Assembly: GCF_000022485.1 (NCBI RefSeq)
Contig: NC_012623.1
Location: 2,010,501-2,074,500, forward strand
Source: Sulfolobus islandicus Y.N.15.51
GTDB lineage: Archaea > Thermoproteota > Thermoprotei_A > Sulfolobales > Sulfolobaceae
Direction: 5' to 3'
DNA length: 64,000 nucleotides
This document shows positions 1 to 64,000 of the stretch, piece after piece. Within the stretch, counting starts at the first letter, position 1. Every line of letters starts with the position of its first letter. A program made the translations under genes and the position numbers. Under the pieces are notes generated by a model that was not told where the DNA came from, did not search any database, and saw only the letters and a program-made list of their open reading frames with translations.

Positions 1-1
1 A

Positions 2-880
2 GCGAAACAAGGTTTCAGATTACCAATAATATTGGGCCATGAAAATGCCGGGACAGTAGTAGAAGTTGGGGAATTGGCAAAGGCAAAGAAGGGAGATAAC
101 GTTGTGGTTTACGCAACTTGGGGTGACATGACTTGTAGATATTGTAGAGAGGGGAAGTTTAACATTTGCAAAAATCAAGTGATCCCTGGGCAAACAACAA
201 ATGGCGGTTTCTCAGAGTACATGTTAGTTAAAAGCTATAGATGGTTAGTGAAATTAGACAGCCTAAGCCCAGTTGATGCATCACCATTAGCAGATGCTGG
301 TACTACTTCTATGGGAGCTATAAGGCAAGCCTTGCCATTCATGAACAAATTCGCAGAACCAGTTGTGATAGTTAACGGTATTGGAGGGTTAGCCGTTTAC
401 ACCATCCAAATATTAAAGGCGCTAATGAAGAATATAGTTATAGTTGGAATTTCTAGGAGTAAAAAGCATAGGGATTTGGCGTTAGAGTTGGGAGCGGATC
501 ACGCGGTTGAAATGAAAGAAGCTGAAAGTTTAATAAGCAAACTCACAGATGGCTTAGGTGCCAGTGTTGCAATAGATTTAGTGGGAACAGAGGAAACTTC
601 TTATAATTTAGGAAAGTTGTTAGCACAAGAGGGTGCAATAATACTAGTGGGTATGGAGGGGAAGAGGGTTAGTTTAGAGGCCTTTGATACTGCGGTATGG
701 AATAAGAAGCTTCTGGGTTCCAATTACGGTTCACTAAACGATTTAGAAGACGTTGTAAGACTTAGCGAAAGTGGGAAAATTAAGCCATATGTTGTTAAAA
801 TACCTTTAGATGAAATAAACAAGGCCTTTAAGGATTTAGATGAGGGAAGAGTAGAGGGAAGACAAGTAATAACACCTTAG
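2..880 (+). CDS. Zinc-dependent alcohol dehydrogenase (MDR family), 5' end cut by window
   Basis: The reading frame is open from the first bases, so the true start lies before the window. Medium-chain dehydrogenases oxidise alcohols or reduce aldehydes with NAD(P). The GHENAG block carries the catalytic-zinc His/Glu signature. A loop with C-x2-C-x7-C preceded by Asp resembles the Glu/Cys3 structural zinc site of Sulfolobus ADH. VNGIGGLAVYTIQ is the glycine-rich Rossmann turn of the cofactor domain. About 293 residues are present, against roughly 345 usual, consistent with loss of only the N-terminal part. The substrate cannot be told from sequence. No partner gene lies on the downstream side, where the next 500 bases are degenerate. 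Confidence 0.9.
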   Translation, partial: AKQGFRLPIILGHENAGTVVEVGELAKAKKGDNVVVYATWGDMTCRYCREGKFNICKNQVIPGQTTNGGFSEYMLVKSYRWLVKLDSLSPVDASPLADAGTTSMGAIRQALPFMNKFAEPVVIVNGIGGLAVYTIQILKALMKNIVIVGISRSKKHRDLALELGADHAVEMKEAESLISKLTDGLGASVAIDLVGTEETSYNLGKLLAQEGAIILVGMEGKRVSLEAFDTAVWNKKLLGSNYGSLNDLEDVVRLSESGKIKPYVVKIPLDEINKAFKDLDEGRVEGRQVITP

Positions 881-940
881 CTCAAGTTAAGGCTTAAATG
901 GTAACTTTTATCTCATTGGATGAAACTATCCTAAACCACG

Positions 941-1185
941 TTATTGGCCTTTCAATAATGTTACTCCAAGCTTTAACTTTACGTTATCGCTAACCTCCTT
1001 GTTAATATCAGCTTTTAACTGTAGTTCAGCATCTCCGTTAATTGAAGGATTAATCTATTTGCACAAGGAGTGTAGTACCACTTACCCTCCCTTCCCTTGA
1101 ACTACCCCTTAGTCATAGGGCAGAATCTTCTTTATCGTAGTGTAATCCACGTTTAGACTATAGCAGTTTATAAGTAAGTCTGCAC
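941..1185 (-). pseudogene. Decayed gene remnant, unknown family
   Basis: Between the dehydrogenase and the broken ATPase, the minus strand translates to protein-like pieces separated by stop codons. One piece reads LINCYSLNVDYTTIKKILPY. The terminal piece reads through INGDAELQLKADINKEVSD and KLKLGVTLLKGQ to a clean stop at 941-943. Charge alternation and codon use look like former coding sequence. No family was recognised. This explains most of the gap 881-1387; the rest shows nothing clear. Confidence 0.35.
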
Positions 1186-1387
1186 ACCGATATGGATTTT
1201 CTATTGTATATCAAAAATTTACTAACCGATCATATGTAGCTGATAATCTAAAGATCGAGGTACTAGAACTAAATATTTTTGAATCTGTGAGACCATTATC
1301 TTGGAATATCGAAAATTAGAAGAATTCTCATGAACACCTTCTGAAGATGGTAAAAGCTTAAACAAAAAGTTTATATATTATAGTCTT

Positions 1388-2118
1388 ATGAGACTATTCC
1401 CGTGAGACTACATCTCAGAAGACGAGAAGAGAAGAAGATTGCCAGCATAAAGAACTGGACGCTAATTTATGGTAGGAGAAAAACAGGCAAAACTACATTA
1501 GTTAAGAGTGCATTGAAATACGACACTTATATTATAATAGGAGACGTAAATAACGCAATAACTCAAAGCGGTGAAATAGTAAGAATTGAAAAGGCATTGG
1601 AAGAGGTGAAGAGAACTCTAAAGAATGGAGGAATAGCGGTAATTGACGAATTCCAAAGATTGCCAGAGATATATTGGTCTCTAATTGCCAGTTGGGCGCC
1701 CTTCTGGTATATTGGTAGCTATTGGCTCAAGTTACGGGATTGTCAATAAGGTTTTTGATAGAAATAGCCCCTTGTTAGGGATTTTCACACCTTCAGAAAT
1801 AGGTCTAATCTCATATGAAGACGTGCTGTCACAACTTAACGACCCAGTCTTATCGGTACTTTACAGAGACCCTTGGATAATTCCCTTCATAGAAAGTTAT
1901 GATGAGTTAAAGAAGAGAATAAAGGAGTTTTCACTAGTTGCAAAGGGTTTAATAGGAGGGTTTTCAAAGAGGAGGAAAGACAACTCACAGATCTATATTA
2001 CAAAATATTGTTAACCTTAGGGGAAGGTGTATGGAGGAGTAAGGAAATCGCTGGAATAGTACAAAGGGAAGAACCAACAATCACCTCAATGATAAATAAA
2101 TTGGCTAAAATGGGCTGA
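1388..2118 (+). pseudogene. Archaeal AAA ATPase (PF01637 type), 5' half, interrupted by IS607
   Basis: N-terminal and middle parts of a P-loop ATPase of the archaeal ATPase/DUF234 family. Visible are Walker A (YGRRKTGKTTLV), Walker B (GIAVIDEFQRLP) and, in a third frame near 2012-2118, a winged-helix segment (EIAGIVQREEPTITSMINKL). The reading frame shifts near 1390-1402 (MRLF then VRLHLRRREEK), near 1685-1740 and near 2010, so the gene was already damaged or sequencing errors exist. Translation ends AKMG then stop, exactly where the IS607 element begins. The missing C-terminus is found after the element at 4028-4462. A TATA-like tttatatatt lies just upstream near 1369. Such ATPases are abundant in Sulfolobales and their cellular role is unclear. 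Confidence 0.75.
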
Positions 2119-2141
2119 ATACTTTCTCACGTTAATAGAAA

Positions 2142-2156
2142 TCTTTTTATATTTAT
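2142..2156 (+). promoter_or_regulatory. Probable tnpA promoter (TATA box)
   Basis: The A/T run atctttttatattta lies about 25 bases upstream of the tnpA GTG start at 2175, the spacing of crenarchaeal TATA boxes in leaderless transcripts. No Shine-Dalgarno sequence precedes the GTG, which supports a leaderless mRNA. Confidence 0.4.
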
Positions 2157-2174
2157 TTATTATCAACTAATCTT

Positions 2175-2816
2175 GTGGAGAGACTACTGAGACCTAAGGA
2201 GGCTTGCCAACTGCTCAGCATCTCATACTCAACACTCCTACGGTGGATTAGAGAAGGAAAAATAAAGGTGGTAACGACTGAAGGAGGGAAGTATAGGATA
2301 CCTTACAGCGAGATTAAGAAGTACTTAGAAAGGAGGGAAGAGACGAGGGCTGTAATTTACGCAAGAGTTTCGTCAGCAGACCAGAGAGAAGACTTGGAGA
2401 GACAAATAAACTACCTAACGAACTACGCAACGGCAAAGGGTTACAAGGTAGTTGAAGTACTGAAAGATATTGCAAGCGGGTTAAACACACAAAGAAAAGG
2501 ATTGCTTAAGTTATTCAAACTTGTTGAGGGAAGGAGTGTAGACATCATATTAATAACATACAAAGACAGACTTACAAGATTTGGATTTGAGTACATTGAG
2601 GAGTTCTTTTCAACCATGGGAGTTAAGATTGAGGTTGTTTTCGGTGAGGAGCCCAAAGATGACGCACAAGAGCTAGTTGAGGACTTAATTTCCGTCGTTA
2701 CATCATTCGCAGGGAAAATTTACGGAATGAGGAGTCACAAGAAAACACTCCTAGTTCAAGGTGTAAAAAAGTTAATAGGTGAGTTAAGTGGAGAGGACAG
2801 TGAAGTTAAGGGTTAA
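2175..2816 (+). CDS. tnpA: IS607 serine recombinase TnpA
   Basis: The transposase of the element, a small serine recombinase that cuts and rejoins DNA through a phosphoserine link. Residues 1-52 form a MerR-like helix-turn-helix (ACQLLSISYSTLLRWIREGK followed by a wing). Residues 57-190 are the resolvase domain, with the catalytic serine in YARVSSADQREDLERQ. Further conserved blocks are IASGLNTQRKGLLKLF and DRLTRFGFEYIEEFF. The N-terminal DNA-binding domain placed before the catalytic domain is diagnostic for IS607, the reverse of classical resolvases. Length (213 aa) is normal. It starts with GTG, has no evident ribosome site, and overlaps tnpB by 29 bases. Confidence 0.93.
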   Translation: MERLLRPKEACQLLSISYSTLLRWIREGKIKVVTTEGGKYRIPYSEIKKYLERREETRAVIYARVSSADQREDLERQINYLTNYATAKGYKVVEVLKDIASGLNTQRKGLLKLFKLVEGRSVDIILITYKDRLTRFGFEYIEEFFSTMGVKIEVVFGEEPKDDAQELVEDLISVVTSFAGKIYGMRSHKKTLLVQGVKKLIGELSGEDSEVKG

Positions 2817-4017
2817 GGTTGATTATAAAACTTACTCAGCACTTAAGGAGGTCGAGAAGGAGTACAGAGAGGTTCTAGAGGAGGCAATAAATTATGGACT
2901 GTCAAACAAAACTACCTCCTTCACCAGGATTAAAGCTGGAGTTTACAAGACTGAGAGGGAGAAGCATAAGGACTTACCCTCCCATTATATTTACACCGCT
3001 TGTGAGGATGCAAGCGAGAGATTAGAGAGTTTTGAGAAGTTGAAGAAGAGAGGGAGGAGTTACACTGAGAAACCGTCTGTGAGGAGAGTTACTATTCACC
3101 TGGATGATCACTTATGGAAGTTCAACCTCGACACGATTTCAATTTCCACAAAGAAGGGTAGGGTTTTCATTTCACCAACCTTCCCTAAGATCTTCTGGAG
3201 ATATTATAATAAGGGTTGGTTGATTGCGAGTGAGGCCAAGTTTAAATTGTTGAAGGGGAATGTTGTAGAGTTCTACGTCATTTTTAAGAGGGATGTTAAA
3301 CCTTATGAGCCTAAAGCGTTTATTCCCGTCGACCTTAACGAGAATTCGGTCTCGGTGCTCATCAATAGTAAACCCTTATTGCTTGAGACTAACACTAAGA
3401 AAATTACTCTGGGCTATGAGTATAGGAGGAAGGCAATAACTACTGGTAAGTCAACTAAGGATAGGGAAGTGAGGAGGAAGTTAAAGATGCTGAGGGAGAG
3501 GGATAAGAAAGTAGACATTAGGAGGAAATTAGCTAAGCTGATCGTTAAAGAGGCTTTTGAAAGTAGGAGTGTCATAGTTTTAGAGGACTTGCCCAAGAGG
3601 GCTCCAGAGCATATGGTTAAGGATATTAAGGATAAACAGCTTAGGTTGAGGATTTATAGATCTGCATTTTCCTCAATGAAGAATGCTATTATTGAGAAGG
3701 CTAGGGAGTTTGGTGTCCCCGTGGTCTTAGTTAACCCATCTTATACTTCCACTGTTTGCCCAGTTCATGGAACTAAGATCGTTTACCAACCCGATGGGGG
3801 CGATGCCCCAAGGGTTGGTGTTTGTGAGAAGGGGAAGGAAAAGTGGCATAGGGATGTAGTTGCACTGTACAATCTGAAGAAAAGGGCTGGAGATGTGAGC
3901 CCAGTGCCGTTGGGCTCGAAGGAGTCCCATGACCCACCTACAGTAAGTGGGTGGTTGAGGGCTAAGTCCCTACACTCGATCATGAATGAACATAAAATGA
4001 TTGAAATGAAAGTGTAG
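2788..4017 (+). CDS. tnpB: TnpB RNA-guided nuclease of IS607 (OrfB family)
   Basis: TnpB proteins are RNA-guided DNA nucleases, ancestral to Cas12, that help keep the transposon at its site. The RuvC triad is visible: Asp in FIPVDLNEN (about residue 181), Glu in VIVLEDLPKR (about 265) and Asp in WHRDVVALYNL (about 355). Between the last two is a zinc-finger-like insert with CPVH and GVCEKG, so the usual four cysteines are reduced to Cys/His-type ligands. Length 409 aa is full for the family. Translation probably couples to tnpA through the overlap. The C-terminal 35 residues are encoded inside a hairpin-rich 3' region that probably doubles as guide RNA scaffold. All catalytic residues are present, so the protein is predicted active. 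Confidence 0.92.
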   Translation: MERTVKLRVKVDYKTYSALKEVEKEYREVLEEAINYGLSNKTTSFTRIKAGVYKTEREKHKDLPSHYIYTACEDASERLESFEKLKKRGRSYTEKPSVRRVTIHLDDHLWKFNLDTISISTKKGRVFISPTFPKIFWRYYNKGWLIASEAKFKLLKGNVVEFYVIFKRDVKPYEPKAFIPVDLNENSVSVLINSKPLLLETNTKKITLGYEYRRKAITTGKSTKDREVRRKLKMLRERDKKVDIRRKLAKLIVKEAFESRSVIVLEDLPKRAPEHMVKDIKDKQLRLRIYRSAFSSMKNAIIEKAREFGVPVVLVNPSYTSTVCPVHGTKIVYQPDGGDAPRVGVCEKGKEKWHRDVVALYNLKKRAGDVSPVPLGSKESHDPPTVSGWLRAKSLHSIMNEHKMIEMKV

Positions 4018-4027
4018 GGACAAACGG
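3885..4027 (+). ncRNA. Candidate omega (re)RNA scaffold at tnpB 3' end
   Basis: TnpB guides are known to come from the 3' end of the tnpB transcript, running through the right end of the element. Here two short perfect hairpins lie in that place: gagccca/tgggctc at 3897-3917 and acccac/gtgggt at 3932-3952, followed by agggctaagtccct. The guide segment would start just outside the element with ttggtaagtaag, from the interrupted ATPase gene. This is inferred from position and base pairing only. Confidence 0.35.
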
Positions 4028-4462
4028 TTGGTAAGTAAGATTCTCACATTAGGAAAAGAGAACTATTATAAAGTATCTTCCCCTCCCCTTTCCTTAATCT
4101 TGTATGCTGAAAGTAAGTATATGGTAGGCGAAAGGGATGCGTTGATAGAGGAACTACCCATTGGAAGGGAAGTCCAGTTTTCAATAGGAGAAATGTTAGC
4201 TAAGTACTTTGGAGGCCAACTCTACTATTCTCCTAAAGAGGACATAGATGTTGTAATAGTTAAGAAAAAGAAGCCAATATGGGCTTTTGAAATTAAGATG
4301 GGAGAAATTACTAAAAGTGAAGCATTAAATAGTATAAAGAGGATGAGTAAGGTAAGCGAAAGGGTTGGTTTTGTCAGTTTAAAGGAGAAACCAAACGATT
4401 ATGGTGACTTAAATTTAGGTCCTAAGGAGTTAATGCAAATCGCAAAGGAGTTATCTAGTTAA
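4028..4462 (+). pseudogene. Archaeal ATPase 3' part (DUF234 nuclease-like domain)
   Basis: The C-terminal half of the ATPase gene broken by the IS607 element. It begins LVSKILTLGKENYYKVSSP, the continuation of the winged-helix region, then SLILYAESKYM, typical of the start of DUF234. The DUF234 core is a PD-(D/E)xK-like fold: an Asp in KEDIDVVIV and Glu-x-Lys in IWAFEIKMG. It has no start signal of its own. The TTG at 4028 falls at the element edge, so expression as a separate protein is doubtful unless reading comes from within the IS. It ends 41 bases before the NurA-like gene, so the intact ATPase may once have been co-transcribed with it. Confidence 0.75.
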
Positions 4463-4503
4463 GAGAAGAAGAAATATTACTTCCAACTACCACACTCTAT
4501 ATA

Positions 4504-5688
4504 ATGGAATGGAAGATAAGGATTAAGGAGGTAATCGAAAAGATCGCTACGGTAAAGAGGAGGATGCCAGAGGTTAGGGTAGATAACGAGGGAAACCCAG
4601 AACATGAAATTGAGGAGAGAATAATGACGATAGAGCTACTTAGTGAAAAGGTAAAGCCAGAAGTCTACCCCTTGGACTACTTTAAGTACGATAGTAATAA
4701 GAGAATTGCCTCCTTAGATTCCTCCTCTAGGTATTTAAGGGACCACTCCGTCAACACTTGTCTTGTAGGATTGTCAATTTACAGTAATAAAAAGGGGTTC
4801 ATGGACGGTCCATATACAATAAATACTCCCTACATGGGGATAAGTAGCTATGAGGACATCTTAAAGGCAATTAACGTCAATGACAATTACATCAGGACTA
4901 AGAACGTCATAGGCTACTATTACGTGAATGAACCCAGAAACGAGTACAAAATAGATGACATAGCTGATGAGATCAGAACTGAGGCAGAAAATATAGGTTT
5001 GAAAGAGGTAATTGACGATCATGATATAGTAATAGTTGACGGCCCCATTTATCCAACACCCCTAGAGTTAACTGAGGAATTGGAAGTCATAACTGAGGCT
5101 AGAAGGAAGCACAAAATCGCGTATGCGAAGCTTGTGAACGATAGGATAAAAGCTCTAAACGACAAAGTCATTGGAGTAGTTAAGAGGTTGGAGAACTCCA
5201 AGAAGCTCGTAAATGAGAAGAAGATCACCGAATTGTTGGGAATAGAGAACAGAAACATTAAGGATAATACTGTATTGGAATTAATAGATGAAAAAGTGTG
5301 TAGAAAGAGTAATTACCCATATATTTGCATTATAGGTCCCTTCAAGATAGAATACGCAATACAAGTTGAGGAGGAGAACGGAAGTAAGGTTATTGAAAAG
5401 GTTCCACCTAAATACGCCTATTACGTTATAATGAGAAGACCCTATTTTCCTCCTAGCTTTTTGAGGATAGAAAGTATAAGTGATAAAATGAACTTATCCC
5501 CAGTTCTCTCAAGAATAACTGAGAACAACCTATTACCAACTTACATTGAGATCGTGGATAAAAGGAGTAAGAGGATATCAGCTTCCCTCTTCATTTACGC
5601 TTATGAAATCGCGTCAAATAACTTGAATATAATTCACGACGATAAGATGACCTACGCTAACGTTTTCCAGCAATTCCTAACTAGTTAA
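4504..5688 (+). CDS. NurA-family 5'-3' nuclease (paralog, 394 aa)
   Basis: NurA nucleases act with the HerA hexameric translocase to resect DNA ends. The two metal-binding blocks are visible: RIASLDSSSRYLR (about residues 68-80) and DIVIVDGPIYPTPLEL (about 178-193). The latter is followed by a long charged helix (200-250) and a C-terminal aromatic block (MRRPYFPPSF, HDDKMTYAN). At 394 aa it is larger than the approximately 340 aa of the canonical Sulfolobus NurA, and it does not sit with mre11/rad50 here, so it is probably an accessory paralog. It starts at ATG within ctatataATGG with no ribosome site. It converges on the HerA-like gene, with 42 bases between stops. Confidence 0.72.
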   Translation: MEWKIRIKEVIEKIATVKRRMPEVRVDNEGNPEHEIEERIMTIELLSEKVKPEVYPLDYFKYDSNKRIASLDSSSRYLRDHSVNTCLVGLSIYSNKKGFMDGPYTINTPYMGISSYEDILKAINVNDNYIRTKNVIGYYYVNEPRNEYKIDDIADEIRTEAENIGLKEVIDDHDIVIVDGPIYPTPLELTEELEVITEARRKHKIAYAKLVNDRIKALNDKVIGVVKRLENSKKLVNEKKITELLGIENRNIKDNTVLELIDEKVCRKSNYPYICIIGPFKIEYAIQVEEENGSKVIEKVPPKYAYYVIMRRPYFPPSFLRIESISDKMNLSPVLSRITENNLLPTYIEIVDKRSKRISASLFIYAYEIASNNLNIIHDDKMTYANVFQQFLTS

Positions 5689-5730
5689 AAGTTGCAGTAA
5701 GAGTTCTAGCTTTCACCTTCTATACAACCC

Positions 5731-7536
5731 TTAACTAGTCAAAATGGTCTTTATCGGTATTTCGCTGAAGTTAATTGAATACACAATACCTAACCCTGGA
5801 ATTGCGTGTTTTAGGAAATCCTCGTACTCCTCTAATCCTATTCTCCTCAACACGTGACTTTCATTCCTCATCACCACTTTAGTATTGGCTAACTGTAAAA
5901 CTAGTGGATTCAGATCCTCTGGAACGTGGGTAGCTAACACAACACCCATATTCCTTACTCTACCTAACCTCATTACCTTATTTATCAATCCCTCAACTAT
6001 ATCCTTTGACACGTTCTCAGAGTCAGTCTGCGGAAAATACTCGTGAGCTTCATCCATAATTATTAACGATAGTTTAGTGTCTTGCTTTTTCTTATACAGT
6101 TCATCTTTCCAAGCGAAGAAGTCTTCCAATACCTTATAAGCAATGGTTGCGACGGCCTCGATTGAAGCTGATCTCTCCATAACCCAGCTCAAGTCCACAA
6201 CCACGTCGTCATTTGGTATCTTATCAAGTCTGAAATCAACTGTCCCTGGGACTGTGAATATCCCATAACTATCGTATGCCTTCAATGTCCTAACTATAAC
6301 GTCTTGCGTTGAATAGGCCAACTCAAGTTCCTTCATTACACTACGTAACATCTTACCCATGTGGAAAGTTAACGTCCTAGTCTTGGGATCATAGGCAACT
6401 TCATCCTTGCTAAAATTTGAACTAATGCTAATGCCACTTAAAGTAACGCTTATATTACCTATAAGTTTCCCCGGAGTTAGATTATCCCTTAATATGGATG
6501 CGATCTCGTAATCTGTCAATCCCCTATTGATCTTATCCTTTAATGAGTACCTAATCTTATCTAGCAATTCGTCAATAATGGCCTCCCAGTACATGGAAGC
6601 TCTAGCAGTAAAGTAAGGGTTTATCTTATTGAAGTTCCTTAGATTATCGTAAAAGTTTATGGAATAGGGAACTACGAAAACGTCGTGATTGTTACACCTA
6701 ACAAATGCCCCGTAACCGTTTACTACGTTAATGGTGTTAGGGTCGCATCCATACCAGTTGGCGAAATCCTCAACGTGGTCTTGAATTGAAACCTTACTAT
6801 TGGGTTCTTCAACGACTGGCATTAAAACGGAGAAGTCTTTCCTATCCTTTAAGAAATTAACGAAGTCCCCTTGCCTATCGAATATCAAAGTACTCTTATC
6901 AATGTCTTGGCTGGAAATTATCGTCTTAAGTAAAGTGGTCTTACCGGATCCAGTTGTGCCTAAAATTAAGGTGTGATGCCTTAAGGCGTATTGGTCAAGT
7001 TTAACCTCAGCCTCAATCTCCTCTCCCCCAGAAAATATTTTCCCAATCACGATACCCTTTTCTGGAATCCTCAAAATTCTCTCGATTAAATTAGGGTTTG
7101 GGATGAACACTGGACTTTGAGGGTCGATGGGTGAAACAGCTGGCCTAATCTTATCTCCTTCCATTTCCGCAATTGGTCTCAAGGCTATGTAAGTGGTTGT
7201 AATAATGGTAGAGGGATCCCTAGGGTAAGTTAATTCTCTTATTCCCAGTCTAGATAAGGCGTCAGCTCTACTAATGGAGTAAACTTGCCCAAGCATTATG
7301 ATTGGTTTTATGATACTCCTTATAGCTAGGTATTGACCCCTCTTTATATCGCTGTTCTGATAATTATCGAAAAGTACGTCAACTCCTACTAACTCGTTCT
7401 CGTTAACGGTAACTATCTCATACCTAGTCACCCTTCCGATTATTGTTCCGTATTTACTTGCCTCATTCTCGGCATCATCGAGCTTTTTCCTTAGTTCATC
7501 AATAACGTTTTCTAAATTCCTTTCCTCTGATGACAT
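5731..7536 (-). CDS. HerA-like hexameric ATPase/translocase (paralog)
   Basis: HerA proteins are FtsK-like DNA translocases that pump DNA for NurA. Residues 15-130 fit the N-terminal HAS-barrel ([27 protein letters not shown]). Walker A is [14 protein letters not shown] near residue 190. Walker B is [12 protein letters not shown] near 495. It is followed by [18 protein letters not shown], the sensor/arginine region typical of HerA, and a C-terminal [13 protein letters not shown] segment. Length 601 aa exceeds the approximately 500 aa canonical protein, with extra sequence around 230-400. It lies 52 bases downstream of the small YwgA-like gene on the same strand, probably one operon, and faces the NurA-like gene. 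All ATPase motifs are intact. Confidence 0.85.
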
Positions 7537-7588
7537 AAATATAAGGTTGAAAAATAGAAATTAAAATTTTACTCGAGTTGAAAACGCT

Positions 7589-7990
7589 TTACCTTCTCGT
7601 CGCTGGTGTATCAAAGTAGGAACCATACCTTACTAGAAGGTATTTGAAAATCTCATAATAGTCCTTTCTAATCCAATACCTAAAGAAGTTCATAATGTTA
7701 TCCTCAATCTCAACTTCAACGTTATTCCTCAAAACGTAAATGTCGAAAATTGATAGGCTAACACTTTTAATTACCTCAACTGTGCCTTGACTAACTAACC
7801 TCTTCAGTGTTTCCTTAAGCTTTAGGGAATAGGGGCCAAAAATACTTGGCGTGAAGTCTAGGTTTAACTCAACTCCTAGCACCTTTTCTAGCAAGAATAT
7901 TATGAACTGTATTTCATTTAGTGTAAGTTTAGCCTCATCCTCCCGACTGACTTTAAGCAAAGCTAATAGGTACATTTCACTCTCTTCCAT
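7589..7990 (-). CDS. YwgA/Panacea (DUF4065-like) small helical protein
   Basis: A 133-residue protein with the signature order of the YwgA/DUF4065 group. First is an N-terminal helix (YLLALLKVSRE). Next comes LNEIQFIIFLLEKVLGVELN, equivalent to the KLQKLLYLLE helix of that group. Last is FTPSIFGPYSLKLKETLKRL, equivalent to the Y/F-GPYS-ExL motif. The C-terminus is rich in Tyr and Arg. Members are often found in prophages, toxin-antitoxin loci and defence islands, acting as antitoxin or adaptor. Here it is the first gene of a likely operon with the HerA-like ATPase, so a regulator or adaptor role in that module is inferred. The family call rests on motif resemblance only. Confidence 0.5.
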   Translation of the reverse strand: MEESEMYLLALLKVSREDEAKLTLNEIQFIIFLLEKVLGVELNLDFTPSIFGPYSLKLKETLKRLVSQGTVEVIKSVSLSIFDIYVLRNNVEVEIEDNIMNFFRYWIRKDYYEIFKYLLVRYGSYFDTPATRR

Positions 7991-8100
7991 GGTATTTTAT
8001 AGGGTTTAATAATACACAGTTTAGTGATAATGACTAAAAATAAAAGGTTAAAGTGTATTTTAGAAATAAAATGGATTTTCTTTAGAACTATAAGATCTTT

Positions 8101-8301
8101 ACAGAATGGTATAATATTGGGGTTATTATACACTATAGTCCTACAACTGAAAGCCTCGCACTTTACGGAGTTGAGGTTCCAATTCCCGTAATATGAGCAA
8201 TGTGGAGCCTAGTTTTGCTGATAATAGCATATAAGGCGGGATACAACGTTCTTGAAGTATTAAAAAGGGTATCTGCGCCACCACCAATACCTCCTCCCTA
8301 A
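8101..8301 (+). pseudogene. Remnant of a small membrane protein with Pro-rich tail
   Basis: A frame on the plus strand reads GVIIHYSPTTESLALYGVEV and PIPVI, then one stop, then AMWSLVLLIIAYKAGYNVLE and a tail SAPPPIPPP before the final stop. The hydrophobic helix followed by a proline tail looks like the end of a membrane protein. The in-frame TGA (where TGG Trp would fit) and the missing start indicate decay. No family recognised; viral or plasmid origin is possible but unproven. It explains most of the gap 7991-8297 and overlaps the end of the M20 gene by 4 bases. Confidence 0.35.
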
Positions 8302-9509
8302 CTTCCTTTAGCCACCTCCAATAGTACTCTTCCTAACGCTTTTATTGAATCCAATAAATCTTTAACGTAAACGAACTCATCTGTAGAATGTGCTAACTCA
8401 ATCCTACCCGGACCGTAATTAATACTCTTTATCCCCTCACTTACGGTAAACCTAATATCGAAAGTCCCTGCAGATAAAACAACATTGGGATCAACTCCCC
8501 TAACCTCCCTTATAGCCTTTCTCAGAGCATCTATTAGTCTCCCATCCTCACTTACTACAGTATCGACAGCGTAAAACTCATCGTAATCAAACTTAACGCC
8601 AGTCTCACTACTCACATCCCTTAACAACCGTAAAATGCTCTCCCTAACCTCATTAATCCTCTCCTCTGGGATTAATCTCCTAACTATACTGAACTCACAA
8701 TAGTCTGCTACAGTGTTAACCCACGTACCACACTTAACAGTACCAACTAATATTGACGGTTTCTTACCAGCCTCTGGTACAATGTTGTACTTTGAGGTAA
8801 TGTTGGATAAAGACGAGTAAAGTCTTTCAATCATAATCGCTACAGCCTTGACTGCGTCAATTCCTAATTGAGGAAAACCTCCATGACTTTTCTTCCCATA
8901 TATTTTAACCACAGCCCAGATTGCACCCCTATGACCATTGCAAATGTTATCTGGTCCAGTAGGTTCTGTGAATATTACGTAATCTGCGTTTTTCTTGTAG
9001 ATTTCCCTTAAACAATAAGTACCAGCATTTTTATTGCCTACAGTCTCCTCATCTGGGACAATGGTCTGGATGATTTTCACGTTAGAGGGGAGTAGTTTAG
9101 CTCTCTTCAACATTTCAACAGCGTAAATTTGCGCAACTATTCCAGACTTCATGTCAGAAGCTCCTCTTCCGTAAACCTTGCCATCTTTTTCAATCCCCTC
9201 ATAAGGGTTAATACTCCATCCCTCACCGGCGGGAACAACATCGTAATGTCCATTAAACGCAATCCTTACGTTGCCATTACCCAAATAACCTACTAGATTT
9301 GGTCTATTGCCATTTCCGAACTTGACAAACTCTTTATTACCCTCAATAATTTCCGTTTTATACCCAAACTCTTCTAATTTATCCCTCAACACGCTAATTA
9401 TCTTATCGTAATTTAAGCCTGGAGGATTCTCAGTTGGGATCCTTATTAACTGCTTTAAGAACTCCACAATTTCATCCTTAGAGGCTTCAACGATCTCATC
9501 TAATATCAT
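8298..9509 (-). CDS. M20 family amidohydrolase (ArgE/DapE-like)
   Basis: Two-zinc cytoplasmic hydrolase of the acetylornithine deacetylase / succinyl-diaminopimelate desuccinylase family, cleaving N-acyl amino acids or small peptides. Metal ligands and catalytic residues are present. RIAFNGHYDVVP supplies His and catalytic Asp (about residue 92). GRGASDMKSG holds the bridging Asp. PDEETVG holds the general-base Glu pair. IFTEPTG and ELAHSTDEFV hold the remaining ligands. The lid domain (NGHRGAIWAVVKIYGKKSH) interrupts as usual. Length 403 aa is normal. It is divergent from the transporter-peptidase-dehydrogenase operon, with 187 bases between starts, suggesting shared control and a shared pathway. 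The substrate is unknown; lysine or arginine biosynthesis genes are not near, which favours a catabolic use. Confidence 0.85.
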   Translation of the reverse strand: MILDEIVEASKDEIVEFLKQLIRIPTENPPGLNYDKIISVLRDKLEEFGYKTEIIEGNKEFVKFGNGNRPNLVGYLGNGNVRIAFNGHYDVVPAGEGWSINPYEGIEKDGKVYGRGASDMKSGIVAQIYAVEMLKRAKLLPSNVKIIQTIVPDEETVGNKNAGTYCLREIYKKNADYVIFTEPTGPDNICNGHRGAIWAVVKIYGKKSHGGFPQLGIDAVKAVAIMIERLYSSLSNITSKYNIVPEAGKKPSILVGTVKCGTWVNTVADYCEFSIVRRLIPEERINEVRESILRLLRDVSSETGVKFDYDEFYAVDTVVSEDGRLIDALRKAIREVRGVDPNVVLSAGTFDIRFTVSEGIKSINYGPGRIELAHSTDEFVYVKDLLDSIKALGRVLLEVAKGS

Positions 9510-9696
9510 ATGTCTATATAAAAGGCAAGGATATATTTAAACTATGTTAAGTGCTTTCTCCTATTCACTTCGCAGTGTACGAGATGAGGGATAAAATGGA
9601 GATATTCCTTCATAAGTTATAGAAAGTGTTTCCTTCTGGATATAGGAAATTCGACTACCCTATAAGTTAAATATAAGTTAAGCAATAAAATTATTA

Positions 9697-10989
9697 ATGG
9701 TTTATGGCTTAAATAAACAACAATGGTTGGCAATATTCTCTACTTGGCTAGGATGGTTAATGGACGGATACACTAGTATAGCCTACGCATTAGTTGGAGT
9801 TATAATATCAAAAATATTTTTCCCCTCCTCAATTGGAATTTTAGGTCTCATAGCTACTTTTGGAGGATTCGCAGTTGGTGCATTAGCAAGGCCAATAGGA
9901 TCTCTAGTGTTTGGAAACTATATAGGGGATAAGATGGGTAGAAGAAATATGCTAGTTATAACTATCTTAGGATTTTCGTTGTTGGCTTCTTCAAAATCGC
10001 TCTTACCGTCATATGAGGCTGTAGGTATTTTAGCGCCGATACTCCTATACGTCATATTATTTGCGGAGGGAATGTTTGCCGGGGCCGAATATGGAGGTGG
10101 AACAACACTGGCTCTAGAGTCTGTTCCAGCAGAGAGGAGAGCATTCATAGGCTCATTTGTGCAAAGTGGTTTCGGAACGGGATATTTCATCATCTCTCTA
10201 GTTTATTCTTTGTTATATAGCATTTATGGGAGTAGCGGTTTCCAGCAAATAGGTTGGAGAGTACTCTTTGCTACTTGTATAATTCCAGGGTTAATAACAT
10301 TAATTATTAGGAGGATAACTGACGAAAGTCCAATATTTAAGGAAATGGAAAGTAAAAGAGAAGTAGCAAAAATACCGATTAAGAACCTCTTTGCGTCATC
10401 CTACTCATCAGTGCTAATCGGACTAATGATAACCAGCGGGTTATTGTACATTAATACTGCTACATTCTCTTTCTATCCCTCAGTTTTAACACTCGAAAAT
10501 ATCCCAGGATCGTTAGTGGGTATAAGCGTTGCTATAATCAACCTAATATCGTTATTTGGAGTGTGGATAGGTGGGTTTATAGCGGATAAGATTAAGAGGG
10601 GAAGAAAGTTCCCAATGCTATTGTATTCAATAATCTTCGTAGCCCTAATATATCCAATACTTTATCTAGGACTCTCAAAAAGCTTCTCTTTGGCAACATC
10701 AGTGTTCAGTATACAAGCCTTCTTGGAAGCGATGATATTCTCAACACTACCAGCGTTTCTTGCAGAGCAATTCAGTAAAAAGTACAGGACTACTGGAGTG
10801 GGTTTTACGTATAATGGAGGAGCTATAGCCGGGGGATTTGCAATTTCAGCAATATTTGCTTTATCAACATCCCTAGGATTACTTTACGCTTGGTTCCTTA
10901 ACATGATCATAGCAGGGATAATAATGATAATTGGCATAGTCCTTGCGAAAGAGACTTATAGTGGAAAACAAGACCCTATCATGGAGTGA
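9697..10989 (+). CDS. MFS transporter (metabolite/H+ symporter type)
   Basis: A 430-residue polytopic membrane protein of the major facilitator superfamily, about 12 hydrophobic segments. The signature loop between helices 2 and 3 is visible (FGNYIGDKMGRRNMLV), and again in the second half (GGFIADKIKRGRKFPML). The pattern AEGMFAGAEYGGGTTLALES resembles the RG-x-GGE region of the sialate/proline/sugar-acid symporter subgroup. It probably imports an organic acid or amide substrate using the large inward proton gradient of an acidophile. A TATA-like ttaaatataa lies about 25 bases before the ATG, so the mRNA is probably leaderless. It overlaps or abuts the peptidase gene, forming an operon. Confidence 0.88.
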   Translation: MVYGLNKQQWLAIFSTWLGWLMDGYTSIAYALVGVIISKIFFPSSIGILGLIATFGGFAVGALARPIGSLVFGNYIGDKMGRRNMLVITILGFSLLASSKSLLPSYEAVGILAPILLYVILFAEGMFAGAEYGGGTTLALESVPAERRAFIGSFVQSGFGTGYFIISLVYSLLYSIYGSSGFQQIGWRVLFATCIIPGLITLIIRRITDESPIFKEMESKREVAKIPIKNLFASSYSSVLIGLMITSGLLYINTATFSFYPSVLTLENIPGSLVGISVAIINLISLFGVWIGGFIADKIKRGRKFPMLLYSIIFVALIYPILYLGLSKSFSLATSVFSIQAFLEAMIFSTLPAFLAEQFSKKYRTTGVGFTYNGGAIAGGFAISAIFALSTSLGLLYAWFLNMIIAGIIMIIGIVLAKETYSGKQDPIME

Positions 10990-11003
10990 GGTGTTTTATT
11001 GAA

Positions 11004-11855
11004 ATGAGAATAGGAATAGAGGGAATTAACGTTGGAGGGTACACAGACGAAAAGGCAAAATCTGGAGCGACGGTAATATTAGTTGAAGAACAAAACAATA
11101 CTGTAGGGATTTCACAGAGGGGAGGATCACCAGCAACAATAGGGACCGACTTGTTAAGGCCTAGACATAGGGGAAATCAAACAGTTAACGCCATAGTATT
11201 AACTGGAAGGAGTGTCTTTGGACTTAGAGTAGTAGATGCGGTAATTACTAAGTTATTTGAATTGAAAATAGGATATAAAATAGGAGAGGATCTGAGAATA
11301 CCCATCGTTGCCTCGGCTTCAATATTCGACTTTTACGACAACACAATATTACCAACATCAGAATGGGGATATAGGGCTATGGAAAACCTCTCAAAGGAGA
11401 TACCAATAGGAAAGCATTGGGCAGGGAGAGGTGCAACGGTAGGGAAATTGAAAGGGATTAAGTACGCTAAACCATCTGGTCAAGGCTATTACGAAATAGA
11501 AAATGATAATCTGAGCGTGGGAGTAATTTCAGTAGTAAATAGCATAGGCAATATATACGACGAAAGTGGAAGACTAGTAGCGGGAGAGGAAAGTGAGGAG
11601 TTTATCGTAAACAATGTATTGGGAACTACATTGGGAGTTGTAATAACTAACGCTAAGTTAACAAATTCAGACGCTTGCAGGGTTGCTAGTAGTGCAGAAA
11701 ACGGTTTTGCCTCTGTGATTAGGCCTTATAATTTATCCTTAGATGGAGATACTGTATTCACTATTTCCACTAACCAAATTGAAACGTCAGTAGATAAAGT
11801 AATCTTTTTAGCCTACGAAGCTTCTAGAAAATCTGTGCTTTCAATATTTAGGTGA
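11004..11855 (+). CDS. P1 family peptidase (DmpA/S58, N-terminal nucleophile)
   Basis: Members are self-processing aminopeptidases/amidases (DmpA, BapA), releasing N-terminal D/L- or beta-amino acids. The N-terminus (MRIGIEGINVGGYTDEKAKS) and GATVILVEE match the family start. VLTGRSVFGLRVVDAV and GRGATVGKLKGIKYAK are family blocks. GTTLGVVITNAKLT contains the Gly-Thr autocleavage point whose Thr becomes the nucleophile. An upstream in-frame GTG at 10986 overlaps the transporter stop. The ATG at 11004 is preferred because gaggtg precedes it at ribosome-site distance and it fits the family N-terminus. It sits between transporter and dehydrogenase, so it probably hydrolyses the imported compound. 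Confidence 0.82.
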   Translation: MRIGIEGINVGGYTDEKAKSGATVILVEEQNNTVGISQRGGSPATIGTDLLRPRHRGNQTVNAIVLTGRSVFGLRVVDAVITKLFELKIGYKIGEDLRIPIVASASIFDFYDNTILPTSEWGYRAMENLSKEIPIGKHWAGRGATVGKLKGIKYAKPSGQGYYEIENDNLSVGVISVVNSIGNIYDESGRLVAGEESEEFIVNNVLGTTLGVVITNAKLTNSDACRVASSAENGFASVIRPYNLSLDGDTVFTISTNQIETSVDKVIFLAYEASRKSVLSIFR

Positions 11856-11861
11856 GGAAAA

Positions 11862-12620
11862 ATGAGCTCAGAACTCTTTTCACTAAAAGGAAAAGGTGCA
11901 GTTGTAATAGGAGCTGGGAGTGGAATAGGAAAGGCAATAGCGGAACTATTCAACAACTTAGGAGGAAAGGTTATGGCAAGTGATATGAAAGGATTAGAGG
12001 AATTAAGTAAGATAGTGAATACGTTTAGGGCGGATATAACTAACGTTAATGAGGTAAGAGATCTTGTTAAGTTTAGCCTGGAAAAATTAGGTGAAATAAA
12101 CGCTCTATACGTAACTCCATCAATTAACGTTAGGAAAAGGATAGAGAATTACACCTATGAAGAATTCGATAAGGTTGTAAACTTGAACCTTAAGGGCACA
12201 TTCATAGTGTTAAAGGAATTCCTTCCGGTAATGAAGAAGATTGGAGGTAGCGTTGTCTTATTCTCGTCAATAAGAGGTAAAGTTACAGAGCCCGGCCAAT
12301 CTGCATATGCTGCAACTAAGGCTGCTATAGAACAGTTAGCTAAAACTGCAGCTGCTGAGTATGGAAAATACGGTATAAGGGTTAATGTAATTGCTCCGGG
12401 TATTGTTGATACTCCATTTACTCAACAAATAAAGAATGATCCAGAATGGTATAGGGCTTACACGGAAAAGACGATATTAAAGAGATGGGCCACGCCAATG
12501 GAGATTGCCAGTGTCGCAGTATTTTTAGCTATGCCCGCTTCATCTTACATCACTGGTACGGTAATCTACGTAGATGGAGGATGGACTGCAATAGATGGGA
12601 GATATGAACCAAATGTCTGA
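11862..12620 (+). CDS. Short-chain dehydrogenase/reductase (SDR)
   Basis: NAD(P)-dependent oxidoreductase of the classical SDR fold, 252 aa. The cofactor loop is VVIGAGSGIGKAIAEL. A single Asp after the second strand (ASDMKG) suggests NAD preference. The catalytic Ser-Tyr-Lys are in LFSSIRGK and SAYAATKAAIEQ. The C-terminus SYITGTVIYVDGGW is typical. The usual NNAG motif after strand 4 is replaced by VTPSINV, which is uncommon but tolerated in some members. The start is preceded by gtgaggaaaa, a ribosome site 6 bases after the peptidase stop, so it is the last strong member of the operon. It probably oxidises an alcohol released by the hydrolases. The substrate is unknown. Confidence 0.9.
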   Translation: MSSELFSLKGKGAVVIGAGSGIGKAIAELFNNLGGKVMASDMKGLEELSKIVNTFRADITNVNEVRDLVKFSLEKLGEINALYVTPSINVRKRIENYTYEEFDKVVNLNLKGTFIVLKEFLPVMKKIGGSVVLFSSIRGKVTEPGQSAYAATKAAIEQLAKTAAAEYGKYGIRVNVIAPGIVDTPFTQQIKNDPEWYRAYTEKTILKRWATPMEIASVAVFLAMPASSYITGTVIYVDGGWTAIDGRYEPNV

Positions 12621-12625
12621 ACTTT

Positions 12626-12910
12626 ATGCATGCTTTCCTTCTCTCCATTTATTTTAGAGTATATAGTAATTATATAGAAATAAAGGATAAAAAGGGAAAT
12701 GACATAATAGTAACTAAAGGAGATTTTAATATTTGTTACAATTATATTAGTAGGGCCTTTTCCCCCCCCTTTTCAATAATATTTACTCTAAATAGATCCG
12801 ATGAAGGAAATCATAAAATAGAATTGAGAAACATAGGTCAAGAAGATATTAAAAAACTAAACAAGATTTTATCCGGGAATTTAGGAATAACATTACAACT
12901 TTGCGATTAA
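12626..12910 (+). CDS. Hypothetical protein, 94 aa
   Basis: Begins 5 bases after the dehydrogenase stop on the same strand, so it may be a read-through member of the operon. The sequence shows alternating hydrophobic/polar strands (RVYSNYIEIKDKKGNDIIVT, FSIIFTLNR, HKIELRNIG) suggesting a small beta-rich domain ending in a helix (EDIKKLNKIL). It has no signal peptide, membrane helix or metal motif. Composition is more A/T-rich than the operon genes, so it could be a later insertion. I do not recognise it. It may be spurious. Confidence 0.45.
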   Translation: MHAFLLSIYFRVYSNYIEIKDKKGNDIIVTKGDFNICYNYISRAFSPPFSIIFTLNRSDEGNHKIELRNIGQEDIKKLNKILSGNLGITLQLCD

Positions 12911-13130
12911 GAATATTTTAAAAATATCATATATGTGTATAATATGCTGGCCTATATGATAGTGTCTGCACTAAGTACAATGATTAGTACTTAGTATATT
13001 GAAATATAAAATTTATAGCTTAATAACTACACTATGTAAATGATTAATTGTTTATAAATTAAAGCTTAAGCATTAATAACTTAAAAGTATAATTCCAGCA
13101 TATTGTAATTTATAACTTAACCCTTAATAC

Positions 13131-13523
13131 TCATATAAATATTACTTCATTCATTCCTTTAAATATTTCATCTCCAGTAACTATTTTTGCAGTATATTTT
13201 CTACTTATTGCTAAAAGTACACTATCTGTTAAACTAGGTTTGCTCTTTCCCTCACTTTTAGCCTTACTTAGTAATTCAATGTAAGCCATTGCTCCTTCAA
13301 CACTTAACTCTGAGTTAATGCAAAGAATTACGCTATTTTCCTCCATGAATTTCAATCTTTCTATAACAGCTTTTTCATCAATTCCTTCTCTAATGTATTT
13401 TCTACCTATTTCAGCTAATACTAAATCCGGTGTTAATATTTCATCGGCTGAGGAAAGAATTTCGAAAACTTTCTTTCCCTTATCACTTCCTAAAAAGAAC
13501 TCTATCCAAGCATAACTATCCAT
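13131..13523 (-). CDS. vapC: VapC toxin (PIN-domain ribonuclease)
   Basis: The toxin of a type II toxin-antitoxin pair. PIN domains cut RNA with a Mg/Mn cluster held by acidic residues. Visible are Asp in VMDSYAWIEFF (start), Glu in LAEIGRKY, Asp in SLTDSVLLAISRKY, and Asp in IVTGDEIF near the end. The frame is open seven codons further upstream, but the ATG at 13521-13523 overlaps the vapB stop (AATGGATAG), the usual coupled start. Length 130 aa is normal for VapC. All catalytic positions are intact, so it should be active. Confidence 0.88.
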   Translation of the reverse strand: MDSYAWIEFFLGSDKGKKVFEILSSADEILTPDLVLAEIGRKYIREGIDEKAVIERLKFMEENSVILCINSELSVEGAMAYIELLSKAKSEGKSKPSLTDSVLLAISRKYTAKIVTGDEIFKGMNEVIFI

Positions 13524-13728
13524 TACGAGCCTCAATTCTATCATCTTTGCTAAAGGGAGTTATTCTCCCTTTGTCTACGCCAAATAATCTCCTTAACTTC
13601 TCCTCTCTGTACAATTTTATTAAATAAGCAATAGTCTCATCCATTGATGAGAAATTGTTCTCTTCTTTAAGTTTTTTAAGCATATTGAGAGTATTTTCAC
13701 TTACCTTTATTGTAACTTTCTCTTGCAT
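13516..13728 (-). CDS. vapB: VapB antitoxin (ribbon-helix-helix)
   Basis: A 70-residue protein whose first half fits a ribbon-helix-helix DNA-binding fold: strand VTIKVSENTLN, helix MLKKLKEENN, then SSMDETIAYLIKLYRE. The C-terminal half (RLFGVDKGRITPFSKDDR) would wrap the toxin. It is the first gene of the pair, overlaps vapC by 8 bases, and would repress its own promoter. A TATA-like element lies about 25 bases upstream. Confidence 0.85.
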   Translation of the reverse strand: MQEKVTIKVSENTLNMLKKLKEENNFSSMDETIAYLIKLYREEKLRRLFGVDKGRITPFSKDDRIEARNG

Positions 13729-13747
13729 GTGTATACTTTCTACTTTC

Positions 13748-13762
13748 CACTTAAAAGTTTTC
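13748..13762 (-). promoter_or_regulatory. vapBC promoter (BRE/TATA)
   Basis: On the minus strand gaaaacttttaagtgg forms a BRE plus TATA box centred about 25 bases before the vapB ATG. This predicts a leaderless transcript and places the box where VapB autorepression would act. Confidence 0.4.
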
Positions 13763-13848
13763 TTAAATATTAGTGTTTTTACAATAGTCTAAATAAGATA
13801 TCTAACATTATATACAACTTTTATAACTTCTAGGAAGAAGAGGAAAAT

Positions 13849-14247
13849 ATGAAAGAAGTATTAAAAATTTGCAAAAAGCGAAGGTATTTATGTTATAGAC
13901 GTAATAATTAGTGCTGTATCAAAAAAGGATCATTTCCAAGAGCATAAAGATAAGGTTAGGTTTAGGTAGAAAGTATTTCACAGAATATGAGGATTATATA
14001 AAGAAAGGCGATCCTATTCACGCGTCTGGAAAAGCATAAAAATTGCTGAAGAAGTAGTTAAAAGCCCTTTACGGAAAAGTTCAACCTAGAAGAGTATAAG
14101 AAAGCGTTAATTGAAGGCAGGTGGTATATGAATTAGCTAGTTAGAGTACTAAGCAAACTTTCAAAGAGCTTAGGAAATTGGATAATGAACGGTTGGGATG
14201 CAGGATATACTCTTCATGTACGGGGATTTCATGAGACTAACACCTAA
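13849..14247 (+). pseudogene. PaREP1-family gene, frameshifted
   Basis: Pieces in three frames line up with the PaREP1 family of Crenarchaeota (small helical, HEPN-related proteins). IYVIDVIISAVSKKD comes first, then LGRKYFTEYEDYIKKGDPI with HASGKA and KIAEEVVK. EEYKKA-like and GRWY segments follow, then LGNWIMNGWDAGYTLHVRGF at the end. At least three frameshifts or stops interrupt it, so it cannot make a full product. It starts near the ATG at 13849 and ends at 14247. It directly precedes repeat debris and a MITE, which fits a decaying accessory zone. Confidence 0.6.
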
Positions 14248-14262
14248 CCGCCCTGGAAGGGT

Positions 14263-14300
14263 GATGGTTCCCCTCAAGAGGGCTCATCGTTCCCCTCATC
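14263..14300 (+). repeat. Short direct repeat with hairpin, possible IS end
   Basis: atggttcccctca (from 14264) and atcgttcccctca (from 14286) are near-identical 13-mers separated by a perfect ccctc-aa-gaggg hairpin. The cluster is G/C-rich against an A/T-rich background. It resembles the hairpin-rich 3' ends of IS200/IS605 elements, but no transposase gene is attached. A related gagggct/attcatc block occurs inverted near 15385. Confidence 0.3.
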
Positions 14301-14331
14301 GATTCGGGACTACATCTCTCTCCTCCTACGG

Positions 14332-14384
14332 GCGTTCAGTAATAAATCTTTCGCTCAAACTTCAAGCATAGTGCCTATATAGGA
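14332..14384 (+). repeat. Repeat unit R (copy 1), IS110 3'-end-like
   Basis: gcgttcagtaataaatcttt then cgctcaaacttcaagcatagtg recurs at 19590 with few changes and more loosely at 22532, where it directly follows the 3' end of an IS110-type transposase fragment. It is therefore probably a left-over IS110-type terminus. It abuts the MITE at 14385. Confidence 0.45.
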
Positions 14385-14510
14385 GATAGTGTCGCCATTT
14401 AGGTATAAATTTACACTTTAACGTAAAAAGCGTCTCTGAGAATCTGAACTAGACTGTACTCTATTGGAGAATTTCCTTTTAATAAATGATAGCTAAATGA
14501 CTAAAACTAT
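14385..14510 (+). repeat. MITE copy A (IS1-type terminal repeats)
   Basis: Begins gatagtgtcgccatttagg and ends with an imperfect inverted counterpart (agctaaatgactaaaactat). The interior ctttaacgtaaaaagcgtct, ctgagaatctgaactagact is shared with copy B at 19656. Its terminal sequence matches the ends of the IS1-family element at 54738-55507 (gatagtgtcgccatt), so it is a non-autonomous relative. Confidence 0.55.
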
Positions 14511-14573
14511 AATTTTTTCCTCCTAACTCGTATGGGAAAATAATTATCTATAAGGGAAATACAAATTAAACCA

Positions 14574-15347
14574 ATGATAAAGTCGTTTAAAATGTTCAAA
14601 GTAGGAGATCATGGTGAGGTTCCAGGGGCTGAGGTCTATTGGATGAGGGATTTCGACAAGTGGTATAGATTATATTTTTATTCATTTCTTTTAGAGAGTG
14701 ATGACGGATACGTGTTAATAAACACTGGGCTACCCGATGATTTATCCTTAAGGAATGAATTCCTAAGGAACTGGGCTAAAAGTGATAGATGTAAATTTAC
14801 TGTAAGAGAGGAGGAGAAAATAGAGAACATTTTAAGAAGGTTAAATCTAAATACTGACGATATATCCCACATTATAATTACGCCATTTCAAGATTACACA
14901 ATAGGTAGACTTCACTTATTTAAAAGAGCATTTATATACTTCTCTAAAATCGGCTGGTATCACGACGTGGTAAATCCTTCTCCTTCACCATTTCTAAATA
15001 GGGATATTTACTTCCCTAAACATATAAGAAATTACATTTTCGAGGAAGCTTGGAATAGGATTAGATTAGTTGAGGATGAGGAAGTCATTAAGGGAGTAGA
15101 AATTAAATGGTCTGGTTGTCATCATAGAAGTTCAATGGTAGTTAAATTCTTTTACAATGGTAAAAGGATTTGTATTAGTGACTCAGCATTTTTAATGGGA
15201 AATTTCGAGCAAAATATACCAATTGGAATAGCTGAGGACATATATGAGTGCTTAAGAACTTATGATTACATGAGGAGAGAGTGTAATATTGTAATCCCAG
15301 CTTATGATCCAGAGAATTTGAACAGATTTAAGGAATTTACAAAATAG
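14574..15347 (+). CDS. Metallo-beta-lactamase-fold protein with degenerate metal site
   Basis: Overall layout matches MBL-fold lactonases: strand pair ending in YVLINTGLPDD, then ISHIIITPFQDYTIG where active enzymes have THLHxDHxG, then KWSGCHHRSSM where GHTPG is expected, RICISDSAF and VIPAYDPE. Only the Asp of the first motif and the Asp of ISDSA are retained. The canonical His ligands are largely replaced (Pro-Phe-Gln, Cys-His-His). It either binds metal in an unusual way or has lost hydrolytic activity. Length 257 aa is normal for the family. It stands alone between a MITE and an IS element, which suggests acquisition. Possible former role: lactone or thioester hydrolysis. Confidence 0.65.
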   Translation: MIKSFKMFKVGDHGEVPGAEVYWMRDFDKWYRLYFYSFLLESDDGYVLINTGLPDDLSLRNEFLRNWAKSDRCKFTVREEEKIENILRRLNLNTDDISHIIITPFQDYTIGRLHLFKRAFIYFSKIGWYHDVVNPSPSPFLNRDIYFPKHIRNYIFEEAWNRIRLVEDEEVIKGVEIKWSGCHHRSSMVVKFFYNGKRICISDSAFLMGNFEQNIPIGIAEDIYECLRTYDYMRRECNIVIPAYDPENLNRFKEFTK

Positions 15348-15539
15348 GTTAAGGGAACGGAAAGCCTCGCCAGTGGAGATGAATAGCCCTCTTATATTTA
15401 AATATTAGTTATTCTAAATTTCTTTTAGTGATGCTAACGACGCCTCTCCTCAGCTCGATTGAGGGCTTAATGGGACTGTGGGAGGAGCTGCTACCATCTC
15501 TGTTTAAGGGACTAGACGTTATGGATGATAGTCCCCTCC
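15348..15539. other. Intergenic repeat debris
   Basis: G/C-rich stretches (agcctcgccagtggagatga, cctctcctcagctcgattga, gtgggaggagctgctaccat) alternate with A/T-rich ones. They look like insertion-sequence ends, but no gene or complete inverted repeat could be assigned. Confidence 0.3.
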
Positions 15540-15560
15540 TCTTTTCCGGTAGACCCAAAA

Positions 15561-16534
15561 TCACCTCCTTAAAAATAAATCTATAGTGTAAATAAGTGTT
15601 TTAATTATATTAAATGTAAAATTCTCTGGATTGAATAAATCAGGAAATAAAAGAATTAATAATAATCTAAACTCCTCTCTCCCCACCTCCCCCTTGAATA
15701 TGGTATATAAGGAGTAGAGTACAAGGGCCAGCACGAAGATCAACGTGCGAAAAACAAACTTAGTAGAACCAGTAAATGGAAGAAAAGCCTTAATGTTCCT
15801 ATAAGAGGTCTCTATGGGACCTCTTACCTTATTATACAAATCCAACACTTCCCTCTTGGATAGGTCTAGGTTAGTAGCCCTAGCAAAATAAACAACACTC
15901 TTTCTCCTCACTTTTTCCTTGCTGTACACGAGAAGCCTGAACTTGACCTGCTCATCCCTCCTATGCCTCTTACTATTAGTTGTGTAATCCCCGTCAAACT
16001 CCTCATACACCTTAACATCCCCAACAGGCACAGCAACTATATACTTAAACTGTGAAATGAAATTGAGCACATCAACTGTGTAGAAACCAGCGTCAAGAGT
16101 TATCAACCTTATCTTGAATCCCATTGCCATTACTTGCTCCACAAGAACCTTCACTATCTCGTCCTTAGTCATACCGTTCACTTGCGGAATAAAGGCAAGT
16201 AAAAGCACTTTCCCCTTATACTTGGTTGTTGCGTAGTTCCACGAGTTTCCTTTTTCAGAGCTCCCTTTCACTGGTTTCCCATACCACGTCTTGGTTGTCC
16301 AGTCTATTGAAAGATCATCTCCTTTACCCCCTTTAATATCTCCAAGGATATTTTCCTAGCTCTTTCCAATAGCTTTTCAATCACTTCCATCCCTTGTTTC
16401 TCTACGTAATTCCTCACGGTCTGTGGGGATACGTCATACGCTCTGGACTTGTTCTCTACAGAGTCGTTCCACAAACACGCGGGGATGAGAGTTTTCGCTA
16501 CCTTCTCTACCTTTTCCCCTTGGAAGTTCAACAT
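15561..16534 (-). pseudogene. DDE transposase, frameshifted
   Basis: Two minus-strand frames join into one transposase of about 320 aa. The N-terminal part (76 aa, EKVEKVAKTLIPACLWNDS, DVSPQTVRNYVEK helix-turn-helix) ends in GVKEMIFQ and stop. The next frame continues GKGDDLSIDWTTKTWYGKPV. The shift lies near 16310-16330. Catalytic residues are visible: Asp in SIDWTTK, Asp in ITLDAGFYTVDV, and Glu in GPIETSYRNIKAF. The C-terminus is hydrophobic (FRTLIFVLALVLYSLYTIF), usual for this group. It is inactive as read unless frameshifting is programmed. No slippery heptamer was obvious at the junction. Confidence 0.7.
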
Positions 16535-16568
16535 GGAAAGTAATTTATATCCTATTTGTTGAATGTTC

Positions 16569-16631
16569 GGTGAGGGAGACCGGGTGTTACCATCTTCCTA
16601 TCTCACGTGGTAATACTCCATCTCCCTCACC
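16569..16631. repeat. 63-base imperfect palindrome
   Basis: ggtgagggaga (16569-16579) and tctccctcacc (16621-16631) are perfect inverted repeats. Pairing continues inward imperfectly (gtgttacca against tggtaatac), leaving a loop of about 15 bases. It lies between the transposase start and the right end of the IS. It could be a small inserted MITE or a structured leader of the transposase mRNA. Confidence 0.5.
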
Positions 16632-16913
16632 TTAAACCCTTTCTTCAATTGAATTCTTTATACTCTTATAAATTTCTTTATCTTTTATAAATTCGATATT
16701 ATCCTACCAGAAATATTTTTTCTAATATGATTTTGGGTCTGCCGTGAAGGGGAGTAGTTACATCTTCCCATTTTTCTTTCGATTTTCACTACTTTTTTCG
16801 GGTCCATATGCTTAGTTGCAAAAAATCGTATAAAATTTTTCCTAAAATAAGTCTAATATGAGCCTTAATTAAAGGGGTTTCATAAATTTTTATTTCTAAT
16901 CAAGATTTACTCT

Positions 16914-17270
16914 TTACTTCATTATTATCCTACCTTGTCTTATCTCCCTCTTTAAAGGGTCTAGGACTAATCCAAAGATTTCGAGAGTTACTACGCCTAA
17001 TAAATTCTCGTCCTCACTCTCACCTAAGATTACTGGTGAGTGTCTTTCACCATAAGGTGACAATTCTATTATGGCTTCAGAAACTCCCCTCTCTATAGTT
17101 GTACCATCAGCTAAGATTAGTGATACATGAGAAATCTCCTTTAAGCCCAATTTTTGCCATACTTCCTTCTTTAGAACAGTATAATAAGCACCAGAGTCAA
17201 TTAAGAACCTAACTTTTTCACTTTCTCCACGTTCATTTTTCACTATCCCATCAATGTAAATTAAACCCAT
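16914..17270 (-). CDS. Retropepsin-like (clan AA) aspartic protease
   Basis: A 118-residue single-domain protein with the hallmarks of retroviral-type aspartic proteases. The catalytic DSGA is in VRFLIDSGAYYTVLKK (about residue 26). There is a flap region (LADGTTIERGVSEA) and the second hydrophobic-Gly signature in NLLGVVTLEIFGL. Such proteins act as homodimers, each giving one Asp. Similar small proteases are scattered in archaea and bacteria with unknown substrates. Acidic pH-tolerant chemistry would suit an acidophile, but it has no signal peptide, so it is cytoplasmic. It stands alone beside an IS element. The next 540 bases upstream are A/T-rich. Confidence 0.75.
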   Translation of the reverse strand: MGLIYIDGIVKNERGESEKVRFLIDSGAYYTVLKKEVWQKLGLKEISHVSLILADGTTIERGVSEAIIELSPYGERHSPVILGESEDENLLGVVTLEIFGLVLDPLKREIRQGRIIMK

Positions 17271-17318
17271 AATTATAATTTTAGCATGACTATTTAAAAA
17301 CCTAAGTATCCGATCAGT

Positions 17319-17477
17319 GTGAAAATCTTAAGGTTCTTTACCCATGGATACAATTTGTTAACTAGCCTACTACATGATGCGAATATTATTTTGGAATATC
17401 TAATTAACCTTCACGCCAACCGCAAATTTCTGTTAGGATTAAGGAATGTGGATAACAATTTTGTTAATTCAGTATAA
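17319..17477 (+). CDS. Possible small ORF, 52 aa
   Basis: A GTG-initiated frame in the 540-base gap reads RFFTHGYNLLTSLLHDANII then LEYLINLHANRKFLLGLRN. It is helical and Leu/Asn/His-rich, and could be the remnant of a HEPN-like helical gene. No ribosome site is seen. The remaining gap (17478-17813) is A/T-rich with nothing I can identify. Confidence 0.25.
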   Translation: MKILRFFTHGYNLLTSLLHDANIILEYLINLHANRKFLLGLRNVDNNFVNSV

Positions 17478-17813
17478 ATTGTATAAAGTATAAATTTATT
17501 TTCAATTTACCGTAAGATTTATCAGTTAATAAAATATAGTATTGTAACTTTAACCTTGTTCAAAAATTTTTATTGTGAATCAGGGAGTTTAAATGATACG
17601 ACTTTAAGGAAATTTTAACCAAATTTCAAATGAACGAAATTGTTGCCCACACTCACTAACATTACACAAATACTCAATCAATCCCTTAAAACTTATAGCT
17701 AGATTTTTACTGCTATAATAAGAATATAATGATAATTGTTTTATTTTAAATTAGTTTTACAACTAAAAAACTTAAAAAGTTATAATTGATATCTTAATCC
17801 TATTATATATGTA

Positions 17814-18500
17814 TTAGAACTTCTTATTACTGTTACCGCTTATTTGCTTCTCACATTTAGCCCTATATTCACAAATATCGCATTGCCATTTCATATCCTG
17901 ATTCTCCTTACCCTCTGGTGGTGGCAATTCCCTTTTTATGAGGTAATCATGAAGCATTTCAACCCTCTTAATTGTCTCGTTAAAGAGATCTGGGTTAAAG
18001 GAAATTTCAAACTCCTCCATTTCAAAACTTCCCCTATCCACATAAAGGATAATCCCCTTAGAGTTAGGGTAAGCCCTTAAATATACGTTAAGCTGGGCTA
18101 TATGCTCCTTTCTAGGTAGATAAGACCTCTTACTCTCTAAATCATCAATAGTTTTGACCTCGACAACATATCTCGACTTTCCAACTGTCACTATTATAAT
18201 ATCGTCAGCTCTACCAGAAATTACTACATCGTGCCTATTTGGATGAGGTATCCTTATGGGTACTTCAGACTCAACCCTCACGGATTCCTCTTTCTTGAGT
18301 GTTTCCGCTATAAATTCATGAATTATAGTTCCCAGGGTTGTAAACTTCTTACTTTCTAAGGACATGGGAAAAGGAGAAATTCTGGAATAGTACTGCTTTC
18401 TTAAACAATACCATATCTGGGACGGCCAATATTCACCGTCGAAGAACTCTGGAATAGAAGTATAACTTAAATGCTTGTGAATAATTTCCTTAACTACCAT
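17814..18500 (-). CDS. Cas4-like RecB-family nuclease (Fe-S, PD-(D/E)xK)
   Basis: A 228-residue Cas4/Dna2-type exonuclease. The N-terminal Cys is in SQIWYCLRKQYYSR (about residue 32). Nuclease motifs follow: His in TLGTIIHEFIAE, Asp in GRADDIIIV, Glu-x-Lys in YVVEVKTIDD, and Gln-Tyr-type HIAQLNVYLRAY. Three C-terminal cysteines in WQCDICEYRAKCEKQ complete a four-Cys iron-sulphur site. Cas4 normally trims spacers for CRISPR adaptation, but no cas1/cas2 or repeat array is visible within this window. It is thus a solo Cas4, as seen on archaeal viruses, plasmids and chromosomes. A DNA repair or mobile-element origin is equally possible. All key residues are intact. Confidence 0.8.
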   Translation of the reverse strand: MVVKEIIHKHLSYTSIPEFFDGEYWPSQIWYCLRKQYYSRISPFPMSLESKKFTTLGTIIHEFIAETLKKEESVRVESEVPIRIPHPNRHDVVISGRADDIIIVTVGKSRYVVEVKTIDDLESKRSYLPRKEHIAQLNVYLRAYPNSKGIILYVDRGSFEMEEFEISFNPDLFNETIKRVEMLHDYLIKRELPPPEGKENQDMKWQCDICEYRAKCEKQISGNSNKKF

Positions 18501-18685
18501 GTATAAATAAGAAAGAAAAGTAACTTATAACCTTTACTAATACTTTAAATTATTTCATAGTATTGTCATTATGTTAGAAAATTTCTACATCAGTTCTAGC
18601 TACTTTAAGCCATTACCATAATTTCCTATTCTAGATGAAGAATTCCTAATATAATACAGCAAATTTATAACATAATTACGGCACT

Positions 18686-19147
18686 TTAACTTCTACATAC
18701 GTAATATTCTACCTCGTCCAATTTCTCGCAATTTAACATTTTGGTAAAATCCTCATCCTTAGTTAGGATATAACACCGTTGAGTATATGCAAAAGCTGAA
18801 ATAAACAGATCTATTCTCCAATTCTCTCCTTTAGGTTTAAGTCCTTTATTCCTTATTTGTTTTTCTAACCTAGAGGCAAATATAGCCTCATCTATATCAA
18901 AAGGCAATATCATGAAATCAGATAAAAATTGCTGTAACTGTACATCCTCATCTGATCCAGCGAGAATTTCCTCGTAAATTAGTGTTGTTATCGCTTTTCT
19001 ACTACATTGATTAAAAATTCTTGACAATATATTACGCTTCCTCTCATAATTTCTTCTCAACAATATTCTTATATAATCAATTATTACACTTGTATCAAAA
19101 ATTACACACTGACTGTTGCATAAGTTGATAATCTCATCAACGTTCAT
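18686..19147 (-). CDS. PIN-domain protein, probable VapC-like toxin
   Basis: A 153-aa PIN protein: Asp in VIFDTSVIIDYIR (about 18), Glu in LIYEEILAGS (about 60), Asp in WRIDLFISAFAY (about 113) and Asp in ILTKDEDFTKM (about 130) form the acidic metal site. The motif order and final TKDEDF match VapC ribonucleases. It overlaps the upstream gene by 11 bases (start ATG inside the partner stop region), so the two are translationally coupled like a toxin-antitoxin pair. The partner, however, is not a usual VapB. It is slightly longer than typical VapC because of a charged N-terminal insert (LRRNYERKRN). Confidence 0.75.
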   Translation of the reverse strand: MNVDEIINLCNSQCVIFDTSVIIDYIRILLRRNYERKRNILSRIFNQCSRKAITTLIYEEILAGSDEDVQLQQFLSDFMILPFDIDEAIFASRLEKQIRNKGLKPKGENWRIDLFISAFAYTQRCYILTKDEDFTKMLNCEKLDEVEYYVCRS

Positions 19148-19535
19148 TAACTATCTCTTCTAATCTTTCGATATTAATATAATTAACAATATCTTCAAAA
19201 GGTCTAGGCTTAATGCAGGGATACTTTTTAGAGTATATAACTTTAGTTATTGCAGAATCTATAATATGGCCAACTAACGCACCTACTATTACACCAGTTA
19301 TAGCCCCGAGAAATTTATCATCGTCGGATTTGCTTAATGAGCTACCAGCACCAGTTATAGTATCCATTACCTTCCCTATGATTACCTCCTCAATCTCTTC
19401 CCCACCTAACTTCTCGCAAACGGATTTTGCGATCCTAATGCTCTCATCGTCATCGTTAGCCGTATACCTAATGTTTATTTCTCCAATCCTTCTATGATCC
19501 TTAGACACAATATACCTAGCAACATACTCGTTCAT
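19137..19535 (-). CDS. Unknown partner of PIN protein, glycine-zipper segment
   Basis: 132 aa, first gene of a coupled pair with the PIN protein. The N-terminal half is a charged alpha/beta segment (RRIGEINIRYTANDDD, SIRIAKSVCEKLGG). The middle has KFLGAITGVIVGALVGHIID, a Gly-x3-Gly-rich hydrophobic helix like the glycine-zipper of small membrane or pore proteins. The C-terminus is charged (ERLEEIVNER). It has no ribbon-helix-helix, AbrB or HTH motif. By position it should be the antitoxin, but the sequence suggests a membrane-seeking or oligomerising protein. I do not recognise the family. Confidence 0.6.
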   Translation of the reverse strand: MNEYVARYIVSKDHRRIGEINIRYTANDDDESIRIAKSVCEKLGGEEIEEVIIGKVMDTITGAGSSLSKSDDDKFLGAITGVIVGALVGHIIDSAITKVIYSKKYPCIKPRPFEDIVNYINIERLEEIVNER

Positions 19536-19589
19536 AAATGTAGAGTCTAACTACTAACTAATAAATCTATTTTAAAGAGCGAGAGTGTA

Positions 19590-19655
19590 GCGTTCAGTAT
19601 TAAATCTTTCGGTCAAACTTCATGCATAGTGCTAACTAACATTGCCTATATAGAA
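19590..19655 (+). repeat. Repeat unit R (copy 2)
   Basis: gcgttcagtattaaatcttt then cggtcaaacttcatgcatagtg matches copy 1 at 14332, with an additional taactaacatt insert before cctatatag. Like copy 1 it is followed at once by a MITE, so the two units form a composite repeat of about 180-200 bases present twice in the window. Confidence 0.5.
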
Positions 19656-19786
19656 GATAGTGCTGTTATTAAGCCATAAATTCATACTTTAACGTAAAAA
19701 GGCGTCTCTGAGAATCTAAGCTAAACTATACTCTATATAGAGAATTCTCCTATTTAATAAATTTATGGCTTAATAACAACATTATC
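19656..19786 (+). repeat. MITE copy B, near-perfect 27-base terminal repeats
   Basis: Left end gatagtgctgttattaagc-cataaatt and right end aatttatggcttaataacaa-cattatc are inverted copies differing at only two positions over 27 bases. The interior (ctttaacgtaaaaaggcgtc, ctgagaatctaagctaaact) matches copy A. It has no coding capacity. Terminal motif is related to the IS1-family element at 54738. Confidence 0.7.
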
Positions 19787-19884
19787 TCCACACTCACTTT
19801 CTAAGGTTAGCTAGCTTTAAAAAGCAGGGACATACTCATGGCGTATTACGCTATGCATATAAGCGAAATTCCTTTCGGGGATAA

Positions 19885-20412
19885 TTAATTGAACGTATTT
19901 TTTAATAATTCCTCTAACTCCTTCTTTGCTTTTTCTAACTTTTCGTCCCAAAAATCGCTAAAGTAATATTTTAAATTAAGTAACCACTCTATGATCTCTT
20001 TTATGTCACTTATTACCTCCTCAGAGTTCCTATAATCAACAAAGTTAGGATCAAAACCATTATACGAGAACTTGTGTAAAGTTAAAGCAATTCTTATCAC
20101 GTTCTCAGCGTCGATGCCTAAGTTTTTTAGGTCTTTTGAGATCCCTATTAAACCTGTTGTAGGTGCTGAATACCCCACGTTCTCGTACCAATACTTTTCC
20201 TTCTCGTCTTTTAATTTGATAATCTCGTTAAGGTTCTTTACAACCAGTGCACTAACAGCGGATTTTACACTTAAAAATGCCTTTGAAGAAGCGTTCTGTA
20301 ACAGACCCTTTTGTATCATCTCTAAAGCCAATTTACCTTCAACTAAACTATCGTATAATTTAGCGTAAATATAACCTTTAGAATTATTTTTATAATCTAA
20401 ATATCCTTCCAT
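19885..20412 (-). CDS. PaREP1/HEPN-like helical protein
   Basis: 175 aa, almost all helix. The segment ALEMIQKGLLQNASSKAFLS followed by VKSAVSALVVKN is typical of PaREP1/HEPN proteins. RIALTLHKFSYNG carries an R-x5-H arrangement like the HEPN ribonuclease motif (R-x4-6-H). HEPN proteins often act as RNase toxins paired with minimal nucleotidyltransferases. A decayed nucleotidyltransferase-like frame lies upstream at 20700-20903 on the same strand. Whether the protein is toxic or just a PaREP1 family member cannot be decided. Start ATG at 20412, no clear ribosome site. Confidence 0.6.
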   Translation of the reverse strand: MEGYLDYKNNSKGYIYAKLYDSLVEGKLALEMIQKGLLQNASSKAFLSVKSAVSALVVKNLNEIIKLKDEKEKYWYENVGYSAPTTGLIGISKDLKNLGIDAENVIRIALTLHKFSYNGFDPNFVDYRNSEEVISDIKEIIEWLLNLKYYFSDFWDEKLEKAKKELEELLKNTFN

Positions 20413-20473
20413 ATGTTAAGTGCATACTAACGAGTAAAAAGCTTTAAGTCACTGCGGTACTTTCCACTGACGT

Positions 20474-20535
20474 CTTATATAAAACATTTTAGTCAGATCT
20501 TGCAATAAAGATCTAATTAATATGTTTTATATAAG
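20474..20535. repeat. 62-base palindrome upstream of the HEPN-like gene
   Basis: cttatataaaacat (20474-20487) and atgttttatataag (20522-20535) are perfect inverted repeats. Inside lies a second one, agatct-tgcaataa-agatct. The arms extend weakly to tgac/gtca outside. It could be a small MITE, or an operator/promoter region, since ttatataa also resembles a TATA box. Confidence 0.55.
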
Positions 20536-20699
20536 GAAGTCAGGTTAAGAGTTTTCCGAATGCAAATAATTGAATAAATATAGAATGGTACTGTACTAGC
20601 ACGTTATTAGTATCTTAAGTATAAATCGGGGAATTCTCTCCAATTTCGTTAATTCTTCTTTGAAAGAATTTTCACAATCTTTTTTGCTTAAATTATAAT

Positions 20700-20903
20700 T
20701 TAAGAAGAATCTACAATTTCTCTATTTCTCTTATTAACTACATAGAAGTTTATTGAGCAGTTATGTTTAGAGTTAACCTTCAGAGCTATCCTTGCAATTC
20801 TCCCTATAACATCATCACTCTTATCCCTAACAACCAAAACATTACTATCATAAATTAAATCATCTTCTCCGGAGCAGTAGCATAAAAGATGAAGAAATGA
20901 GAG
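20700..20903 (-). pseudogene. Minimal nucleotidyltransferase-like remnant
   Basis: A minus-strand frame reads HLLCYCSGEDDLIYDSNVLV followed by VRDKSDDVIGRIARIALKVN and NCSINFYVVNKRNREIVDSS to a stop. The order resembles MNT nucleotidyltransferases (GS-x-ARG-x-DSDxDVLVV, then a helix and an I-V-strand). The catalytic GS and Asp residues are lost and there is no start codon. MNT-HEPN gene pairs are a known toxin-antitoxin type, so this may be the dead antitoxin of the HEPN-like gene downstream. Confidence 0.4.
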
Positions 20904-20959
20904 TGGTTTGCATTTAAGATAGCATTTAATTGAAAATAACTTTAAAAATTATAATATCT

Positions 20960-22339
20960 TTAACGTCTTCTTAATCTTCTAATACCTAATACTATTAATA
21001 CTATGAGGAATATTAATGCAAGTAAAGATATTAATGAACCATATCCAGATGTATTGTTGTTAGTTACTGGAGGGTACAGGTAAAGTTTGGGTATGCTAGC
21101 ATTTCCAATAGCGTGGAAGTTATTATTACCTATTAAAACCCACGCATAATTGTTTTGAAATAATACCATTAAGTTATCAGCAGATTCTTCAGTGTCTGAC
21201 CCAAAGGTATAAAGGCTATTTGGACTTATTATTGTTCCATTCTGTAAAATGATTTGTAATCCTAAACTAGAATTCATTGATTTAAAGTACGTATACTCTC
21301 CATTGCCTTGCCCAGCAAATACTAGCTCTAGATCGTAATAGAATTGATTACCAGTCAGATTATAACCATCTATTAGTAAATAAGCAGATCTCACGCTAAA
21401 AACATGAATTGTTACATTATCATACCACTGTATACCGGTTCCATTATTATAGCCGAAGGAAATGGTAACGCCTTGTCTAGAAATATTATCAAGTTTAGTG
21501 AAAAGTATTAGAGAAAAAGGAAAAGTGTAGTTATAATAGGTAGTTGAATATGCATAGTAAAAGTTACCGTCCTTGTAATAGTAGACAGCTCCTTTACCGC
21601 TAACGCTAGCGTTAGTTAAGTAAGAGATATTCGAGGTAAAGTTCCATATATTATCCTCTATATAATATATTTTGATAGATGTTATAAAATCTATCACATT
21701 TTGAAGCCAAAACTGATAACTTTCATTATTCGTGTTAACCTGTAACACGACATTTAACTGTAGTGAAGCTCCAGATCTATTCGTACCCATAGGCGGTGTA
21801 GCATTAAATGCCGAAATATTATATACTGTTACATAACCTATTGCCTCCAAATATTTCATTATAGATCCCTTTAAAATGCCAGAGACATTATATACGCCAT
21901 AATCAGTAATCCCTATTGGTGCAGGAAGTGAAGATTTATAATAATAAACACTAACTGGCGTTAGTAAATACTCTACATTTACAGTTATTGTATTATTACT
22001 CACATTATTCAGAACCACTAAATAATATATTCCAGTACTTAACGGACTTGTTTTAAAGCTTACATCATCGCTTACGTTAAAGTAGATGGGTATACCCTTG
22101 CTATCATTCTTAAAAATCAAGAATTGTTCTTGGTTAAATAACATTATTGTTGAGGGTAATGTGGTAATCACATGGAAAAATATACATTGACCGGAGGTGA
22201 CATTTAATGGATAATATTCATAGTAGTTAGGGGGAAGAGCTACAGGTTGATAAGATATTAGAGATGAGGACATTATCGTTTTCAAAAATGATATCAAGAA
22301 TAACATTAATAATAGGACATAGAGGATTTTCAAGTTCAC
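20960..22339 (-). CDS. Thermopsin-family (A5) secreted, membrane-anchored protein
   Basis: 459 aa. Residues 1-25 form a signal peptide or membrane anchor. A C-terminal hydrophobic helix (SLISLLALIFLIVLIVLG) followed by RRLRRR anchors it with the bulk outside. APIGITDYGVYN and LQLNVVLQVNTNNESYQFWL with QNVIDF are characteristic of thermopsins, acid proteases of Sulfolobales working at pH about 2. The middle is Tyr/Asn/Thr-rich with many N-x-S/T sites, as in glycosylated surface proteins. It starts with GTG. A TATA-like cttatatatataa lies about 25 bases upstream. Proteolytic activity is inferred from family only. Confidence 0.8.
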   Translation of the reverse strand: MNLKILYVLLLMLFLISFLKTIMSSSLISYQPVALPPNYYEYYPLNVTSGQCIFFHVITTLPSTIMLFNQEQFLIFKNDSKGIPIYFNVSDDVSFKTSPLSTGIYYLVVLNNVSNNTITVNVEYLLTPVSVYYYKSSLPAPIGITDYGVYNVSGILKGSIMKYLEAIGYVTVYNISAFNATPPMGTNRSGASLQLNVVLQVNTNNESYQFWLQNVIDFITSIKIYYIEDNIWNFTSNISYLTNASVSGKGAVYYYKDGNFYYAYSTTYYNYTFPFSLILFTKLDNISRQGVTISFGYNNGTGIQWYDNVTIHVFSVRSAYLLIDGYNLTGNQFYYDLELVFAGQGNGEYTYFKSMNSSLGLQIILQNGTIISPNSLYTFGSDTEESADNLMVLFQNNYAWVLIGNNNFHAIGNASIPKLYLYPPVTNNNTSGYGSLISLLALIFLIVLIVLGIRRLRRR

Positions 22340-22531
22340 ATCAAGTAGTTATTCTAATTATATATATAAGATTTTCTCATGAATACCATCTGAACTACTG
22401 GTTTAAATGATCTATTTAAATTATTGAAATTAATTCAATATTTAAAGTTTTTAAAATATAAACTAACTAAATTCTATTCCATATTTTATATTTAAGATAA
22501 AAATAAATTAGGTATTATTGCAGAAAAGGGG

Positions 22532-22842
22532 GCGTTCAGTGGGAGCTTTCGGTATAAAAACTTTTCCTTAAAAATCGAGTATAGTGTGTACTACTTACGC
22601 AATGAAACCTGCTTTACTCACTAGCATCAAAGGGCTTATTATAATACAGCACAGCCCAAGTAATAACAGCTAATTTCCTTGCACACGCAACAATCAACTT
22701 CTTACCCTTAAGCCTACCCTTATGATCCTCATAAAAACGCTTGATAACAGGATTAACCTTGATGGCAGTCAAAGCTGCAAGATAGAAAGCCCTCCTCAAA
22801 ACAGCATAACCCCTCCTAGAAATACCTATAGTTTCGTTGAGT
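22532..22842 (-). mobile_element. IS110-family remnant (3' end)
   Basis: Contains the last part of an IS110-type transposase and about 80 bases of the following end region, including repeat unit R (gcgttcagt...ctttcggt...gtatagtg), also found at 14332 and 19590. The 5' part of the element is missing, so it is a dead fragment. Confidence 0.6.
22614..22841 (-). pseudogene. IS110 transposase C-terminal fragment
   Basis: Reads ETIGISRRGYAVLRRAFYLA then ALTAIKVNPVIKRFYEDHKG, KGKKLIVACARKLAVITWAV and a stop after DASE. This is the conserved Transposase_20 region of IS110 (G-x-RxLRxxLYxAA, Y-x-L--GK--K-A-VA--RKL). The N-terminal DEDD catalytic domain is absent. Upstream, the minus strand carries another unassigned helical piece (EIEKLGHEPIKESNLKELLEL at about 22853-22915). 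Confidence 0.7.
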
Positions 22843-23082
22843 CAATTCAAGTAGCTCTTTAAGATTAGATTCCTTTATCGGCTCGTGTCCTAATTTCTCA
22901 ATCTCATTAAGCCTCACGCTCTTTTTATGTAATTTGTCGCATTATTAATAATCTCTTGCATTTACCTTGGATGCTTTATTCCAAAACCACTCACTCAATT
23001 TTTAGTATAGAAATTTTATTCAGCTAAAATATCAGATAAAACTCATTGGTATAGAAATATATACTTATTTTAATTTTTATAA

Positions 23083-23214
23083 CTAATTGGATTCCTTATT
23101 AACGTCGTTTATATTTTCCATTTCGACGTTCTCTAATACCTCTATCATTACCTCCTCTGAGAGGAATATTAGAGTCATTCCTTTTATTCTTCTAACTATC
23201 ATATCAGAACGCAT
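23083..23214 (-). CDS. Possible small protein, 43 aa
   Basis: An ATG-initiated frame in the gap 22842-23434 reads MRSDMIVRRIKGMTLIFLSE then EVMIEVLENVEMENINDVN. The charged/hydrophobic alternation resembles small antitoxin-like proteins. No ribosome site or partner gene is seen, and chance occurrence cannot be excluded. The rest of the gap (23215-23434) shows nothing I can identify. Confidence 0.3.
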   Translation of the reverse strand: MRSDMIVRRIKGMTLIFLSEEVMIEVLENVEMENINDVNKESN

Positions 23215-23434
23215 TAGCTAAAAAATGAGAGAGATGAAAGAAACTATAGAAGATCTTGAATATTATGTAAGATCAATATTTTAATATGTAAAGTGAGTCT
23301 TCTCATTTAAAATTTGCAAGCATGCTCTCTTTAAAAGACATAAGTTATTAAATAAATCAATAATTGATTTTCTCAGCCTAGAATATTTGCTCATGGTATT
23401 ACGAATCAAATAATTAAAATCTCGTTCTTTAGAC

Positions 23435-23947
23435 GTGCCAAATGGAAGAATTTTTAACTCGCTTCAAATTTTCCACGGTATGGAATGTCCTTTTTGCGGA
23501 TTTAAGTACTTGATAGACGTAAATGTAGGGCAGAGCACTAACAGACGCAATATAAACCTAGGATTTAATCTTCTATCTTTTGGCGTTTCAACAAACTTAT
23601 TAAGAGAGTCGCATTTACTCTCCTTCAAAGCTGAATATTGCAGTAACTGCAAAAGAATATATACGGCGTGGAAATTGAATGATTTAAATAATATAGATTT
23701 GGATATAAGTAAGCTAAATTGTAGAATTTTAAAATGTTACGTCGTAATACTTATTTTATCAATTACTCCTTTTAAGAGGTACAAGAAAGATATTGCAAAG
23801 CACTTTGGCCTTAACGTTACTGACGTTCTAGATCCACTGATTATAATCATATGGTGTAGAAAAAATAATGATGGAATACTTATTAGACAGTTAAGAGGAT
23901 ATTATGATATGAATACTCACATTATAAGTATGCAAGGGTTACGATAA
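23435..23947 (+). CDS. Zinc-ribbon-like hypothetical protein
   Basis: 170 aa from GTG; the ATG at 23480 (MECPFCGFKYL) is an equally good start. CPFC at the start and CSNC about 45 residues later form a likely zinc-binding pair. Between them is a beta-rich stretch (NIN-LGFNLLSFGVST). A hydrophobic helix (ILKCYVVILILSITPF) and a C-terminal HFGLNVTDVLDPLIIIIW segment follow. It may bind nucleic acid or protein; no family is recognised. It precedes the 23973 gene by 25 bases, so the two are probably co-transcribed. Confidence 0.55.
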   Translation: MPNGRIFNSLQIFHGMECPFCGFKYLIDVNVGQSTNRRNINLGFNLLSFGVSTNLLRESHLLSFKAEYCSNCKRIYTAWKLNDLNNIDLDISKLNCRILKCYVVILILSITPFKRYKKDIAKHFGLNVTDVLDPLIIIIWCRKNNDGILIRQLRGYYDMNTHIISMQGLR

Positions 23948-23972
23948 TCTGACACCAGGCAGGTGAAAGATA

Positions 23973-24503
23973 ATGTATGATAAATTGAGTATATCCGAAA
24001 TAATTCTATTAACGCTGAGAGAAAAGGGAGGAAAGGTCGATATTGACAAACTGCAAGAGAGAATTAAAGAATTCTACAACTCTAAATGCACGAGCGAAGT
24101 ATGCGAGAAAATTGATCCTAACGATAAAAAATTGATTGCTAACTCCTTATATTATTTAACCACCGTAGGGTTAGTGACGTTGGAGAAAGAAAAAATAGAC
24201 AGCGAAGAAGTATATGAAATTGTAAAGAAATATAAAGATTATTTACTTCCAATAGTAGTATTATACTATCCCTACCTGGGTCGTAGGTTTGTTTTACCTC
24301 CCGTTCTTCCAGAGAAATTTACTAGAAGAGATATTAAAAACCTTATATTATTCTTGGAGAGATTAAAGGAAAATAAGCCGTCATTAAAAATTGAAAATGA
24401 TATAGAAAAACTAAAGATGCTGATGAAAACTAGAACGCTCGTGAAATTAACGAAAGAGGGAGAAGAAATAGCTTCTAAGTTATTAACAGAATATAAGGTA
24501 TAA
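23973..24503 (+). CDS. Winged-helix-like hypothetical protein
   Basis: 176 aa. The N-terminus (SISEIILLTLREKGGKVDID, KLQERIKEFY) and KKLIANSLYYLTTVGLVTLE have the helix-helix-recognition pattern of winged-helix proteins. The C-terminus returns to a charged helix with KLTKEGEEIASKLL, the terminal wing/helix seen in archaeal regulators. A ribosome site (caggtga) stands 9 bases before the ATG. Second gene of a two-gene unit, facing the helicase-like gene. Probably a transcription regulator or a DNA-binding accessory protein; not more precisely assignable. Confidence 0.6.
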   Translation: MYDKLSISEIILLTLREKGGKVDIDKLQERIKEFYNSKCTSEVCEKIDPNDKKLIANSLYYLTTVGLVTLEKEKIDSEEVYEIVKKYKDYLLPIVVLYYPYLGRRFVLPPVLPEKFTRRDIKNLILFLERLKENKPSLKIENDIEKLKMLMKTRTLVKLTKEGEEIASKLLTEYKV

Positions 24504-24615
24504 GGTTTAGCAATCTTTTCTTTATGAAACCTGTCTTCATGCTTCTTCCAAGAATACTGTGTATGTTAAGAATACACACAATTTAACAGCTTCTTAATTT
24601 TAATTGTACAATTAG

Positions 24616-25560
24616 CTAAACGTTACTAGGATTTTTTATCAACTCCTTTACAGCATTAGCAGTCTCCTTGTCTTCGAAAAATACGTAAACTCCTCTCAAC
24701 CCTCTGGTTAGCATTATATAATATCTATTCTTAAGGAGTGCTAACGCCTTCTTTTTATCTTTATAAGCGATTGTCTTTAAAGAAACCCTTCTGCCTACGT
24801 AGTCAGTTATTGGATCAGGGTTTACTGTCCAACCGTTATTCCTCCATATTAAATCTCTTCCCCATACAACTCCAACATAATCAGCTTCAAACCCTTGAGC
24901 CCCGTAAACCGAGGAGCAGTATTTTAACGGGTCAAACTCATCGTTCCAATACCTAGGGTATTCAACCCTCTCATGCATTAGCCATTTAATTTTCAACTCT
25001 TCCCCTTTAAATTTTACCCCTTTATATAAATCAAAGCCCGACTGTAAAGGATAGCCTATCCTTATGTTCTTTATGTTATTCCAGTTGGTCTTATCCTTGG
25101 TATCTCCTTCAGACTCTGTAAAAGAGCATATTAACGCTATTTTGCCTCTTTTTCTCCTATTTTCCAGCTCGTTAAGCATGTCAACTATATTGTCAAAAAT
25201 TCTAAAATCAAAATTACCCGGATTTCCTTTTACTCCTTCTAAAATCCTTTTCACGAAATCTAGGTACTGCTTTGGTTCTCTCACAGGAGAAGGTAACTCG
25301 TACTCTTTTACATTAGTCAAGTATTTCAAAAAGTTATCCCTAGTTCCTACCTCATTTCCTATGAGTACTTGAGAATCGTCGTAAAAGTAAACGTTAACTA
25401 TACCTCTAGGAGAATTCTTTATTACCTCCTCGGTCATCCTCTGGGCCTCGTCAAATATTATAAGGTCAATATTGAGATTGCCGAATTCCTTAGTAAACCA
25501 CTCTTCAAAACCCTTCTCTCCAACTCCTGGCGGTTCTCTTCTTCCGGTTGAGTAAAACAT
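24616..25560 (-). CDS. DUF2075/Schlafen-type SF1 helicase, N-terminus missing
   Basis: 314 aa matching the later part of DUF2075-type superfamily 1 helicases. Walker B is LIIFDEAQRM. VYFYDDSQVL is motif III-like. YELPSPVREPKQYLDFV is a conserved aromatic/Arg block. SVYGAQGFEADYVGVVWG (motif V) and RYYIMLTRGLRGVYVFFED (motif VI) close the core. The P-loop (Walker A) domain expected before the DEAQ box is absent. The frame is open for about 20 codons upstream (VRKALGEKLSSFF) and then meets a stop. It is therefore truncated or split and probably inactive alone. Such helicases are common in defence islands. It is divergent from the restriction-modification operon, 145 bases away. Confidence 0.7.
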   Translation of the reverse strand: MFYSTGRREPPGVGEKGFEEWFTKEFGNLNIDLIIFDEAQRMTEEVIKNSPRGIVNVYFYDDSQVLIGNEVGTRDNFLKYLTNVKEYELPSPVREPKQYLDFVKRILEGVKGNPGNFDFRIFDNIVDMLNELENRRKRGKIALICSFTESEGDTKDKTNWNNIKNIRIGYPLQSGFDLYKGVKFKGEELKIKWLMHERVEYPRYWNDEFDPLKYCSSVYGAQGFEADYVGVVWGRDLIWRNNGWTVNPDPITDYVGRRVSLKTIAYKDKKKALALLKNRYYIMLTRGLRGVYVFFEDKETANAVKELIKNPSNV

Positions 25561-25667
25561 GATGAAAAAAGATGACAGTTTCTCTCCCAGAGCTTTCCTT
25601 ACAGTATTGATTAGCCTAAACTAATATTCTTCTAATATTTATGGCTCTAGGTATTACGTTCCAATGC

Positions 25668-25682
25668 GGCAAAAGGTTTTAA
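25668..25682 (+). promoter_or_regulatory. Promoter of the restriction-modification operon
   Basis: gcaaaaggttttaagt is a good BRE plus TATA match, ending about 25 bases before the ATG at 25706. A leaderless transcript is predicted. It probably drives the next four genes. Confidence 0.45.
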
Positions 25683-25705
25683 GTCATCAGTAAAAAGACT
25701 ATCTT

Positions 25706-26167
25706 ATGTATGTGTTATTTAAGGGAACACTTACAAACTTCCTCTTCTCACTTGACGATTACAAAACGAGAAAATCTAAACTTATACAAAAATATCCTCA
25801 AGGCTCTTTCATTTGGGGATTTAACCGATCTAGTAAACTTTTAGAAAATCAAGTAAGAGCATTTTTATACCTTAATAAATCTGAGTCACACTTAAAAGGT
25901 GGTATAGTCTTGGAGGGTGAGATAATAGATATTGCGGAATTAAGCGAAAAATACTGGCCAGAAGGGGAATGGAAATATTATGTGACATTGAAGATTATAT
26001 ATATACCTAAATCGGTACTTTCTACGACAGATACAACTAGATGGAAAATAATAGGTTTAGACAAACTTAAGGAAATAGGAGTTAAAATTTTACCTGGAAT
26101 ACAAAAAATAGATAATGAACTTGGTAGGAGAATAGAGAAACTTTTAGGTGAGATCGATGCAAACTAG
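25706..26167 (+). CDS. EVE/PUA-like domain protein of the RM operon
   Basis: 153 aa, first gene of the restriction-modification operon. A mixed beta domain reads KYPQGSFIWGFNRSSKLLEN, FLYLNKSESHLKGGIVLEGE and WKYYVTLKIIYIPKSV. It has the Trp/Phe-rich order and G-x-G-x-E strand of EVE/ASCH/PUA-fold proteins, which read modified bases in nucleic acids. EVE domains are often found with restriction systems. The call is from pattern only. The stop codon overlaps the methyltransferase ATG (ATGCAAACTAG), so the two are coupled. A separate specificity or regulatory subunit is an alternative role. Confidence 0.5.
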   Translation: MYVLFKGTLTNFLFSLDDYKTRKSKLIQKYPQGSFIWGFNRSSKLLENQVRAFLYLNKSESHLKGGIVLEGEIIDIAELSEKYWPEGEWKYYVTLKIIYIPKSVLSTTDTTRWKIIGLDKLKEIGVKILPGIQKIDNELGRRIEKLLGEIDAN

Positions 26168-27368
26168 CATTGATGATTTTCTAAATAATAAGTATCGTTC
26201 CGTGCTGTTTAGAGATATAGTGAAATTAAGGACAAATTATGCTACACACGATCTCTATCCATATCCTGCAAAATTTATTCCTAATGTGATAAGGTATTTC
26301 ATAGAAGCTTACACCAAGCCTGGAGAAACGTTATTTGACCCATTTGCTGGATCTGGTACCGTGGCAATTGAGGCTGAGATAACAGGCAGGAATTATATTC
26401 TATGGGATTTAAATCCAATAATAGAAATCCTGGTTAAAGCAGAAACGTGGAAGGACGAAATTTCGGAAAAGATTTTTGAAATAGATTTTAATTATAACAA
26501 AAGTTTTATACCTAAATGGAAAAACTTAGGTTATTGGCATCCTAAAGAATTTATAGCTCAGTTGTCAAAACTTTGGGCATATTACCACGACCATCCGAAC
26601 CCTTTAGTCGCAATACCGTTGTTTAAAATTACGAAATATTTCTCTTATGCTGAACTGGAATTCCCAAAATTATATAAATCAAAATTTGCAATAGAAAGAG
26701 TCAACGAGCTGTTAAATTCTAATTGGAAAGAAATAATGAGAGACATGTATTGGAAAGAAGTTGAAAGAGTTATAAGGAAGGTTAAGGAATTTCAATCTTT
26801 ATGTAAATGCGTTTCCAGTGGAAAAGTTTACGGAGGAGTCGACGTTTTAAGCGAAAGCCCTCCAAATGTAAATGCTGTAATAACTTCACCCCCCTATCTG
26901 CAAGCCCAAGAATATATAAGGACGTTTAAAATTGAATTATATTGGCTGGGCTATGACGATAATAAAATAAAAGAGCTAAGTAAAAAGGAAATTCCATATA
27001 ATAAACCCCCTAATGTAGAAATAAGGAGTAAAACCTTCAAGGAATACCTAGAAAAAATAGAGGAATTTGGAAATAAGAAACTGGTCGACATTTATATTAC
27101 CTACTTTAGGTCACTGACATACTTCTTTGGTAAGGTTAATGCAAGAACCTTAGGAATATTTGTGGGGCCAGTAAAAGTAAGAACGCTTAGAGTACCTATA
27201 GACGAAATATTAAAGGAGCATTTAGAATCATTAGGCTGGAAGCACGAAGTAACTTTCATAGACAAAATAGTATCTAGACGAATAAAGGAAGTGTATAAGA
27301 ACCCTGCTACAAAGTTAGAAGACGAACGCACGCCGACAGAGCACTTACTTATTATGAAGAAAAATTAA
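26157..27368 (+). CDS. DNA methyltransferase (N4-C or N6-A, TSPPY type)
   Basis: 403 aa. The N-terminus contains THDLYPYPAKFIPNVIRYF, the H-x-PYPAKF entry typical of this methyltransferase group. Motif I is TLFDPFAGSGTVAIEAE (SAM binding) with acidic LWDLNP after it. Motif IV is NAVITSPPYLQAQEY (catalytic, amino-methylating). Motif I precedes motif IV, with a target-recognition-like variable region between about residues 110 and 240. The start ATG at 26157 is preferred over the upstream in-frame GTG because ggtgag precedes it and it overlaps the previous stop. It would protect host DNA against the endonuclease encoded next. Confidence 0.88.
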   Translation: MQTSIDDFLNNKYRSVLFRDIVKLRTNYATHDLYPYPAKFIPNVIRYFIEAYTKPGETLFDPFAGSGTVAIEAEITGRNYILWDLNPIIEILVKAETWKDEISEKIFEIDFNYNKSFIPKWKNLGYWHPKEFIAQLSKLWAYYHDHPNPLVAIPLFKITKYFSYAELEFPKLYKSKFAIERVNELLNSNWKEIMRDMYWKEVERVIRKVKEFQSLCKCVSSGKVYGGVDVLSESPPNVNAVITSPPYLQAQEYIRTFKIELYWLGYDDNKIKELSKKEIPYNKPPNVEIRSKTFKEYLEKIEEFGNKKLVDIYITYFRSLTYFFGKVNARTLGIFVGPVKVRTLRVPIDEILKEHLESLGWKHEVTFIDKIVSRRIKEVYKNPATKLEDERTPTEHLLIMKKN

Positions 27369-27413
27369 TTTCTTCCTTCTCCCGCTTAATTTTAAACGGA
27401 ATTACAACATCAT

Positions 27414-27569
27414 ATGATAGCAATAATATACTCATGTATAGGCCCATTATATATCAAAATTGCAGAAGAAAAATGTGAAAATATAGAGGAAATAAAATCT
27501 AAATGGAAATATGCATGCTTAATTGAAGTGTTTGATGATAAGAAAGAAAAGATGCTTTATACCTCATGA
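27414..27569 (+). CDS. Small ORF, 51 aa, between methyltransferase and endonuclease
   Basis: ATG-initiated frame MIAIIYSCIGPLYIKIAEEK then CENIEEIKSKWKYACLIEVF and DDKKEKMLYTS. It has a strand-helix-strand pattern, two cysteines and acidic/basic balance like a small folded protein. It lies in the operon with 45 bases before and 53 after. It is not a helix-turn-helix controller protein of the known C type. It may regulate or inhibit the endonuclease, or may be non-functional. Confidence 0.45.
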   Translation: MIAIIYSCIGPLYIKIAEEKCENIEEIKSKWKYACLIEVFDDKKEKMLYTS

Positions 27570-27622
27570 TAAGATTATATCACATAAATAATGCTTAAGT
27601 ATTAGTAGACTCATAATGATAT

Positions 27623-28825
27623 ATGAACTTATTAACAGTTAAGAAGTATTTGTTTAAGCAATCACTTACAAAATTCCAAGAGGTCCAGTTAAAGTATATT
27701 AACTCTATACTACAAGATATATTGGTTCCAATTCTTTGTGATTATAAAAATATTGATATCATTAAGTCTCAGATAACTGATATAGAAAGTTTCTATTTTG
27801 GCTTTAAGCAAAATCCTTCATTAATATCAGAAAAACTAGCTCTCCCATTATACATATCAAATAGATTTTTTATTGCTTCATCTGGCCCTAGATTCGGCTC
27901 AATATATGAGGATCTTATTAGATCTTTTCTAGAAAATTTTGGCTACCAAGTAGATGAAAGAGTAAATATATTTAAATATACACTATTTAGTGAATATTAT
28001 CAAAAAAAGTATTCTAAACAACAAAAAGTAATAGATTTCATTGCGAGAAAAGATAATAAACTTTACTTAATAGAGCAAAGAACAAGTGAGCATTCTGGTG
28101 GAGGAACTGCTCAAGGATCACTATTAGATAAGTTTAAAGTCTTTCTGAATTGGATTATAGAGAAATCTGCGGACTCATTAATAAATAAAGGTATAAGAGA
28201 AATATATTTAATTATATTTATTTCATATTCAGAAAAACATGAGATATTGACTGAACAAAACGTGAATAGAGGTAGAATAAACGGTTTAATTGGAAAAATA
28301 GTAGAAAATCTCGGTGATTATTTTACCCGTCTGGTAAATAAGGGGTTTAAAACAGAATGCAAAGATCTAGCATCGTGTTTAAAAGAATATAGGAGATTAG
28401 TATTTTACACAAATCAAATTAAAATTGAGTTTAGAATTATGCTAGGAGAAGAATTCTATAAAGAAATATTAGGAGAAAAATATTCTTCGCTGAAGAATAA
28501 GATAATTAATGAAGAATTAGGAGACGATTTATGGGTAATATACTCCATTTTACCCTATGAATTAAGATTGTATTACGAGGAAGGATTTATGTGGTCTAAA
28601 CGCATATATGAAATGTTGATTTCACGATATAAGAATATTATTACCAGCGCCTCTAACGAAGATGACATTATAAATAAGATAGCTAGTAAAATTATGGAAG
28701 ATCAAAAAGATCTAAGATTACTGGAAACAAACAACTTATCAAAACAATATGAATACCTAAAAACTCTGTGCGCAGCTTCACTAATCCTTTATGCGTTAAA
28801 ATGCCCGAGTAGACTAGGTATATAA
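27623..28825 (+). CDS. Type II restriction endonuclease (PD-(D/E)xK)
   Basis: 400 aa. The catalytic core is visible at about residues 140-180. FGSIYEDLIRSFLENFGYQV gives the conserved Glu helix. KVIDFIARKDNKLYLIEQRT carries Asp and Glu-x-Arg in the PD-(D/E)xK order (Arg where Lys is usual). SEHSGGGTAQGSLLDKF follows as in known type II enzymes. The rest is helix-rich, A/T-rich and without membrane segments. It follows the methyltransferase on the same strand, the classic type II order. The recognition site cannot be read from sequence. Compared with its neighbours it is richer in A/T (Lys/Ile/Asn), a sign of transfer. Confidence 0.78.
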   Translation: MNLLTVKKYLFKQSLTKFQEVQLKYINSILQDILVPILCDYKNIDIIKSQITDIESFYFGFKQNPSLISEKLALPLYISNRFFIASSGPRFGSIYEDLIRSFLENFGYQVDERVNIFKYTLFSEYYQKKYSKQQKVIDFIARKDNKLYLIEQRTSEHSGGGTAQGSLLDKFKVFLNWIIEKSADSLINKGIREIYLIIFISYSEKHEILTEQNVNRGRINGLIGKIVENLGDYFTRLVNKGFKTECKDLASCLKEYRRLVFYTNQIKIEFRIMLGEEFYKEILGEKYSSLKNKIINEELGDDLWVIYSILPYELRLYYEEGFMWSKRIYEMLISRYKNIITSASNEDDIINKIASKIMEDQKDLRLLETNNLSKQYEYLKTLCAASLILYALKCPSRLGI

Positions 28826-28910
28826 TTTAATATTATATAACTAAAAAAGATTAAAAATTATTTTATCATTTTAGTGATTATAAACAACCATTTTATTCAA
28901 TAGATACTAT

Positions 28911-29099
28911 TCAAGAAATATATTTAGTATTACATTCCTCCGCTATTTGTCTAGCATTATCTATTAGATATATGATATTAAACGATTCTTTATTTTTATT
29001 AAGAATATATTCATTTTTCATTATAAATTCCTTGACATAATCTAAGTTAATTTCCTTAGGAGACGCTACAGAAGATCTAATATAGCTAATCTTATTCAT
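28911..29099 (-). CDS. Hypothetical protein, 62 aa (doubtful)
   Basis: ATG-initiated frame MNKISYIRSSVASPKEINLD followed by YVKEFIMKNEYILNKNKES and IDNARQIAEECNTKYIS. It is helical, Asn/Lys/Ile-rich and without recognisable motif. Nearby bases hold no clear promoter. The surrounding 28826-29435 stretch is otherwise A/T-rich and apparently non-coding. Confidence 0.3.
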   Translation of the reverse strand: MNKISYIRSSVASPKEINLDYVKEFIMKNEYILNKNKESFNIIYLIDNARQIAEECNTKYIS

Positions 29100-29302
29100 A
29101 TCTATAGTAGCATTTTAGGGAAAATTCTAGAGTTAAATAATTTTCAAAATTATGTGGAGATAAATTTTGAAGTTTCATTATATACACATTAGATCTTTAT
29201 GGTATATCATAAAAAATTAAATATAAATATTAATTGAGCCCTTTATAAGAATATTATAATGCAAGGATTTTCCAATAAATGCTATATGAAAATTTAATGA
29301 AG

Positions 29303-29338
29303 CCCTAATCCCAAATAGGATCTAATGCTTAATTAGGG
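29303..29338. repeat. Small inverted repeat
   Basis: ccctaat (29303-29309) and attaggg (29332-29338) form a 7-base stem around a 22-base loop, about 100 bases before the winged-helix gene. A regulatory or terminator role is possible. Confidence 0.25.
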
Positions 29339-29435
29339 AAATTCTCCATCTGTAGTCGATTGTCGACATAATGTCCATACTGATATCTGTTATACAAAAA
29401 AATTTAATAACGTTAATAACTAGTTTAAACATGTT

Positions 29436-29726
29436 ATGCATAAAAAAAGAAGTAGTATCGAAGTAATAATTAGTATATTAGAAGCGTGTAACAAGGGTGA
29501 CATTAAGAAGACAAGAATAATGTTTATTACGTATTTAAATCCTAGATCTTTCTACAGATATATAGAAATATTAAAGAGTAAAGGATTTATATCTCTTAAT
29601 ACTGATGAGACGTACGAGCTAACTCCAAAAGGATATGATTATTTAAATAAAGCTAAAGAGTATCTAGAAATTAAACGCAAATTACAGATCCTAAAGAAAG
29701 AATTGGATTTTAATAGTCAAAATTAA
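29436..29726 (+). CDS. Small winged-helix DNA-binding protein (Sso10a-like)
   Basis: 96 aa. A winged helix is seen: helix 1 SSIEVIISILEACNKG, helix 2 KKTRIMFITYL, recognition helix NPRSFYRYIEILKSKGFI, wing SLNTDETYELTPKGYDYL. A C-terminal helix of about 30 residues (NKAKEYLEIKRKLQILKKEL) with heptad hydrophobics forms a coiled-coil dimer. This is the layout of Sso10a and related archaeal regulators (HTH_45 group). It stands alone between the restriction operon and the polysaccharide cluster, so it could be a local regulator or a chromatin-like protein. Confidence 0.75.
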   Translation: MHKKRSSIEVIISILEACNKGDIKKTRIMFITYLNPRSFYRYIEILKSKGFISLNTDETYELTPKGYDYLNKAKEYLEIKRKLQILKKELDFNSQN

Positions 29727-29933
29727 GATACAGTAAAATTAATTATGTTTATAAGATTGAAATTACGTATCGCCTTATATTTTGAGCCTTCTACTCGAGA
29801 ATATTTAAGGGTATTAGGCAACAATACTTTCAAGTGCTATTGTACTAATAGAATCAAAAATACAAAGGGACTGTTCATCCTAAAAGGTGGATTTTATATA
29901 CTTCTTTTTTAACCATCTTTATAAAAGGTTTAT

Positions 29934-30893
29934 TTATACAGTTTTCCATGGCTCATCTTCTCTAAAGAATTTATTGCTAATCAATGGCTCCCACCACCAT
30001 CTATTATTGACATACCATTCATACACTTTTCTCAGCCCATCTGCTAAAGTAGTGCTAGTATACCTAAGTTTAGTATTTATCATGCAATATCTTTTATCAT
30101 GGCCAGGTCGATCGGAAACAAATCTAACTTCGATCTTTCTATTCATTATCTCTTCTAATAGTTTAATAATCTCTATATTGGTAACTCTTTGACCTCCAGG
30201 TAAATTATAAACATTACCTTTCCACTCAGCCTTAGATAATAGGTCTGCAATAATTTTTGCAGTGTCTTCAACGTAAATCCAATCTCTTTCTTGTTTTCCA
30301 TCTCCATAGATCGGTACGTGAAGACCTAATAGGGTACGAATTATTGTCTTCGGAATAAATTTCTCTGGAAACTGTCTTGGACCGTAATTATTTGATGGTC
30401 TAACTATGATAGCTTCTACATTATAAGTTCTTACATAAGATTTAACAAGAAGGTCTGCCGATGCCTTAGAAGCACTATAAGGAGAGGAAGGATTTAGAGG
30501 AGAATTCTCATCAGCACATTCTTCACCATAGACTTCATCTGTTGAAACGTGAACATATTTAAAATTATATAATCTCAATGCTTCAAGAATATTAACTGTA
30601 CCTAAAATATTGGTTGTAACGAAATCTTGAGGTTTATAAATTGAGCGATCAACATGAGTCTCAGCTGCAAAATTCACTATAATTTCTGGTCTAAAACTCG
30701 CTATAACATCATGGAGTTTACTATCTCTAATATCGCCCTTGACGAAATCGTAGTCTGTGCCACTTAAATTTTCTAATCGACCAGCATAGGTTAAGAGATC
30801 AAAAACTAATGGTTTAATTTTTCTTGAATTTAATTCTCTAACAAAAGCAGAGCCTATGAAACCCGCTCCTCCTAAGACCATTATTTTCATCAT
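29934..30893 (-). CDS. rfbB: dTDP-glucose 4,6-dehydratase
   Basis: Second step of dTDP-sugar synthesis: dTDP-glucose to dTDP-4-keto-6-deoxyglucose with tightly bound NAD. It is an extended SDR of 319 aa. VLGGAGFIGSAFVREL is the cofactor loop, VHVSTDEVYGEE holds the conserved Thr-Asp-Glu catalytic group, and SPYSASKASADLLV holds Tyr-x3-Lys. RPSNNYGPRQFPEKFIP and DWIYVEDTAK are family blocks. It is the last gene of the operon rfbD-rfbA-rfbB on the minus strand, 18 bases after rfbA. Complete and probably active. Confidence 0.93.
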   Translation of the reverse strand: MMKIMVLGGAGFIGSAFVRELNSRKIKPLVFDLLTYAGRLENLSGTDYDFVKGDIRDSKLHDVIASFRPEIIVNFAAETHVDRSIYKPQDFVTTNILGTVNILEALRLYNFKYVHVSTDEVYGEECADENSPLNPSSPYSASKASADLLVKSYVRTYNVEAIIVRPSNNYGPRQFPEKFIPKTIIRTLLGLHVPIYGDGKQERDWIYVEDTAKIIADLLSKAEWKGNVYNLPGGQRVTNIEIIKLLEEIMNRKIEVRFVSDRPGHDKRYCMINTKLRYTSTTLADGLRKVYEWYVNNRWWWEPLISNKFFREDEPWKTV

Positions 30894-30911
30894 AACCCAC
30901 TTCTAAAAGCT

Positions 30912-31946
30912 CTAAATTATAACTGAAGAATTCTCACCTATTATTAGTTCCTGCCATTTTCCTCCTTTCTCTACTGTCGAATTATTACCTATTAATGAAT
31001 CCCTCAAAGAAACGCCTCTCAACTTAACATTATCTAAAATTACACTATATTCTATCTCACTATTATCTATTGTGCACTCTTTACCTATGGAGGTAAAAGG
31101 ACCAATATAGGAATTTTTAATCTTACTACTATTTCCAATATATGCAGGACCTCTAATAGTTGAGTTTTCTATGACTGCACCTCTCTCTATTATTACTCTG
31201 CCATCAACTGCAGAATCCTTAATTTCACCTTCTATTTTTCTAATTGCATATCTGTCTAAAAGGAATGAATTAGCTTCTAAAATATCCTTGGGAGTACCAG
31301 TATCCTTCCACCAACCATCGACTATTTCATATTTAACCTCCTTACCTTTATCTATGAGAGATTGTATTGCATCCGTTATTTCTAATTCACCCCTCCAACT
31401 TGGTTTCAAATTTTCAATGCTATCAAAAATATCTCTAGTGAATGCATAAACACCAACTAAGGCTAAATCAGAGATGGGTTCTTTAGGCTTTTCAACCAAT
31501 TTAATAACCTTACCATCTTTTATAACTGCAACTCCGAAACGATTAGGATTATTAACCTTAGCTAATAGGATTGAGGCTGAGCCATCAAATTTTGAAAATT
31601 TGGCTAAATTATAAGGCACTATATTGTCCCCTAGATAGACTATAAACTTATCAGAAACCATATCTTTAACGCGATATACAGCATCTGCTAAACCCCTAGC
31701 CTTACCTTGGTAGACATAACGTATATTGACATCTAAATGAGTACCATCTCCATAGTATTCTATAACTCTCATCGGATTATTATCTCCTAATATAATTATT
31801 ATATCTTTAATTCCAGCCTCTCTTATTTGCTCTAGAACCCATTGGGATACTGGCTTGCCTGCAATTTTTATTAATTGTTTAGGCCCAGTATGTGTTAAAG
31901 GCCTAAGTCTCGTTCCTTGTCCTCCATGAAGAATTACAGCTTCCAT
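30912..31946 (-). CDS. rfbA: Glucose-1-phosphate thymidylyltransferase with beta-helix domain
   Basis: First step of dTDP-sugar synthesis: glucose-1-P + dTTP to dTDP-glucose. Residues 1-235 form the nucleotidyltransferase domain: HGGQGTRLRPLTHTGPKQLI (nucleotide/Mg loop), YLGDNIVPYN (Asp for metal), LVEKPKEP and GWWKDTGTPKDIL. Residues 240-344 are hexapeptide repeats of a left-handed beta-helix (VIERGAVIENSTIRGPAYIG and similar). The long form (344 aa) is the archaeal type, like ST0452 of Sulfolobus, which also acts on other sugar-1-phosphates and can acetylate. The start ATG is adjacent to the rfbD stop, so the genes are coupled. Confidence 0.9.
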   Translation of the reverse strand: MEAVILHGGQGTRLRPLTHTGPKQLIKIAGKPVSQWVLEQIREAGIKDIIIILGDNNPMRVIEYYGDGTHLDVNIRYVYQGKARGLADAVYRVKDMVSDKFIVYLGDNIVPYNLAKFSKFDGSASILLAKVNNPNRFGVAVIKDGKVIKLVEKPKEPISDLALVGVYAFTRDIFDSIENLKPSWRGELEITDAIQSLIDKGKEVKYEIVDGWWKDTGTPKDILEANSFLLDRYAIRKIEGEIKDSAVDGRVIIERGAVIENSTIRGPAYIGNSSKIKNSYIGPFTSIGKECTIDNSEIEYSVILDNVKLRGVSLRDSLIGNNSTVEKGGKWQELIIGENSSVII

Positions 31947-32774
31947 TTAAATCACCATATGCTTTAAATTTTCATCAGTAGAGTAAAAATCTATCGAAAC
32001 AAGTTTTTTAGCCTTTGAAATATCCAAAGATGAATCAAAGGGTCTTTTAGCAATCCATCCCTCTATCCTATCTACCTCAATTACCTTACCAGATAAATTA
32101 TAGAGCTCCTTTATCTTTTGAGCTAAATCATAACGAGAAATCCTCTCTCCAGCAATATTTATAATGCCAGTTTTCTTATATGTTACTAGCTCATTAATAG
32201 CTTCCGCAAGCTTTGTAGCTGAAATAGGAGAGTAGAATCCCTTAAACGCTAAAACTTCCTTTCCCTCTTTTAAATTCTTATAAACATAAACTGGAAAGCC
32301 CTTATTTCTAAAAACTCCAGAAGTTCTAACAATAAGAGTATCATCATAAGATGATGCATAATTTTCTCCTAAAAGCTTAGTTAAACCATAATAATTTATG
32401 GGATTTGGGAGATCATCTTCTTTATAAAGACCTTTATTTCCATCAAAAACATAGTCAGTACTTATTTGAATTAGATAAGCCTCTATTACTCTAGAAGCTC
32501 TAACTATATGTCTTACGGCTTCAGCATTTATTTTAAATGCTTTATCTCTTTCTACCTCGCATCTATCTACATCTGTAAGTGCTGCAGCGTTTATAATGAT
32601 TTCTGGTTTTTTCTTAATAATAAAGTCTTCTAAAGATAGATAATCCGTTAGATCTAATCTTAAACCTTCTGATAATTCATGTAAAGCAAAGGTTTTAATT
32701 AACTCATAATTTGAAAGCTTTCGAGATAGTTCAAGCCCTAATTGCCCCGATGCCCCTATAATCATTATTCGCAT
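31947..32774 (-). CDS. rfbD: dTDP-4-dehydrorhamnose reductase
   Basis: NADPH-dependent last step to dTDP-rhamnose. MRIMIIGASGQLGLELSRKL is the Rossmann start. INAAALTDVDRCEVERDKAF, ISTDYVFDGNKGLYKE and NYYGLTKLLGE (Tyr-x3-Lys) are signature blocks. The frame stays open 59 codons upstream, but that part is hydrophobic and unlike the family, so the ATG at 32774 is chosen (275 aa, normal length). First gene of the operon. The gene for the 3,5-epimerase rfbC that must act before it is not next to it in this window. Confidence 0.9.
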   Translation of the reverse strand: MRIMIIGASGQLGLELSRKLSNYELIKTFALHELSEGLRLDLTDYLSLEDFIIKKKPEIIINAAALTDVDRCEVERDKAFKINAEAVRHIVRASRVIEAYLIQISTDYVFDGNKGLYKEDDLPNPINYYGLTKLLGENYASSYDDTLIVRTSGVFRNKGFPVYVYKNLKEGKEVLAFKGFYSPISATKLAEAINELVTYKKTGIINIAGERISRYDLAQKIKELYNLSGKVIEVDRIEGWIAKRPFDSSLDISKAKKLVSIDFYSTDENLKHMVI

Positions 32775-32980
32775 TAGTAAAAAATAATACAGAGCACATA
32801 TAAAAGCATTTTTCCCAATTAATAAAGTACCAGTTAGATTAAGGATTTTTAGAATTTTTAAGTATGAAAACAATATATTAAATAATCTCAAATTTTTCTT
32901 TAAATTAATAAATTTAGGATATATCGTTGATAAAAATTCTAGCAAAAACATATATTAAGTGGTTAAGAATTATACCTAAT

Positions 32981-34591
32981 ATGAAGAAGAGTAAAGCAGT
33001 CTTAAGATTATCAGTCTTTGTGGTTACTTTCATTATCTTACAAACGATTGCTTCTTTGCACTCTATCTCCATGAAGTCAGTAACTGCTACTCCAATAAAA
33101 CACGTTGTAATTATTATCCTTGAGAATCACTCATTTGATAATTTTTTTGGAACTTACCCTTTCGGAAATCCTCCTATATATAATAATATAACGGATTCGC
33201 TAATGAGGCCAGTAGGACTTAATTTTGGTGTTAAAATTGCCCTTGATAATGGTAAATATACAAGCCCATATTACGTTGACTCAGTGATCTTATTGGATCC
33301 TACTGAAGGATTTAGTGCATATCACAAGGACTGGAATTTCGGTGCAATGAATGGTTTTGTTGAGGGATCTGGTACTCAATCTTTAGCTTATGTCTCATAT
33401 AAACAAATTCCTCTCCTTTGGGATTACGCAGAAGAATATGTCCTAGCTGATGATTATTTCTCACCTTCTTTAGAGTCGACACAGCCTAACAGAGTGAATT
33501 ATTTAACAGGGTTTTCCACTAATATTACAAGTGATAGTTTTATTATTAATGTTATACCATTTAGTTATACAATTATGTATCAGCTGTCTCAATATAATAT
33601 TTCTTGGGCTTATTTCGATTATGGTTATCAACAAGGGCAAAAATTACCGCCTTTTCCATTAGAAGTATTTAGCGGAGCCAATGGATATAGTGATCATTTC
33701 TTTAATACTAGCGTTTTCTTGCAAGATCTTAAGCAATGTACCTTACCTTCTATTTCTTGGCTTATGTTTACTGGCGGTGGTGGAAGCGATTATCATTATG
33801 TTTATGACATGCACCCACCATTTAACCTCACTATAGGTCAAATTAATTTAGCTTACTTTATTAACGCTATAATGGAAAGTAAGTATTGGAATTCTACTGT
33901 AATTTTCATAACTTTTGATGAGGGAGGAGGATTTTATGATCAAGTTCCTCCTCCAATAATTCCCACATATGGAATAGGATATGATAAATTTCTAAATAGT
34001 CTAGGAATTTATAATTATACTATATTAGGACAGAGGATTCCACTACTTATAATTTCTCCTTATGCTAAAGAAGGCTGGATTGACAATTATACTATGTCTG
34101 GATATACTTTGTTAGCGTTTTTAGATTATAATTGGCATATACCATTTCTTAATAAGATAGTTGCAAATAGCGATGTTCAAGGTTTACTTCAAGCCTTCAA
34201 TTTTTCTCAAATTCCTAGAAAGCCTATAATTTTAACTCCTAATAACTGGACTTATCCTATACCTTTGCAATATCCAATACATTATGGATACACAGCTACT
34301 GTTCATAATAATTATACTAATTACCTATTATTATATAATAAAGGATTAATAAATAATACAGTTTTAAGCTATATAATGCAATTTTCTGAAAATAGTTCAT
34401 TCAAATATAATACAAGTATATATAATTATACTCAAACAACTATTTATTACACAACATCATATTCATCACAACCTTTACCCTCAATCTCAATTGGCATAAG
34501 TTCAAACGAACTTGTAGATATCTTCTTAGTTTTGCTTATAGCGATAGTAGTAATAATAATTTATTATACCATTTCTAGGAAAAAACTATAA
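32981..34591 (+). CDS. Secreted phosphoesterase (phospholipase C/acid phosphatase AcpA family)
   Basis: 536 aa with an N-terminal signal peptide (KAVLRLSVFVVTFIILQTIA) and a C-terminal membrane helix (IFLVLLIAIVVIIIYYTI) followed by SRKKL, so the enzyme domain faces outside. The family start HVVIIILENHSFDNFFGTYP holds the catalytic Glu-Asn-His. VIFITFDEGGGFYDQVPPP and PLLIISPYAKEGW are further metal/catalytic blocks. SLESTQPNRVNYLTG is conserved too. The family hydrolyses phosphodi- and monoesters; here phosphate scavenging or surface-lipid turnover is likely. The start ATG at 32981 fits the signal peptide. Divergent from rfbD, 206 bases between starts. Confidence 0.82.
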   Translation: MKKSKAVLRLSVFVVTFIILQTIASLHSISMKSVTATPIKHVVIIILENHSFDNFFGTYPFGNPPIYNNITDSLMRPVGLNFGVKIALDNGKYTSPYYVDSVILLDPTEGFSAYHKDWNFGAMNGFVEGSGTQSLAYVSYKQIPLLWDYAEEYVLADDYFSPSLESTQPNRVNYLTGFSTNITSDSFIINVIPFSYTIMYQLSQYNISWAYFDYGYQQGQKLPPFPLEVFSGANGYSDHFFNTSVFLQDLKQCTLPSISWLMFTGGGGSDYHYVYDMHPPFNLTIGQINLAYFINAIMESKYWNSTVIFITFDEGGGFYDQVPPPIIPTYGIGYDKFLNSLGIYNYTILGQRIPLLIISPYAKEGWIDNYTMSGYTLLAFLDYNWHIPFLNKIVANSDVQGLLQAFNFSQIPRKPIILTPNNWTYPIPLQYPIHYGYTATVHNNYTNYLLLYNKGLINNTVLSYIMQFSENSSFKYNTSIYNYTQTTIYYTTSYSSQPLPSISIGISSNELVDIFLVLLIAIVVIIIYYTISRKKL

Positions 34592-34621
34592 ATTTTTTGT
34601 TTCTAATAAAAACATTTAAAT

Positions 34622-35068
34622 TTATTTCCATTTATCTAATAATTTTCTATTTAAATATTTTCTAAATTCAGTACTATCTTCTCCATACTTAACTAAATAA
34701 TTAAAACATGACGAACAGACAATTTTACCAGCATACTGATTTGTAGCAATTTCTCCACAATATATGCAAGTCTGTACTTGTTGCTGCAATTGAGTTATTC
34801 TGGCTCTAGCTATTAAGTCATCTGCTATATTTTTATAACCGACTATCTTAGATGTTTTAGATTTTATCTCTTCTTCTATTTTAGGGAGTATAACCGAAGG
34901 TTTTTCGTTTGTCACTAAATAAACATGAAAAATGATTATTTTACTATCTTCCATCTTTGTATATTTATAATGTGCATAATTTTTATTATCATTACTACTT
35001 GTAACTTCTACTTTTTTAGGTTCAATTTCTTCTTCCTTACCATCATCATAAATTATTTTAACTTTCAT
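34622..35068 (-). CDS. Hypothetical protein with C-terminal zinc ribbon
   Basis: 148 aa. The N-terminal part is a small beta domain (MKVKIIYDDGKEEEIEPKKV, KIIIFHVYLVTNEKPSV). The C-terminal part has TCIYCGEIATNQYAGKIVCS followed by SC, a C-x2-C ... C-x2-C zinc ribbon. No membrane segment or signal. Translation probably couples with the beta-helix gene just upstream on this strand (19-base gap). The role is unknown; zinc ribbons often bind nucleic acid or stabilise protein contacts. Confidence 0.6.
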   Translation of the reverse strand: MKVKIIYDDGKEEEIEPKKVEVTSSNDNKNYAHYKYTKMEDSKIIIFHVYLVTNEKPSVILPKIEEEIKSKTSKIVGYKNIADDLIARARITQLQQQVQTCIYCGEIATNQYAGKIVCSSCFNYLVKYGEDSTEFRKYLNRKLLDKWK

Positions 35069-35087
35069 CTATTATCACACTTTATCG

Positions 35088-36542
35088 TTATTGTTTAATC
35101 CCTATATTAAATTGCGCAGTATAAGCTTGTGAAGACGGTATATACATTGGATTATTTTCATTCACATTAAAATAGAAGAATAGATTCTGCACTGTTTTAA
35201 CATTAGTAGTGAGTTGCTGTAAACTGAAAAAGCCTATTGGTTTGCCCGTACTATTATTATATAACCCGTAGTTTTGCTGGAAATAGTTAAAGGCTATGTA
35301 AGCATAAATTATGCTTATTGCAACATTAATATATGCGAAGGCATGAATTCTATAATTATTTGCTAACTCATAACCATAAGCTGCTCCAGAAGTATGAGAG
35401 GAATTAATGAAAGTATTAAAAGCAACGTAAAGCATATTTACAGTGCCGCTTAATTGTAATGATTGACCGGGTGAAGGTGAGCCAGCAATAAATATAAAGG
35501 AATTATGTGTTGGAATTGAAGAGAACAGATTTCCTAATATAGTTATGGAATCTACTACATAGTTATCCCTTATCAGGATTACTAAATTCGATCCATCATC
35601 AAAATTATTAAAGGCTATAAATATAGTATGACCTCTATATAAATCAGATATAACAGCATTATAGTTAACAAATGAACATCCTACTATCCCATAATTTATA
35701 CCTTGTGTCAGCTGTACACTGCCACCATTAAATGTAACATTTTGAAATTGTGTTGCAACTATTTTTAGATTATCTGCACCTTGAGTAACTATAGTTGCTC
35801 CATCAAATACACAGCCAACAACAGAACCATTATTACCATCAGTTCCAGGATTTAAATAGGTTATGTTAGTGCCTACAAATACACAGCCAACAACAGTCCA
35901 ACCCCTGGGTGAGATTGCTAAATTACTACCGTTTTCAAATCTACAACCTATCGCCATTAGTTCCCTTGATTGCGTATCAAACAATAACTCTGCATTATTA
36001 GCATAACAATTATATAAGAGCACAGTACCTGTTTGATTTAACCATATGTTAGCAAAGAACTGTACACTATCGAAGTAAAACATAATTGAGTGCATATGAT
36101 ATGGCATTCCAGTAATAATAACCCATCTCTGTGGAGTTAAATTAATTAATCTCATGTTCTTAAAGGCAATTATCCAACCCCATGTAGAATAACCAGCTTC
36201 CTGCTTATTTGCTACTCCGTTGTTGTTCGTTATATACTGCATTTCAACCGTACTTATTGAGCCTATTGCAACTAAAGGAGGAACACTAGATAAGTTATTA
36301 GGATTTACATATATAATTTCTCCTAGTCCGTCACCTTCGAATATATAATGAAGAGATTGATCTAGTAATAAAGTTACTTGCGATGAAGCGTAAACATAAA
36401 GTCGACCTCTAATTATAATATGAGCGACTCCGTAAACTAAGGACAGTTGTAAAGCTTCTTGTAAAGCTTGTGTTGCATCACTACCTGGAGGAACGTAAAA
36501 ATCTACATCAGGATCCATGTGATCTGAGATTATTATAGGCAT
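35088..36542 (-). CDS. Parallel beta-helix protein (pectin-lyase fold)
   Basis: 484 aa built of short repeated beta turns (FENGSNLAISPRGWTVVGCV, VVGCVFDGATIVTQGADNLK, GYGIVGCSFVN-type) typical of right-handed parallel beta-helices. The start (DPDVDFYVPPGSDATQALQE) resembles the N-terminal cap of phage tailspikes and pectate lyases. It has no signal peptide of its own. It lies 2 bases after the stop of the Tat-exported LamG protein, so the two are co-expressed and could be exported as a complex. Possible roles: polysaccharide binding or lysis, cell-surface structure. No catalytic residues were assignable. Confidence 0.65.
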   Translation of the reverse strand: MPIIISDHMDPDVDFYVPPGSDATQALQEALQLSLVYGVAHIIIRGRLYVYASSQVTLLLDQSLHYIFEGDGLGEIIYVNPNNLSSVPPLVAIGSISTVEMQYITNNNGVANKQEAGYSTWGWIIAFKNMRLINLTPQRWVIITGMPYHMHSIMFYFDSVQFFANIWLNQTGTVLLYNCYANNAELLFDTQSRELMAIGCRFENGSNLAISPRGWTVVGCVFVGTNITYLNPGTDGNNGSVVGCVFDGATIVTQGADNLKIVATQFQNVTFNGGSVQLTQGINYGIVGCSFVNYNAVISDLYRGHTIFIAFNNFDDGSNLVILIRDNYVVDSITILGNLFSSIPTHNSFIFIAGSPSPGQSLQLSGTVNMLYVAFNTFINSSHTSGAAYGYELANNYRIHAFAYINVAISIIYAYIAFNYFQQNYGLYNNSTGKPIGFFSLQQLTTNVKTVQNLFFYFNVNENNPMYIPSSQAYTAQFNIGIKQ

Positions 36543-36544
36543 TT

Positions 36545-37705
36545 TTAAGTCACCCCACCATAAAATAGAGCTCCCATTCTTTGGAAACCTATTCCAGTAA
36601 TTAAATCGCCTAAATACATTAAATATCTATATAAACTCCAGAAAACTGGTATAGTTACCGGATCTTGTGCTATGGACGAGGAAAGGGTCGAAATCTGGGA
36701 GGATGATAGAACCGTAGTATAGAATTGTATGTTCTCTATTATAGAATACCAAGATCCTACATTAAGTCCACCTTGTTGGCTATGAATAGGGAAATTATTT
36801 ATCCATAAATATGTGCGATTAGGATAATTTACACTTATTGACCCCGATGCTACTTGATTGCCGTTAATATAAATTGCTGCTTGACCATTACTATATGTTA
36901 CCACTAAATGGAAGGGAATATTTGATGGAAAAGGTGCAGATATCGAACCGGTAGTACCTTCGAATATTATATCATTACTACTTGCTCTTATACCCCAAGC
37001 TTCTCCATCTTCTAACGAACCATAAGACAATATATATCCAGTATATCCGCTAGGTTTGCCAAAAATCCATGCTGAAATAGTGAATTGTGAAGGGGTACCT
37101 AAAGCTTGATCACCATTAGCAAATAGGAGTGATTGAATAGTTCCTGTAAATAATACATAAGGCAGTAAAGAAAATGACCTTCTCTTGGTTAAAATTTTAT
37201 TGATAATACCAGTATTAGTGTACCAAAGTATTTTAATTTCATTACTAATTATTGGCAAAAGAGAAATAAACATAGGAGCACTACCAGGATTTATACAAAT
37301 CATTCCGCTTCCAGTAATTTCAATGTTATTAGGCGGAGAAGTTATAGGGGATTTTATTGGATAAAATTTTCCAAGAAGAACTACTTCCCCTTGACCGTAA
37401 TTATTTTGCAGATATTGAATAGCCTCATATATTCCGCATGTACCAGAACCATCTGTACAGCTTCCGTTAAAGATTACACCAGAATTTGTTAAAACATTAT
37501 ATCCATTACTAGGATCACCTTCTACAATTGCGATATAAGGATAGATAGATGATGATGAAGTTTGAGCTTTAGCTATTTCCTTCCTATCTTTAGCTGTAAT
37601 TAATAAAGTAGCAGGAGTGCTAAATAAAATTGCTGAGGATGTTAGAAAAAGAAATTTCCTTCGGTCTAAATTAACTGAGCTATTTCCTTCACTCACATCA
37701 ATCAC
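36545..37705 (-). CDS. Tat-exported LamG/concanavalin-like protein
   Basis: 386 aa. The N-terminus has a twin-arginine signal (NLDRRKFLFLTSSAILFSTP) predicting export of a folded protein. Residues 60-140 are beta-rich and resemble the cap of beta-helix proteins (VEGDPSNGYNVLTNSGVIFN, CGIYEAIQYLQNNYG). Residues about 190-340 form a LamG sandwich: PSQFTISAWIFGKPSGYTG, PFHLVVTYSNGQAAIYINGN, SWYSIIENIQFYTTVLSS. LamG domains bind carbohydrates. Start GTG. It is the first gene of a two- or three-gene unit with the beta-helix protein. Probably an exported cell-surface sugar-binding protein. Confidence 0.72.
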   Translation of the reverse strand: MIDVSEGNSSVNLDRRKFLFLTSSAILFSTPATLLITAKDRKEIAKAQTSSSSIYPYIAIVEGDPSNGYNVLTNSGVIFNGSCTDGSGTCGIYEAIQYLQNNYGQGEVVLLGKFYPIKSPITSPPNNIEITGSGMICINPGSAPMFISLLPIISNEIKILWYTNTGIINKILTKRRSFSLLPYVLFTGTIQSLLFANGDQALGTPSQFTISAWIFGKPSGYTGYILSYGSLEDGEAWGIRASSNDIIFEGTTGSISAPFPSNIPFHLVVTYSNGQAAIYINGNQVASGSISVNYPNRTYLWINNFPIHSQQGGLNVGSWYSIIENIQFYTTVLSSSQISTLSSSIAQDPVTIPVFWSLYRYLMYLGDLITGIGFQRMGALFYGGVT

Positions 37706-38209
37706 ATGATAATATATACTTATAAATTTTTCGGTATATACTTTTCTTGTATTGACGACTAGAAATTTTACCTTCCTTTCTACTCAAAATATTATTGAAC
37801 ATCGTAGAATAAATGAAACTCAATTATATAAATCTATTCCATAGTACAGAAAATACACTGTTAACAATTAGATCTAAATATTATTAATGCCATGATTGAG
37901 ATTTTTCGTCTTTATAACTAATAATATAGGAAAATTTAAATATTATATAAGATAATAGATAGATATAGTTGTAATCATGAATCATTTAATTGTTAATGTA
38001 TTTATTAAAATTCTTATAAAGTTTCTCTTTTGCTAACACAGATATTTTGCTATTTTATACAAAATTGTTCTATATGATTTAATGTTAAATCAAAAGAAAT
38101 ACGTTTCCGTAGGTTTTTCCTCGTCGATTCTACAATATTTTTCTTAAATAATAACTTTATTATAGGAGCGATTAGAACTTAAAAACTATATGATCTATTT
38201 TATGATATA
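37706..38209. other. 504-base A/T-rich intergenic region
   Basis: Lies between the start of the LamG gene and the end of a polysaccharide-cluster gene. It holds the promoter of the LamG unit and long A/T stretches. No protein-like frame, repeat or RNA gene was seen. Confidence 0.5.
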
Positions 38210-38893
38210 TTATTCTAAGATACCAATATCTATGTTTAATATGCTTAATGATCTATTTTCTGATTTCACATAAGTTATTTTTGATGTTTTTTCCGCTATT
38301 ATCGAAGCTACTATTAATGTTTGTATATATCCTATTATACTATAAGCCTTATTAGGATCTGGATTATGAATCTTGACATTTACTGATTTTTGATCATTAA
38401 AATTTACCTCTACATTATCTCCAAAATTATATAATTCGACTAGAGCCTTCCTTAAAAGAAACTCCAAATCTTCGGAGAAATTAATTCCTTTCTTTCTCAT
38501 TTCTTTAACTATTATACTCCCTGGAGTTTCTAAAAAAATGCCTATACCATCATTAAATTTATTTATTAGCTCTTCTTTAACATTCTCTATACGTACTGGA
38601 AACTTGTCAAGTAGTAATATTCCGTTGGAACCAATAGATGATGGAATAAATATTCTATAATAACTATCACTATTATAATATCTGAAAATTAATTCAAGAT
38701 TTCTATATAAACTATCCATTAGTAATTCTACTTTGTCATCCTTTTTATGTCCTATATTCACACCATAAGCTGCAATACCAGTCGAAATTAAACCTAATGA
38801 AAAAATTGTAAATGGGGGATAAGAAATAACGAAGAGATTTATTACTAATAAGCCTAGTCCTAAAACTATTATATAAAACCATAGATAGTTCAT
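38210..38893 (-). CDS. Membrane-anchored protein of the polysaccharide cluster
   Basis: 227 aa with two N-terminal transmembrane helices (FYIIVLGLGLLVINLFVISY, FTIFSLGLISTGIAAYG) and a cytoplasmic alpha/beta domain (LLMDSLYRNLELIFRYY, RIFIPSSIGSNGILLLDKFP). I do not recognise the domain. The ATG at 38893 is chosen because the upstream TTG-initiated frame would overlap the preceding glycosyltransferase. It starts 5 bases after that gene, so it is part of a three-gene operon with GT4 and GT2 enzymes. A role in sugar-chain length or enzyme anchoring is possible. Confidence 0.6.
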   Translation of the reverse strand: MNYLWFYIIVLGLGLLVINLFVISYPPFTIFSLGLISTGIAAYGVNIGHKKDDKVELLMDSLYRNLELIFRYYNSDSYYRIFIPSSIGSNGILLLDKFPVRIENVKEELINKFNDGIGIFLETPGSIIVKEMRKKGINFSEDLEFLLRKALVELYNFGDNVEVNFNDQKSVNVKIHNPDPNKAYSIIGYIQTLIVASIIAEKTSKITYVKSENRSLSILNIDIGILE

Positions 38894-38898
38894 GATAA

Positions 38899-39981
38899 TT
38901 ATTCCCAATAAACTTTATCTAACAATTTAACTACATCATTCCAACTTATTACTTCTTTTCTTCCTTCTTTACCCATTTTTTCTGCTAACTTTTTATTATC
39001 AAGCAATTTATTAATTTCTTCAGCCAAAGTTATATGGTCACCAGCAGGTACTAATACCCCATTTACTCCATTTATTATTCTAAACTTTAAACTCCCTACA
39101 GCACTTCCTACTACAGCTTTTTCTCTACTCCAAGCTTCACTTAAGGTAATTGAAAATGCTTCAACGTAATCCGAGATACTAGGAATTACTACTAATGATG
39201 ACGAATCTATTGCTTGTATTTTCGTTAGATCATCAACATAACCTAAAAATATACATTTTTTATCTACGCCTAGTGTTTGGGCCATTTTTCTATATAAACT
39301 AATATCACCTGGTCCTATAAAAACAATTCTTGAATTTATTAACTTTGAAGCTTTTATTAAGACATCTATTCCTTTTAACTTGTGCAACCTTCCGATATAC
39401 AGTATGTACTCATCACCTATTTTTTCGATAAATGTATTAGATCTTGGTGTGGAGAAGAAAATTTCATTTACACCCTCTGGTACTAGATACGCATCTCTCT
39501 TATATTTTTCTCGTAATATTTTTAAATCACCTAAATTTTTCACTATTAATTTTTTTGAATCATATAAAACTTTATTCATAGTAATAGTTAAGTATAGTGG
39601 TGACAATAATTTTATTATTTTATTTGGATGATTACGTAATCCGTTTATAGCCATTAAAGTAAAAACATTATTATCATTCTTATTAAGTAACATAACAGAA
39701 AATAAGGAATTCTGAGAGTGATAATGTACTATATCAGCATCGCTTAATATTTTACTACGCTGTATTGGTAATGTTAAATCTGGCATATTGAAGAATCTTA
39801 TACTTTTTAATCTTTCAACTGTAAGTCCTAGCTCAGCTTTTGGAACTTTAGAAGATGTTATAATTGTAATGTCATATTTCTCTTTCTGTCTTATAGCTAT
39901 TTCATAAATTGATTTTTCTATACCTCCAATTATTGGATAAAATGAGTGTATTACATGAACTATTTTTTCTCTTTTCTCCAA
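38899..39981 (-). CDS. GT4-family glycosyltransferase
   Basis: 360 aa GT-B enzyme. The N-terminal domain starts VIHSFYPIIGGIEKSIYEIA, with the Gly-Gly loop that binds the acceptor/donor. The donor domain has LYIGRLHKLKGIDVLIKAS and RIVFIGPGD. The E-x7-E motif is in YVEAFSITLSEAWSREKAVV, where the two Glu contact the nucleotide sugar. It transfers a sugar, retaining configuration, to a growing glycan. It overlaps the upstream GT2 gene by 22 bases, so the two are coupled. Donor and acceptor are unknown. Confidence 0.88.
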   Translation of the reverse strand: MEKREKIVHVIHSFYPIIGGIEKSIYEIAIRQKEKYDITIITSSKVPKAELGLTVERLKSIRFFNMPDLTLPIQRSKILSDADIVHYHSQNSLFSVMLLNKNDNNVFTLMAINGLRNHPNKIIKLLSPLYLTITMNKVLYDSKKLIVKNLGDLKILREKYKRDAYLVPEGVNEIFFSTPRSNTFIEKIGDEYILYIGRLHKLKGIDVLIKASKLINSRIVFIGPGDISLYRKMAQTLGVDKKCIFLGYVDDLTKIQAIDSSSLVVIPSISDYVEAFSITLSEAWSREKAVVGSAVGSLKFRIINGVNGVLVPAGDHITLAEEINKLLDNKKLAEKMGKEGRKEVISWNDVVKLLDKVYWE

Positions 39982-41024
39982 GCTAAAACTTCACCTCTTA
40001 GAGCAAAGAATTGTGAGAAAATTAGAAATATTTGATTTGGTATCCACGCCTTTAAAGCTTCTTTGAAATTTTTACTTACTAAACCTAATATAGTGGAAAC
40101 AATTATTAAATCAGTAAATAAATAGATATTAGAAATTGCTATAACTACTGATCCAATAAATAGAAGCCATGGGTTTAGCAAATGCAAGTAAAATTCTTGC
40201 AAAAATATCTTTTTGTATGGTTTATTATTAGACTTAACTACCTTAGGTAAAAATCTTATAAAATATCTGATTAAATGGGATCCTCTTCTAGTTTTCCATG
40301 TAATGTAATCTACCCCTTTGGGTGCTATTTCAATAGCTCTCATTTTATCAACACAAATAGCTCTATATCCTTTTAAACTAATTAGCGTAGCGATTGTACT
40401 ATCATCTGCTCCTACATTAGGCAACTCATCTGGTGATAAAATATCTTTTCTAAATGCGGTTAGTTCTCCGTGAAATATTGGCGTAGAAAAAATTGCAGAC
40501 TCACCTATCCGTATTGTGTTGTAAAAATTTCTATATGAATTTTCAATATTACTATTAGCGTATTTTATACAGCTTACTGCACCTATATTATCTTTCAAAT
40601 AAGCTATTGCATTTAATAAAGGGTCTTTCCATGTGGCATCAGCATCAGTGATAACTACAATATTATTAGTAGCACTTTTTATACCTTCTTTTATAGCGAA
40701 AATCTTTCCTCGTCTTTGACTCTCTTTTATTATTTTCAGCTTAGGAATTTGCATTGATTTTATTATCTCTATTGTATTATCATTACTGGAATCCACTACT
40801 ATTATTTCCATATAATCTAAGGGATAACTCTGAATTACGTTAATTAGTTTATCTTTAATTCTTTCCCCTTCGTTATATGTAGGAATAATTATACTTACGC
40901 TATAGAATTTGCTATCAGAATATTGTATTTTTAATATTTTATTTTTTAATATTAAGTAGTACATAATAGGTTCAATGAAATGGATTATAACCAACAGTGC
41001 TCCTATCTCGAGTAATATAAGCAT
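39960..41024 (-). CDS. GT2-family membrane glycosyltransferase
   Basis: 354 aa. An N-terminal membrane helix (LILLEIGALLVIIHFIEPIM) is followed by a GT-A domain: VSIIIPTYNEGERIKDKLIN, IIVVDSSNDNTIEIIKSM and the DxD-type metal site VVITDADATWKDPLL. Later comes HGELTAFRKDILSPDE, then W-rich RRGSHLIRYFI (QxxRW-like position) and three C-terminal membrane helices. This is the layout of processive or lipid-anchored GT2 enzymes. First gene of the operon on this strand. It probably adds a sugar to a polyprenyl-linked chain. Confidence 0.87.
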   Translation of the reverse strand: MLILLEIGALLVIIHFIEPIMYYLILKNKILKIQYSDSKFYSVSIIIPTYNEGERIKDKLINVIQSYPLDYMEIIVVDSSNDNTIEIIKSMQIPKLKIIKESQRRGKIFAIKEGIKSATNNIVVITDADATWKDPLLNAIAYLKDNIGAVSCIKYANSNIENSYRNFYNTIRIGESAIFSTPIFHGELTAFRKDILSPDELPNVGADDSTIATLISLKGYRAICVDKMRAIEIAPKGVDYITWKTRRGSHLIRYFIRFLPKVVKSNNKPYKKIFLQEFYLHLLNPWLLFIGSVVIAISNIYLFTDLIIVSTILGLVSKNFKEALKAWIPNQIFLIFSQFFALRGEVLAWRKEKK

Positions 41025-41201
41025 TTATATAGTATTTATTATGATCCAATTAAAAGTCTTTATGAGATAAACGATTATAAATGAATTTACGAGATTTATT
41101 CGCTATCTAATTTCGCTCATCAAATTGTATTTGATAAATTAAAATCATTTCCAGTACTCTTCACATACAAATTTATTATATTGATGTGTTGAATTATAAT
41201 T

Positions 41202-42317
41202 GTGGAAGATTTAAGTGCATTGATAATTATGCCTCCAATCTTGTTTAGCAGTGAGGCTAAAACTGCAATAGCATTCTCCAATGTGCTTAGTGAATATGGA
41301 TTCGTAAAGCAATATGGAATTTTCTTTGAAAAAGACAGCATTTCCAATATAATTAGATTAGCACCAGAGCTTTCTAGTTCATTGAATATTGTAGACGCAA
41401 AATTAAAAATGATAAAAGGTCCTATAATATCTGGAATTATCGATTATATTATAGCAAAATTAGGTAAACTAATTAGGAAGGTTGATATAAGTGTTAATCT
41501 ATATTACACAGAAATACCGTTAGGTCTTGATATTGCATATGTAATTTATCCGCCATCTGTAATGTTGTATAAAGGTCTCTTGTATACCAAGTATGGTAAA
41601 TTAAGAAGAATTTACTTAGATACTAATATTTATTTTCTAAAAAAAATAGCTAATTCAGAAAAATTGGTTTGCAGTTCTTATTATATACAATCGGTAATGA
41701 AAGAAAATTTTGGATATAATTGTTCTGTTATCTACCCACCTATAATAAGTTATAAGAGATTTCCCGATTTAGAAAAGGAGGATTTAGTTATAGGGATTGG
41801 AAAATACGTTGAACCTAAGCATTGGGATGAATTTATTCAAATAGCTAAGAAGGTTAGAAGAATTAACAATAAAATCAAATTTAAAATAATAGGTGGTCTG
41901 AATTACGTTAGATCTTCTTTAAAGTATTTTGAATATCTAAAATCTATTGCAAGTGATGATGTTGAATTATTAACCGATATTACAGAAGAAGAAAAATGGA
42001 AATTAATTAATAAGGCAAAGATAATACTGCATTGTATGAGAAATGATAACATAAGTTTAGGAGTTGAAGAAGCTATGGCAGCGGGAGTAGTTCCAGTAGT
42101 ATTTAGAGCTACTGGATCTTGGACTGATATAACGAAAGAGGGAAAATATGGTTTTTCCTATACGAGCATTGATGAGGCAGCCAATATAATTTTAGATTTA
42201 TTTAATGATGAAAATCTATTTAATAAGATGAGTAAACTATCGATCGAAAGGGCGGAAGAGTTTTCTTACAATACTTTTAAATCTAGATTATTCGGCATAC
42301 TTAAAAGTATTATATAA
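41202..42317 (+). CDS. GT4-family glycosyltransferase
   Basis: 371 aa GT-B enzyme, starting GTG. The N-terminal domain has an unusual acceptor part (YTEIPLGLDIAYVIYPPSVM). The donor domain has LVIGIGKYVEPKHWDEFIQI, KIIGGLNYVRSSLK and DVELLTDITEEEKWKLINKA, ending in ISLGVEEAMAAGVVPVVFRA. The first Glu of E-x7-E is replaced (Asp at the equivalent place). It is close to ALG11-like enzymes in block order (YPP, HWDEF, ISLGVEEAMA), which add mannose to lipid-linked oligosaccharides. Divergent from the preceding operon, 177 bases between starts. Confidence 0.85.
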   Translation: MEDLSALIIMPPILFSSEAKTAIAFSNVLSEYGFVKQYGIFFEKDSISNIIRLAPELSSSLNIVDAKLKMIKGPIISGIIDYIIAKLGKLIRKVDISVNLYYTEIPLGLDIAYVIYPPSVMLYKGLLYTKYGKLRRIYLDTNIYFLKKIANSEKLVCSSYYIQSVMKENFGYNCSVIYPPIISYKRFPDLEKEDLVIGIGKYVEPKHWDEFIQIAKKVRRINNKIKFKIIGGLNYVRSSLKYFEYLKSIASDDVELLTDITEEEKWKLINKAKIILHCMRNDNISLGVEEAMAAGVVPVVFRATGSWTDITKEGKYGFSYTSIDEAANIILDLFNDENLFNKMSKLSIERAEEFSYNTFKSRLFGILKSII

Positions 42318-42513
42318 CTACTGTAAAATTTAACTTTTATTAGAGGATACTTTAAGGTTTTCGAAACCTATAAATATAACTTTTAAATATCTTAATACTC
42401 TTGTCAGTAAAAGAAACTTTCTTCTAGTTAGAAATATATAAGAGAAATCCTTTTTTAGTTAAGAGAGATTATTAATCATGATTAATCAAGATAATTATTA
42501 CAAGGTGATCTAA

Positions 42514-43515
42514 ATGCCTTATATCTCGGTCATAATCACAGCTTATAATAGGAAACAGTTCTTATTAGACGCGATTAAATCAGCGCTTAATCAAACGTTA
42601 AATAGAACTGAATATGAAATTCTTATTGCTAAAAATTTTAAAGATGACAATATTGATAATTATTTATATAAGAATGGAATGAAAAATATTACAATATTTA
42701 AATCAATTAATAATGGATATATTGCTGAAGCGGTTAAGCAATCATCGGGTGAAATAATCTCATTTTTAGACGATGATGATTTATTTTTGCCTAGTAAGCT
42801 AGAAAACATACAAAGAATATTCAATAAATACGAAAATTTAGGCTACCTTAAAAATGCTACATATGGTTTTTTAAACGATAAGCTTCCTACCCAGATTCCA
42901 GAGAAAAGAAATTATCAAGATATTTACATAAGACATGAAGAAAAGAAAAAGGTTTTTAATTACATAATGAAACTTCAACCTGATGGGAACTCAAGCTCAA
43001 TTAATATAAGAAAAGAAATTCTAACTAATAATATAGATTTCCTTTATAAGGTTGATACAGCTCTCGATAGTCTCTATTTCTATCTTGCACTTATAAGTAA
43101 ATTTGATATGCATATTTCGTCTAAGATCTTAACACTTAGAAGACATCATCAATATAATCTTTCAGCAATTCAAGATCAATCAATAGATAATTGGATATCA
43201 CGCAGAATTAAATTCTTAAATAGCTATATAAATTCCTTATCAATAATAAGGAACGAAATAGTCTATGAACAGCCTTATTTAGAATATCTTGATCAGATAA
43301 TATCACTTAATCGTATATATTTAGCGATCTTGCCTAATTCTAACGTAAAGCTTAAAATAAGGGATTATTTGCATTGGTATAAGGTGTATAGAAGAAATCC
43401 CAAGGGTATATTAGCGTCACTTCTTACTTTAGCTCCAAATTTTTTAAAAAGATTATATATTGAAAGAAGTTATAGAAAAATAATTAACTCAAATAAAAAT
43501 TCTATGTATTTTTAA
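42514..43515 (+). CDS. GT2-family glycosyltransferase (paralog of 45289 gene)
   Basis: 333 aa GT-A enzyme: ISVIITAYNRKQFLLDAIKS, ALNQTLNRTEYEILIAKNF, and the metal site in IISFLDDDDLFLPSKLENIQ. It shares this whole block and the C-terminal pattern (RDYLHWYKVYRRNPKGILAS, LAPNFLKRLY) with the gene at 45289 on the opposite strand, so they are paralogs. It has no membrane helix. The donor is unknown. A ribosome site (aaggtgatc) precedes the ATG. Confidence 0.85.
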   Translation: MPYISVIITAYNRKQFLLDAIKSALNQTLNRTEYEILIAKNFKDDNIDNYLYKNGMKNITIFKSINNGYIAEAVKQSSGEIISFLDDDDLFLPSKLENIQRIFNKYENLGYLKNATYGFLNDKLPTQIPEKRNYQDIYIRHEEKKKVFNYIMKLQPDGNSSSINIRKEILTNNIDFLYKVDTALDSLYFYLALISKFDMHISSKILTLRRHHQYNLSAIQDQSIDNWISRRIKFLNSYINSLSIIRNEIVYEQPYLEYLDQIISLNRIYLAILPNSNVKLKIRDYLHWYKVYRRNPKGILASLLTLAPNFLKRLYIERSYRKIINSNKNSMYF

Positions 43516-43766
43516 TAAAATTATAAGAAATAGTCTTAAGCAAATTTAATATAAATCTCTTAATATGTAATATAAATGAATATTAGTATAAAAACATTAG
43601 ATTGTACAAGGCTATAATGTGTATAATATCTGAAAAGATAAAGTTATGGACTTTGAAAGTGTTATCTATATTTCAGACTGTAAGAGAAATGACGTTAAAA
43701 CATCAGTATGGTAATCGAATTGCTATATATAGATGAAGCGAACTCACAAATTCCTTGAAAGTCCAA

Positions 43767-43876
43767 ATAGTGTCGTTATTAAGCTATAAATGAACAAGTG
43801 AGCTTATAAAGGCGTAAGTAACGTTACAGTCTATAACGGATTACTTCGTGACATAATTTATAGCTTAATATTAATC
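43767..43876 (+). repeat. MITE copy C
   Basis: Left end atagtgtcgttattaagctataaat and right end atttatagcttaatattaat form inverted repeats of about 22 bases enclosing about 65 bases without coding sense. The ends match MITEs A/B and the IS1-family element, but the interior differs. It sits in the gap between the GT2 gene at 42514 and the GT4 gene at 44020. The rest of that gap (43516-43766 and 43877-44019) shows nothing identifiable. Confidence 0.55.
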
Positions 43877-44019
43877 CCGATTCACAAAGGACTGCTGAAT
43901 TGCCCTAACGTTATATCTTTAGATATTATACTCTAGAGATATTACATACTCCATGTCTATAAATTTTCGGCTAAATCGCTTAGGGACGTTAGAGGCTAAA
44001 GCAGCAGTGCCTAGTAAGC

Positions 44020-45123
44020 TTATAGTTCTACTGCTCTCAAAAATCTATCATAAAATTTTTCAAAAGTAAATTTTTTTGCGGTCTCTATTGCATTATAAGA
44101 TAACGTATCTGCAAGTTCTGGATTATCAAGCAATTCTATTACAGCTTTAGTAATGCTTAAAGGATCATTAATTGGAACAACTAAAGAGTTAACCCTATTT
44201 ATAGCATAATCTTTAGATCCTCCATTATCAGTAACTATTACGGGAGTTCCAGATGCCATAGCTTCCAAGGGGGGAAGTCCGAAACCCTCAGCTCTAGATG
44301 GGAAAATGAAAATATATGAAGAGGCATAAATTTTGCATAATTCTTCATCCGATGGATATTTTATTGAAGTATATGGAAATGGAATAGAGATTACACTATC
44401 TTGAGGATTAATTATTACTATCTCAAAATCTCTTCTAATTGTTAGTAATTTTTTCATACTTTCTATAAATATATCGAAGCCCTTATTATATCCTGTTCTA
44501 GCTATTACTGTAATAACTCTCTTTCTCAATGATGGTGGTTTTGAATAACATTTAAAGAAAATATCATTTACAAAATTTCCTATATATCTTATTTCCTTAC
44601 TATACCTTTTTAGTTGCTCGGTAACTACTCTAGATATACTAAGCTTAATTAACGGTAATGAAAAGGCTTTTTCCATCAACTTTCTTCTTCCAGAAGCAAA
44701 ATGGCCAGAGGAAAACATTTCGAATGTGTCTTGAACTAAATGAAAAGAACCCTCTGCTTTAAACACAGCTTCTGCTGTGTAAAATGACGTAGCTATCATT
44801 ATATCTGCATCAATTTTCTTTAAAAGCTGATAAAGGGAGATAGAGTTAATCTTATATAATGGATTAACCAAAAATGCAAATTTACCATATTTTTTATTAT
44901 ATTCCAATAAATACTGTAAGGAGAATAATGTTCTTAATAGTTTATTTTGAATAATCACATTACTATTCAATCTTTTAATTACATCTTCATTAAAACCATA
45001 ACCTACTAAACTTATTATGTTAACTTCTTTCCCATCCTTAACTAGCTTACTACTTAATTTATATACAAGTCTTTCACCACCAGAACCTCCTAATCCCCAC
45101 ATTGCAAAAGTTACTGATACCAT
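44020..45123 (-). CDS. GT4-family glycosyltransferase
   Basis: 367 aa GT-B enzyme. The start FAMWGLGGSGGERLVYKLSS holds the glycine-rich acceptor loop. RVITVIARTGYNKGFDIFIE and FEIVIINPQDSVIS build the donor domain. FIFPSRAEGFGLPPLEAMAS carries the full E-x7-E motif, then GTPVIVTDNGGSKDYA. All residues of a retaining hexosyltransferase are intact. It stands alone on the minus strand between a MITE and another GT2 gene. Sugar specificity is unknown; a mannosyl- or glucosyl-type activity is usual. Confidence 0.9.
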   Translation of the reverse strand: MVSVTFAMWGLGGSGGERLVYKLSSKLVKDGKEVNIISLVGYGFNEDVIKRLNSNVIIQNKLLRTLFSLQYLLEYNKKYGKFAFLVNPLYKINSISLYQLLKKIDADIMIATSFYTAEAVFKAEGSFHLVQDTFEMFSSGHFASGRRKLMEKAFSLPLIKLSISRVVTEQLKRYSKEIRYIGNFVNDIFFKCYSKPPSLRKRVITVIARTGYNKGFDIFIESMKKLLTIRRDFEIVIINPQDSVISIPFPYTSIKYPSDEELCKIYASSYIFIFPSRAEGFGLPPLEAMASGTPVIVTDNGGSKDYAINRVNSLVVPINDPLSITKAVIELLDNPELADTLSYNAIETAKKFTFEKFYDRFLRAVEL

Positions 45124-45288
45124 TACTTAAATTATTAATTAAATGCCAGATATTAGAGTTGCGGTGCTTTATTGATTTGTATAAGAATGTAATCTTAGAG
45201 AGAAAATATATTTATTGATTAAAGATATATAAATTTTAATTAAAAATATATTTTTAAAATAATATTTAATAAAATTTCTATCTAAATT

Positions 45289-46275
45289 TTATAGAGAAAC
45301 TTCTGTTTCATACCACCTTTTCGCAGCATCTAATCTAAACTTCTTAGGGGCAAAAATTAGGAGCAACTGCAAAATATCCCTAATGCTCTTCCTATGAAAA
45401 TCTATGTAATTAAGAATATCTTTAATGCCAAGATTTTCCTTGGGAGAGCATTCATTCGGAAGTCTCGCTAAACATATCTTCCTATCTGATATCATAAAAT
45501 TAACGAATTTGCTTGAAATATTCTGTTCTTTTAAGAATTCTGATATTAAGGTAAATTCTTTAATACTAATCTTTAATCTATCCCTCATCTTTAATAGCCA
45601 ACTCTCGAAATTGTCGTCCCTTACTTTCGAGTTTAATTTATGAATTCTCTGTTTAGTTAAAACTTCAGTATCAAAATATATCCCTTTATCGCTTGCAATA
45701 CCGGCATAAAATAGAAAAATATCTAGAGCATAAGTAAAATTTTTAATATAATTCTTATTTTTAATTATAATAGACTTATCTATTGAAATGGAACTATTAT
45801 TATATATGGAATAATATTTAAAAATCAACTTATCTACGTATTTTTGTTTATCTCTTTGCTGAATAAGTAGTAATGGCTTATTAAGCTTAATAGGATACCC
45901 TAATATTCTCTGTTTCGTATCTATATGAACATAACTATTATGATAATAACCTATATTGTAATTATTAAACATTTTTAAAACTTTCTCTATTTTATTAGGT
46001 AAAAACAAGTCATCATCTTCTAAAATTGATATTATATTACCTTGAGCTTTATCTACGCCAATAACTATTTTTTCTCCTAACGAGTGGAAAGCTGTATTTA
46101 CATTTATTATTCCTAATTCTTCTAATTTTCTATCTATATATTCATCTGTAAAATTTTTAACTACTATTATTTCATAACGCTTTTTAGACACAGTTTGGTT
46201 TAAGCACGAGCTAACTGCGTCTAGAAGAAAACTTTTCCTATTATGAGCTATAATTAGAATAGTTAGGTCTACCAT
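45289..46275 (-). CDS. GT2-family glycosyltransferase (paralog of 42514 gene)
   Basis: 328 aa GT-A enzyme: LTILIIAHNRKSFLLDAVSS, CLNQTVSKKRYEIIVVKNFT and the metal site NIISILEDDDLFLPNKIEKV. The sequence is paralogous to the 42514 gene along its length, but lies inverted on the other strand. It may add the same type of sugar at another position. Soluble, no membrane helix. Just upstream on the minus strand lies IS5-type debris. Confidence 0.85.
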   Translation of the reverse strand: MVDLTILIIAHNRKSFLLDAVSSCLNQTVSKKRYEIIVVKNFTDEYIDRKLEELGIINVNTAFHSLGEKIVIGVDKAQGNIISILEDDDLFLPNKIEKVLKMFNNYNIGYYHNSYVHIDTKQRILGYPIKLNKPLLLIQQRDKQKYVDKLIFKYYSIYNNSSISIDKSIIIKNKNYIKNFTYALDIFLFYAGIASDKGIYFDTEVLTKQRIHKLNSKVRDDNFESWLLKMRDRLKISIKEFTLISEFLKEQNISSKFVNFMISDRKICLARLPNECSPKENLGIKDILNYIDFHRKSIRDILQLLLIFAPKKFRLDAAKRWYETEVSL

Positions 46276-46445
46276 ATGTAATCACTTATTCATTCTGAAC
46301 GCTTTATTAGTGAAATTTATAGAGCTATTTTTAAACTTTACTTATTTCGTTGCTTTGTTGACCTCTTCAATTTATTTCATAAGCATGATATGATACACTG
46401 AGAATTTTTCAGTAATTAATATTTATTTCAACGTTATTCGCAAGC

Positions 46446-47300
46446 TCACACCCTAATACCCGGAGCTCTACCGACTAAAGAATTAGCCAAGTGGACCATC
46501 CATGCATAAGCCCAGAACTTGAGCTTAGCCTCAACCACTTGCCCTAAAAAACTTGTAGCCCTAACAGATTCCCCAAAAGTACAGCAGAGAACAAGGACTC
46601 AATCCTCCACCCAACACCATAACCCTTCTCCTCCCTCCAACGATTATAACCCAACCTCTTGAACTCCCTTACAGCCTAGCAGGATGACCACGCCTCGTTC
46701 TTCCTAGGTGGGACAACAACCTCAACCCCGGTCTTGTAAACCTCATTAGCATCATAAGCTTTATCTCCATAAAACCTTCTTTCCCTTATCTTGTAAATCC
46801 TTAACCGTCTTAACTGCAGTCTCAACTTCGTTGCTGGTTACTTCAGCGTTTATTACGTTGAATTGGTCCTTATCAATTACTATTTCGATTTTGAGGAATT
46901 TTGAGTCCTTGGTTTTTCCCCATTTTGCGATAATGTATTGTCCTCCTTTGTTTGTGCTTATTCCCGTTGCGTCTGCTTCTAGTTGGTCATTTGCTTCTGG
47001 GAATGTTATGTTCATGTTTCTTACTCTTTCCCATATTGTTGAGTAGTCTAGGCTTGTTGGGATGATTTTCAGTCTTTCTAGTGCTATCAATACTCCTTCT
47101 ATGGCCCTATAAGGTAGGTGTGGAGGAATGCTAGGAATTCGTTGAACTCCTTTGGTGCCTTGTAGGTTTTCTTGGCGTTCCTATTCTCCTCTGCTAGTTA
47201 ACCAGTGTTCGAAGACGTAGAAGGGGAACATTAGGGTATATCTCGTTATGACGTTCTCGTCGTACTTGTGCCAATCCCTCTTGTACTTACTCTTTCCCAT
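46446..47300 (-). pseudogene. IS5-family transposase (ISC1058-like), frameshifted
   Basis: Minus-strand pieces form a transposase of about 285 codons from MGKSKYKRDWHKYDENVITR, through ALERLKIIPTSLDYSTIWER, LEADATGISTNKGGQYIIAK and FYGDKAYDANEVYKTGVEVV, to GWRIESLFSAVLRTFGESVR and ANSLVGRAPGIRV. Catalytic positions are seen: Asp in EADATGIS, Asp in YGDKAYDA, Glu in WRIESLFSA. Several frameshifts (near 47170, 47095, 46770 and 46680) make it inactive. Flanking DNA to 47823 is partly IS debris. The clean terminal inverted repeats could not be located. Confidence 0.7.
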
Positions 47301-47823
47301 GGGTAATACTCGACATAATTATTTATAAATTTTTGTATAATTCTGAAGTAGCCCACAAAGCATTATTTCGTAAAATTTCTCATATGGAGAAAAGTGCTGC
47401 AAATAAGCTATTGAGATTAAAAAAGGATAGTTTAATATAGTCTCTTTCATATTAACTGCAATGCTTCTATTCAATTAAATTGTTGATAAGATTCTTACTA
47501 GACACTTCTGCTTTAACCTCTAACAATGCTATGTGTGAATTCAATCACTGTGAAGACTTTCTCGGTTAGACTGCGTTACAAATTCAATGAAAATTACTAT
47601 ATCTGTAGTTTCCGTAAATTCTATGCTAAATGGGGAGTTTTTAGCTTAATAGGTGCAAACTTTTTCCACATTCAATATCCACAGATTACTATAAGCGTTT
47701 CATCAATATGAGGAATACATTTTAATAATAATATTTCCAGAAATATCTATTTGATATTAAGTTTTACAAAAACAATCATCCCAAATATTGAGAGGTCTTT
47801 AGAGTAAAGTTATACCCTGGTTA
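47301..47823. other. Intergenic stretch with possible transposase debris
   Basis: On the minus strand PHIDETLIVICGY followed by MWKKFAPIKLKT (near 47600-47713) faintly resembles the first catalytic block of IS6-type transposases. Stops interrupt it. A plus-strand frame of 61 codons in the same place is probably chance. The remainder is A/T-rich and unassigned. Confidence 0.2.
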
Positions 47824-48810
47824 TCATGGAAAATTCTTAACATTACTTAGAGTAGAGACTTTCTTAATTAAATCTTTATGCTTTATTATAAGGCCCTTTT
47901 TCATTAAATAATTTTCATTAAATAAAAAACTTTTTCTATGATTTATTCTGAAGATGATTATTTTATGGATTCTAGAGATAAACCAAATTAAGGCCCTTAT
48001 TCTAGCTAACGCCATGTGGCTTTTCTTTCTATATATAATGTCTATAAGTATACTTCCTAAAAAGTAAAAAAATATTTTATGGATTCTCGGAATAAGAAAA
48101 CTAGAATCAAAATTTTTAAAGATAAAATATAATCTTCTACTTTCTAGATAATATACAAGTCTTTTTTCCCTTTCTTTTGTGAATTTCGAAAAGGAGCCAT
48201 GTTCATGATGAAATACTGTTGCAGAAGAAAGATACACTATACGTTTACCCTTCTTTATTGCTCTATAACATAGATCTGTTTCATCATAACCATAAAAGTA
48301 CTCGTTATCAAAACCATTTAGGTCGCTAAAGATTTCTCTACTCATTCCAATTGCAGCACCTTTAGCATAAAGTATATTATGATCTATTTCGTCTATTTCC
48401 TTCACATCTTCTCCTTTAAATAACTCAAATGGATATCCTAATTCATCTATTACACCACCTGCAGCATCAATTCTTCCATCATCTCTTATTAGTTTTAATT
48501 GAACTATAGAATCTGTATTGTTTTCAATAAAACTAATAAATTTCTCTAAAGTATCTTCAGTTAACTCTGTATCGTTATCTAAAAATAATAGAAACTTGCC
48601 ACTTGAAGCTTCTACACCCTTATTTCTGCAATACGCTAAACCAAGATCTTTGGTAATATTAACCAATTTTAAATTTCCAGATATTGAATTGCTATCATCT
48701 ACTACTATAAGTTCAAAATCTTTATATGTAGATCTATTTAGAGAAGATATTAATCTAGGTAGATTCTCTTTTCCTTTAACATTTACCACTATAATGCTAA
48801 GCTTAACCAT
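47824..48810 (-). CDS. GT2-family glycosyltransferase (rhamnosyltransferase-like)
   Basis: 328 aa. LSIIVVNVKGKENLPRLISS starts the GT-A fold; FELIVVDDSNSISG and FLLFLDNDTELTEDTLEKFI give the metal site. GAAIGMSREIFSDLNGFDNE and FYGYDETDLCYRAIKKGKRI match the WbbL-type group, which often adds rhamnose. A dTDP-rhamnose source (rfbA, rfbB, rfbD) is encoded earlier in the cluster. C-terminal hydrophobic/basic stretch may attach it to the membrane. It lies 17 bases after the next GT2 gene on the same strand; they are paralogs. Confidence 0.87.
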   Translation of the reverse strand: MVKLSIIVVNVKGKENLPRLISSLNRSTYKDFELIVVDDSNSISGNLKLVNITKDLGLAYCRNKGVEASSGKFLLFLDNDTELTEDTLEKFISFIENNTDSIVQLKLIRDDGRIDAAGGVIDELGYPFELFKGEDVKEIDEIDHNILYAKGAAIGMSREIFSDLNGFDNEYFYGYDETDLCYRAIKKGKRIVYLSSATVFHHEHGSFSKFTKEREKRLVYYLESRRLYFIFKNFDSSFLIPRIHKIFFYFLGSILIDIIYRKKSHMALARIRALIWFISRIHKIIIFRINHRKSFLFNENYLMKKGLIIKHKDLIKKVSTLSNVKNFP

Positions 48811-48827
48811 ATGCAGATTTACCTTCG

Positions 48828-49748
48828 TTATTCTTTAAATATCTTAGTTTTTAAATATCTTTTTATGATAGCTCGCCTTACTGAGGTAAATTCTTCGTAT
48901 CCAAATACCTGATCTCCTAACATTTGTAAAAATACGTTACCTTGATTACTTATCTCCTTTATATATTTTCTCTTTGTAGCAACATATTTTGCTTCTTTAA
49001 AAAGTGATAAAAGTGCCTTTATTTGCGCTAACCTATTAGGGCCTTTAAAAGATTGAACAAACCTAATAATATATAAGATTGGGAATATAGTTAATAACTG
49101 TGATAAATCATAGTATGTAAGTAAAAGTAACATTTGATTTCTTAATGTTAAATAAGACGTAAAAGGAGACGGTAATTTCTTAAAAGTACCGTGAGCTTCA
49201 TGATGTACCTTAGATTTAGGAACCATTAATATTTTATAACCTGCTCTGTATAATCTCCATGATAATTCTGTATCTTCCCAATAAAAGAAATAATGTTCAT
49301 CAAATCCCCCTACTTTTAGTATTTCTTCCCTTCTCACCAAAGCTGAAGCTGTAGAGAACCAAGGAATTAACCTAGGCTGTTCGCCATAAGGCCAGTCCGT
49401 GTATAAGCTTTGTACAGCCGCTATTTTATCATCTGATGTAATAGTTTCAACTAATGGATCTAACCAATCTGGTGGAGTCCAAACATCATTATCTAAAAAC
49501 GCTATAAATTTATTTTTAAAAGTTTTTAACGCGACATTTCTTGCATAAGCAGGACCATAATTTTTATCCAAGGAAATTAGTCTTACACCCAAAGATTTTA
49601 CATATTCTTTACTGCTATCATTTGATCCATTATCTACTACTACTACTTCTTTGTAAGGGTATCTAGTTTCTAAAACTGATGTTAAATATTTCTTTAATAA
49701 TTCGAGCCCATTATAGTTTAAAACAACTATAGGTATTTCTTCCATCAT
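48828..49748 (-). CDS. GT2-family glycosyltransferase (rhamnosyltransferase-like)
   Basis: 306 aa from the ATG at 49748; a GTG 12 bases upstream is possible. IPIVVLNYNGLELLKKYLTS, EVVVVDNGSNDSSKEYVKSL and KFIAFLDNDVWTPPDWLDPL form the GT-A core. YFFYWEDTELSWRLYRAGYK and SKVHHEAHGTFKKL match the WbbL-type rhamnosyltransferases. Basic C-terminus with hydrophobic patches (LLLLTYYDLSQLLTIFPILY) suggests membrane association. Operon with the 47824 gene. The short distance from the divergent 49801 gene (52 bases between starts) implies a shared promoter region. Confidence 0.87.
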   Translation of the reverse strand: MMEEIPIVVLNYNGLELLKKYLTSVLETRYPYKEVVVVDNGSNDSSKEYVKSLGVRLISLDKNYGPAYARNVALKTFKNKFIAFLDNDVWTPPDWLDPLVETITSDDKIAAVQSLYTDWPYGEQPRLIPWFSTASALVRREEILKVGGFDEHYFFYWEDTELSWRLYRAGYKILMVPKSKVHHEAHGTFKKLPSPFTSYLTLRNQMLLLLTYYDLSQLLTIFPILYIIRFVQSFKGPNRLAQIKALLSLFKEAKYVATKRKYIKEISNQGNVFLQMLGDQVFGYEEFTSVRRAIIKRYLKTKIFKE

Positions 49749-49800
49749 AGTTATTACCACATAAAGACTTTTAAACTAAAATAGTTAATGATAAATCATA

Positions 49801-50883
49801 TTGAGAATAGTACAAGCAACACCATTCTATCATCCAATAGTAGGCGGAGTCGAAAAGGTTGTTAAAAAGATTTCTGAATTTTTAGTAAAAAAAGGTTACG
49901 AAGTTATAGTTGTCACATATAATAGAGATAGGAAGCATATAGCTAATTTTGCGCCAATTGAGGAGATAAATGGAGTAAAAGTAATCAGAGTTAAACCCTT
50001 AATAATGTGGTCTCACGGTAGTTACTCTCCATCTATTTCGACAATTGTAAAATCATTAAACCCAGATATAGTTCATGTTCATGTATGGAGGCATCCTCAT
50101 GTCCTTCAACTAAGAAATATTGATAGTATAAGGGTTTTGCAGCCACATTCTCCATTTTATATGAGAGAACAAGTAGGATATATTACCTTTATCTATTATA
50201 AATTAATAGATAAAATAGGGAAAAATATTATTAAAAAATATAATATCATAAGCATGACCCCATTAGAACGAGAAATATTATATAGAAAATTTAATATTAA
50301 TTCAGAACTTATTCCTAATGGCGTTGATGATGAATTGTTTTCGATAAATTCTAAAGGGGATAATTACTACTTTTATATAGGAAGAATAAGTAAAGAGAAA
50401 AATATTTTAACTATGCTTAAGGCGTATAAGCTTTCGGGAATTACTCGACCATTAATTATAGCAGGTCCAGATAATGGATTTGCAAAGGAAATTAGTAGAT
50501 ATATTGAAATTAATAATATAAACGTTAAATATTTGGGAGAAGTATCAGAGAAAGATAAAATAGATTTGCTATCAAAATGCAGGGCTTTAGTTAATCCTAG
50601 TCCATATGAAGGGTTTGGTTTAACACTGTTAGAAGCTCAAGCAATAGGTAAACCTGTAATAATTACGGGCCATGGAGGTCAAGAATTTGCAGCTCCACCT
50701 TGTAAATCAAGTATAAGAGCTGAAAATGATGCCGAGAGTTTAGCTAAAGCTTTTATACAAATGGAAGATGAAGTTCTATATAAGAAATTGTCTGAAGGAG
50801 CAAAAAATTGGGCTAAAAATTTTAGATATAGCATGATTCTTGATAAATATTTAAAGTTCTATAAAAATCTATTAAGTATATAA
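49801..50883 (+). CDS. GT4-family glycosyltransferase
   Basis: 360 aa, TTG start. The N-terminal IVQATPFYHPIVGGVEKVVK is the classic GT4 acceptor loop. IVHVHVWRHPHVLQL and MTPLEREILYRKFNINSEL are linker blocks. FYIGRISKEKNILTMLKAYK and PLIIAGPDNGFAKEISRYIE form the donor domain, and PSPYEGFGLTLLEAQAIGKP is E-x7-E. Everything needed is intact. The TTG sits in gataaatcatattgag with no ribosome site, consistent with a leaderless message. Specificity unknown. Confidence 0.9.
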   Translation: MRIVQATPFYHPIVGGVEKVVKKISEFLVKKGYEVIVVTYNRDRKHIANFAPIEEINGVKVIRVKPLIMWSHGSYSPSISTIVKSLNPDIVHVHVWRHPHVLQLRNIDSIRVLQPHSPFYMREQVGYITFIYYKLIDKIGKNIIKKYNIISMTPLEREILYRKFNINSELIPNGVDDELFSINSKGDNYYFYIGRISKEKNILTMLKAYKLSGITRPLIIAGPDNGFAKEISRYIEINNINVKYLGEVSEKDKIDLLSKCRALVNPSPYEGFGLTLLEAQAIGKPVIITGHGGQEFAAPPCKSSIRAENDAESLAKAFIQMEDEVLYKKLSEGAKNWAKNFRYSMILDKYLKFYKNLLSI

Positions 50884-50982
50884 CTATCTTTAAAAGGATA
50901 TTAGTCATATTTAAATTTTAAGTCTTGAATCTGCCAATTAAACAATAAAGCTTTTTAGATACTCTTCTAAAATATCTTACAA

Positions 50983-52125
50983 ATGTATAAATTGCTTTAT
51001 ATTAATGTGGGAAATCCTGCTGTTTCTGGAGCAACAACAATTGTAACAGAACTACTATCACGACTACCTATGCTAGGAGTTAAAGTTGATTTAATAGAGC
51101 TACTCTTTAAAGAAGAGGAGGGTTTATTAGGAAGATATCCAGAACTTAAGGATAAAGTAAATGTTATAGATATTATTAGGATTCCTTATTCTTATAATTT
51201 AGCTGGTAGATTTATTAGATATATATACAAGAATATTATACTAAAGCAAAAAATTAGGAACTTAATGGATAATTATGATTTTATCATTGGAATAAACACG
51301 GCTAAAAGTATAAGAATGCTTTATTTAGAACCTTTTATTACATTTCCATTATATAAACATTATCTTAATTTAATACGAATTACAAATATAATAGATGGAA
51401 CTGCTTGGTTCATAGATTTAGTTAAAGGATTCAGAGAATCAAAGAAGAGCAAATTAAATATATGTGTAGGTAGTGTACTAAGTAAAATGGTTAAGACTAA
51501 ATATGGAATAGAATGTGAAGCCTTAGATCCACCTGGTGGTGTAGATCTAAATCTAGTTAAAAGTGTAACTCCTTTTCCAGAAAATTTTGACGCAATACAT
51601 CTAGCTAGGCAAGGCTTTATGAAGGGGACACCAGAGGTAATACAGATTATGAAAAATCTAAAAAAATATGGCTACAAAAAATTTGCAATTATAGGAGGCC
51701 AAGATTATGGATTTGATATTAACACATACTTAGATGATAAAGATATAGTCTATTTTGGTGAGATATTAGATAAAAAACGAATCTATTCTATTTTAAAGTC
51801 ATCTAAAATCTTTATTTATCCCACTCATGTAGACTCATTTGGAATAGTTATTGCAGAGGCATTAGCTTGTGGTGTTCCAGTAATAGCATATGATTTACCA
51901 GCAATCAGATATTATTATGGAAATTGTGAAGCTGTAAAATTAGTGAAAGAAGGTGATGTAGAAGGAATGGTCTCGGAGGCATTGAAAATTATTAAGGATA
52001 ATGAATATTATAAATCATTAGCCTTTAAATGCATATCTAAATATACATGGGATAAGGTAGCTGACTCGTTTGTTCAAATCTTGCATAAATTTAAGAAAGA
52101 ATTTTCTTTAGAATACCAGCTATAA
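50983..52125 (+). CDS. GT4-family glycosyltransferase
   Basis: 380 aa. YINVGNPAVSGATTIVTELL begins the GT-B fold. LNICVGSVLSKMVKTKYGIE, CEALDPPGGVDLNLVKSVTP and KFAIIGGQDYGFDINTYLDD follow. The nucleotide-sugar motif is YPTHVDSFGIVIAEALACGV, with Asp instead of the first Glu. Its last 35 bases overlap the tail of the Wzx-like gene on the other strand. It may follow the 49801 gene in one transcript (99-base gap). Confidence 0.85.
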   Translation: MYKLLYINVGNPAVSGATTIVTELLSRLPMLGVKVDLIELLFKEEEGLLGRYPELKDKVNVIDIIRIPYSYNLAGRFIRYIYKNIILKQKIRNLMDNYDFIIGINTAKSIRMLYLEPFITFPLYKHYLNLIRITNIIDGTAWFIDLVKGFRESKKSKLNICVGSVLSKMVKTKYGIECEALDPPGGVDLNLVKSVTPFPENFDAIHLARQGFMKGTPEVIQIMKNLKKYGYKKFAIIGGQDYGFDINTYLDDKDIVYFGEILDKKRIYSILKSSKIFIYPTHVDSFGIVIAEALACGVPVIAYDLPAIRYYYGNCEAVKLVKEGDVEGMVSEALKIIKDNEYYKSLAFKCISKYTWDKVADSFVQILHKFKKEFSLEYQL

Positions 52126-53593
52126 AATTGAGAGATGAATTTTGAACTACAGATAAAATTATATTTATTTCCTGCTGATTTATTATTTTAATTTTTACAT
52201 ATATTTTATATGAGATTATGATTAAAAATATATCAAGAACTATACCAAACATATTATTTATAAAAAGAACAGGAAGCAAAAATATACTTGTAGCCAAATA
52301 GATCTTTATTACATCCTTTATCGGCAATTGGTAGTTGTAATTCTTTTTAACAAATGAGAGAGATATTATATATCCGGGAATCCATCCCAGCCAGTTGCTA
52401 ATGAAATATCCGATGTAACTAAATTTAGGAAGCATAAAGAGAAGTAGCAGAACATAAAATACTATATTTATTAAATTTGTTCTAGCTACTAATTTGGAAT
52501 AGCCTTGAAATAGAAGTAAAGAGTTTATAATTGAAGTTCCAGCAGCAGTGGTAATTAAAGGATTTATTAACGATAACCTTAAAAACAACGGAGCTAAAGT
52601 ATATTGAGAGCCTGCGAGAACATAAATTATTTGATAAGCTAGATATTCAACTGATATAAGAATAGGTAATTGTAAAATAATATTTAATTTATATAATTCA
52701 TTAGTTACTTTAACTATATCATGCTTATTTTTATCTAATTTAGACAACGTAGGCTGTAACGCGTAAGATAATGGGTTAAGAATCGTATCAAACAATGTGC
52801 CTAACTTAGATGATGCTGTAAGATTAGAAATCTCGAAAATCGAAAGGATTCTATTTACTAGAGAAGTTGTATATATTCCAGAAATTGAGCTTCCTAAAGA
52901 TGGCAAAACAAAAGGAAATCCAAAAATTACTAGTTCTTTCATGTTATTAATAGATGGCTTACCTAAAAGCGATTTTCTCTTAAGTATTACGATGCCATAA
53001 ATAACTATTGCAGTATACCCTATTATATAACCTATAATAACACCATAAACTCTTAGAAAACTTAATGCTAAACCTACACTTAAAATAGTTTGAACAGAAT
53101 AATGTATTATCCACATTTCACTATTATGTTTAGTAAGTTCTAATCCCAAAATTCCTGAAAATATAGAGCTCGAGGCCCAATAAGGAATTGTAAAAAAGCT
53201 AGCAAATTCGCCATAAGGAATTATCTCTGGTTTATTATAAATATATGTGAATATATACGGTGTCAGCAAATAACCTATAACTGATAATAAAATACCATAG
53301 ATTACATCAAAAATCATTCCAGAAGTTATCATACTATAAGCTTTTGTCAGATCAATTTCTTTATATTTAGCAACAAATCTAGTAACTGCCGTGTTGACTC
53401 CAAGATTACCAAATATACTCACAGTATATGGTAAAGACATAGCTATACTTAATATACCATAGTCAGCTGGTTCAAGGATTCTAATTACTAAGATTGAGCC
53501 TATAAATCCAATAATGTGAGAAATAAATCTTCCTTGTAATAAATTAACATAGTTTAATGTTAGATTTTTTCCAAGTTTTTCTAGGTCAGACAC
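52091..53593 (-). CDS. Wzx-like polysaccharide flippase (MATE/MVF superfamily)
   Basis: 500 aa with about 12-14 hydrophobic segments. The N-terminus (LTLNYVNLLQGRFISHIIGF) and ILVIRILEPADYGILSIAMS match RfbX/Wzx flippases. GNLGVNTAVTRFVAKYKEID holds conserved basic residues. Wzx proteins move lipid-linked oligosaccharides from the inner to the outer face. Start GTG. Its ribosome site ggagg lies in the last codons of the preceding GT4 gene (53596), so the two form an operon. It is the only flippase seen in the window and therefore the likely exporter of the cluster product. Confidence 0.88.
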   Translation of the reverse strand: MSDLEKLGKNLTLNYVNLLQGRFISHIIGFIGSILVIRILEPADYGILSIAMSLPYTVSIFGNLGVNTAVTRFVAKYKEIDLTKAYSMITSGMIFDVIYGILLSVIGYLLTPYIFTYIYNKPEIIPYGEFASFFTIPYWASSSIFSGILGLELTKHNSEMWIIHYSVQTILSVGLALSFLRVYGVIIGYIIGYTAIVIYGIVILKRKSLLGKPSINNMKELVIFGFPFVLPSLGSSISGIYTTSLVNRILSIFEISNLTASSKLGTLFDTILNPLSYALQPTLSKLDKNKHDIVKVTNELYKLNIILQLPILISVEYLAYQIIYVLAGSQYTLAPLFLRLSLINPLITTAAGTSIINSLLLFQGYSKLVARTNLINIVFYVLLLLFMLPKFSYIGYFISNWLGWIPGYIISLSFVKKNYNYQLPIKDVIKIYLATSIFLLPVLFINNMFGIVLDIFLIIISYKIYVKIKIINQQEINIILSVVQNSSLNFIAGILKKILS

Positions 53594-53595
53594 TT

Positions 53596-54681
53596 TTATG
53601 CCTCCTCATATACTTTAAGTAAAGACTTAGCAATATTTATATAATTGAATTGAGATGCCTTATTTAGTCCTTTTCTTATCATATCTGTCTTTAAATTAGG
53701 ATCTGAAAGTACTTTACATACTTTTTCTGCTATATCTTCTGGATCTTCTGGATCGGCTAAAAGTCCAACTCCTTCTGCTAATTCTTTCATTGCCCATCTA
53801 TTTGAAGTTACTACTGGAGTACCACATGCCATCGCTTCTACTATAGGCATTCCAAAACCTTCATAAATAGAAGGAAATAAAAAAACCTCACTTGCGTTAT
53901 AATATTTCACTAATTCTATATCAGGCAGGTGAGTATATATAATAACATCATTAATATTTCCTAGTTCAGACTTAATCATATTTATTCCATAATTCCAATA
54001 TTCTCCAGTAATAACCAATTTGATATCAAAACATTTACGAATAATTTTAAATGACTTTATCAGGTTTAAAGGATTTTTTAGCTTGTCATACCTAGATACA
54101 TTAAGGATAAATCTCCCAATCTTCTGTCTTATCGGAGAAATTTCATGATCATTTAATTTCTTGAATAGTGGATCAACTGGATTATATACAACTGAAATTT
54201 TATCTTCATCTATATTAAGATATTCTATTAATTGGATCTTAGTACTCTCAGAAATTGCAATAACTCTATTAATGTTTTTTATAACTGATTTGAGAATTAA
54301 TATATTAATTTTTTCCTTTTTATTCATAAATTCCGGCAAGGCTAATGGTTTCAGATCGTGTATTGTCAGTAATTTTTTATATTTAGCTGGAAAATAAAGC
54401 ATTATAGTAGCACTAACATAAGGATAAATAAAATGGTATATATTTGGATTTAATTTTTTAACTGAGAAATAATGTGAAAATATATCAGTTAATATATCTT
54501 TTCCAAGTATTTTCGGAAATTTTCTTATTTCTACAAATCTAAATTCTCTGTTCAAAGGATATTTTGATATTAAATACACATCTTCACCTAATTCTTTTAG
54601 ACCTTTATAAAAAAGAAATGTCAATCTACCTAGACTCCATTCTTTGTTAGTGCCAGCAAATCCCATAAGAGCAATCTTCAT
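53596..54681 (-). CDS. GT4-family glycosyltransferase
   Basis: 361 aa. MKIALMGFAGTNKEWSLGRL starts the fold; KKLLTIHDLKPLALPEFMNK and NRVIAISESTKIQLIEYLN are typical of GT4 mannosyl/glucosyltransferases. ILNVSRYDKLKNPLNLIKSF gives the donor domain. FLFPSIYEGFGMPIVEAMAC carries the complete E-x7-E motif and GTPVVTSNRWAMKELAEGVG follows. It is the first gene of the operon with the flippase. Upstream lies the IS1-family element, whose insertion may have altered its promoter. Confidence 0.9.
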   Translation of the reverse strand: MKIALMGFAGTNKEWSLGRLTFLFYKGLKELGEDVYLISKYPLNREFRFVEIRKFPKILGKDILTDIFSHYFSVKKLNPNIYHFIYPYVSATIMLYFPAKYKKLLTIHDLKPLALPEFMNKKEKINILILKSVIKNINRVIAISESTKIQLIEYLNIDEDKISVVYNPVDPLFKKLNDHEISPIRQKIGRFILNVSRYDKLKNPLNLIKSFKIIRKCFDIKLVITGEYWNYGINMIKSELGNINDVIIYTHLPDIELVKYYNASEVFLFPSIYEGFGMPIVEAMACGTPVVTSNRWAMKELAEGVGLLADPEDPEDIAEKVCKVLSDPNLKTDMIRKGLNKASQFNYINIAKSLLKVYEEA

Positions 54682-54737
54682 TACAAGATCACTGAATAAT
54701 TACTAGCTTATAAATTAAGTAGTAACATTTTCAGTGC

Positions 54738-55507
54738 GATGATAATGTCGCCATTATGTTATAAATTCTGGGATTAGCCTTTTATCCCACAAGACTAGGG
54801 CTAATGAGTACTTAACCATCTCTAAACTCCTATTAACAGCCTTCGTAGCCCTCTTGAACCTACCCAACTTGTCCCTTATTGAGGAGTGAAAAGACCCGTT
54901 AGGATTCACGGGTGAAACCACAGTGTGATTCTTTAACCAGAAATACAAGTTGTAATCATCACTAACCCACCTTCCACCCTCTGGAACATAACATTTAATC
55001 TCGTCAAAAGCACTCGCATCCCTATCACCCACGGAAAAAACTAAGTAAAGACCGAGAGTAGTGTAGACGAAACAAGTGAAAAATCCATTTGTGAAATACC
55101 CTTGTGTTCCTAAACAAGTAATAAGTAAACATCTCATCAACGACTTTAGCAATAGTTCTCCCCTCAGCCAACTCCTTATACCTCTGCCCACCATAACGCT
55201 TAATCCAAGTGAAAACAGTACCTAGAGGTACGTTAAGCACCCTGGATATGGCCCTCATACTCATACCATTAGCATACATCTTTAAAGCCTCCTCCCTCAA
55301 CTTCTTGGAATGGTAAGTAGCATCACCCAAGAAGTACCTACCACAATCCCTACACAAATACCTCTGCCTACCCAAAGGCCTACCACACTTAACAACATGA
55401 TGAGAACCACAAGAGGGGCAAGAAACGTCTTGCCTAACTACAGCCTTCCTACCCATAAGTAATACTCGTTATATAAATATAAATAGCTTAATGGCGACAC
55501 TATCATC
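54738..55507 (-). mobile_element. IS1-family element (ISC796-like)
   Basis: About 770 bases. Left end gatgataatgtcgccattat and right end (reverse complement) gatgatagtgtcgccattaa are terminal inverted repeats. It carries an InsA-like and an InsB-like frame on the minus strand. The same terminal sequence is found on the three MITEs at 14385, 19656 and 43767. It lies between the GT4 gene at 53596 and the GT2 gene at 55862. A clean target duplication could not be fixed. Confidence 0.7.
54754..55456 (-). pseudogene. IS1-type transposase, two frames
   Basis: The N-terminal frame (55025-55456) has the zinc ribbon DVSCPSCGSHHVVKCGRPLG...YLCRDC and helix-turn-helix KMYANGMSMRAISRVLNVPL of InsA. A second frame (to 54754) holds the DDE part: FVYTTLGLYLVFSVGDRDAS, GRWVSDDYNLYFWLKNHTVV, FHSSIRDKLGRFKRATKAVN. 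The two overlap around 55025-55194, and a change of frame near 55095 would join them. IS1 uses programmed -1 frameshifting at an A6C site, which is not seen here. Either another shift signal is used or the copy has decayed. Confidence 0.65.
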
Positions 55508-55861
55508 TCACTCAATATTTTAGCTTATAGTTATAAGACACCTCTATTTGAAGATAAAATTTCTCAATTAATTAGATTAAATTCTTTTTTAATACTTAAC
55601 TTTCAGATATTTTAGAGAGCTTAGTTAATAGATTTTATAATGGGAATTTAGCATATAGAATCTGAAGAGTTAACATTAAAAGGCTTTTATATTAGATCCC
55701 CTTATGGAAAGGGAGGCCAACATTAAATAGTTAAATACCCTATACACTAATAGGAATATACCTCTTACTTTTAATAACTTTGGTTTTTAATATTAATCTA
55801 GAACATGTACATTATAGCTAGAAACCTAACTCTTTATAAACTAGTATAGTTAATAAATAAT
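55508..55861. other. 354-base A/T-rich intergenic region
   Basis: Follows the right end of the IS1-family element and precedes the GT2 gene at 55862. It contains long A/T runs and likely promoter sequence for the next gene. No coding frame or repeat was seen. Confidence 0.4.
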
Positions 55862-56794
55862 GTGAATGAACCGTTAGTAAGTATAGTAATACCAACTTTA
55901 AACTCTGAGAAGACCGTTAAAGGTACTTTAGAATCATTACAAATACTTGACTACAAGAACTTTGAATTAGTAGTAGTAGATGGACATTCAACTGATAATA
56001 CGCTAAATATAGTGAAACAGTTTGTAGAGAAATACGGAATAAGAATAGTATTAGAGGAGAGGAAAGGTAGAGGTGTAGCTTATAACAGAGGAGTTTTAGA
56101 AAGTAAGGGTAAATATGTAGCATTTTTAGATAGTGATGCACGAATAGCTACTCCAACATGGATAAAAAATGCAGTTATATTAATGGAAAATAATGATAAG
56201 ATAGGAGTTGTTTTCACTAAAGTTTTTTCTCCTCCAGATTCTAAATTTTTGCAAAAATCCATAGATACATACCTTTGTAAAGGGTTTACAACTGCAAATG
56301 GAGCAATCTATAGAAAAGATGCAGTGTTAAAAGTAGGAGGATTTAACGAAAAAATGAATTATATGCAAGAGGATGAATTACTTTACAAATTAACGAAGGC
56401 TGGATACAAATACGAAGTTAACTTTAATGATAAAATATATCATTATCATAGAGACTCAATAAGATCTTACATAAAGCAAAATATGGAGGCTGCATATGGT
56501 GCTAAAATTTTCCATAAATTAACCAAAGAGAAATGGGTTATAAGAGATGCATTAACTAGATTAACAATATTTTTTGCCTCAATTATTTTTGGGTTATCAT
56601 TGATTCTGCTGAATATTAAGCTATTTTTAATATTATTATTGCTATCATATATTATTTTATTACTTAAAGTAAATTTCGAGACTTGTAAACATTATAGATG
56701 GTCAAAATATATATATTTATCCCCTTTTCTTATATATATCTCAATTATAGGTTATTCAATAGGTTTTTTAACCCAAAGAGATAAAAAGAGATAA
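55862..56794 (+). CDS. GT2-family membrane glycosyltransferase
   Basis: 310 aa, GTG start. VSIVIPTLNSEKTVKGTLES, ELVVVDGHSTDNTLNIVKQF and KYVAFLDSDARIATPTWIKN form the GT-A core with metal site DSD. NGAIYRKDAVLKVGGFNEKM and MQEDELLYKLTKAGYKYEVN follow. Two C-terminal membrane helices (IFFASIIFGLSLILLNIKLF and a second Leu/Ile-rich one) anchor it, the layout of dolichol-phosphate-type or lipid-linked transferases. It starts a five-gene operon: the stop overlaps the next start (TAATG). Confidence 0.88.
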   Translation: MNEPLVSIVIPTLNSEKTVKGTLESLQILDYKNFELVVVDGHSTDNTLNIVKQFVEKYGIRIVLEERKGRGVAYNRGVLESKGKYVAFLDSDARIATPTWIKNAVILMENNDKIGVVFTKVFSPPDSKFLQKSIDTYLCKGFTTANGAIYRKDAVLKVGGFNEKMNYMQEDELLYKLTKAGYKYEVNFNDKIYHYHRDSIRSYIKQNMEAAYGAKIFHKLTKEKWVIRDALTRLTIFFASIIFGLSLILLNIKLFLILLLLSYIILLLKVNFETCKHYRWSKYIYLSPFLIYISIIGYSIGFLTQRDKKR

Positions 56795-57456
56795 TGGTTG
56801 AGGTTTCGCAGTTAATAACTCAATATAAGATGATATACTCGCAATATCTTTTAAGCTTGGAATTATATAGGATAGAAACTTATTTATTATTAGTTTTACC
56901 ATTAATGTTTTTTGCTATCTATTATTTTTTCGGAAAAAAACTAAAATACCATTATTATCTAATATGGTATAAAGTTAATAAAAAGAAAAAAATTGTATCA
57001 TTAAAAAGTGGAAAAGATCCTATAAGTAATGGTATATTAGTTGGAATTATTATAATTTTACTATTATTTGGATTTGGAATATATACATTAAATATTCAGC
57101 CCAAGGAAAATTTCTCAGAAATGGTTATCTTAAATTCTAATGGCATTATTGGAAATTATCCATCACATCTAGTTCCTGGAGAAAATGCATTAATTTATGT
57201 TTTAGTCCAAAATCATGAAGGTATACCAATGCTTTATCAAATTAAAGTGATTTTAAATGATAACAATACTAATATAACTCTATATACATCATATAATATA
57301 GTTAACAATAATGGCGAATGGAAATTACCTATAGCTTTCGCTATAAATTCTACTGGAACTTTTAAATTGGAAGTAATGTTATATTACTACAACTTAACTT
57401 TACAGAGGTTTATATATACAAATATCTTTAACCAGTTAGTAGTTAGTGTAAGTTAA
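56794..57456 (+). CDS. DUF1616 C-terminal half (membrane protein)
   Basis: 220 aa with two membrane helices (YLLLVLPLMFFAIYYFF, GILVGIIIILLLFGFGIYTL) and an outer beta domain: FSEMVILNSNGIIGNYPSHL, VPGENALIYVLVQNHEGIPM. This matches the exposed C-terminal part of archaeal DUF1616 proteins, which have the pattern NYP--L--GE----V-I-NHE. DUF1616 proteins are recurrent in archaeal glycosylation clusters. Outer domain has N-glycosylation sequons. The TM bundle normally before it in one chain is found in the next gene. Function unknown. Confidence 0.65.
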   Translation: MVEVSQLITQYKMIYSQYLLSLELYRIETYLLLVLPLMFFAIYYFFGKKLKYHYYLIWYKVNKKKKIVSLKSGKDPISNGILVGIIIILLLFGFGIYTLNIQPKENFSEMVILNSNGIIGNYPSHLVPGENALIYVLVQNHEGIPMLYQIKVILNDNNTNITLYTSYNIVNNNGEWKLPIAFAINSTGTFKLEVMLYYYNLTLQRFIYTNIFNQLVVSVS

Positions 57457-57457
57457 G

Positions 57458-57937
57458 ATGATGATTATGCAAAAAAGGGAAGTAGAGACAAGTAAAACCG
57501 TCGAACAAATGGTAAATGAACTTGTAAATAAAGGATATAGTGAAATTGAAGCAATTAAGATAATACATGATAAATACGAGATAGAGAATAAATTAGATTT
57601 CACTAGCATAATTATTCATATATCATCATTGATCTTGATATTATCTCTATTCAATTCTTCAAGTTTCATTATATCATTAAAAATAGCTTTAGGCATATTT
57701 TACTCAATATTTTTTGTAGGATATGCTGCATTGCGAATATTTTATCCAAAAGAGTTAAAACAACTATCTAGTTTACATACTTTAGGTATTTCGTTAGCAA
57801 CAAGTTTTGCTATAATAGCTATGATAGGTCTGTTATTAAACTTTACTATAGGTATTACTATATATACAGGAATAATAGGCATAGTAATCTTAACCGAAAC
57901 GTTTAATATAATATATAATTTAAGGGGATATAGATGA
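57458..57937 (+). CDS. DUF1616 N-terminal half (membrane protein)
   Basis: 159 aa. A soluble N-terminus (VEQMVNELVNKGYSEIEAIK) resembles a UBA-like helical hairpin. It is followed by four membrane helices, including LKIALGIFYSIFFVGYAALR, FYPKELKQLSSLHTLGISL and FAIIAMIGLLLNFTIG. This matches the N-terminal DUF1616 block (LGLPFVLFLPGYAL, P-x-E-L--ER---S--LS-A). It begins 1 base after the previous gene. So DUF1616 looks split in two, with the C-terminal half encoded first. The two proteins probably assemble in the membrane. Confidence 0.6.
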   Translation: MMIMQKREVETSKTVEQMVNELVNKGYSEIEAIKIIHDKYEIENKLDFTSIIIHISSLILILSLFNSSSFIISLKIALGIFYSIFFVGYAALRIFYPKELKQLSSLHTLGISLATSFAIIAMIGLLLNFTIGITIYTGIIGIVILTETFNIIYNLRGYR

Positions 57938-58176
57938 ATTATAAGACATTCCCTATTATTTTAGGATTAGAATATACGTTAATCTCAACAGTTTTGTCTG
58001 TACTCAATTTAACCGATATTAAAGCATATATAATTTTATTTGCTATAGCCTCTGTAATAACAGAAATTATATATTATCCTTTATCTAAAAGAACAAATTA
58101 CGTTATTTCTGCTATTACCGTGTTCTGGGTAATATTGAGCATCTACTTTATTTTACAAATATTTGGTTTGACATAA
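57934..58176 (+). CDS. Small three-helix membrane protein
   Basis: 80 aa, starting ATG within the previous stop (ATGA). Three hydrophobic segments: FPIILGLEYTLISTVLSVLN, AYIILFAIASVITEIIYYPL, YVISAITVFWVILSIYFILQ. No motif recognised. Tight coupling with the DUF1616-like genes suggests it is a subunit of the same membrane complex. Confidence 0.65.
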   Translation: MNYKTFPIILGLEYTLISTVLSVLNLTDIKAYIILFAIASVITEIIYYPLSKRTNYVISAITVFWVILSIYFILQIFGLT

Positions 58177-58187
58177 GGTGGAAGAAA

Positions 58188-59855
58188 ATGAAAATAGAAA
58201 AAATACAGATAACATTGCTTTTAATTTCTATAGAATTAACTCTAATAGATATAGTTAATATATCTATATCTAACTATAATTTGCTTAAATATCCTTTTGG
58301 ACTAACTCAAGAACTACCACCTATATATTGGATAACGGAATTTATTACAGCAACTGCTTTCATAATACCTTTAATTAAATTTAAAGATTTTGATAGAAAC
58401 GTATACAATTATACAATGCCTATAGCTTACCTGCTACTTCTTTTTGATACATTTTTCATATTTAATTTTATAAATCCTGTTTTTATATTATCGAGAGATG
58501 AGTTAGGTCATTCAGCGGAGGTATTCAAATTACTCGTTAAACATTCTACAATGAACAATCCTAATACTTATCAAGCATATTATCCTTTAGGATTTATTTA
58601 CGGAGGTATATCATTTCTAATTTCAGGATTTACTCCCACATCATATTTCATATTCTTCGGACCTATGTTCTTTACTATATTTCAGAATTTGGTAGTGTAT
58701 GCGTTACTTAGACTCTTTTTTGAGTCTCCTAAATCTGAATTAGGAATATTAATTTATATGTTATCATCTATGCCTTTTTATGTAGCCGAATGGTCACCCC
58801 AGTTAATGTCATATAATCTTTTGTTCCCAGTATTTCTGATATTGGGATTGATAATAAAAAGAGGAGGAATAAGATTCGTGCCACTACTAATTCTCCTATC
58901 AGAATTAACTGGTTTAACTGACATAGGAACATTTGGAAGTGCTATTACAATAATTATTTCTGTTTTAATATTTTCAAGGAAAATAGGTAAGCTAAATCTA
59001 AAATTCGTTATTTATGCAGCTACATTAACGGCATCAGTTTACATTTATTGGGTTTACTTTAACCCTTTAGCACAAGGAGCATTAGGTGGTGTTCACGTAC
59101 TTATAAACGATTTCGTTAAAGTTATAGAATCAATATTTATTCCTCAAGCAACAAAAAATCTTGTACTTCCTTCCAGCACGTTAATATATACATTTATACC
59201 TTCTTCACCATATCATTTGTATTCAGTTGTAAGTAAATTATTGGATGGTGGTATATTTCTTTTAACCTCTATAATATCTTTCATTTACCTAATTGTCTCG
59301 AAAAAAACAAATAACTATATTTGGCTAGCCTTTTCTGTAGGTAGCGGACTATTATTAATGCAGTCCGCTATAGGATTAGCAGATAATATAAGTAATGTAT
59401 TAACAAGAATGATCCCTCAAGCAATGACATTTTATACTATTATTATAATATATTTTCTATATGATAGAAAAATTTTAAAGACAATATTTACTCTATTTCT
59501 AGTTGCACTAATCCCTCTTTCGGTATTGGGATATGCAATGATAGCTACTTCTGAACATTCACCTGAAGCAGCATTTTTAGGTGGAAAATTATTAGGCGAA
59601 TATGGAATTAATACACCTTCAACTTATGGATTTTATGTAGCAGTATATGAATATGAAGGTAAAATTATGCAAAGTTATGGAACTAGTTTACAAGGAATTA
59701 AATTTGCGGGACCATATATAGAAACATTAGTGCTATATTTTGGTGGTCCAACTGAGGTAAATGACTACCAAAGCTATTATAATGGAATTGTACAAAACTA
59801 TACGATATTCTTTAACTCAGGTGACTTAATTGCTGGAGTAAATTGTTTCGTATAA
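58188..59855 (+). CDS. Large polytopic membrane protein, GT-C or Wzy-like
   Basis: 555 aa with about 11 transmembrane segments. FILSRDELGHSAEVFKLLVK follows the second or third helix; an acidic pair and His in the first outer loop is the hallmark of GT-C glycosyltransferases and oligosaccharyltransferases. AYYPLGFIYGGISFLISG and WSPQLMSYNLLFPVFLILGL are further GT-C-like blocks. The C-terminus (SPEAAFLGGKLLGEYG, FAGPYIETLVLYFGGPTEVN) is an outer domain. It may use a polyprenyl-phosphate sugar to extend or polymerise the glycan outside the cell. A ribosome site (aaggtgg) precedes the ATG. Its end overlaps the next gene on the opposite strand by 30 bases. Confidence 0.6.
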   Translation: MKIEKIQITLLLISIELTLIDIVNISISNYNLLKYPFGLTQELPPIYWITEFITATAFIIPLIKFKDFDRNVYNYTMPIAYLLLLFDTFFIFNFINPVFILSRDELGHSAEVFKLLVKHSTMNNPNTYQAYYPLGFIYGGISFLISGFTPTSYFIFFGPMFFTIFQNLVVYALLRLFFESPKSELGILIYMLSSMPFYVAEWSPQLMSYNLLFPVFLILGLIIKRGGIRFVPLLILLSELTGLTDIGTFGSAITIIISVLIFSRKIGKLNLKFVIYAATLTASVYIYWVYFNPLAQGALGGVHVLINDFVKVIESIFIPQATKNLVLPSSTLIYTFIPSSPYHLYSVVSKLLDGGIFLLTSIISFIYLIVSKKTNNYIWLAFSVGSGLLLMQSAIGLADNISNVLTRMIPQAMTFYTIIIIYFLYDRKILKTIFTLFLVALIPLSVLGYAMIATSEHSPEAAFLGGKLLGEYGINTPSTYGFYVAVYEYEGKIMQSYGTSLQGIKFAGPYIETLVLYFGGPTEVNDYQSYYNGIVQNYTIFFNSGDLIAGVNCFV

Positions 59856-60941
59856 TTCTATAGTTTTATTTGATACTATATCCCATTCAAAATTTTTTGC
59901 TACATATAATGAGTTTTTACCGAGTTCTTTTCCGTTTTCTATAGACTTTAATATAGCATTTGCTACTTGATTATAATCTTCTGGATTGACAGTATATCCG
60001 TTAAAACCATCTTTAACTACTAAATAGTTAGGACTATTCTTTGATACTACTATTGGCAAACCTGAACCTAGTGCATCAAGTACTGCAGAGCTTATTCCTC
60101 CATCGCCAAATGAATCTCCTAACATTACAAAAACATCTGAAACACTATAAATATACTTTCTCTGATTATATGGTAAAGGATTCATAAAAAATACTTTACC
60201 ATTTAGTCTAAGTTCGTTTACCAATGATTGTAAATAATCCTTAAGATATCCCCAAGCTACTAATACTAACTTAGAATTAGGTATTTTATTTAATACAATC
60301 TGGAAAGCTCTAATTAACTCTGGTAATCTTTTTCCTTTAACTAACTGCCCTAGATATAGTATTATTATGTCATCGTCATTAAATCCAAATTTAGCTTTTA
60401 TCTCAGATTTTGACTCATTTATTTTTAATCCCTCAATATCTATACCTAACGGAATAAGTATAGGGTTAATTTTTACGTATTTTTTTATTTCATTCATTAT
60501 TATTTCATTTGGTACAATATATGCTGAAGCCATTTTATAAATAAAATACATATATAACCTTCTAAAATTTCGCTTAATTTTAGAAGTTTCTCTTAAACTA
60601 CTTGCGCCTATGATAGTTACTACTTTTTTCCCTATTGGAAATAATTCTATACCAGCGTAATATCCACCTATACCATGCACTATATCCGCATTTTCCATTA
60701 TTTTCAATGTTTTTGGTGACGAAATTAAAATCCTTAAAGCATATAATTTACCTTGAAAATTAGGCGTTTTAACATCAATTAAGGTAAAGTTATCATTGAT
60801 AGCTTTTACGTTATTTTTTATACCAATTCTTATACCTACAACTTCTATTCCTTTTTTACTTAATCTTTTAGCTAATTCAAATGAGTACGCTTCTATTCCA
60901 TCCCAAGGCTTGTCAGTAGACGGGAAAAGTACTACTTTCAT
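59826..60941 (-). CDS. GT4-family glycosyltransferase
   Basis: 371 aa GT-B enzyme. VVLFPSTDKPWDGIEAYSFE carries the acceptor loop. GKKVVTIIGASSLRETSKIK, AYIVPNEIIMNEIKKYVKIN and LYLGQLVKGKRLPELIRAFQ follow. The donor-binding segment GDGGISSAVLDALGSGLPIV departs from E-x7-E (Gly/Ser-rich, Asp for the last Glu), so donor handling may differ. The C-terminus ends in a normal helix. Tail-to-tail overlap with the GT-C-like gene. Start ATG with TATA-like sequence upstream. Confidence 0.85.
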   Translation of the reverse strand: MKVVLFPSTDKPWDGIEAYSFELAKRLSKKGIEVVGIRIGIKNNVKAINDNFTLIDVKTPNFQGKLYALRILISSPKTLKIMENADIVHGIGGYYAGIELFPIGKKVVTIIGASSLRETSKIKRNFRRLYMYFIYKMASAYIVPNEIIMNEIKKYVKINPILIPLGIDIEGLKINESKSEIKAKFGFNDDDIIILYLGQLVKGKRLPELIRAFQIVLNKIPNSKLVLVAWGYLKDYLQSLVNELRLNGKVFFMNPLPYNQRKYIYSVSDVFVMLGDSFGDGGISSAVLDALGSGLPIVVSKNSPNYLVVKDGFNGYTVNPEDYNQVANAILKSIENGKELGKNSLYVAKNFEWDIVSNKTIELYETIYSSN

Positions 60942-60997
60942 CGTGTAATATCTTTAAACTAAATATTTAAAGATTAGCAGAAATTAAGTTGAGTAGA

Positions 60998-62155
60998 ATG
61001 TTAGTTTCAATAATCATTCCTACATCTAATGGCGAAAAAACATTACCAGAAGTTTTAAATAGTATACTAATACAAGACTATAAAAACTTCGAAATAATAA
61101 TAATAGATAATGGTTCTAAAGATAATACAGAGAAAATAATAGAAAAGTTTTTAATAGAAAATGATTTAAATTTAAAATATTTTAAATATGAAAATAAATT
61201 AGGCCATGCAGGAGCTATTAATGAAGGAATAAAGAAAGCTTCTGGGGATTTCGTATTAATATTACACGATGACATGAAGTTGGGAGAGAAAAATTGGATA
61301 TCGAGTATGTTAAAAGTCTTCGAGAGAAAAGAAGTAGGAGTTTCCTCTTCTCTTTTAGTTACATCTCCTTTTAAATTAAATGGCATAAACAAAGCATTTA
61401 GCTATATTTATATTTTAGGATGGCATAAAATTGTTAATATTCCCGAACAAGAAGTGCTATTTACGGGTTTAAATAACGATATAATAAGAAGAGAAGTGAT
61501 AGAAAAAATAGGAATGTTTGATAATACTTATCCTTATAGTATGCATGATATAGATTTTTCAGAAAAAGTTAGAAGATTAGGATATAAAATAATTCTCAAT
61601 CCTAAGGTTCATGTTGAGCATTTATTATCTTCTTATCAAAGGTCTCTTAAATCACACCTTATTAAAGCTTGGCAATACGGCTTTCCCTCTACTCTAATTC
61701 TAAAGAGATATAAGTATTTACCTAATTTAGATAATTTTCTATTCTTTATCTTCATTATATTCTTTTTTATGTCCTTCTTTATTAATAAATTCGATATACT
61801 ACTATATATATCAATTGCTATTACGCTTTTAACTTTACCCCTAGAACAGCCTAATTTTTACGGCAAGAATAAGCTAAAAAATAGAGGAAAAAAGCTAATT
61901 ATTAGTTATATTTTGTCAAGTTTATTCTATCTATTAAATAAAAATGCCTTCTTCTTATTTTTAGGAGGAAGTGTTATCTTTTATAGAACACTTAAAAGCT
62001 CTATAGAATCCCTTAAGGAACTAAAGGATATAAAGACTTCTCTTCAAATAATAATCTTCTATCTTATTTGGAGTTTTATAAATGGATTAGCAGTCTTCGC
62101 TGGAATATTCAAATTTCTAATAGCTTATGATAAAGTGAAATTATCTGCTCAATAA
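60998..62155 (+). CDS. GT2-family glycosyltransferase
   Basis: 385 aa from the ATG at 60998 (a TTG three codons upstream is possible). VSIIIPTSNGEKTLPEVLNS, EIIIIDNGSKDNTEKIIEKF and DFVLILHDDMKLGEKNWISS form the GT-A core with an unusual HDD metal site. YPYSMHDIDFSEKVRRLGYK and PKVHVEHLLSSYQRSLKSHL follow. C-terminal membrane helices (FLFFIFIIFFFMSFFI and others) anchor it. Starts are 56 bases from the divergent GT4 gene at 60941. The last 47 bases overlap the next gene on the minus strand. Confidence 0.86.
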   Translation: MLVSIIIPTSNGEKTLPEVLNSILIQDYKNFEIIIIDNGSKDNTEKIIEKFLIENDLNLKYFKYENKLGHAGAINEGIKKASGDFVLILHDDMKLGEKNWISSMLKVFERKEVGVSSSLLVTSPFKLNGINKAFSYIYILGWHKIVNIPEQEVLFTGLNNDIIRREVIEKIGMFDNTYPYSMHDIDFSEKVRRLGYKIILNPKVHVEHLLSSYQRSLKSHLIKAWQYGFPSTLILKRYKYLPNLDNFLFFIFIIFFFMSFFINKFDILLYISIAITLLTLPLEQPNFYGKNKLKNRGKKLIISYILSSLFYLLNKNAFFLFLGGSVIFYRTLKSSIESLKELKDIKTSLQIIIFYLIWSFINGLAVFAGIFKFLIAYDKVKLSAQ

Positions 62156-63311
62156 TTTTTTTATTATCATATTTTTTCATAATATTCTCTCTAGCTATTT
62201 TTCCCATTTCCTCTATTTTGCTTCTAGGAAGCTGAGAAATATTATACAAGGATAATGCAAAATCATTTAAATCGTAAACGTTAACATGAAAACCGTCTAT
62301 ACCATCAGTTACTTGTTCCACTAGGCCACCATTACCCTTAGTAACTATTACGGGCCTTCCAGCTAACATTGACTCAGTCACAACTCTAGCCCACGTATCG
62401 GGGACTAAAGTAGGTACTACAACAACATCCACATCTAAAAGCATATCTCTTATTTTACTAACGTATTCCGAGTAAGGAAACCTTCTAGTCACTACTACTC
62501 TGTCCTCTATTCTAAGTGACTTTACCATCTCTATTACCCTAGGCTCTTCTAGTCCTCCTAGTATTTTCAATTTCATATTTCTATTATATTTTAGAGCAAT
62601 TGAAAATGCTTTAAGTAATTGAAAAATACCTTTTCCTTCGTCTGGATAACTAAGATAGCCAAATGTAAAATTATTGGAAGGATGATATTCAACATAATCA
62701 ATTGGTAGAGTTATAGCATTTACATTTATAACTCGAATTTTATCTTCTGGAAATCCTCTAGATATAAGAATATCTCTCACAATATTACTTACTGCTAAAA
62801 TTATTGAGGCTTTGGATACATATTCTTTTATCTTATTTAACTTGTTTATCGCATAAATTGCTTCTATAGGTGATAATAATTTATTAAAATAGTTATCCCT
62901 CTTATTATATATACATTGAGCAATCTTTGTAAAGCTCTTACAATCACAATATGGATTTTCCATAGAGTTAAAATAGCATGTGGGCCACCAATATTGAATA
63001 TTTATTATGGTTTTGGCATTATTTTTTTCAGCTATCGGTAAGATTCCATACATGGCGTTAGCAATATGTATTATAGTATCTTTAGATTCATAAATAATCC
63101 CAAATATTTTTTCAGCATATTTTTCATTATTTACCATTTTCTCGTAACCAAAAATTCTACTCTTGTTAGGATAGGGCAAAACATTATATTCTGAATTAAA
63201 CGTGGTATATATTTTAGCATCTATCCCAATTTCAAGTAATTTTTTATATAATAATAACATTGTTGCAAATGTTCCTCGTTGTTGCGTTTCAGTCAAAATT
63301 CTTACTTTCAT
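62109..63311 (-). CDS. GT4-family glycosyltransferase
   Basis: 400 aa. ILTETQQRGTFATMLLLYKK starts the GT-B fold. A cysteine-rich loop follows (CYFNSMENPYCDCKSFTKIA with a further Cys), unusual among its neighbours and perhaps metal-binding or for disulphides. YLSYPDEGKGIFQLLKAFSI, KILGGLEEPRVIEMVKSLRI and LVPDTWARVVTESMLAGRPV (donor site, Asp for the first Glu) complete it. Last recognisable gene of the polysaccharide cluster. Confidence 0.86.
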   Translation of the reverse strand: MKVRILTETQQRGTFATMLLLYKKLLEIGIDAKIYTTFNSEYNVLPYPNKSRIFGYEKMVNNEKYAEKIFGIIYESKDTIIHIANAMYGILPIAEKNNAKTIINIQYWWPTCYFNSMENPYCDCKSFTKIAQCIYNKRDNYFNKLLSPIEAIYAINKLNKIKEYVSKASIILAVSNIVRDILISRGFPEDKIRVINVNAITLPIDYVEYHPSNNFTFGYLSYPDEGKGIFQLLKAFSIALKYNRNMKLKILGGLEEPRVIEMVKSLRIEDRVVVTRRFPYSEYVSKIRDMLLDVDVVVVPTLVPDTWARVVTESMLAGRPVIVTKGNGGLVEQVTDGIDGFHVNVYDLNDFALSLYNISQLPRSKIEEMGKIARENIMKKYDNKKIIEQIISLYHKLLEI

Positions 63312-63633
63312 TAGTTACGTATAACTAATTTAAGAGTTAAAAACTTTATAGAAATACATCAAACTAGCTACCCATGTAAATTAGCTATTGAAACTCCTTT
63401 TCTTCTAAGGTCTAATATTTAAAGATTTTATAAAATTTTTGTGAAAAGAATTCTTAATATTAGTTTTATTTTATCTAAAATATCGAGAAAATATTAATTT
63501 TAGCTTAAGTTAGCTAAATATTAACACAAGCGATATAATAGTTGCCAAATTTATAGTCTTTTTCATAATAGTTGCAACAGGCTTTTAACTTCTCTCAATA
63601 CAAAATATAGAAAAACATTGAGAAAAGCTTGTA
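63312..63633. other. 322-base A/T-rich intergenic region
   Basis: Runs from the start of the last glycosyltransferase to the end of the IS630 transposase frame. The block ttgccaaatttatagtcttt followed by ttcataatagttgcaacagg may hold the terminal repeat of the IS. No gene is seen. Confidence 0.4.
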
Positions 63634-64000
63634 TTATTGTGAGATAAAACCTGTTAACAGATAATAAATTAAATATGAGAAAAATTTTCCCATACTTATA
63701 CCTTCCTCAAGCACGTCATGAAACTTATTAATCCAATACCTAGTATAATTACCCTTAGAAACCAAATAATAGAACTCATCCTCAATTCTAGAGTATAACA
63801 CGAGTGATAATAAATATTAACCCAACGCTTCAAATCCTTCCAAACCAACTCAATTGGGTTTAAATCCGGAGAATAGGGAGGCAAGAATAGCAAAGTAATG
63901 TTAAGCCTAGAAGCAGTAGCGAGAACATAAGAAGACTTGTGAAACTTAGCATTATCAAGAATCAACACGACATTACCAGAATTCCTAACCCTAAGCAAGT
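63634..64000 (-). pseudogene. IS630-family transposase (ISC1048-like), cut by window and frameshifted
   Basis: Reads into the window end. VVLILDNAKFHKSSYVLATA (second catalytic Asp) and LPPYSPDLNPIELVWKDLKR (catalytic Glu) are the classic IS630/Tc1 blocks. After HSCYTLE the frame changes near 63785. The original frame continues in minus strand as IEDEFYYLVSKGNYTRYWIN then KFHDVLEEGISMGKFFSYLI to a stop at 63634. A single-base loss explains both. The unshifted frame alone ends at 63696. Dead copy, unless the shift is a sequencing error. Confidence 0.75.

Follow-up and report, generated by a model that had tools for sequence, protein, structure and literature searches.

A fast-diverging HerA-NurA gene pair of Sulfolobaceae that is separate from the repair operon and belongs to a CRISPR-linked NurA clade

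Introduction

A link between nurA-herA genes and CRISPR loci is already known from the work of Bernick et al. (2012) and from PADLOC. At Pyrobaculum CRISPR arrays the genes occur as nurA-csm6-herA; a convergent orientation is likewise reported for P. calidifontis and P. neutrophilum (Bernick et al., 2012, PMC3396285). NurA and HerA also appear in a list of putative CRISPR auxiliary genes (PMC10910872). The HerA-NurA complex of T. kodakarensis degrades both strands of double-stranded DNA from the ends in an ATP-dependent manner, and an antiviral role was suggested by the authors (PMC12977600). The canonical HerA-NurA operon is essential in S. islandicus (PMC4351679). Bacterial HerA-DUF4297/Duf and HerA-Sir2 systems combine a HerA motor with an effector that is a separate enzyme. 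In Saccharolobus, work on HerA-NurA has been confounded by the essential repair copy.

In this study, we analysed a nurA-herA pair in a stretch of 64,000 nucleotides (hereafter the window; C1:2010501-2074500 of a 2.85-Mb Sulfolobaceae genome, G000). The pair matches the PADLOC models for the Pyrobaculum/Thermoproteales nurA-csm6-herA cluster (PDLC01055 for HerA and PDLC01056 for NurA); the models matched by the two proteins carry the label "Type III coevolved". The window NurA belongs to the same clade as the NurA of that cluster, the two genes are kept together, and they stand tail to tail in several species of both groups. However, csm6, a CRISPR array, and cas genes are missing alongside the window pair, and the two Thermoproteales HerAs compared shared only about 27-30% identity with their nearest relatives in Sulfolobaceae (class M, see below). 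With the canonical HerA-Mre11-Rad50-NurA operon, the pair has the two enzyme families, the folds, and the pattern of catalytic motifs in common, whereas it lies elsewhere, encodes longer proteins, lacks Mre11 and Rad50, falls in distant clades, diverges fast, and is dispensable in some species. It shares the motor with the bacterial HerA defence systems, but its effector is NurA, and the window HerA scored far below the cut-off of the anti-phage HerA models of NCBIfam.

The window pair encodes a NurA-type nuclease and a HerA-type translocase

An earlier note on this DNA had described a NurA-like nuclease gene converging on a HerA-like translocase gene. Indeed, both open reading frames were confirmed to be intact and stand tail to tail (Table 1); in most relatives, the 3' ends overlap by about 12-53 bp. 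We refer to the class of this pair as W.

Table 1 Features of the window and the five HerA-NurA pairs of the genome. Positions are those of the window unless prefixed by C1.
Feature	Position	Strand	Remarks
Wrecked AAA_14-type ATPase gene 5' of nurA	1402..4462	+	Intact 382-aa version in G013
IS607-type element in the ATPase gene	about 2135-4025		Serine recombinase 2175-2816; TnpB 2788-4017
NurA-family nuclease, class W	4504..5688	+	394 aa; ORF list, Pfam, motif alignment, AF2 model and Foldseek
Gap between the converging stop codons of nurA and herA	5689..5730		42 bp
HerA-family hexameric translocase, class W	5731..7536	-	601 aa; Walker A/B and arginine-rich motif intact
DarG-antitoxin/YwgA-like protein	7589..7990	-	133 aa; DarG models, PDB sequence and fold match to 7yk3
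Class C pair, canonical herA-mre11-rad50-nurA operon	C1:51.7-58.0 kb		HerA and NurA above equivalog cut-offs
Class U pair, universal second pair (L098)			HerA 609 aa, NurA 372 aa
Class W pair, window pair			HerA 601 aa, NurA 394 aa
Class S pair			Short NurA
Class R pair			Operon with ~1,000-aa KAP-type NTPase

The window NurA matched PF09376 with 97.5 bits (E 1e-27; cut-off 21), which places it in the NurA family. Its AF2 model had a mean pLDDT of 86.7 and the RNase H-like fold of NurA; the top Foldseek matches were NurA structures, among them S. solfataricus NurA and the HerA-NurA complex of T. kodakarensis. In an alignment of relatives, D72, E162, and D179 were invariant; they correspond to D58, E116, and D133 of the repair NurA of the same genome, with the pattern D...E-x16-D-G. 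D58 is a proven catalytic residue of Sso NurA (PMC4641729). An NCBIfam search with the window NurA gave no match, and the profile-profile comparison of the W and repair NurAs gave a weak match in the C-terminal part only; hence, the family link rests on Pfam and the fold.

The window HerA matched many HerA models (PADLOC HerA, E 9e-49; DUF87, E 3e-12, with 47.7 bits for PF01935 against a cut-off of 23.2). Walker A (GTTGSGKT), Walker B (DEAHE), and the arginine-rich motif (RLGRVR) were present and were invariant or nearly so among relatives. Together with the DUF87 core, these are the features of a HerA/FtsK translocase.

The pair is separate from the repair copy

The window genes are not the only copies in the genome. 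Five NurA genes were found, each with a HerA gene nearby, and the five pairs include the canonical herA-mre11-rad50-nurA operon. As the earlier note had stated, the window pair lies away from mre11-rad50 (the distance to the canonical operon is about 0.85 Mb even along the shorter arc of the circular genome), and both enzymes are longer than the canonical repair proteins (394 and 601 aa for NurA and HerA, as against 339 and 500 aa). On the repair equivalogs, the window HerA scored 33 bits (NF040937) and 36 bits (NF040819) against cut-offs of 800 and 970, whereas the repair HerA and NurA scored 881 and 454 bits. Thus the window pair had neither the equivalog score nor the mre11-rad50 linkage of the canonical pair. 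Since the canonical operon is separate and the scores of W are far below those of the repair equivalogs, the window pair is, on this sequence evidence, not the repair pair of the cell.

The class U pair, which is sister to W, is also a long-form HerA and NurA, and it matched the "Type III coevolved" models too. It differs from the window pair in being universal (31 of the 31 genomes searched, and common to members across the order), in evolving slowly and largely along the species tree, and in having a NurA outside the CRISPR-linked NurA clade.

The small gene preceding herA

In the window genome and in G013, the small gene precedes the start of herA by 53 bp and shares the orientation of herA. 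No match to its 133-aa product was found in Pfam, but DarG models matched it, and PDB 7yk3 (DarG) was matched both by sequence and by fold; one homologue matches SocA_Panacea weakly (E 0.03). Sequence and fold point to the C-terminal type of the DarG antitoxin, in support of the YwgA/DUF4065-like assignment made in the earlier note.

The note had further suggested that the three genes could be one defence cassette. DarG-type antitoxins are found in defence modules, and the strand and position of the small gene in the two close relatives would fit such a unit. However, among the 18 W loci of Sulfolobaceae, the small gene was beside the orthologous herA only in these two and was absent at the other 16. 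In G016, whose HerA is 90% identical to that of the window, only about the last 79 bp of the small gene are left, yet the HerA-NurA pair is intact. Elsewhere in Sulfolobaceae, most homologues directly precede an unrelated gene of ~320 aa, and homologues without this partner occur in archaeal virus contigs, including two contigs of about 40 kb (L263 and L264); besides the window gene, the family was sampled at L048-L064 and L259-L269. Because 16 of the 18 W-class loci are without the small gene, the cassette was rejected, and we consider it highly improbable. Being next to herA at two loci and elsewhere viral or paired with the ~320-aa gene, the small gene is, judged from its distribution, an orphan and a recent, lineage-specific neighbour of herA.

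When an adjacent toxin of the DarTG/SocA type was sought in the window, the neighbours were herA and an M20-type peptidase gene, and the usual ~320-aa partner was absent. The pattern of the small-gene family as a whole resembles that of a toxin-antitoxin pair with virus-borne homologues of the antitoxin.

CRISPR-linked relatives

In the NurA tree, the NurAs of W, of its sister class M, of family f2 (type I-A-linked), and of the Csm6/Cmr-linked loci formed one clade, which took in all the CRISPR-linked NurAs detected (100/99; the tree excludes the M NurA of G021, whose HerA is of class M in the HerA tree). Those of C, R, U, and the U-like group were outside. The window NurA accordingly belongs to the clade of the nurA-csm6-herA cluster, whereas csm6 or csx1 between or next to the genes and a CRISPR array close by were found for relatives only. 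The HerA tree gave the same groups, but U nested among the CRISPR-linked lineages, and the root and the position of U are uncertain in that tree.

Two genera of family f2 had the gene order csa5-cas7a-cas5a-cas3'-cas3''-cas8a-nurA-herA, with CRISPR arrays on the same contigs; nurA-herA close the type I-A effector operon in L272/L252 (G046) and in L274 (G050). The Thermoproteales contigs carried either Cas_APE2256 on both sides, or a Cmr1/Cmr6-type RAMP upstream and Cas_APE2256 downstream, an arrangement which is the published nurA-csm6-herA or close to it. Within Sulfolobaceae, csx1 was directly 5' of the W nurA in G028, G029, and G030, and as a fragment in G025; the M herA of G021 adjoins a different csx1. 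Two members of the genus of the window genome had arrays beside class M genes: in G015, a distance of 1.6 kb separates the pair from an array of at least 55 repeats, on the far side of which lies csx1, and in G014, a herA remnant (HerA evidence only) abuts a 142-repeat array next to csa1-cas1-cas2-cas4. These CRISPR links of the clade of the pair are few independent events. A linkage of W to type III cas10 was also considered, but a Cmr2 gene within ~10 kb was found in G019 only, which is not significant by itself.

A search for CRISPR arrays was negative for the 64-kb window and, out to about 8 kb, for every W-class locus. Neither cas nor csx1 was recognised beside the window pair in the ORF list and Pfam, and no known defence genes surrounded the pair in the lineage of the window.

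The pair could alternatively be a helper of CRISPR adaptation that chews DNA ends and supplies fragments, or mends breaks of the array, during spacer acquisition. Such a role was proposed for Pyrobaculum (PMC3396285), and the clade members beside the arrays of G014 (next to csa1-cas1-cas2-cas4) and G015 would agree with it. The genes of family f2, however, are joined to interference genes (cas3 and cas8a) and not to cas1-cas2, and the W class had no array within the distance given above. We therefore regard this role as unlikely.

Distribution, divergence and decay of the pair

Of the 31 Sulfolobaceae genomes, 29 carried a pair of class W or M or the remains of such a pair; G001 and G004 showed neither. 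In other genera, W is replaced or accompanied by class M, with a NurA of ~340 aa and a HerA of ~520-570 aa. Fourteen of the 18 W loci are tail to tail, two are co-directional, and two have separated genes. The trees of HerA and NurA gave the same classes with nearly identical branching within W, so the two proteins co-evolve. The genes flanking W differ by lineage, and most of them have metabolic functions (TPP enzyme, FAA hydrolase, CbiZ, aldo/keto reductase, and kinase); consequently, a third gene common to W loci was rejected.

Between G000 and G014, which belong to the same genus, the HerA identity was 98% for C, 93% for U, and 100% for S but 66% for W, and the NurA identity was 89% for C and 90% for U but 67% for W. 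By this measure, divergence is much more rapid in the W pair than in the repair and U pairs. Furthermore, decayed copies were found in both classes: the W HerA gene has two stops in G002 and a frameshift in G019, and G023 keeps only the 3' end of the W NurA gene; for M, only a remnant of the HerA gene is left in G014, and G064 carries a frameshift.

When the genus was held together in the W tree, the AU test gave p 0.013 for the concatenation, 0.051 for HerA alone, and 0.135 for NurA alone, so that the constraint was rejected with the concatenation only. The W pair of G025 groups within genus g11; since this genome is a MAG of 71% completeness, mis-binning is possible. These results suggest, with moderate confidence, that the W pair descended in part non-vertically (by transfer). 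W HerA had no match on plasmids or phages in the sets searched, and the viral contigs gave only two short P-loop matches, indicating that the known elements of these sets do not carry the pair.

The W pair might instead be a back-up or specialised DNA-repair pair that resects or clears breaks in particular situations, such as stalled forks, and has no immune role. End processing is the best-known activity of HerA-NurA, S. islandicus cannot do without the canonical operon (PMC4351679), nearly all genomes of the family have W or M pairs or remnants of them, and the sister U pair is universal and order-wide. Against this stand the divergence of W, far faster than that of the repair and U pairs, its breakage or loss in several genomes, its not wholly vertical descent, and the location of its NurA clade-mates in CRISPR operons. 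On balance, we consider a repair role rather unlikely, though less so than the adaptation role.

Proposed role

Genome comparison established a pair of genes that are intact, kept as a two-gene unit, co-diverging, fast-evolving, sometimes lost, and part of a CRISPR-linked NurA clade. We propose that the window pair is a dedicated HerA-NurA machine for DNA destruction, belonging to a CRISPR-related clade and directed against viruses, separate from the repair copy; we hold this to be about as probable as all other readings together. The HerA ring, by analogy with characterised homologues, would load onto a free end of double-stranded DNA and, as in the T. kodakarensis complex, pump the DNA into the NurA dimer, which would cut both strands. 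The targets may be foreign DNA with free ends, that is, linear virus genomes or DNA opened by effectors of the Cas3/Cas10 type. As the genes stand alone in the lineage of the window, the pair would work either on its own or in trans to CRISPR loci at other places of the genome.

The suggestion of the earlier note that the locus is an anti-virus system rather than one for general end resection thus gained support for the pair, short of proof, because of the CRISPR-linked NurA clade, the rapid divergence, the loss and decay, and the partly non-vertical descent; it did not hold in the three-gene form. A presence in 29 of 31 genomes, pairs or remnants, is nevertheless unusually common for an optional defence system, and the lack of arrays near W loci and in the window also speaks against a defence role.

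More widely, and tentatively, crenarchaeal HerA-NurA shredders could have joined CRISPR types repeatedly (the type I-A effector operon and Csm6/Csx1-linked type III) and could, in Saccharolobus and relatives, serve as a free-standing innate anti-virus system that attacks linear ends in a RecBCD-like manner; we rather doubt this wider reading. Rudi- and lipothrixviruses of Sulfolobales have linear dsDNA genomes, and we know of no general end-attacking nuclease defence established in Sulfolobales. The fusion to the type I-A operon, the unity of the clade, and the free-standing Saccharolobus branch were not found in a partial search of the literature. Being separate from the essential repair operon, dispensable, fast-evolving, and akin to pairs embedded in CRISPR loci, the W pair offers a clean genetic test in Saccharolobus. 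It would help to decide between resection and DNA destruction as the role of HerA-NurA, a question reopened in 2026 (PMC12977600).

Other genes of the window and of related loci

The ATPase gene 5' of nurA is frameshifted and split by the IS607-type element (Table 1), and is not part of the HerA-NurA unit. A second element with the same ORF lengths and very similar starts is located ~20 kb upstream (G000:C1:1992031-1993873; L275:2032-3874).

The class R operon has the order nurA, a 229-aa gene with weak Rad50/LmuB coiled-coil matches, the KAP-type NTPase gene, herA, a DUF5591 gene, and a gene of ~295 aa (L096:1915-9802, which is G000:C1:9.9-17.8 kb; L110:1295-9976; L150). This operon is possibly another system for defence or DNA processing. 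In G018, the W herA directly follows the class R operon, and the W nurA has copies of the final two operon genes next to it.

Genes for DUF3782/PD-(D/E)XK-type nucleases immediately adjoined pairs of class W or M in G017, G019, and G018 (M in the last), at L102:7280-8161 (by Pfam) and at L111:5959-6747 and L171:9684-10697 (by similarity). Such genes are probably common in general.

Within the window, which has no CRISPR array, a 228-aa protein encoded at 17814-18500 (-) was similar to PDB 4ic1 (E 1e-6), which we take to be a Cas4-family nuclease. Finally, a DNA methyltransferase-like gene at 26148-28825 (+), with N4-cytosine methyltransferases as the best PDB matches (E 4e-4), is followed by a 400-aa gene without an assigned family; the two are possibly a restriction-modification pair.
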